Shown: positions 1 through 20,703 of the stretch, piece after piece
Layout of the letters: each line of letters starts with the position of its first letter
How positions within the stretch are numbered: position 1 is the stretch's first letter
IMG/VR virus record: IMGVR_UViG_3300025274_000088
Location: 1 to 20,703 of that record
Source: a virus
Strand: one strand, 5' to 3'
DNA length: 20,703 nt
Notes under the pieces: model-generated
The model's database searches: none
The model's input: only the letters and a program-made list of their open reading frames with translations
What the model was told of the DNA's origin: nothing
Translations under genes and position numbers: made by a program

Positions 1-50
1 GGCCTATAATGCTCCTGCGGCCCATACGTCCATTCAATCATAAACCTCAT
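1..50 (-). CDS. Start of an unidentified gene, cut by the window edge
   Basis: An ATG at 48-50 overlaps the TGA stop (47-49) of the upstream 161-residue gene in the ATGA arrangement. The frame stays open to the left edge for 16 complete codons, beginning MRFMIEWTYGP. A second in-frame ATG lies at 39-41. The overlap suggests translational coupling and that the late head operon continues leftward. Too little is visible to name a function. Confidence 0.5.
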   Translation of the reverse strand, partial: MRFMIEWTYGPQEHYR

Positions 51-532
51 GGGTCCACCGTTTCAGGCAATTCGTCTTCTTCTTCTTCCTCGTTCATCTC
101 CGGTGGAGTCCACCCGGTGGCCATAAATTTCCACTCTTCCAGCAGGTAAGCATCCACTCCTGACGTGTCTCCTGCCTTCCTACGCCATGCTTTGATTCTG
201 GCCTGCTCCCTCTCAGTGGCTGGGGTGAGGCGCCACTGGTGAACGTCGTTGTAACTGGTCATTGTCAGAATATCCCCATCTGTTGACCATTCAGCCCCAT
301 GAATCATTTTAACTGAAGCCTCATCCTCCTCATATCCCAGGTGCTTGCACAGCAGATAAGGCACGACGCCGGTGATTTTCCCATCATGGTCATACAGCGG
401 TTGGACCCTCACGACCACCACCTCAACCAATAGCGCATACGGCTCGCCATCCAAGTCAAGGAATACCCCCTGCTTAAACGGCTTAAGAAGGGGCAGAATC
501 ACATCCCGGGTCAGCTTCTCCACGTCCGTCAC
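47..532 (-). CDS. Hypothetical acidic 161-residue protein, coupled to the giant MuF gene
   Basis: I do not recognise this protein. The start is a GTG at 530-532 sharing bases with the TGA stop of the giant MuF gene (GTGA overlap). It is preceded by AGGAGG on the minus strand with 7 bases before the start codon, so start and coupling are well supported. The N-terminal half has a hydrophobic beta-like stretch (ALLVEVVVVRVQPL), the middle is Arg/Lys-rich, and the tail ends in a run of Glu/Asp (EEEEEDE). No signal peptide or membrane span is seen. Lying directly after a MuF protein with toxin-like domains, it could be an immunity protein or an internal inhibitor; it could equally be a head-completion or other minor structural protein, which is the usual position for those genes. 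Coding call is firm, role open. Confidence 0.8.
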   Translation of the reverse strand: MTDVEKLTRDVILPLLKPFKQGVFLDLDGEPYALLVEVVVVRVQPLYDHDGKITGVVPYLLCKHLGYEEDEASVKMIHGAEWSTDGDILTMTSYNDVHQWRLTPATEREQARIKAWRRKAGDTSGVDAYLLEEWKFMATGWTPPEMNEEEEEDELPETVDP

Positions 533-3500
533 TTAACGACCTCCTCGATTGCACGACCATCTGGCAAAACATCCCACCCAGCGTCTTTATATGCTTTTAT
601 CACCTCTCGGCGCTCTGTGCTTGTCTTCGTTAAAATTACGTCAATGTCATCAATAAGGGACATCGACGTCTTAAAATCAGTTTCGTCATCGTCTCTTTTT
701 CTGGCAATAGTGTCCCAATTACTCGGAGTTGGCTTACGGTTTTTAGTCTGAAAATCATTCCGTGTATCACCCCAAGCGTCGCCTTTATAAATGGCAGCAT
801 CCATTCGCCGAAGGTTTTTGCCCTTAAAGTAGAGCTGCCCCTTTCGCATCCCAGTCTTATGCCGCAGGCGGGTATAAAAGTAAACAGCACCTCCTTTTTG
901 CATATCACCCCCAGGAGACATTCCACTAACTGGAATGCCGATCCTCATTTTTTCATTCGTCGAGGCCATGACACCGTTGTTCTGTAAATACTTACTGATG
1001 GATGCCGCCATGTCACCACCAGTATATAAGCTATGCTGCAAGGTAAATCGGTCAGTGTCAGCATCGTCAAGGTCGAATCGATAAAAGGACCTGTAGCCTG
1101 CGCTTTTGGTGTAGTCAGGGCCCGGGGTGGACCTCTTTCCAAAGAAAGACGATTGAAATTCACCAGTGGGGTTGTAGTCTGGTAAATCTTGCAATTCAGT
1201 GACCCCTGCCGCCTTCATTTTGTCCTTGATCTTCTTTTTCTTTGACCAGTGCTTACGCATTGCAGCAATGCGCTCGCTCTGGCTTGCCCCCCTTGTGTTC
1301 AGGTCTTCAATCATAGAAATATATGACGGCGTAATGTGTTCCTTGGTGCAGTATGCCTGCTTTTTTAAATACATGAGCTCAAAGTCATCCGGGGTGGCAA
1401 CCTTCGTGTCCAGGCCCATTATTTTGATTTTCTCAAGTATTTGATCCATTGTGCCGGCCCCCATGTCACCATTGACTGTCCCCTCAATGATTCCCTGCTG
1501 TGCCCTCCATCCGTCGTTATTTCCGTCATACGGCCTATATCTGATGCGCGTCCCATCGTCAAATGTTATTTCATATTGGACGGTATCAGTATCGTAAAAG
1601 TTATTGTGCATGGAACTCCCACGAGCGCGGTCGTTATTAACGGTGAGGCCTCCATCGCCCCCCGGCGTCCTTTCCGTAAAATGGATTGTCTCACGGCGGA
1701 CGGTAAAGCCAGCCGTCGGCGAGGGGGCTGCTGCTGCGGGCACGCTTCCCGGTGGGGGGTTCTGGCGTAGATAAGGCCCATACATCTTCCCAGAAAGATG
1801 CGGTGCTGGGTCCGTGACCCCCTCGGGGAAGGTTTTAAGGGCTGTTTTGGACAACACCCCTTCATTCACGTCATCCATCACCTTCATATAAGCCTTTGCC
1901 ATTTTAGCCACTTCGGGGTCAGCATGGGTTGCCAGAAGGTTTAAGCTCGGCCTTTCAACATTCATGGCATTAAGCGTTGACTCATTAAAGTCAAAATCAC
2001 CCGACTTGACGTGCATATTAAGGGTTTTAACTGCGGCCTCAATTTTCGGAAAAAACGTATCTTGGGCCATTGGTGTCCCCACCCTCTCACCCCCCACTGG
2101 GGTTGGCAGACCCCCTTCGATGTTTTGCTTGTTAATCCATTCCATGACCTTCTCACCCCCGGAATGCCTGACCTTAAGGTCGAGGTTGGCCCGGTCATGT
2201 CCTACGCCGGCGCTGTCAGTCATATGGTCGGCGTAATAAACTGCCCGGAGGTCTTCAATGTCTTCCCCATCAAGGTCTATGGCCTTCCCCTGCCACCCAT
2301 GCTCCTCAGCTTCTTCGGCTACTTCGCGAAAGGCTTGCGGGAGAACCCCTTCAACGTCCACCGCCGGTGCTGCTTTCTGCCCAAACGTAAAAGTCTCATC
2401 CTTCAGGGCCCGCCGGTAATACCCCTCAAAGTCGGCCCGCAGCGCATTTTTCCGCGCCACGGCCAGATCAATGAATTCCACCCGCTGGGCCCTGGTGCGA
2501 AAGCGGTTTTGAGCATATCCTTCGAGCATGTCCCGGTACTTAGTTTCAGGGATCGCCTCGAATTGCTCGATTGCCTTTAAGGTGACCACCGGGTCATAAA
2601 AATCAAGCTCTATATCCCCATCCCGAAGCGCCTTCATGGCCGTATTGTAAATCGGCTCAGATTCACCGAATGCACTATTCGGGTGATAATCAAAATCGAG
2701 TTTATCGTCACCCAGGAACTTGAATGCCTGCCCCTTGTCAATGCCGACAATGCGGCCATCTGGGAAAGTGATCAGCTGACCGGGGTGCCCGTCATGGTTG
2801 CTGATTAGCCAATCCAGAACATGCTCTTTCTGAATGGTCTCCAGCTGGGATGGGGTTAGCCCAGTGATCGGCTTATTTCTCAGGTTACCATCAGACCCCT
2901 CAATCCACCGCTGAATGCTGCCCCGGCGGCCATCGGACAGCTCCACAAAGCGAGCCTCAGCTGCAACGGGGTCCACGAGTCGTTGCAGCTTATAGGCAAA
3001 CTCGTCCACCATCCCCCTATAAGTCGCTTCCTTTTTCGTTGCGTGGGGAAACGGCTTAAACATCCATTTGTCACCGCTTGGGTCAAGCCAGAATTCCTTA
3101 GAATGGGCCCCCCCGATATTGGCAACTTCTTTGAAGGTGAAGTGGTCGGCTGGATCTATGCCCTCCCATGCCTGGTCCACCTTTTTCCATTCGTCCAAGT
3201 GAGCCGTTGGTGAGGGCGGCGGAGCGGGTGCCTGGACTATAGCCGGGGAGGGCGGCCCCAGCTGGTCCTTGACGGTTTCTGAGGCTTGTTTAGCCTTGGC
3301 GCTCGCCTTCCCGACGAGCTTGCCGTCTTTGTATTTCTGAAGGATTTCGGCGGAATCAACAGGGGTGATCTTCTTCGAGGTGACCAGCTTCTCATATTCG
3401 AGGTGGAACGCCATCGCCTCGGGTGAAACCAGGGCGGCGGCCTCATCCTCGGCGGCCTTAATCGCTTTCGCAACATCAGACGGCCCCCAGGAAGCCTTGT

Positions 3501-5631
3501 CAAAGACCGTTTCGTGTATGCCCCCTGGGCCCAGGGCGAGGTCTTTGGCTTTCTTCTTCGTCTTCTTCAATGCGGCCGCGGTCAGCTTTCCCTCGCTGAT
3601 CGAATTAAGAAGGGCGGTATATTCCTCAATCTTTCCAACATTGGAGCTTGCCTTGCCCACATCAATCGCATCTTTAACTGCCTCGGAGACCCCCACCTTG
3701 TCTAATCCGAAGGCCATTGAATCAAGGTGAACGCCTTCGTCCCCCGCCTTAACGGCTTTTCTAATAAAGCCCTGAACATCAGGATTATTAGGGTCAGAAC
3801 CCTCAATTTTTAAGATGAGCGCGTCAAAGTCGGTTTTTTTGCCGATTGCTTGGATCTGCCAGGAGTAGCCAAGGACTTGATCCTCATAAGGCTTCATCTG
3901 TAGGTCATTAAAGAGATTTGAGTGAAGCATTTCACTCCAAGCCGCCTTTGCTTCAGAGTGCACGTCCTCCAATGACTTAATGCCATCTTGAACCTTGGTG
4001 TAATCTGCGGCTTCCTGGAACTTGAGAATTAGGGGGGTCTGCTTTTCTCCAATGGCTGCTGAAATCCTCTGCTCATATTGCTGCCCCCAGGTTGCCTTTA
4101 TATTTAGGTCGGGGGACAGGGCTTGAGCTTCATCAAGAAGGGGCTTCAGCTTCGGATCAAATTCTATCTCTGCATGGACCCCTTGCCCCCATTCCTCCAC
4201 CTGCTTTTTTGCCGCTGCTGGTATCTTAAGCTCAATGTCTTGGCTGACAATCTTGAACTTTGCACCGTTGATTCCATCGGTAACCAGCTTTTCCTTGACA
4301 CCAAACTCATCAGCTGCTGCCACTGCCTTATACAGTAAAAGGTCTTCATCAAGCAGCTTTTCAAGGGGTTTCAGCGCCTGCTTCGCTTCCCAGATCGCCG
4401 GCGCAAGGCTTGCCTTTTCACCCCCTGGGAGCTTCAAGTCTGAGGCTTTGTGAAACTTAAGGGGGTCAATCTCCGACACCATGCTGAGAGTGCTGTCGAT
4501 CTTCTGCCCGAGCTTGAGCTTCTTTCTCAGCGCCTCAAGGGCGGCCTTGGCGGCCGTATCAGCGGCCAGATCCTTCGCAGCAGCGATTGCCGCCTGTTGC
4601 AGGGCTTCCTGTGCGGCCTTAGTGGTTGCCCGGCTAACGGCGGCCTTAGAGGGTTTAAGGGGAACCCCTGTAAGAGTGGTCTTTGCCAGCCCGGCCCCTT
4701 GCAGCTGGGCCTCGGGGACATCGTCGAACCACTCGGGGCGCCCGGCTATTAAGACGCTGCGACAGAGATGGAACGGACTGAGCCGCGGCGGGCGGCCATA
4801 TTTGGAATTGTCCCACTGCTCCAGGGACATCGCTTTCTGGGTGGAGGCCGATTCACAGATCCTTGTCGAGCGGGAATCCTGGGGGTTGCTGTTCCTAAAA
4901 ACGGCCTCATCGCCAAGGGTTTCCTCGGCCAGGGCCTCATGGGTGCGGTTGATTATGCGGGTCGACTCGATGCGGGCAATGGCCTGGGCCCGCTGTCGGA
5001 TCGAGCGGTGAATGGTCTTCCCGCTCATCGACTTAATGGTAAGCGGCTTTATGCGGCCCCCTTGGATTAGCCTCGACTTCAGGCTATCGACGTTCGGGTC
5101 GTAGTGATCCACGGGAATTCCTTCAACGACCGAGTCGAGCATGGTCTGCCGAAACCACGTCCCGACGTCATCGCCCACCGTGTTCATCACCTGATAACCC
5201 TGCTTGAACCCGACGGTTAGAACGCCCTTTTCGGCGATGGAGATGTTATCGAAGGCGCTTTTAACCAGCTCGGGCGACAGATCGCCGACGTCGAGGTTCA
5301 CTGAGGCCAAGCGGCGCCCGGCTTTGTGCATCAGCGGGACAGTCTTTTCCGACCACGCCTTGCCCGGGCCCACGAGCACGCTGTCGATCTGGGGCTTTAC
5401 AGTGTCACGGTAATAAGCCCCCGCGGCTTCAAGGTTCGCGGGGATGTTTTGTATCTTCCCATCAGCATCAGTGAGCAGCGCCTGAAACAGCTTCTCCTGC
5501 TTCGCCAGCTCGACCTCTGCAGCGCCGAAAATGCCCTGTAGCTCCACGGCAGCAGCCCCCACGACCTCCTTTTCGAGGGTGTCTCGAAGCTGGTGCATTT
5601 CCGCGATCATTGTGGGTATAGTGAGCGGCAT
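529..5631 (-). CDS. Giant multidomain MuF-like head protein with kinase-like and ART-like domains
   Basis: A 1700-residue protein, several times longer than a typical MuF/SPP1 gp7 head morphogenesis protein (roughly 300-500 residues). Residues about 120-300 look MuF-like: helical IARIESTRIINRTHEAL (219-235), then a Cys-containing stretch ending PPRLSPFHLCRSVLI. Residues about 310-790 are Ala/Lys-rich and helical, with no recognised fold. A Pro-rich hinge (792-808) leads to a HipA/PI-kinase-like domain at about 830-1050: WMFKP (Lys859, possible ATP contact), ISNHDGHPGQ (Asp947 loop) and VGIDKGQAF (Asp965, metal-binding type). A segment with GEDIEDLRAVYY and LDLKVR follows, then a second Pro/Ala hinge (1291-1306) and a C-terminal segment containing MASTNEK, GMSPGGDM and GGAVYFYTRL, which resembles ADP-ribosyltransferase-like regions I recall after MuF-kinase modules. 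The gene starts 3 bases after the membrane-protein gene, with only a weak AGAG ribosome site. MuF proteins can enter the host with phage DNA, so a virion-delivered effector is plausible but inferred. Confidence 0.85.
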   Translation of the reverse strand: MPLTIPTMIAEMHQLRDTLEKEVVGAAAVELQGIFGAAEVELAKQEKLFQALLTDADGKIQNIPANLEAAGAYYRDTVKPQIDSVLVGPGKAWSEKTVPLMHKAGRRLASVNLDVGDLSPELVKSAFDNISIAEKGVLTVGFKQGYQVMNTVGDDVGTWFRQTMLDSVVEGIPVDHYDPNVDSLKSRLIQGGRIKPLTIKSMSGKTIHRSIRQRAQAIARIESTRIINRTHEALAEETLGDEAVFRNSNPQDSRSTRICESASTQKAMSLEQWDNSKYGRPPRLSPFHLCRSVLIAGRPEWFDDVPEAQLQGAGLAKTTLTGVPLKPSKAAVSRATTKAAQEALQQAAIAAAKDLAADTAAKAALEALRKKLKLGQKIDSTLSMVSEIDPLKFHKASDLKLPGGEKASLAPAIWEAKQALKPLEKLLDEDLLLYKAVAAADEFGVKEKLVTDGINGAKFKIVSQDIELKIPAAAKKQVEEWGQGVHAEIEFDPKLKPLLDEAQALSPDLNIKATWGQQYEQRISAAIGEKQTPLILKFQEAADYTKVQDGIKSLEDVHSEAKAAWSEMLHSNLFNDLQMKPYEDQVLGYSWQIQAIGKKTDFDALILKIEGSDPNNPDVQGFIRKAVKAGDEGVHLDSMAFGLDKVGVSEAVKDAIDVGKASSNVGKIEEYTALLNSISEGKLTAAALKKTKKKAKDLALGPGGIHETVFDKASWGPSDVAKAIKAAEDEAAALVSPEAMAFHLEYEKLVTSKKITPVDSAEILQKYKDGKLVGKASAKAKQASETVKDQLGPPSPAIVQAPAPPPSPTAHLDEWKKVDQAWEGIDPADHFTFKEVANIGGAHSKEFWLDPSGDKWMFKPFPHATKKEATYRGMVDEFAYKLQRLVDPVAAEARFVELSDGRRGSIQRWIEGSDGNLRNKPITGLTPSQLETIQKEHVLDWLISNHDGHPGQLITFPDGRIVGIDKGQAFKFLGDDKLDFDYHPNSAFGESEPIYNTAMKALRDGDIELDFYDPVVTLKAIEQFEAIPETKYRDMLEGYAQNRFRTRAQRVEFIDLAVARKNALRADFEGYYRRALKDETFTFGQKAAPAVDVEGVLPQAFREVAEEAEEHGWQGKAIDLDGEDIEDLRAVYYADHMTDSAGVGHDRANLDLKVRHSGGEKVMEWINKQNIEGGLPTPVGGERVGTPMAQDTFFPKIEAAVKTLNMHVKSGDFDFNESTLNAMNVERPSLNLLATHADPEVAKMAKAYMKVMDDVNEGVLSKTALKTFPEGVTDPAPHLSGKMYGPYLRQNPPPGSVPAAAAPSPTAGFTVRRETIHFTERTPGGDGGLTVNNDRARGSSMHNNFYDTDTVQYEITFDDGTRIRYRPYDGNNDGWRAQQGIIEGTVNGDMGAGTMDQILEKIKIMGLDTKVATPDDFELMYLKKQAYCTKEHITPSYISMIEDLNTRGASQSERIAAMRKHWSKKKKIKDKMKAAGVTELQDLPDYNPTGEFQSSFFGKRSTPGPDYTKSAGYRSFYRFDLDDADTDRFTLQHSLYTGGDMAASISKYLQNNGVMASTNEKMRIGIPVSGMSPGGDMQKGGAVYFYTRLRHKTGMRKGQLYFKGKNLRRMDAAIYKGDAWGDTRNDFQTKNRKPTPSNWDTIARKRDDDETDFKTSMSLIDDIDVILTKTSTERREVIKAYKDAGWDVLPDGRAIEEVVK

Positions 5632-5634
5632 TTA

Positions 5635-6036
5635 TTAATTCTCTGACGGGTCCCTTGGGACCAGTAATTCATCGGGAATGAGTTGATCCATCCTCTGTTG
5701 TGGGATTTCTATGTGCAGCGAAGGCAGTGCTTCGTTCATCACATCGCGGGTCGAATGAAACAGCCGCCCCCCGTTAAGGCGGCGGTAGACGTAGAAGGTC
5801 GTTTTCCAGACGCCGATTCTGACAATCCTTGCGGGGCTGCCCTCTAATATTACAATTTCATCGACGACGTAGGTGCCGCTGCGCAGTACCATAATCGAGG
5901 TGACGAACGACTTGATCGTCTCCTTAAAAACGATTATCCCGACAAAAAGGCAGACCAGCCACCAAAATTCGCCGAGAATCACCATCACCTCCTCGGCCAG
6001 CGGGGAGGTGATTTTATCGGCTATTTGCTCTTCCAT
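5635..6036 (-). CDS. Small membrane protein with MscS-like beta segment
   Basis: A 133-residue protein with one clear membrane span at about residues 17-37 (VMVILGEFWWLVCLFVGIIVF). It is followed by SGTYVVDEIVILEG and ARIVRIGVWKTTFYV, which resemble the pore-proximal beta domain of MscS mechanosensitive channels, where a 'G D x V x I x G' strand and a 'V x x I x x x x T x' strand are typical. It then reads RLFHST and IPQQRMDQLIPD. Full MscS subunits have three or more spans and about 280 residues, so this is at most a minimal or truncated version. It lies between portal and MuF genes, 31 bases after the portal stop and 3 bases before the MuF start. No clear ribosome site precedes the ATG. It could be a membrane partner of the ejected head proteins, a superinfection factor or a lysis-related protein; the homology is by eye only. 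Confidence 0.75.
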   Translation of the reverse strand: MEEQIADKITSPLAEEVMVILGEFWWLVCLFVGIIVFKETIKSFVTSIMVLRSGTYVVDEIVILEGSPARIVRIGVWKTTFYVYRRLNGGRLFHSTRDVMNEALPSLHIEIPQQRMDQLIPDELLVPRDPSEN

Positions 6037-6067
6037 GTTACAAAGGCGTTAGGGGGGCCGGCTGGAT

Positions 6068-7519
6068 TTACGCAGCTACCACCTGTTCGGCGAGGCCCTC
6101 GGCCTTCTGTTCCTCCGCTTCGTCCGCAGGGCGACCCTGAGCGAAATGGTTAACGACGGCCTTGTTGCCGTCGTTGTCTATCTCGCCGCTTTCCTCCTCA
6201 GCGTCCACGGCAGGCCGCGTGAGTTCAAGCTGTTCCAGGTTGTAATAGTAGGTCTCGAAACTCATTAAACCAGCCTGGACGGCAGCTGTGAGGGCCTGTA
6301 GCTCTTGCGGCGTTGCCTTGACGGCCAGAAGGTCGCGGTTGAGCTCAACCAAGACATCCCCCGACTGACCGGCCCACATTGTCGCGAATTCAAGGGCCGC
6401 GGTGAATGTAGCGTCCACCACTGCGGCCATCGACATGAGGGAAGCGGTCTCACCCGCATGGCGAAGGCGCACAGTCTCGGCGGTTTCGGCGGTCTTTTTC
6501 TGCTCCTCAAGGAGGCGGGAGCCGAACACCGCACAGTCGCTTTTTTTGCCGTCTATGTGCTCTGAGAGCCCCTTGAGGCCCTGCCCAGAGAATTCGAGCA
6601 TATCAGCCTTCGCGTCGGTCTTATCGCTCACCCAGGCCGTGTTAGAGCCAATGCGCAGGCTCGTCCCGACAGGGAACCCAGCCACCCACGGGGTCGGGAT
6701 GCCGACATAGTGAAAGCCGTTTTCAAGGTCGGCGCTATTGCGCCACATCGAGAGGCATAAGTCGGCCACCTCCATGAGCGGCGGCTTGTCGACATCAGGA
6801 GTCATATCCCCGCTGTTTCCAAACCAGAACGGGATTGAGTCGAACGGCTTGCCCCGAGTATCGGGCGTGATCACGTCATGGATTTCCCAATCTCCGTCCT
6901 TGTCATCAGCGGCCCGCCGATACAGGGTATGGGTAAAGACGCCTTCGGCAATCGCAAGAACGCGGTATTGCTCAACCTCGTTCAGAATGAATTCGTCCTC
7001 TAGGTCATCCTCTTCGACCACTTCGCGCAGAACGACGCGGTCGAGAACCTGGGCCCCACCCTGTGAAGTGGTGCGCCACGAAACCACATTTTCCGCGGCC
7101 GTAAGCACGAGGTAGGGCCGCTGCTCCTGCCCGTCTTTCTTTACGCCCATGTCGACGAACAGCCCATAACGGCCCACCTCCAGCAGTTCGTCAAAGGCGT
7201 CAGCAAGGAGGCCCTCAAGCCCGATGCCGGTCAGCGTCACATCTTCAAGCCAATCTTCAATAGCGGCGGGAACCTCGATCTTGGGCGGCTTTCTGAAGAC
7301 AGACCCCCGGTGGCCCTGTATGGACCGAGGCAGGGCGCCGTAAAAGTCCGCCCGCTTGAGATAGGCTTTGTATTCAGTGTCATCCTGCCCGCTCAACATC
7401 GGCAGGTATGTCCCTTTCTGCTCTCGCACAGCATCGAGGCCGATTGCTGCATCGCGGCAGCGTTGCCAGCGTTCGGCCATCGCGGCGTGTTGACTATGCG
7501 GTGTGTCTACCTTCGGCAT
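6068..7519 (-). CDS. Phage portal protein, DUF4055 type
   Basis: A protein of 483 residues. The dodecameric portal forms the DNA gate at the capsid vertex and docks the terminase. The N-terminal region (LPMLSGQDDTEYKAYLKRA, FYGALPRSIQGHRGSVFRKPP) and the overall pattern match my recollection of the DUF4055 family, which substitutes for classical portals in many phages beside terminase and MuF genes. Length fits. The start is placed at the ATG 7517-7519 because AGGAG precedes it on the minus strand by 6 bases and it lies one base after the terminase stop. A longer reading from a TTG at 7562-7564 would overlap terminase and lacks such a site. The C-terminus is acidic and Gln/Glu-rich (DEAEEQKAEG). 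Position directly downstream of TerL and upstream of MuF supports the call. Confidence 0.85.
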   Translation of the reverse strand: MPKVDTPHSQHAAMAERWQRCRDAAIGLDAVREQKGTYLPMLSGQDDTEYKAYLKRADFYGALPRSIQGHRGSVFRKPPKIEVPAAIEDWLEDVTLTGIGLEGLLADAFDELLEVGRYGLFVDMGVKKDGQEQRPYLVLTAAENVVSWRTTSQGGAQVLDRVVLREVVEEDDLEDEFILNEVEQYRVLAIAEGVFTHTLYRRAADDKDGDWEIHDVITPDTRGKPFDSIPFWFGNSGDMTPDVDKPPLMEVADLCLSMWRNSADLENGFHYVGIPTPWVAGFPVGTSLRIGSNTAWVSDKTDAKADMLEFSGQGLKGLSEHIDGKKSDCAVFGSRLLEEQKKTAETAETVRLRHAGETASLMSMAAVVDATFTAALEFATMWAGQSGDVLVELNRDLLAVKATPQELQALTAAVQAGLMSFETYYYNLEQLELTRPAVDAEEESGEIDNDGNKAVVNHFAQGRPADEAEEQKAEGLAEQVVAA

Positions 7520-7520
7520 C

Positions 7521-8909
7521 TTAAACTCCTGTGATTTTTTGTTCCTTGATGGTGCCGCCCTCAATCATTAGCTCAGTGCCGGCCCACACAGCGGCATCCA
7601 TGCGGTTCGGTGAGTCTTCACCGGGGAGGAGCCCGGTGTATGTCGTCATTTCATCCTCCAGCCGGGGGAACTGCCCAACATGGTGCGCCCGGCCCTGTTC
7701 GTAAATGGCAGCGATGGGTTCAGCCCGGGTGATTTTACCCTTGGACGCATGGACTGAGCGAAAACTGACGTTGGCGTCGACGCTACGGACGACGTGCTCG
7801 ACCATATCACCGCCCTGGTTGGCTTCTCCGATGATGCGATCAGCCCGCCATTTATGAAAGGCCGAGCAGGCTTGAGCCCCCCACTCTGCCGGCGAGTAAT
7901 TTCCTGTGACGTCCTCCAGCACAAAAAAATGGGCTGCGGACTTGTCGTTGTTGTCGATGCCGGCCACGACAATGCCGGTTTCGTGCCCCTCGTCATCGTC
8001 GGCCGCTTTGGTGGCCTGGGGGTCGACCCCAACGACGATTCTGGTGAGCCCCAGCCGCTTAACAACGTCGGCCGTGGATTCACCTGCCTCCAGTTGTATC
8101 CTGAGCGTTTCCAGCTGGGTGCCAGTCCACAGCGCCCCTGTAACATCGTCGAGTATATCCCCCTCGATTTCCTGCCGGCCGAGCCGCGTGCCTTCAAACC
8201 GCGCCAGAAACGTGCGACGCCACGTCGGGGAGAGGTTGTTGAGGTTTTCATAGCTCGACCCCGAGGTGACGTGAGTCGCGGGGTCTTGGACCAGGGCCCG
8301 AAGCAGCTTTAAGGGCCGCGGGGTCGTTGTCAGCAGAACTTGGGGATGTTGGCCGAGGCGATTCCCTGCGAGCAAGTTGGCCCACATTTCCTCGTGGTAG
8401 CGCATCTTCGCGAGTTCGTCGACCCATGCCGCACAGCTCTGGGGGCCTCGCAACTGGTCGGGCTCGTCGCCAGAGAACAGATTCGCGCAGCTCCCGTTCG
8501 GCCAGACAAGCTGAGTTTTGGAGGGGTAGTATATCGGCTGAAACCAGGGCGGGGAACAGGCGAGAATGCCCGATTCGCCCTTGACCATCACATCGCGGAC
8601 ATCGGCGGCGGTTTCGCCGACTATCGACAGCAGCGGGTGCTGTTTTGCCCACGCGATCACTTGCTGTGAGCCGGTGCGCGTCTTGCCCCACCCGCGCCCC
8701 GTTTTTATTAGCCAGAAGTCCCACGAGTCCCCCGGGGGCGGCAGCTGTTCGGGGCGGGCCCAGAATGCCCATTCGTAGGCGAGCGTTTCCAGGTCACCCT
8801 GTGACAGCTCCGCAAGCAGGGCTTGTCGCTCGTCTGCTGGCAATCCCGCCAGCAACAGGGCGGGACTAACCGCTCTCGATTCGGCCGGCGTAGTCGTCGA
8901 GGCGAGCAA
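7521..8909 (-). CDS. terL: Terminase large subunit (packaging ATPase and nuclease)
   Basis: The motor that cuts and pumps phage DNA into the prohead. Numbering from a TTG at 8907-8909: Walker A GRGWGKT (71-77) preceded by FWLIKT; Walker B AAWVDELAK with Asp164/Glu165; coupling motif LLTTTPRP (192-199); nuclease aspartates in VVGVDPQAT (Asp296) and SPNRMDAAVWA (Asp438), with GEANQGGD between. Length 462 is normal. All catalytic motifs are present, so it should be active. The exact start is uncertain: there is no ATG near the beginning, the TTG gives a 44-base overlap with TerS, and another TTG lies further in just upstream of LPADERQ. The N-terminal PADERQALLAELSQG pattern is common in this terminase group. 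Confidence 0.95.
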   Translation of the reverse strand: MLASTTTPAESRAVSPALLLAGLPADERQALLAELSQGDLETLAYEWAFWARPEQLPPPGDSWDFWLIKTGRGWGKTRTGSQQVIAWAKQHPLLSIVGETAADVRDVMVKGESGILACSPPWFQPIYYPSKTQLVWPNGSCANLFSGDEPDQLRGPQSCAAWVDELAKMRYHEEMWANLLAGNRLGQHPQVLLTTTPRPLKLLRALVQDPATHVTSGSSYENLNNLSPTWRRTFLARFEGTRLGRQEIEGDILDDVTGALWTGTQLETLRIQLEAGESTADVVKRLGLTRIVVGVDPQATKAADDDEGHETGIVVAGIDNNDKSAAHFFVLEDVTGNYSPAEWGAQACSAFHKWRADRIIGEANQGGDMVEHVVRSVDANVSFRSVHASKGKITRAEPIAAIYEQGRAHHVGQFPRLEDEMTTYTGLLPGEDSPNRMDAAVWAGTELMIEGGTIKEQKITGV

Positions 8910-9393
8910 AAAGCCGATTCACAATCTCAGCCCCGTCACGAATTTCGAGGTCCACCTTCTCGCGGAACATGCCGAGGTGGCGGCCCAGACTCGTGAGCGC
9001 GGCCAGCTTGTCGTGCATACGCAGGGTGACGCCGGTTGACGTTTCAGAGAGCTGGGCCACGGCTGACAAAACCGATGGCGCGAGGTTTTCGCTCTCACGA
9101 ACAACGACGCCCTTGGGGCCCCAGCTGGCGATGTTGGAGACATTACTGAAGGCAATAAGCGCAAGCTCCTGAACCACAGCGTCTTGCGTAATCTCCACCT
9201 GCTCGACGCGTCGCGCTATTGCCTCATCTATCGCCGCAGCTATTAGAGGTTTTTTAAGGTTTTCGGCCCCTATAGCTCCTGCTGATTTTTCAGAGTAACC
9301 AGCCCTTAACGCCGCTTCTGTGGCATTAAGGTCGATCAGATACTCCTCAACAAAGAGCTTTTGTTTGGCGCTTAACCCTGCGATCTTCGGCAC
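8866..9393 (-). CDS. terS: Terminase small subunit (Terminase_2 family)
   Basis: The DNA-recognition subunit of the packaging motor. The N-terminal half has the family pattern LSAKQKLFVEEYLIDLNATE, AALRAGYSEKSA and an AENLKKPLIAAAI helix, a helix-turn-helix region that binds the packaging site; a helical oligomerisation region follows. Length 175 is usual. The start is a GTG at 9391-9393; no in-frame ATG lies close upstream, and the preceding GGGGG is only a weak ribosome site. It is the first gene of the leftward head operon, overlaps TerL and lies 61-90 bases downstream of a good sigma70-like promoter. Confidence 0.92.
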   Translation of the reverse strand: MPKIAGLSAKQKLFVEEYLIDLNATEAALRAGYSEKSAGAIGAENLKKPLIAAAIDEAIARRVEQVEITQDAVVQELALIAFSNVSNIASWGPKGVVVRESENLAPSVLSAVAQLSETSTGVTLRMHDKLAALTSLGRHLGMFREKVDLEIRDGAEIVNRLFARLDDYAGRIESG

Positions 9394-9453
9394 TTTTGAA
9401 TACCCCCGGCATTCATCAACCTGCCCCCGGCAGGCGGTGCGGTTATAAAATCA

Positions 9454-9482
9454 ATATAAGCATTTAAGATGAAGCCCGCCAA
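9454..9482 (-). promoter_or_regulatory. Probable sigma70-type promoter for the terminase/head operon
   Basis: On the minus strand TTGGCG (9477-9482) and TTATAT (9454-9459) are separated by exactly 17 bases. Transcription would begin near 9447 and reach the TerS GTG after about 55 bases. It lies in the 101-base gap between the regulator gene and terS. It matches four of six bases in each box, so it would need no phage sigma factor; whether it is late-regulated cannot be seen. Confidence 0.5.
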
Positions 9483-9494
9483 AAAAGGGGGCTG

Positions 9495-9740
9495 CTACAC
9501 GGGCTCCGAGTCTCGGAGCCCAATCAGCTCATCCCAAGAACAGCCGAAGGCATGCTTGAGCCGTGACAGAGTCGTGTAATCCACCCGTTTAGTTCGGCCG
9601 TGGGCATGATCAATGAGGCTGGCGTAATCGATGCCCGTTTTTGCTGATAGGTGCTGGAGCGTAAACCGATGGCCCAACACATCACCCTCCCTCTTTAAAA
9701 GCTGGTGAATATTGAGCTTTATTGGTGTTTCTTGATTCAT
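9495..9740 (-). CDS. Small helix-turn-helix regulator (Cro/C1, HTH_26-like)
   Basis: An 81-residue DNA-binding protein. IKLNIHQLLKREGD, FTLQHLSAKTGIDYASLIDH and LSRLKHAFGCSWDELI match the XRE/HTH_26 pattern: helix 2-turn-helix 3 (LSAKTGIDYASLIDH) and the closing CSWDELI helix. The start is placed at the ATG 9738-9740, where the family domain begins; AAGGAAAAGG lies upstream on the minus strand. An in-frame ATG at 9774-9776 would add 12 residues but falls inside the shared promoter core and lacks a ribosome site. It sits at the divergence point between the leftward head genes and rightward early genes, the usual place for a Cro/C1-like switch. The promoter elements at 9758-9786 and 11086-11113 are candidate targets. 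Confidence 0.8.
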   Translation of the reverse strand: MNQETPIKLNIHQLLKREGDVLGHRFTLQHLSAKTGIDYASLIDHAHGRTKRVDYTTLSRLKHAFGCSWDELIGLRDSEPV

Positions 9741-9757
9741 AGCAGTCAACCTTTTCC

Positions 9758-9786
9758 TTGCTTTTGTATGGGTCATTGCCTATATT
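9758..9786 (+). promoter_or_regulatory. Probable early rightward promoter (P1)
   Basis: TTGCTT (9758-9763), a 17-base spacer and TATATT (9781-9786) face the early genes. The -10 lies in CATTGCCTATATT (9774-9786), repeated exactly at the second rightward promoter. It is only 18 bases beyond the regulator's start codon, so regulator and early operon are divergent and could share an operator. Confidence 0.55.
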
Positions 9787-9794
9787 AAAGAACA

Positions 9795-9833
9795 CTTAGG
9801 GGGCCCGGGGCTGCGAGGTCCGAGCCCCCCAAG
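9795..9833 (+). other. GC-rich hairpin in the early leader
   Basis: CTTAGGGGGC (9795-9804) and GCCCCCCAAG (9824-9833) pair with one mismatch. An alternative inner pairing GGGGCT/AGCCCC exists. It starts just after the predicted transcription start and its right arm runs into AAGGAGGAGG (9831-9840), a strong ribosome-site match with no good start codon at normal spacing. It could stabilise the transcript 5' end or control translation. No U-run follows, so it does not look like a terminator. Confidence 0.35.
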
Positions 9834-9926
9834 GAGGAGGGAAAAGAGAAAAAGGGGTATAGGGTGCCCCTCTTCCTTCTTCAGAATATAGTCAATCAGC
9901 CATATTTTAGCAACGGAGGGGCTCAC

Positions 9927-10046
9927 ATGACTTCACCCAGGCACACTGGAGGCCACCGCATCGCGTGGTGGCTCACTATCGTCGGCACCGCTTACCTACT
10001 GGTGCGGATTCTGCCGGCGCTCATTTCAGGAGGAGGAACGCCATGA
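9927..10046 (+). CDS. 39-residue single-span membrane peptide
   Basis: The ATG at 9927 is preceded by GGAGGG with a 6-base gap, a strong start. The product has a short basic N-terminus (SPRHTGGHR) and one hydrophobic span, IAWWLTIVGTAYLLVRILPA, ending SGGGTP. Its TGA overlaps the ATG of the RecT-like gene (ATGA), so the two are coupled. The frame is open upstream to a GTG near 9864, but that start is poorly supported. Function unknown; one-span leader peptides at the head of phage early operons include host-takeover and superinfection-exclusion proteins, but nothing here proves that. Confidence 0.65.
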   Translation: MTSPRHTGGHRIAWWLTIVGTAYLLVRILPALISGGGTP

Positions 10047-10987
10047 CAAAAACCGACCCTACCACCGCAGCCCTTGATTCTGCTGGGGCTGGAGATTTCC
10101 ATGCCGGGATGAGCCTGGGGGCATTGGCCCGCGTAATAAGCGCGTCTGGTTGTTTCGGAAAAACCAACCCCAACATCGCGGCCGTTAAGATTCTCGCCGG
10201 TCGTGACCTCGGTCTCGGTCCTGTCGAGGCCATGAGAGGCTTGCACCTGTTTGACGGCAAGATTGAGCTGGGGTCAGGGGTAATGTCTTCCAAAATCAAG
10301 GGCAGCGGCCGCTACGATTACGACATCGTCCAGCACGACAAGGACGGCTGCGTCATCGAGTGTTGGGAAATGAACCTACGCACCGACGAATGGCAGCAAC
10401 GGCCAAATATCTCATTCACCAGGGTCGAAGCCGAAAAGGCCGGGTTGCTTAAAAAGCCGGTCTGGTCGCAATACTTCGACGATATGACATTCAGTCGTTG
10501 CATGTCCCGATTTTTCCGCCGCTACTGCCCACACCTGGCAGGGGGTGCGGTCTACGGGGACGGAGAAATCAGCGACCCGGCAGACGGCCCACCCCAAAAT
10601 GGGGGGCCACGAGGTGGAAAGCATGAACCGGCACCTATAGCACCCAAGGCAATCCCAGAGGACAGCCCTGAGGACAGCCCTGCGGCCATGATTGACCGTG
10701 TTATGGCCGAAAGCCCACCGGCGGGTGAAGAACCGGCCGTAACAAGCCCGACCCAGGAGCATCCCTATGGGCAATTTTGCCGGGAGGCAGGCGAGCTTAA
10801 GGAAAAACTGATCGCCCATGCTGACGGCGAGGCGGCTTACCGGAAGGTCTTCCAAGAAAACGGCCGCAAAGGACGTGCTGATGTTCCAAAGGGCGCGACC
10901 ATACTCCAGCGTGAGATTGTGCAAGGGTTACAGCTGGCACTAAAGCAGGCTGAGGCATTTGGTCCCCTCTCTCTTTCTCAAAGTTAA
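10043..10987 (+). CDS. RecT-like single-strand annealing protein
   Basis: A 314-residue protein. Residues about 20-175 carry the pattern I associate with phage RecT-type annealing proteins: NIAAVKILAGRDLGLGPVEA, MRGLHLFDGKIELGSGVM, a CVIECWEM strand, SFTRVEAEKAGLLKKPVWSQ and DDMTFSRCMSRFFRRYCPHL. Such proteins coat and anneal complementary strands in recombination-dependent replication. The middle is a Pro/Gly-rich linker with a perfect 12-base tandem repeat. The C-terminal segment (GQFCREAGELKEKLIAHADG) resembles the short helical tails of phage recombination proteins. ATG 10043 is preceded by AGGAGGAGG and coupled to the membrane peptide. No partner exonuclease was recognised in the window, which is unusual for a RecT system. 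Family assignment is by pattern only. Confidence 0.65.
   Translation: MTKTDPTTAALDSAGAGDFHAGMSLGALARVISASGCFGKTNPNIAAVKILAGRDLGLGPVEAMRGLHLFDGKIELGSGVMSSKIKGSGRYDYDIVQHDKDGCVIECWEMNLRTDEWQQRPNISFTRVEAEKAGLLKKPVWSQYFDDMTFSRCMSRFFRRYCPHLAGGAVYGDGEISDPADGPPQNGGPRGGKHEPAPIAPKAIPEDSPEDSPAAMIDRVMAESPPAGEEPAVTSPTQEHPYGQFCREAGELKEKLIAHADGEAAYRKVFQENGRKGRADVPKGATILQREIVQGLQLALKQAEAFGPLSLSQS
10658..10681 (+). repeat. Perfect 12-base tandem repeat in the RecT-like gene
   Basis: GAGGACAGCCCT occurs twice in a row and encodes EDSPEDSP in the linker between the two halves of the protein. A recent slippage duplication in a flexible, tolerant region is the simplest reading. Confidence 0.8.
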
Positions 10988-10992
10988 AAATT

Positions 10993-11026
10993 AATAGGTA
11001 TAAATATATTTATTTATATACCTATT
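10993..11026 (+). repeat. AT-rich inverted repeat after the RecT-like gene
   Basis: AATAGGTATA (10993-11002) and TATACCTATT (11017-11026) are perfect inverted arms of 10 bases around a 14-base A/T-only centre. It begins 6 bases after the RecT-like stop codon. It could be a weak transcription end, an operator or an AT-rich unwinding element. No T-run follows directly. Confidence 0.6.
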
Positions 11027-11063
11027 ACGCGCGTGCGCGCGCGTGCGCAGGGGAGGTTTTTTT
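11026..11063 (+). terminator. Possible terminator: alternating CG tract with a T7 run
   Basis: Bases 11026-11049 alternate pyrimidine and purine without a break (24 bases, mostly CG with TG steps). They can fold into a CG hairpin. Eight bases later comes T7 (11057-11063). The spacing between stem and T-run is longer than in a textbook terminator, so intrinsic termination is possible, not certain. The next promoter lies just downstream, which fits an end of the first early transcript here. Confidence 0.35.
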
Positions 11064-11085
11064 AAGGGCCCCCTTCACAAATATC

Positions 11086-11113
11086 TTGACTAATGTGGGG
11101 CATTGCCTATATT
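11086..11113 (+). promoter_or_regulatory. Strong-looking early rightward promoter (P2)
   Basis: TTGACT (11086-11091), a 16-base spacer and TATATT (11108-11113). The -10 sits in the 13-base sequence CATTGCCTATATT (11101-11113), identical to that at P1. The predicted start near 11120 gives a leader of about 50 bases before the ATG at 11170. It would drive the zinc-ribbon, Cys4, PP-loop, SET and methyltransferase genes. Confidence 0.65.
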
Positions 11114-11169
11114 GCAGGGCAGCTGAGAGGGCAATAAAGCCCCCAGCATTCTGAAGAAGGAGGGACGAC

Positions 11170-11838
11170 ATGTGGATAATGACCAACAGGGGTTTCTATT
11201 CGATCGTTGAAAAGAAGTGGGATGCTGAAGATGGGACTCTGACCGTCAGGGCCCGCCGCCGGTATGATATTGAGGAGTTTCTGTACGTTATGGGTGACCT
11301 GCTTGGTGCAGGGGATCACGGCTATTCAATCCAGGACAGCATTTACAAGGGCGTAAAGCAGGCCAGGGAGGAATTCGCCGCAGCTGATTCAGAATTTATT
11401 GAGCATGACCTCAATGCTGACTATGCGTGGCGGCTTCGTGCTAATCGTGAATGGGTCACTGCTGCCATCGATCAGCTTGTTGCTGATATAGATTACTCCA
11501 ATTTCAAAGATTCAGTTCATCAAAATGGGCTGGACGACCATCATGCTGCCTACTCTTCGGTGTGGGGGGTGATGCAACGGCTACAGCCGCGGCCTGCCTT
11601 GACTCCCCCGGTGGGGGCCCACAGGGCACTAATGGAATTATTCAAGAACGAACCAGAGTTCACAGGGGACGACCCTGCAAAACCTACAAAACCTTTAGAA
11701 GCCTCCTATGAAGAAGAAGAATGCCCGTATTGCGGTGGGGACGACCCTGAATTTGACGACAGCGGCTGTCCCGAATGCCTGCCCCACCTTGATTGGTCCA
11801 GCCCTCCCAAAAAAGGAGAAGATAAAGAAAATGGCTGA
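11170..11838 (+). CDS. Conserved phage/bacterial protein of unknown function with C-terminal zinc ribbon
   Basis: A 222-residue protein. The N-terminal two thirds match a widespread small protein of unknown function that I recognise by pattern: MWIMTNRGFYSIV, GTLTVRARRRYDIEEF, DYAWRLRANREWV, DIDYSNFKDSV and YSSVWGVMQRLQP. Members are usually about 110-140 residues, so this copy is extended. The extension adds a Pro/Lys linker and a four-cysteine ribbon, CPYCGG (Cys185, Cys188) and CPEC (Cys200, Cys203), likely binding zinc, followed by a charged tail. The ATG is preceded by AAGGAGGG at good spacing. It is the first gene after promoter P2 and overlaps the next gene by 8 bases. A nucleic-acid or protein contact is plausible for the ribbon; biochemical role unknown. 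Confidence 0.85.
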   Translation: MWIMTNRGFYSIVEKKWDAEDGTLTVRARRRYDIEEFLYVMGDLLGAGDHGYSIQDSIYKGVKQAREEFAAADSEFIEHDLNADYAWRLRANREWVTAAIDQLVADIDYSNFKDSVHQNGLDDHHAAYSSVWGVMQRLQPRPALTPPVGAHRALMELFKNEPEFTGDDPAKPTKPLEASYEEEECPYCGGDDPEFDDSGCPECLPHLDWSSPPKKGEDKENG

Positions 11839-12112
11839 ACGAAAGATGTTCCTTCCAGGGTCCAAAAGCTGGACTGCAATGCCACGGTTTCGCCGGCGGG
11901 ATTCTGATTCCCTGGAGTATTTTTTCGCCGCCCGATTTAAAAAGAGCCCTGGGGTATGGATTCTGTGGAACCGACACGAGTGGGGGCTGTTAAAGGCCCA
12001 TGAGGTAGAAGAATGGTTTATGCCATCCAATAAGGAAGCCCGTGAACTGGTTCAATCTTACGAGGGTGATCAAGATTCTTCTGGTGGGAAAGCCCTTCTT
12101 AAGGAAAAGTGA
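11831..12112 (+). CDS. Hypothetical 93-residue basic protein
   Basis: The start is placed at the ATG 11831, which overlaps the TGA of the previous gene by 8 bases. AGGAG at 11814-11818 lies 12 bases upstream, a little far. An in-frame ATG at 11846 is an alternative. The product is rich in Arg, Lys and Trp: SWTAMPRFRRRD, SLEYFFAARFKKSPGVWILW, WGLLKAHEVEEWF. The central 'gxwxlwnrhewg' stretch suggests a small beta fold. No family recognised. Spacing and direction fit the early operon. Confidence 0.6.
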   Translation: MAERKMFLPGSKSWTAMPRFRRRDSDSLEYFFAARFKKSPGVWILWNRHEWGLLKAHEVEEWFMPSNKEARELVQSYEGDQDSSGGKALLKEK

Positions 12113-12146
12113 GTTATATTTTAGTTTTAACCCCCGCTTGGGGTCG

Positions 12147-12173
12147 AGCCTCTTTCACGAAGGAGGGGAGGCT
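12147..12173 (+). other. Hairpin holding a ribosome-site-like sequence in the intergenic leader
   Basis: AGCCTC (12147-12152) pairs with GAGGCT (12168-12173), and the loop contains AAGGAGG (12160-12166) with no usable start codon at normal distance. A weaker CCCC/GGGG hairpin lies just before it (12132-12143). The 117-base gap 12113-12229 is the longest non-coding gap inside the second early operon and otherwise holds only the ribosome site of the next gene. Confidence 0.3.
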
Positions 12174-12229
12174 ACCTCGGGCCCTAAGTGGGGGGTCTTT
12201 TTAAATTCAAAAGGAGGAGGAAGGGCAAA

Positions 12230-12940
12230 TTGGCTTCACGGAAAACATGGGCTGAAGCTGCCAGCCTGCTGCGGGAAACCTATCAGCGGCTGGCCAGTAA
12301 AGACGCCTTGGCCGCTCTCTACCACCAGCTGGACGACCTGCCCGATGAGGTGCTGAGTGGGGCCATTGGCCGCCACATCAACGACACGACCGTTGAGGGC
12401 ACTACAGTCGCGGGGGCTTGGTTCCCCAAGCCCGCACAGCTTCGGGTACATGCCAACAAATACTCAGCTGAACAGCTGCTGATTCACAAGCAGGAGCTCG
12501 CAACCAAAGCCGCCGATCTTAAGGCCACTTTTGAATCCACGCCAACAAAGACCGTCGATTTTCCAGAGGAAGTCCTCGGCAAGGCCGAAAAGGGCGTTAA
12601 GCACTTGCACCTGTCCCCGTCCAGCTGTGGCAGCTGCCGTGATTCAGGTCTGGCGAATTATTACATCCCTGCTGATCGCTCTCACCCAGCTGCGAAATAT
12701 CGCCTGTATCTGGAAAAAGACTACTTGGCCTTGCCTGACGACATGCAGACGGGGTTAGTGAGATTCTCGGCTGTCTGTGATTGCGCCGCAGGGCAACTTA
12801 AACGAGAACAGCGCCCTGAGGGGCATACCCGAACCATTAAATCAGCTGGGGGCAACCGTCGAATGTGGATCGCCATCGAAGAAGCCCGCCGTTTCGCGGC
12901 AAGGCGAAAAGAAAAAGAAGAGGCTCAAAATGAGCTTTAA
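12230..12940 (+). CDS. Cys4 protein, possible replication accessory or helicase-loader-like
   Basis: A 236-residue protein from a TTG at 12230, chosen because AAGGAGGAGG (12211-12220) precedes it at normal distance. An in-frame GTG at 12188 would add 14 Lys/Arg-rich residues encoded across that ribosome site. The N-terminal part (WAEAASLLRETYQRL, LYHQLDDLPDEVLSGAIGRH, WFPKPAQLR) is helical and recalls phage replisome-organiser or helicase-loader N-domains. The middle and C-terminal parts carry Cys133-x2-Cys136 (SCGSCRDSG) and Cys183-x-Cys185 (VCDCAAG), a spaced CxxC/CxC pair likely binding zinc, as in loader-like phage proteins. The end is a basic helix (IEEARRFAARRKEKEE). No Walker motif is present, so it is not a DnaC-type ATPase. 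Function is inferred from resemblance and position only. Confidence 0.75.
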   Translation: MASRKTWAEAASLLRETYQRLASKDALAALYHQLDDLPDEVLSGAIGRHINDTTVEGTTVAGAWFPKPAQLRVHANKYSAEQLLIHKQELATKAADLKATFESTPTKTVDFPEEVLGKAEKGVKHLHLSPSSCGSCRDSGLANYYIPADRSHPAAKYRLYLEKDYLALPDDMQTGLVRFSAVCDCAAGQLKREQRPEGHTRTIKSAGGNRRMWIAIEEARRFAARRKEKEEAQNEL

Positions 12941-13112
12941 AGCGAAACACATCCACGAAAAGCGGTTAACTCGCGAACGCCTCGTGCTGCTAACAAGGGT
13001 TTATCACTCAGCCAAATATGCCGCCGAGGCTATCGGGTCCACTACATCCACCGTTGAAAAAGCCGCGGCGCGGTATGGGCTGAAATTCAGACGGAAAGGG
13101 AGCTTTCTATGA
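12930..13112 (+). CDS. Small 60-residue HTH-like protein
   Basis: The ATG at 12930 overlaps the previous gene's stop by 11 bases; AGAGG lies upstream. The product is very basic with a helix-turn-helix-like arrangement: RLTRERLVLLTRVYHSAKYA, then AAEAIGSTTSTVEKAAARYG and the basic tail LKFRRKGSFL. This resembles small phage DNA-binding proteins that recognise DNA with a single HTH. Its TGA overlaps the ATG of the PP-loop gene (ATGA). The frame is open further upstream to about 12777, but that is antisense-free overlap with the Cys4 gene and lacks a start site, so the short form is preferred. Confidence 0.65.
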   Translation: MSFKAKHIHEKRLTRERLVLLTRVYHSAKYAAEAIGSTTSTVEKAAARYGLKFRRKGSFL

Positions 13113-13954
13113 CGACGAAATATGACCTTAATGTCGTCAGCTTAGGTGCTGGGGTGCAATCCATGGCCGTGCTCCTATTAGCTGAAGCGGGGGAAATCAA
13201 ACCCCGCCCTGACTGTGCTATTTTTGCGGACACCGGATGGGAACCCCAGGCTGTTTATGACCAGCTGGCATGGCTGAAAGATGAAACGGCTATTCCTATC
13301 CATATCGTAACAGCAGGAAATATTAAAACCGATATTTTAAACGCCTTGGGCCCGCCTGGTCACAAACCCGAGGGCAAGTTTGCACAGCCCCCTTTTTATG
13401 TAAAGAACAGCAACGGGGATGAAACCGACCTTGGGGGAATGCTGTGGCGGCAATGCACCAAAGAATACAAAATCGAACCCATCACAAAAAAGATTCGGCT
13501 ATTGCTTGGATATAAGCCGCGAATGCGTGTCAAAAAAAGAGTGCAGGAATGGTTTGGGATTTCCATTGATGAAGCCCACCGCATGCGTGATTCACGCGTC
13601 CACTGGATCGACAACTATTATCCATTGATTGACCTTGAAATGCGCCGTGCTGACTGCCTCAGTTGGATGAAAAAGAAGGGGTATCCAGAACCACGGAAGT
13701 CTGCCTGCATTGGATGCCCCTATCACAGCAATGGAACGTGGGCAAAAATGCGGCGGGATTATCCTGATGAATTTGAGGAAGCCGTCGCATTCGACACCCA
13801 GCTCCGAGCGGGGGGTAAAATCCCCGGCGTTGCTGGGGATGCCTATTTACACAGAAGCATTGTTCCATTAGCTGAAGCAGTTGATAACACCCACGACCCA
13901 GACCAGATTGAAATGGATTTCGGGCAGGAATGCGAAGGAATGTGCGGGGTATGA
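13109..13954 (+). CDS. PP-loop ATPase, PAPS-reductase-like (adenine nucleotide alpha hydrolase)
   Basis: A 281-residue protein of the ATP-pyrophosphatase superfamily, often annotated as phosphoadenosine phosphosulfate reductase in phages but probably not doing sulfate reduction. The PP-loop is SLGAGVQSM (11-19), with FADTGWEPQAVY after it. Further conserved stretches are GGMLWRQCTKEYKI (Cys116), GISIDEAHRM, DCLSWMKKKGYPEP (Cys183), SACIGCPYH (Cys200, Cys203) and a C-terminal ECEGMCGV (Cys275, Cys279). The CxxC and terminal cysteines suggest a metal or Fe-S site as in thiolation or DndC-like enzymes. The length and motif order match a widespread phage family whose substrate, to my knowledge, is not established. 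It lies two genes before a SET protein and four before a DNA methyltransferase, so a role in nucleic-acid modification is a reasonable guess. Confidence 0.85.
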   Translation: MTTKYDLNVVSLGAGVQSMAVLLLAEAGEIKPRPDCAIFADTGWEPQAVYDQLAWLKDETAIPIHIVTAGNIKTDILNALGPPGHKPEGKFAQPPFYVKNSNGDETDLGGMLWRQCTKEYKIEPITKKIRLLLGYKPRMRVKKRVQEWFGISIDEAHRMRDSRVHWIDNYYPLIDLEMRRADCLSWMKKKGYPEPRKSACIGCPYHSNGTWAKMRRDYPDEFEEAVAFDTQLRAGGKIPGVAGDAYLHRSIVPLAEAVDNTHDPDQIEMDFGQECEGMCGV

Positions 13955-14142
13955 AGATTTCAATGAAGTCACATCGGTTATCACCAAACATCACCAGCTG
14001 GCCGGCTGTATGGCGCGAACGATATGAAGAGCGGGCGGCAATTTTAGAGTTTGACGGTGGATATGATCGCGGCGAAGCAGAAGCCCGCGCCAAATACCAG
14101 GTCGAAACAGCCTATGCCGCAGGTGAGGACCCTGCAAAATGA
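13951..14142 (+). CDS. Small 63-residue phage protein
   Basis: The start is the ATG at 13951, which overlaps the PP-loop gene's TGA (ATGA); an in-frame ATG at 13930 would overlap by 25 bases. The product has SWPAVWRERYEERAAILEFD and GGYDRGEAEARAKYQV. The 'E R A A I x E x D G G x x R x E A E' pattern is a frequent short helical motif in small phage proteins near replication genes; I know of no assigned function. Its stop overlaps the next start (ATGA). Confidence 0.75.
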   Translation: MKISMKSHRLSPNITSWPAVWRERYEERAAILEFDGGYDRGEAEARAKYQVETAYAAGEDPAK

Positions 14143-14513
14143 CCACTTATGCTCCACTTCATGCAGGGTTGACGATTCGCGAGTCCTCCATTCATGGCCT
14201 GGGGGTCTTCACCCTTGTCGACCTTCCTGCCGCGGAGATTTTAGGTATTAGCCACGTCTGCGACCGAACAAACGGACGGTATCACCAGGACTATATCAGA
14301 ACCCCTATCGGGGGCATGATTAACCACTCAGACGCGCCTAACTGCCGCAAAATCTCCGTTCAGCCGGGGGCAACTTGGACCCAGGAGATATTCGGAACGC
14401 TCCCTGAAGGCGCCATATCTGACACGATGGCGATTGAAACCACCCGCCAGATTCTGGCAGGGGAAGAGCTTACGGTCACGTATACGATTTACAGACTGGA
14501 GGACGACGAATGA
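14139..14513 (+). CDS. SET-domain protein, putative lysine methyltransferase
   Basis: A compact 124-residue SET domain. SET enzymes transfer a methyl group from S-adenosylmethionine to protein lysines. Motifs in order: LTIRESSIHGLGVF (11-24, with the GxGVF turn), GGMINHSDAPNC (58-69, the NHS pocket for the cofactor) and ILAGEELTVTY (105-115, the GEELxxxY motif with catalytic-type Tyr115). No pre-SET, post-SET or targeting domain is present, so it is a minimal enzyme. It is translationally coupled by ATGA overlaps to the genes on both sides. The target could be a host ribosomal or nucleoid protein or a phage protein; none is visible. All core motifs are intact. Confidence 0.85.
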   Translation: MTTYAPLHAGLTIRESSIHGLGVFTLVDLPAAEILGISHVCDRTNGRYHQDYIRTPIGGMINHSDAPNCRKISVQPGATWTQEIFGTLPEGAISDTMAIETTRQILAGEELTVTYTIYRLEDDE

Positions 14514-14965
14514 AGCGGCTTTATATTGATCGCATCGACGAGAGCGCCTCGGCGACTATCTCAAAACTCTGGTCACCGGATGCCGATTTTAAACTGTTTG
14601 GGCTTGAGCGGGCGTGGCGTTTAAACAAGGCAAACAGCAGCTGTTTCCCCGAGGGGATTTATACGCTCGTTGAGTGGGAATCCCCCAACTGGGGCACCGT
14701 CTGGGCCTTCGTTGGCGGGACAGTTAGCCCCATTCGTGGGGATGTTCCCAAGCTGGGGGCCAGATGGGGCTGCTTAATACACCCGGCAAACTACTTCCAC
14801 CAGATCGAAGGGTGCCTTGCCCCTGGTATGCGCCGCGGGCTCAAAGACGGGGAGCTATGTGTCTGGTCCTCCCGAGACGCTCTTAAAGTGCTACAGGAGG
14901 CCCTCGGGCCAGCGCCCCATATTGCCTACGTTCGCCGCGCCCTGGGGGTCAGCGAGGAGGATTGA
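14510..14965 (+). CDS. DUF5675 family protein
   Basis: A 151-residue protein matching DUF5675 as I recall it: FGLERAWRLNKANSSCFPEG (29-48, cf. 'LERPWxxNxxxxSCIPxGxY'), then YTLVEWESP, WGCLIHPANYFHQIEGC (86-102) with the 'HxxN...xxGC' signature. Two cysteines (45 and 102) and a histidine are placed as in the family. Biochemical role unknown; phage copies often occur near lysis or structural genes. Here it sits between a SET protein and a DNA methyltransferase, coupled by ATGA upstream and followed after 2 bases by the next start. GGAGG precedes the ATG. Confidence 0.85.
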   Translation: MKRLYIDRIDESASATISKLWSPDADFKLFGLERAWRLNKANSSCFPEGIYTLVEWESPNWGTVWAFVGGTVSPIRGDVPKLGARWGCLIHPANYFHQIEGCLAPGMRRGLKDGELCVWSSRDALKVLQEALGPAPHIAYVRRALGVSEED

Positions 14966-14967
14966 AG

Positions 14968-16080
14968 ATGAAATTTGGATCTGTGTGTTCAGGCATTGAA
15001 GCCGCCTCGGCTGCATGGAAGCCCTTGGGCTGGGAAGGGTCGTGGTTCGCTGAAATTGAACCCTTTCCGTGTTCCTTGCTGGCCCAGCATTATCCAACCG
15101 TCCCCAACCTTGGGGACATCACAGAGGAGAGTTTTATTGAACGCGCCCGAGCAGCTGGACCTATTGACGTCCTTATTGGAGGCACCCCCTGCCAGAGCTT
15201 CTCAATCGCCGGACTCCGAGGCGGCCTTGGCGATGTCCGCGGCAACTTGGCGCTCCGGTTTATGCAACTGGTGGATGAACTTTGTCCAACCTTCGTCGTC
15301 TGGGAAAACGTCCCCGGAGTACTGTCAAGCAACGACGGAAGGGACTTTGGTTCCATACTCGGGAGTTTGGTCGAATGCGGGTATGGGTGGGCCTATAGAG
15401 TCTTGGACGCTCAGTACTTCGGAGTGGCCCAAAGGCGGCGCCGCGTGTTCGTTGTCGGAAGCCTTGGAAACAACTGGGCCGCTGCCGCAGAAATACTTTC
15501 TATCCGAGAAAGCCTGCAAGGGCATCCTGCGCCGAGCCGCGAAACGGGGGAAGGACTTACCGGCCCGCTTGAACAAGGCCCTGAGGGCAGTGGCGGGCCC
15601 ATACCATCACAGGGTGCAAACAATGGGGGCGGTGAAGGGGCTCTGTTCGGTTTTTATTCCAGTGTAGGGACGCAGGAAATGAATGGAATAAGAGAAGGGG
15701 GCCCCATGCCCCCCTTAAAGGCTTCCGCCGTTGCTGCCGCGGCTGGATTTCTTCCAGACCAGGGAAGCAAGGCAGAAGGAATGGGTTATGAGAAAGAGGT
15801 CTCCCCGACCCTACGGCAATCCAAAACCCCTGGGGTTGAGCAGAACATGGCCGTAAGGCGCCTCACCCCCAGAGAATGTGAACGACTGCAAGGATTCCCG
15901 GACGACTATACGCAGGTTCACCACCGCGGCAAGCCCGCCAGTGATGGGCCCCGCTACCGGGCACTGGGCAATTCAATGGCCGTGCCGGTGGTGCAGTGGA
16001 TCGGCCGGGGAATTGAGCGAATTAGAGCTCTGTGCGATTCAGTGCGTCCACCCACGCCTGGGCGAGCATATAGGCGATAA
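14968..16080 (+). CDS. DNA (cytosine-5) methyltransferase
   Basis: A 370-residue m5C methyltransferase with motifs in order: I FGSVCSGIEAAS (cofactor loop), IV GGTPCQSFSIAG with catalytic Cys75, VI ENVPG (113-117), VIII QRRRRVFVVG (155-164), a variable Gly/Pro-rich target-recognition region (about 170-290), IX RRLTPRECERLQGFPDDY (297-314) and X ALGNSMAVPVV (332-342). It methylates cytosine in a specific short site, probably protecting phage DNA from host restriction. The ATG at 14968 is preceded by AGGAGG with a 7-base gap; a TTG two codons upstream (14962) is less likely. No restriction endonuclease gene adjoins, so it acts as an orphan enzyme. The last 59 bases overlap an opposing small gene. 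Confidence 0.95.
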   Translation: MKFGSVCSGIEAASAAWKPLGWEGSWFAEIEPFPCSLLAQHYPTVPNLGDITEESFIERARAAGPIDVLIGGTPCQSFSIAGLRGGLGDVRGNLALRFMQLVDELCPTFVVWENVPGVLSSNDGRDFGSILGSLVECGYGWAYRVLDAQYFGVAQRRRRVFVVGSLGNNWAAAAEILSIRESLQGHPAPSRETGEGLTGPLEQGPEGSGGPIPSQGANNGGGEGALFGFYSSVGTQEMNGIREGGPMPPLKASAVAAAAGFLPDQGSKAEGMGYEKEVSPTLRQSKTPGVEQNMAVRRLTPRECERLQGFPDDYTQVHHRGKPASDGPRYRALGNSMAVPVVQWIGRGIERIRALCDSVRPPTPGRAYRR

Positions 16081-16192
16081 TCACCGCGGCTTGCGGCCAA
16101 GTCTCGACCACCACCACCCCAACTCCAGCGGCGGCAACCTTTTTTGAAACCACGCTAGCGATGCGCTCCTGAGCGAATTTTACGAGTTGCAT
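16022..16192 (-). CDS. 56-residue membrane-like protein overlapping the methyltransferase end
   Basis: The ATG at 16190-16192 has AAGGAGGT on the minus strand with a 6-base gap, among the best ribosome sites in the window. It reads MQLVKFAQERIASVV, a basic KK turn, then a hydrophobic stretch (VAAAGVGVVVVETWPQAAVI, continuing IAYMLAQAWVDAL) and NRTEL. The stop (TAA, 16022-16024) lies inside the methyltransferase gene, giving a tail-to-tail overlap of 59 bases. It is the last gene of the leftward fibre block. Size, single hydrophobic stretch and position near fibre genes would fit a holin-like or small lysis protein, but it could be any short membrane protein. I do not recognise a family. Confidence 0.7.
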   Translation of the reverse strand: MQLVKFAQERIASVVSKKVAAAGVGVVVVETWPQAAVIIAYMLAQAWVDALNRTEL

Positions 16193-16209
16193 TTTAAGAC
16201 CTCCTTGGT

Positions 16210-16563
16210 TTACTCTTCGTCGTCTTTCGTCGATCCTTCCAACGCTTCGTGAATGCGGCTGTAAATCAAGGCCGACCAGATCTGCTCGGCCTGGGACAGG
16301 ATGAGGGTTTTCTGTTTAGAGTTTAAGGAAACGGCGGGATAAGCCTCTTCGTCGGCCGACCCTTTGATTTTCCGAGCGAGATTATACCTTTTGAGTTTTT
16401 CGACGCCGTCGCTCTTATCTTCGGGGATGCTCGCCATCAACGAATTGACACACGCCTCACCGATTTTCATGGGGGTCGTGCTGTCATCAACGAGGATCGG
16501 CGCGTCGTCCATGTCCAGAACCGAAGCCTCGAAGTCGATTAAGTGCTCCTTTTTCTCGGTCAT
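16210..16563 (-). CDS. Conserved-type phage protein of 117 residues
   Basis: The start is placed at the ATG 16561-16563, preceded by AGGAAAGAGAA. Upstream in-frame codons run through the neighbouring gene and look like its shadow. The N-terminus MTEKKEHLIDFEASVLDMDD, then PMKIGEACVNSLMASIPEDK, VEKLKRYNLARKI and a helical end (LILSQAEQIWSALIYSRIHE) follow a pattern I associate with small phage proteins ('xLTLGxxxxNALxA...EKLKRYxLAxKI'). Their function is, to my knowledge, unassigned. It lies 17 bases before the 56-residue gene. Acidic tail (STKDDEE). Confidence 0.75.
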   Translation of the reverse strand: MTEKKEHLIDFEASVLDMDDAPILVDDSTTPMKIGEACVNSLMASIPEDKSDGVEKLKRYNLARKIKGSADEEAYPAVSLNSKQKTLILSQAEQIWSALIYSRIHEALEGSTKDDEE

Positions 16564-16621
16564 TTCTCTTTCCTTTTGTGAGGATGTGGAGGGTTCCTTT
16601 GTGGTTTTGTTCTGTTCTTTC

Positions 16622-17020
16622 TTATTCCCACAGGCCGAAATAGCTCTGACACCGCGAGACCCAGCTCTTCGCGTCGCCAACGGTTGCAGTCCACTCAGCC
16701 GGTGCTGGCAGCGGCGGGTCTTCTGGATCTTCCGGTGCCGGGGCAGCCACGCGCGAACCACGGCGAGAAAGATGGGAGGCCAACATCTTCAAGGTGCTGG
16801 CCTTGTCGCCCGTCGCATCCTCGTCGAATGTGATTTTCACCGAGGTGCCTGATTCCGCTTCGATCTCGATGTCGCCCGAGGTCACCAGAGCGTCGATGTC
16901 TGCCGCCTCGGCGGTGATGTAGGCCTTTACCTCCAGGGCTGATAGTTCGCCCTGCCACACGTCCATGTCGGCCTGTGCGGCCACGCTGCCGCCGCTTGAA
17001 TCCTTCCGTAGTTCGCTCAT
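16622..17020 (-). CDS. Hypothetical 132-residue protein next to the tail fibre
   Basis: ATG at 17018-17020 with GGAG on the minus strand, at a slightly long spacing. The product is acidic and Ala-rich with the stretches VWQGELSALEVKAYITAEAA, SGDIEIEAESGTSVKITFDE and a Pro-rich break (APAPEDPEDPPLPAPAEW). The end carries the only cysteine (WVSRCQSYFGLWE). It resembles no family I know. It follows the fibre gene after 28 bases and precedes the 117-residue gene, so it may be a fibre-associated or chaperone-like protein, but this is position only. Confidence 0.7.
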   Translation of the reverse strand: MSELRKDSSGGSVAAQADMDVWQGELSALEVKAYITAEAADIDALVTSGDIEIEAESGTSVKITFDEDATGDKASTLKMLASHLSRRGSRVAAPAPEDPEDPPLPAPAEWTATVGDAKSWVSRCQSYFGLWE

Positions 17021-17048
17021 TCTTTCTTCATCTCCGTTGTTTAATGAG

Positions 17049-20000
17049 TTAAAACCGCTCCTCTAACATCGTGAAAGCGTCGCGCATCTGCGATGGTAAT
17101 TTGCTGCGTTGTTTATCGGTTAAGACCTTGGCAAGTTCGGCCATCCACTGGAAATTCTGAAACCCCATATCCCAACTGAACTTTATTGACTTCTGGACAT
17201 TCAAGAACCGATGCCCGGGGGTTCTTCCCTCTCCCGGCAGCTCTGCATGAGTGACAATCCCGGCGTCTTCCATGCGCTGCACCAGAGCGGGATTTGTTAT
17301 TTGCATTCCCCCAAGAATACCCCGGCCTTGCCGCAAAGCCATCTCGGTTGTATATGCACGGCCAGCGATAGCATCGGGAATATCGTCAAGCGCCGTGGCC
17401 CAACTAGTGTCGCTAGCATGAACAGTGCCGTCGCCTTTTATGATAACTCTGGTGGTTGGGATTGCGCCGCCATTGGAAACACTAAAAATATTTTCTCCGT
17501 CAGCGCAATCGCCCCAGCTTGTGCCTCCATCGGTTTTGATTCCGTTAACATTAACCACCCCAATGCCGCCAGTTGTGTCTGTAGTATTCGGCGCTTCAGC
17601 AAGCCCGCGCAGCGTCGTTGCGGCGTATTGCTTTGAGACTCCCAGCAACTCAGCCCCGCCATCCGAGGTGTGTTCCTTGATTCGAAAATACGTATCGTTG
17701 TCTGTTATGGTGGTGTGGCCATGGTTAACATCAGAGCGAAAGTGAACTGAGTTATCCGTTGCTAGAATTAGCTGGCCCCAATTTGTGCCGGTGCTGTGGC
17801 TTGTTTGGATCGAGAAATCTGTGTTTTCTAAATTTACCAGATTAGGTTCGCCAGTACCGTCCACTGTAAGAGCAAGGCCGTCATTTACCGTTGCCGCTGT
17901 CGCCGCGTTGGTGATTCGGAGAGTGCAATTTGTGGACGCGGCTTTGTGAATGTGAAGCTCCTCTACTGGCGCATCCGTGCCGATGCCGACGTTGCCTGAA
18001 TTGTCGATTGTAACTTTGTCTGTGCCATTGTTGCGTATGGTGAGAATGTCCGTCGCGATGTCAGTGTCGTCTGTTTCTCTTGCGTCAATCACGAGGCCGG
18101 CTGCGGTAGCAGCACCAGCGGGAACAACAGCCCTGATTTCTAGTCCGTCTCCAGAGTCAGCGAAGCGTTCGCCGATGAGCGCCCCTCCTCCTGCCGTGCC
18201 GCCACTAGAGCTGTAATTGCCTATCAGCCAAGCGTTTGTGTCACTGGGATTTTGTAACCTCAGAGTATTGCTGGTTACTGCGGATTTGATTTCAAGTGGA
18301 GCACCTGGACTCGACGTGCCGATGCCTACGTCGCCGGAGGAGTCGATTGTGAGTCTTGTGTTTGTTCCAATTGCCGTCGTCCCGATCTTAAACTTGTCGG
18401 AGTCGCCGTCGTCAACCCCCATCGTGAAGGTTTTCGTTCCAGACAAGGCGAAAGCAAGGACTGGATCGCCGTCCGCCTTCGCGTTGCTAATCTGGAAATA
18501 CGTAACATTGCCAGCATCTTCTATTTCTAAGAGTTCTCCGGGGCTCGTCGTCCCGATGCCGACGTTGCCGCTCCTGTCTATCATCATACGCACTGCCATC
18601 GCGGTATCGTGATTCTGCGGCGAAGTCAGGAATTCTATAAATCCTGAAGATGAATTTCCAGGCTGATTACCATGCCCCAGATGAATACCGGCCACCCTTG
18701 CACCCCCGCCATGCGTCAGCTGATTCGGATTGATACTGCTGGCGGAAAGTTCAAGCAGATTTGTTTGGGAATAGTCATTTGATGCGCTATTACCTCCCTG
18801 AAAAACCTGAGTTCCCGTGGTATTACTACCAACGGTTCCGCCACTCATATCAAGAGGATACTCAGGGCTCGCCGTGCCAATGCCGACGTTGCCGGAGGTG
18901 TCAATTGCCAACCTTGTCGTTGACCCGTCGAAGATCTCAAAATTATCACTGCGAGCCCCCACGGTCTGCAAGAGCCACGAAACCGCGTCGTTTGTAATCT
19001 TGATGTGGGGGTTGCTGTTTACGGTTGTTGCTTCTAAGTGGAGCAGCTCAGACGACGACGCCCCCTCCTTGACGTGCAAGTTGTGATCGGGGTCATCCGT
19101 GCCGATGCCGACGTTGCCGCTGGAGTTTAAGCGCATAACCTCGCTTATCCCCGCGGAGGCCCGCACATTAAAAACTAAATCAGCCAATCTCGATGTGGCA
19201 TTAGTCCACACGGCGTCGATACTGGCAGCGGCACGGTCCGCGCCTCCTGTATCCTCAATGTTGAAAGCCAAACCAACACCGAGCCCATTAGCTGCCGTGC
19301 CAGACGTTTGCTTTCCAATGGTCAATGCGTTGAGAACCGTATTCGTCGCAGTCGATACATGAGTGTGCTGTACTGACGTATTGCCAGACGTGTGCAGGAT
19401 ACTACTAATCGGCGATATCCCGATGCCTACGTGGCCGCTGGCGTTGACGATGACATTCTGAACCCACGCCCCGGTCGAAAGATTCTGGATGGAGAAGTCG
19501 TTGTTTTCGTCCGCGACGACCTGCCACTTGTCCGCGTTGTCGTCGCCCTCGTCGGCGAAGAGCTTGAGGTATGCGCCCTTGGCCTCGCCGCCTGTGATCT
19601 GGACGACCGCGTTGTTGGCAGTGCCCTCGCGAGAAACCTCGAATAGCTCTGCGGGGCTCACCCCGATGCCGACGTTGCCGCTTTCATCGATGGTCATTCT
19701 GGTTACTGCTGGACTTGCTGCTGATGTTGCGCCTTTAGTTTTAAAGTGAAGCTTTCCTTGACTATTGCTCCCCGTTCTTTCATGCGTAATCGCAGCACCC
19801 GGCGTATAGGAATTATCCAAATCTCCACCTGTAGACCAAGCACTAAATCCTAAACCTATTTCCTCCCCATCAGACACTCCATTACCATGAAGCAACAGCG
19901 AATACTGATTAGCCGTTGCACTGTCCGTGGCATCTACGTCATCTGTTCGTATCGTAATTCCCGGTGAAATAGGGGCCCCCGTGCCGATGCCTACGTTGCC

Positions 20001-20703
20001 ACCGGTTTCTATGACCATTTTCGGCGAAGCAAAGCTGCTCGTCGGAGAAAATACAAACGCATTGCTCAGGCTGTAATCAACGCCAACAAACCAGTCCGCG
20101 TTTGTATTAAAGTGAATAGCAGCATCATAAGGGTCGTTAGGACCAAGGCGAAGCGTATTAGCCTCGCCTGACTTGGAAAGGTGGAGCAAGGCGTAGGGAC
20201 TCGACGTGCCGATGCCTACGTTGCCGGAACCGAGAACAGTGATAAGATTCGTACTTAAATTGTTGACCTGCAATACCGTCTCGGCATCTGCCAGCATCGC
20301 GACCCCCGTGCTCCCGTTCGACTTCCCTCCCCTGAGAAGGATTGCAGGAACAGTGTCGGTTGGATCGGTGACACCAATTAACCCAACCAGAGTCATACCA
20401 GAAATTCCAGCCGCGTCTGACGCGCCGTAGATCAAGCCCCCGCCATCAGCGGCGTTTGCGTCGCGCACGTAGAATAGCGCATCTGTTGGCAGCTCGTTAG
20501 TGATTCCGTGAGCCACTCCCGAGAATGAGATTGCGAAGCCATTGTTTGTGGTCATCTTCAGGTCGAGCAACTTCGACGGACTCGACGTGCCGATGCCGAC
20601 GTTGCCGTCGCCCCGAAGGACCAGCACATCGTTCACCTGAGTGCCTGAACCGCTTGAAATATCAAACGTGAGATTGTTGCTTGCGGCTGTCCCTGAGTAA
20701 GTC
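17049..20703 (-). CDS. Tail-fibre-like protein with NVGIGTSSP repeats, 5' end outside the window
   Basis: The frame is open to the right edge, so the gene begins beyond it; about 1217 residues are visible. An internal GTG near 20636 should not be taken as the start, since TYSGTAASNN-type fibre sequence precedes it. Ten copies of a motif like NVGIGTSSP (forms include NVGIGTDDP, HVGIGISP, DVGIGTSSP) divide the protein into beta-rich units with 'MxIDxSG' before each motif. Such repeats are common in phage tail fibres, tail spikes and some surface proteins. After the tenth motif about 320 residues follow, ending with DIPDAIAGRAYTTEMALRQG, KSIKFSWDMGFQNFQWMAEL and a basic helix. This C-terminus resembles ends I recall from marine-type fibres, not the S74 self-cleaving chaperone. 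Role: host contact, inferred. Confidence 0.85.
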   Translation of the reverse strand, partial: TYSGTAASNNLTFDISSGSGTQVNDVLVLRGDGNVGIGTSSPSKLLDLKMTTNNGFAISFSGVAHGITNELPTDALFYVRDANAADGGGLIYGASDAAGISGMTLVGLIGVTDPTDTVPAILLRGGKSNGSTGVAMLADAETVLQVNNLSTNLITVLGSGNVGIGTSSPYALLHLSKSGEANTLRLGPNDPYDAAIHFNTNADWFVGVDYSLSNAFVFSPTSSFASPKMVIETGGNVGIGTGAPISPGITIRTDDVDATDSATANQYSLLLHGNGVSDGEEIGLGFSAWSTGGDLDNSYTPGAAITHERTGSNSQGKLHFKTKGATSAASPAVTRMTIDESGNVGIGVSPAELFEVSREGTANNAVVQITGGEAKGAYLKLFADEGDDNADKWQVVADENNDFSIQNLSTGAWVQNVIVNASGHVGIGISPISSILHTSGNTSVQHTHVSTATNTVLNALTIGKQTSGTAANGLGVGLAFNIEDTGGADRAAASIDAVWTNATSRLADLVFNVRASAGISEVMRLNSSGNVGIGTDDPDHNLHVKEGASSSELLHLEATTVNSNPHIKITNDAVSWLLQTVGARSDNFEIFDGSTTRLAIDTSGNVGIGTASPEYPLDMSGGTVGSNTTGTQVFQGGNSASNDYSQTNLLELSASSINPNQLTHGGGARVAGIHLGHGNQPGNSSSGFIEFLTSPQNHDTAMAVRMMIDRSGNVGIGTTSPGELLEIEDAGNVTYFQISNAKADGDPVLAFALSGTKTFTMGVDDGDSDKFKIGTTAIGTNTRLTIDSSGDVGIGTSSPGAPLEIKSAVTSNTLRLQNPSDTNAWLIGNYSSSGGTAGGGALIGERFADSGDGLEIRAVVPAGAATAAGLVIDARETDDTDIATDILTIRNNGTDKVTIDNSGNVGIGTDAPVEELHIHKAASTNCTLRITNAATAATVNDGLALTVDGTGEPNLVNLENTDFSIQTSHSTGTNWGQLILATDNSVHFRSDVNHGHTTITDNDTYFRIKEHTSDGGAELLGVSKQYAATTLRGLAEAPNTTDTTGGIGVVNVNGIKTDGGTSWGDCADGENIFSVSNGGAIPTTRVIIKGDGTVHASDTSWATALDDIPDAIAGRAYTTEMALRQGRGILGGMQITNPALVQRMEDAGIVTHAELPGEGRTPGHRFLNVQKSIKFSWDMGFQNFQWMAELAKVLTDKQRSKLPSQMRDAFTMLEERF
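17980..20610 (-). repeat. Ten DNA repeats coding the NVGIGTSSP motif
   Basis: A block read on the plus strand as a variant of GATGCCGACGTTGCC recurs at 17982, 18321, 18555, 18879, 19104, 19422, 19665, 19986, 20211 and 20592 (first base of GATGCC or AATGCC). Third-base changes (gcctac versus gccgac) and one GTGG variant show drift. Spacings are 339, 234, 324, 225, 318, 243, 321, 225 and 381 bases, all multiples of three and alternating long and short. Confidence 0.9.

Follow-up and report, generated by a model that had tools for sequence, protein, structure and literature searches.

How could a SET-domain protein of only 124 residues serve a phage, and what would such a protein methylate? SET enzymes are usually viewed as chromatin-modifying proteins of eukaryotes or as effectors with which bacteria target chromatin. 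The window studied here is the whole 20,703-base stretch of an IMG/VR virus record and contains portal, terminase, tail-fibre, and RecT-like genes. Its leftward genes encode a small and a large terminase, a portal protein, and a 1700-aa protein. Between leftward blocks, a rightward run carries the RecT-like gene, a PAPS-reductase-like gene, a 70-aa ORF, the SET gene, a DUF5675 gene, and a C5 DNA methyltransferase gene. The features to which we refer below are the following:

9965–10987, plus strand: RecT-like annealing protein, close to where the rightward run starts (phrog_561, E 7.7e-7)
13109–13954, plus strand: PAPS-reductase-like protein, in the same run as the SET gene (phrog_424, E 9.8e-50)
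13930–14142, plus strand: 70-aa ORF directly upstream of the SET gene (weak PHROG match, E 0.0017)
14139–14513, plus strand: compact SET-domain protein P0001 (ORF with ATG start, 124 aa)
14196–14210, plus strand: GLGVF, residues 20–24, N-terminal SAM-side SET motif (G20 and G22 invariant in alignment A2)
14241–14255, plus strand: LGISH, residues 35–39, family-specific LGx[ST]H strand (conservation of H39)
14298–14345, plus strand: RTPIGGMINHSDAPNC, residues 54–69, family signature and SET NHS motif (conservation counts)
14358–14420, plus strand: insertion of about 20 residues (about 74–94) after PNC (alignment A1; low model confidence there)
14460–14483, plus strand: GEELTVTY, residues 108–115, with the SET tyrosine Y115 (conservation of Y115)
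14510–14965, plus strand: DUF5675 protein directly downstream of the SET gene (Pfam PF18925, E 3.5e-17)
14962–16080, plus strand: C5-cytosine DNA methyltransferase (Pfam PF00145, E 1.9e-52), with TTG at 14962 as the listed start and an ATG at 14969
17049–20636, leftward: tail-fibre protein of 1195 aa, at the right end of the window

A sequence-only reading of this DNA had placed an ORF of 124 residues at 14139–14513, with GxGVF, NHSxxPNC, and GEELxxxY motifs. The ORF list and the translation agree with this, and all three motifs are present (G20-L-G22-V-F24, N62-H-S-D-A-P-N68-C69, and G108-E-E-L-T-V-T-Y115). P0001 matches the Pfam SET model PF00856 with 35.8 bits (E 1.2e-8; cut-off 22.4 bits) and PHROG 28741, for which no function is annotated, with an E-value of 1.2e-15; no match was obtained for it in NCBIfam. 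In the same collection, 49 of 66 family members match AnkI/LegAS4, a model for a Legionella effector (best E 2.5e-6); we take these matches as general SET similarity. The tight coupling to neighbouring genes that had been claimed is visible as an ATGA overlap on each side: positions 14139–14142 are common to the SET start and the upstream ORF (13930–14142), and positions 14510–14513 to the SET stop and the downstream ORF (14510–14965). Three viral contigs (L001, L002, and L003) encode a SET protein 100% identical to P0001 with the same neighbours. L003 matches the window at each of the 7465 bases compared; L002 shows 31 differences over 9887 bases and L001 shows 200 over 7748, all of them located after 15500.

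The RecT-like gene and the divergent layout suggest that the rightward run containing the SET gene may be an early or replication-phase unit. The PAPS-reductase-like protein of this run has relatives in 48 phage records and is 41–46% identical to proteins from phages with very different hosts, among them Pelagibacter phage HTVC034P and the Geobacillus and Thermus P23-77 phages. The tail-fibre protein has relatives in cyanophages and pelagiphages, one of them annotated as a chaperone of endosialidase.

By its signature, P0001 is a member of a widespread compact SET family that also occurs in marine bacterial chromosomes. Family proteins are typically 95–120 aa long and share the signature LGx[ST]H...RTPLGGFxNHS; P0001 carries LGx[ST]H, RTPxGG, NHS, and GEELxxxY within the length range allowed for the family (about 95–150 aa). 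PHROG 28741 covers the family in part. A first scan with P0001 returned 18 viral loci, and a profile scan of viral contigs returned at least 581 relatives among 600 candidate stretches; genome contigs, scanned with the single pattern RTPLGGF[IYV]N, yielded 206 relatives among 208 candidates. The sequences retained for analysis comprised 80 of the at least 581 viral and 80 of the 206 genome relatives; the viral set held 100 loci (L001–L100; 82 distinct sequences) and the genome set 80 loci (77 distinct), the genome list and, in part, the viral list being biased to the signature by the scan pattern RTPLGGF[IYV]N. SET ORFs of the 180 loci span 91–148 aa, except for L018 at 307 aa (5839–6780), a viral protein whose SET part is N-terminal and precedes a further domain. 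Relatives with 34–49% identity to P0001 are widespread, and those in the isolated phages P-SSM7, P-RSM6, and Kolga EXVC016S and in the single-cell record AG-345-P14 are 34–38% identical over 94–96% of P0001 and hypothetical wherever annotated.

Conservation was counted over the distinct sequences. Residues G20, G22, R54, T55, P56, G58, N62, H63, and E110 are kept in 82 of 82 viral-side and 77 of 77 genome-side sequences, an invariance of signature residues that is partly due to search patterns containing the RTPLGG and GEE..Y stretches. G59 is kept in 81 of 82 and 77 of 77, respectively, and H39 in 79 of 82 and 77 of 77. Consistent loss of Tyr115 in homologues, which had been named as a result that would refute the earlier idea, was not observed: the residue is kept on the viral side in 82 of 82 and on the genome side in 76 of 77, the exception being one gap where the frame ends early. 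The SET gene is under purifying selection: viral pairs at 70–95% identity, in a set without L001–L003, L018, and L019, have a median dN/dS of 0.14 (95 usable of 100 pairs, dS being unusable in five). The insertion after PNC is missing from most phage relatives in alignment A1, and SAR11 copies have a longer insertion at the same site. Thus, a selected SET domain with catalytic motifs, coupled to phage genes, stands from the earlier interpretation. Its view that SET enzymes are less common in phages does not: rarity of the family in phages is rejected by the at least 581 viral stretches that encode a relative in one profile scan.

The surroundings of the gene vary among viruses. Contexts of the viral loci are unrelated: 10 of 100 loci have the SET gene between terminase and portal, and elsewhere it lies near baseplate genes, DNA polymerase, clamp loader, or ribonucleotide reductase. 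No constant phage partner gene that might be the target was found across the 100 viral loci, the neighbours being diverse. A tree of 86 rows and 114 columns, with many forks unresolved, groups eight SAR11 rows as one clade (100/99) and nine flavobacterial rows plus L108 as another (99/99); viral sequences surround both the SAR11 and the marine Flavobacteriaceae clades, and P0001 pairs with the viral sequence L026 (94/80). Cellular and viral sequences are intermixed, since the viral label needs 11 changes on the tree, which gives no root or direction of transfer because its backbone (65/75) is too weak. The simplest reading is that a phage SET gene was taken up by at least two bacterial lineages, and the gene itself is best read as a mobile accessory gene. 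Several genome contigs in metagenome-assembled genomes (MAGs) seem to be of phage origin, e.g., L144, which is almost the same as Kolga. In a Marinimicrobia-labelled MAG contig (L117, 7983–9683), the SET gene adjoins a cytochrome P450 gene; contigs labelled Acidimicrobiales and Microthrix encode almost the same SET protein, which points to mobile or phage DNA.

We modelled P0001 with AlphaFold2 from 66 sequences. Alignment A2 joins P0001 to 50 of 53 viral rows (without L071, L079, and L067; the 307-aa L018 is absent from the viral list) and to 15 of the 17 rows from genomes (without L108 and L117). The model is confident overall (pLDDT 85.9, pTM 0.78), less so in the insertion after PNC, and its predicted fold is that of a SET domain. 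The best 50 of 512 Foldseek matches are all SET methyltransferases, with PFL0690c (5.5e-7) and vSET (3.9e-6) at the top. All 50 matches listed by VIA-align 2 are SET proteins, with MLL3 (Z 10.9; 96 residues, rmsd 2.9) and vSET (Z 10.6; 93 residues, rmsd 2.6) tied, as rows up to 1 Z unit apart are so counted. A search of PDB with the A2 profile gave 182 distinct chain sequences at E ≤ 1, with MLL4 (8.7e-12) the best and vSET at 3.7e-9. Among viral models, the best structural match is to an uncultured virus whose SET protein is 971 aa long (BFVD A0A218ML49); SET fusions thus exist, and the domain fused to SET might give a clue to the substrate.

We consider it quite probable that P0001 is an active SAM-dependent methyltransferase. 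The mechanism that we propose is that of a minimal SET-domain (class V) enzyme from a phage accessory gene, in which the GxG loop and the NHS strand would bind SAM and a nucleophile next to Tyr115 would receive the methyl group. Less certainly, this nucleophile might be the lysine amine of a host or phage protein, methylated during infection, and the modification might make some common cellular machine work differently. Protein lysine, the substrate of most SET enzymes characterised so far, is the default target for P0001, with a small molecule as the serious and main rival. The many carrier phages and the lack of a constant neighbour suggest that the substrate comes from the cell rather than from the phage. 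Protein methylation in early infection, as had been proposed from the sequence, is possible. The full reading, in which the accessory gene of the phage encodes an active, minimal SET methyltransferase that targets protein lysine, is tentative, with the balance tipped slightly against it.

Several features weigh against the lysine part of this reading. Profile positions 10–98 span 102 residues in vSET and positions 10–100 span 118 in MLL3, and these longer spans at equal profile positions indicate that the compact family is without much of SET-I; between GxG and NHS, it does not have a SET-I of the usual lysine-methyltransferase length. SET-I holds the peptide in known SET enzymes. A post-SET-like segment is also absent after Tyr115 of P0001, which ends nine residues later. 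The F/Y-switch positions presumably lie nine residues after the NHS asparagine and two before the tyrosine (SET7/9 Y305-type, EZH2 F724-type). The residue at Asn62+9 is aromatic in only 2 of 82 viral-side and 1 of 77 genome-side sequences, and position 113 is chiefly L or V on the viral side and chiefly A on the genome side. The non-aromatic switch positions weaken the lysine reading and are not decisive, because vSET, a lysine methyltransferase, likewise departs from the textbook channel.

The reduced SET-I and the missing switch aromatics would suit a small-molecule methyltransferase resembling BurB and acting on an amino acid, a betaine precursor, or another small amine or thioether. We regard this alternative as less likely than the lysine reading but as the one to be taken most seriously; were it true, the phage copy could be an auxiliary metabolic gene or change the SAM/methionine pool during infection. 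Part of the support for it comes from the cellular copies. SAR11 contigs make up most of the 80 genome relatives retained from 206, among which an omega-aminotransferase cluster occurs in 53, alanine dehydrogenase in 55, and a dimethylglycine-dehydrogenase-like gene in 59. SAR11 chromosomal copies (L104, L122, and relatives) adjoin alanine dehydrogenase or sit in a methylated-amine cluster, and a second SAR11 setting brings together homocysteine S-methyltransferase, a dimethylglycine-dehydrogenase-like enzyme, a small methyltransferase, a glycine-betaine-type Rieske oxygenase, and a DddP-like enzyme. Such small-molecule operons count against a lysine target and for a small one. A small-molecule target is also favoured by two Bacteroidota MAG contigs in which the SET gene lies between argC and proC in a run of arginine genes. 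This setting is annotated in L110 (3679–5749; SET gene of 97 aa) and was recognised by matching gene clusters in L123 (open frame of 91 aa).

Other observations on cellular genomes speak against a small-molecule substrate. In a sampled SAR11 family set, the SET gene is present in 27 of 197 genomes and alanine dehydrogenase in 98 of 197. Comparison of these lists by hand gave 26 of 27 SET genomes that also encode alanine dehydrogenase, with the two genes adjacent in 21 of 27, and 72 of 98 alanine-dehydrogenase genomes without the SET gene. The alanine-dehydrogenase pathway therefore does not need SET, and the idea that SET is a required part of the SAR11 alanine-dehydrogenase operon was rejected. 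In the family of a Formosa MAG, the SET gene occurs in 20 of 397 genomes. Most flavobacterial copies are near thiolase, thioesterase, transporter, or endonuclease genes, which have no amino-acid link; an "amino-acid operon" rule for all cellular copies was rejected for most flavobacterial copies by these neighbours.

BurB of Burkholderia thailandensis provides the precedent for a small-molecule SET enzyme. This 172-aa crystallised protein methylates free methionine, with H93 and H138 touching the SAM adenine and R133 the ribose; activity is nearly abolished in Y124A and retained at >60% in Y124F (PMC12542666). One family member, L012, matches BurB (9l4t; 9l4v is the other methionine S-methyltransferase, or MSMT, structure) over residues 44–93 against 80–127 in a phmmer comparison (E 0.016). 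Judged by the end points of this match, the NHS histidine and SET tyrosine of L012, equivalent to P0001 H63 and Y115, would be in register with BurB H93 and Y124. R133 and H138, which lie 9 and 14 residues after Y124, have no counterpart in P0001, and the RTP of the family signature is absent, by hand reading, from the BurB stretch readable from printed primers (PMC12542666). The closest PDB profile matches to A2 are lysine methyltransferases, and BurB is outside the 60 best. It is also absent among the Foldseek and VIA matches listed, an absence that carries no evidential weight, and a fragment search for a BurB alignment gave no SET protein and 11 weak unrelated matches, mostly repeat proteins. 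The compact family may thus work like BurB without necessarily being of the BurB type. We are more doubtful still of the broader claim that the RTPLGG family is a widespread phage family of small-molecule, not protein, methyltransferases of amino-acid or methylated-amine metabolism that SAR11 and marine Flavobacteriaceae each adopted into their chromosomes, in SAR11 within amino-acid and methylamine operons; if true, the role of this large branch of SET enzymes would lie outside protein methylation.

It is improbable that P0001 has kept the SET fold without transferase activity, as a SAM- or protein-binding module such as an inhibitor of a host methyltransferase. Phages often reuse folds, and the very small size, the loss of much of SET-I, and the lack of a post-SET segment would fit such a module; however, Tyr115, NHS, and GxG are kept nearly without exception in phages and bacteria, which counts against it because a binding-only module would not need them. 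Almost no credence attaches to the idea that the ORF arose by chance, is decaying, or is a cellular gene that strayed into the assembly; this idea has the small size and nothing else in its favour and is refuted by the identical copies with the same neighbours in three viral contigs; the ATGA overlaps, the purifying selection among relatives (dN/dS 0.14), and the relatives in isolates also speak against it, in keeping with the sequence-only judgement that the gene is unlikely to be a stray insertion.

The preferred reading, a phage-borne minimal SET methyltransferase with protein lysine as its default target, concerns a compact SET branch that has conserved catalytic residues and abounds in phages whose prokaryotic hosts have no histone-based chromatin. 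If the substrate is a protein, its methylation would be a widespread phage-made mark on bacterial machinery; if it is a small molecule, such a role of SET would be widespread. SAR11 bacteria are among the most abundant in the sea, and their chromosomal copies give the family relevance to marine metabolism. In one open-access library of papers, we found no study of the compact RTPLGG family or of its SAR11 copies, nor, at the level of titles and abstract openings, any study devoted to a SET enzyme from a phage.

Databases, and at least one paper on a phage genome, already list viral and phage proteins as SET proteins. Caudovirales SET entries are present in BFVD, and a passage of the vB_SmaM_Ps15 genome paper names a SET domain in ORF62 without assigning it a role there (PMC9025141). 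These proteins resemble P0001 in having a SET domain but may lie outside the RTPLGG family. The copies in P-SSM7, P-RSM6, Kolga, and AG-345-P14 share the RTPLGG...NHS...Y core of P0001 but are about 100 aa long and without its insertion. The eukaryotic SET lysine methyltransferases of the MLL/KMT2 type and others have the SET core and its motifs in common with the family and are its best profile matches, although MLL/KMT2-type enzymes have full SET-I and post-SET parts and chromatin substrates. Like P0001, the histone H3K27 methyltransferase vSET (PBCV-1 A612L) is a minimal viral SET protein; in contrast, it is longer than the compact family between GxG and NHS, presumably lacks the RTPLGG signature, and belongs to a virus whose host is a eukaryote with histones.
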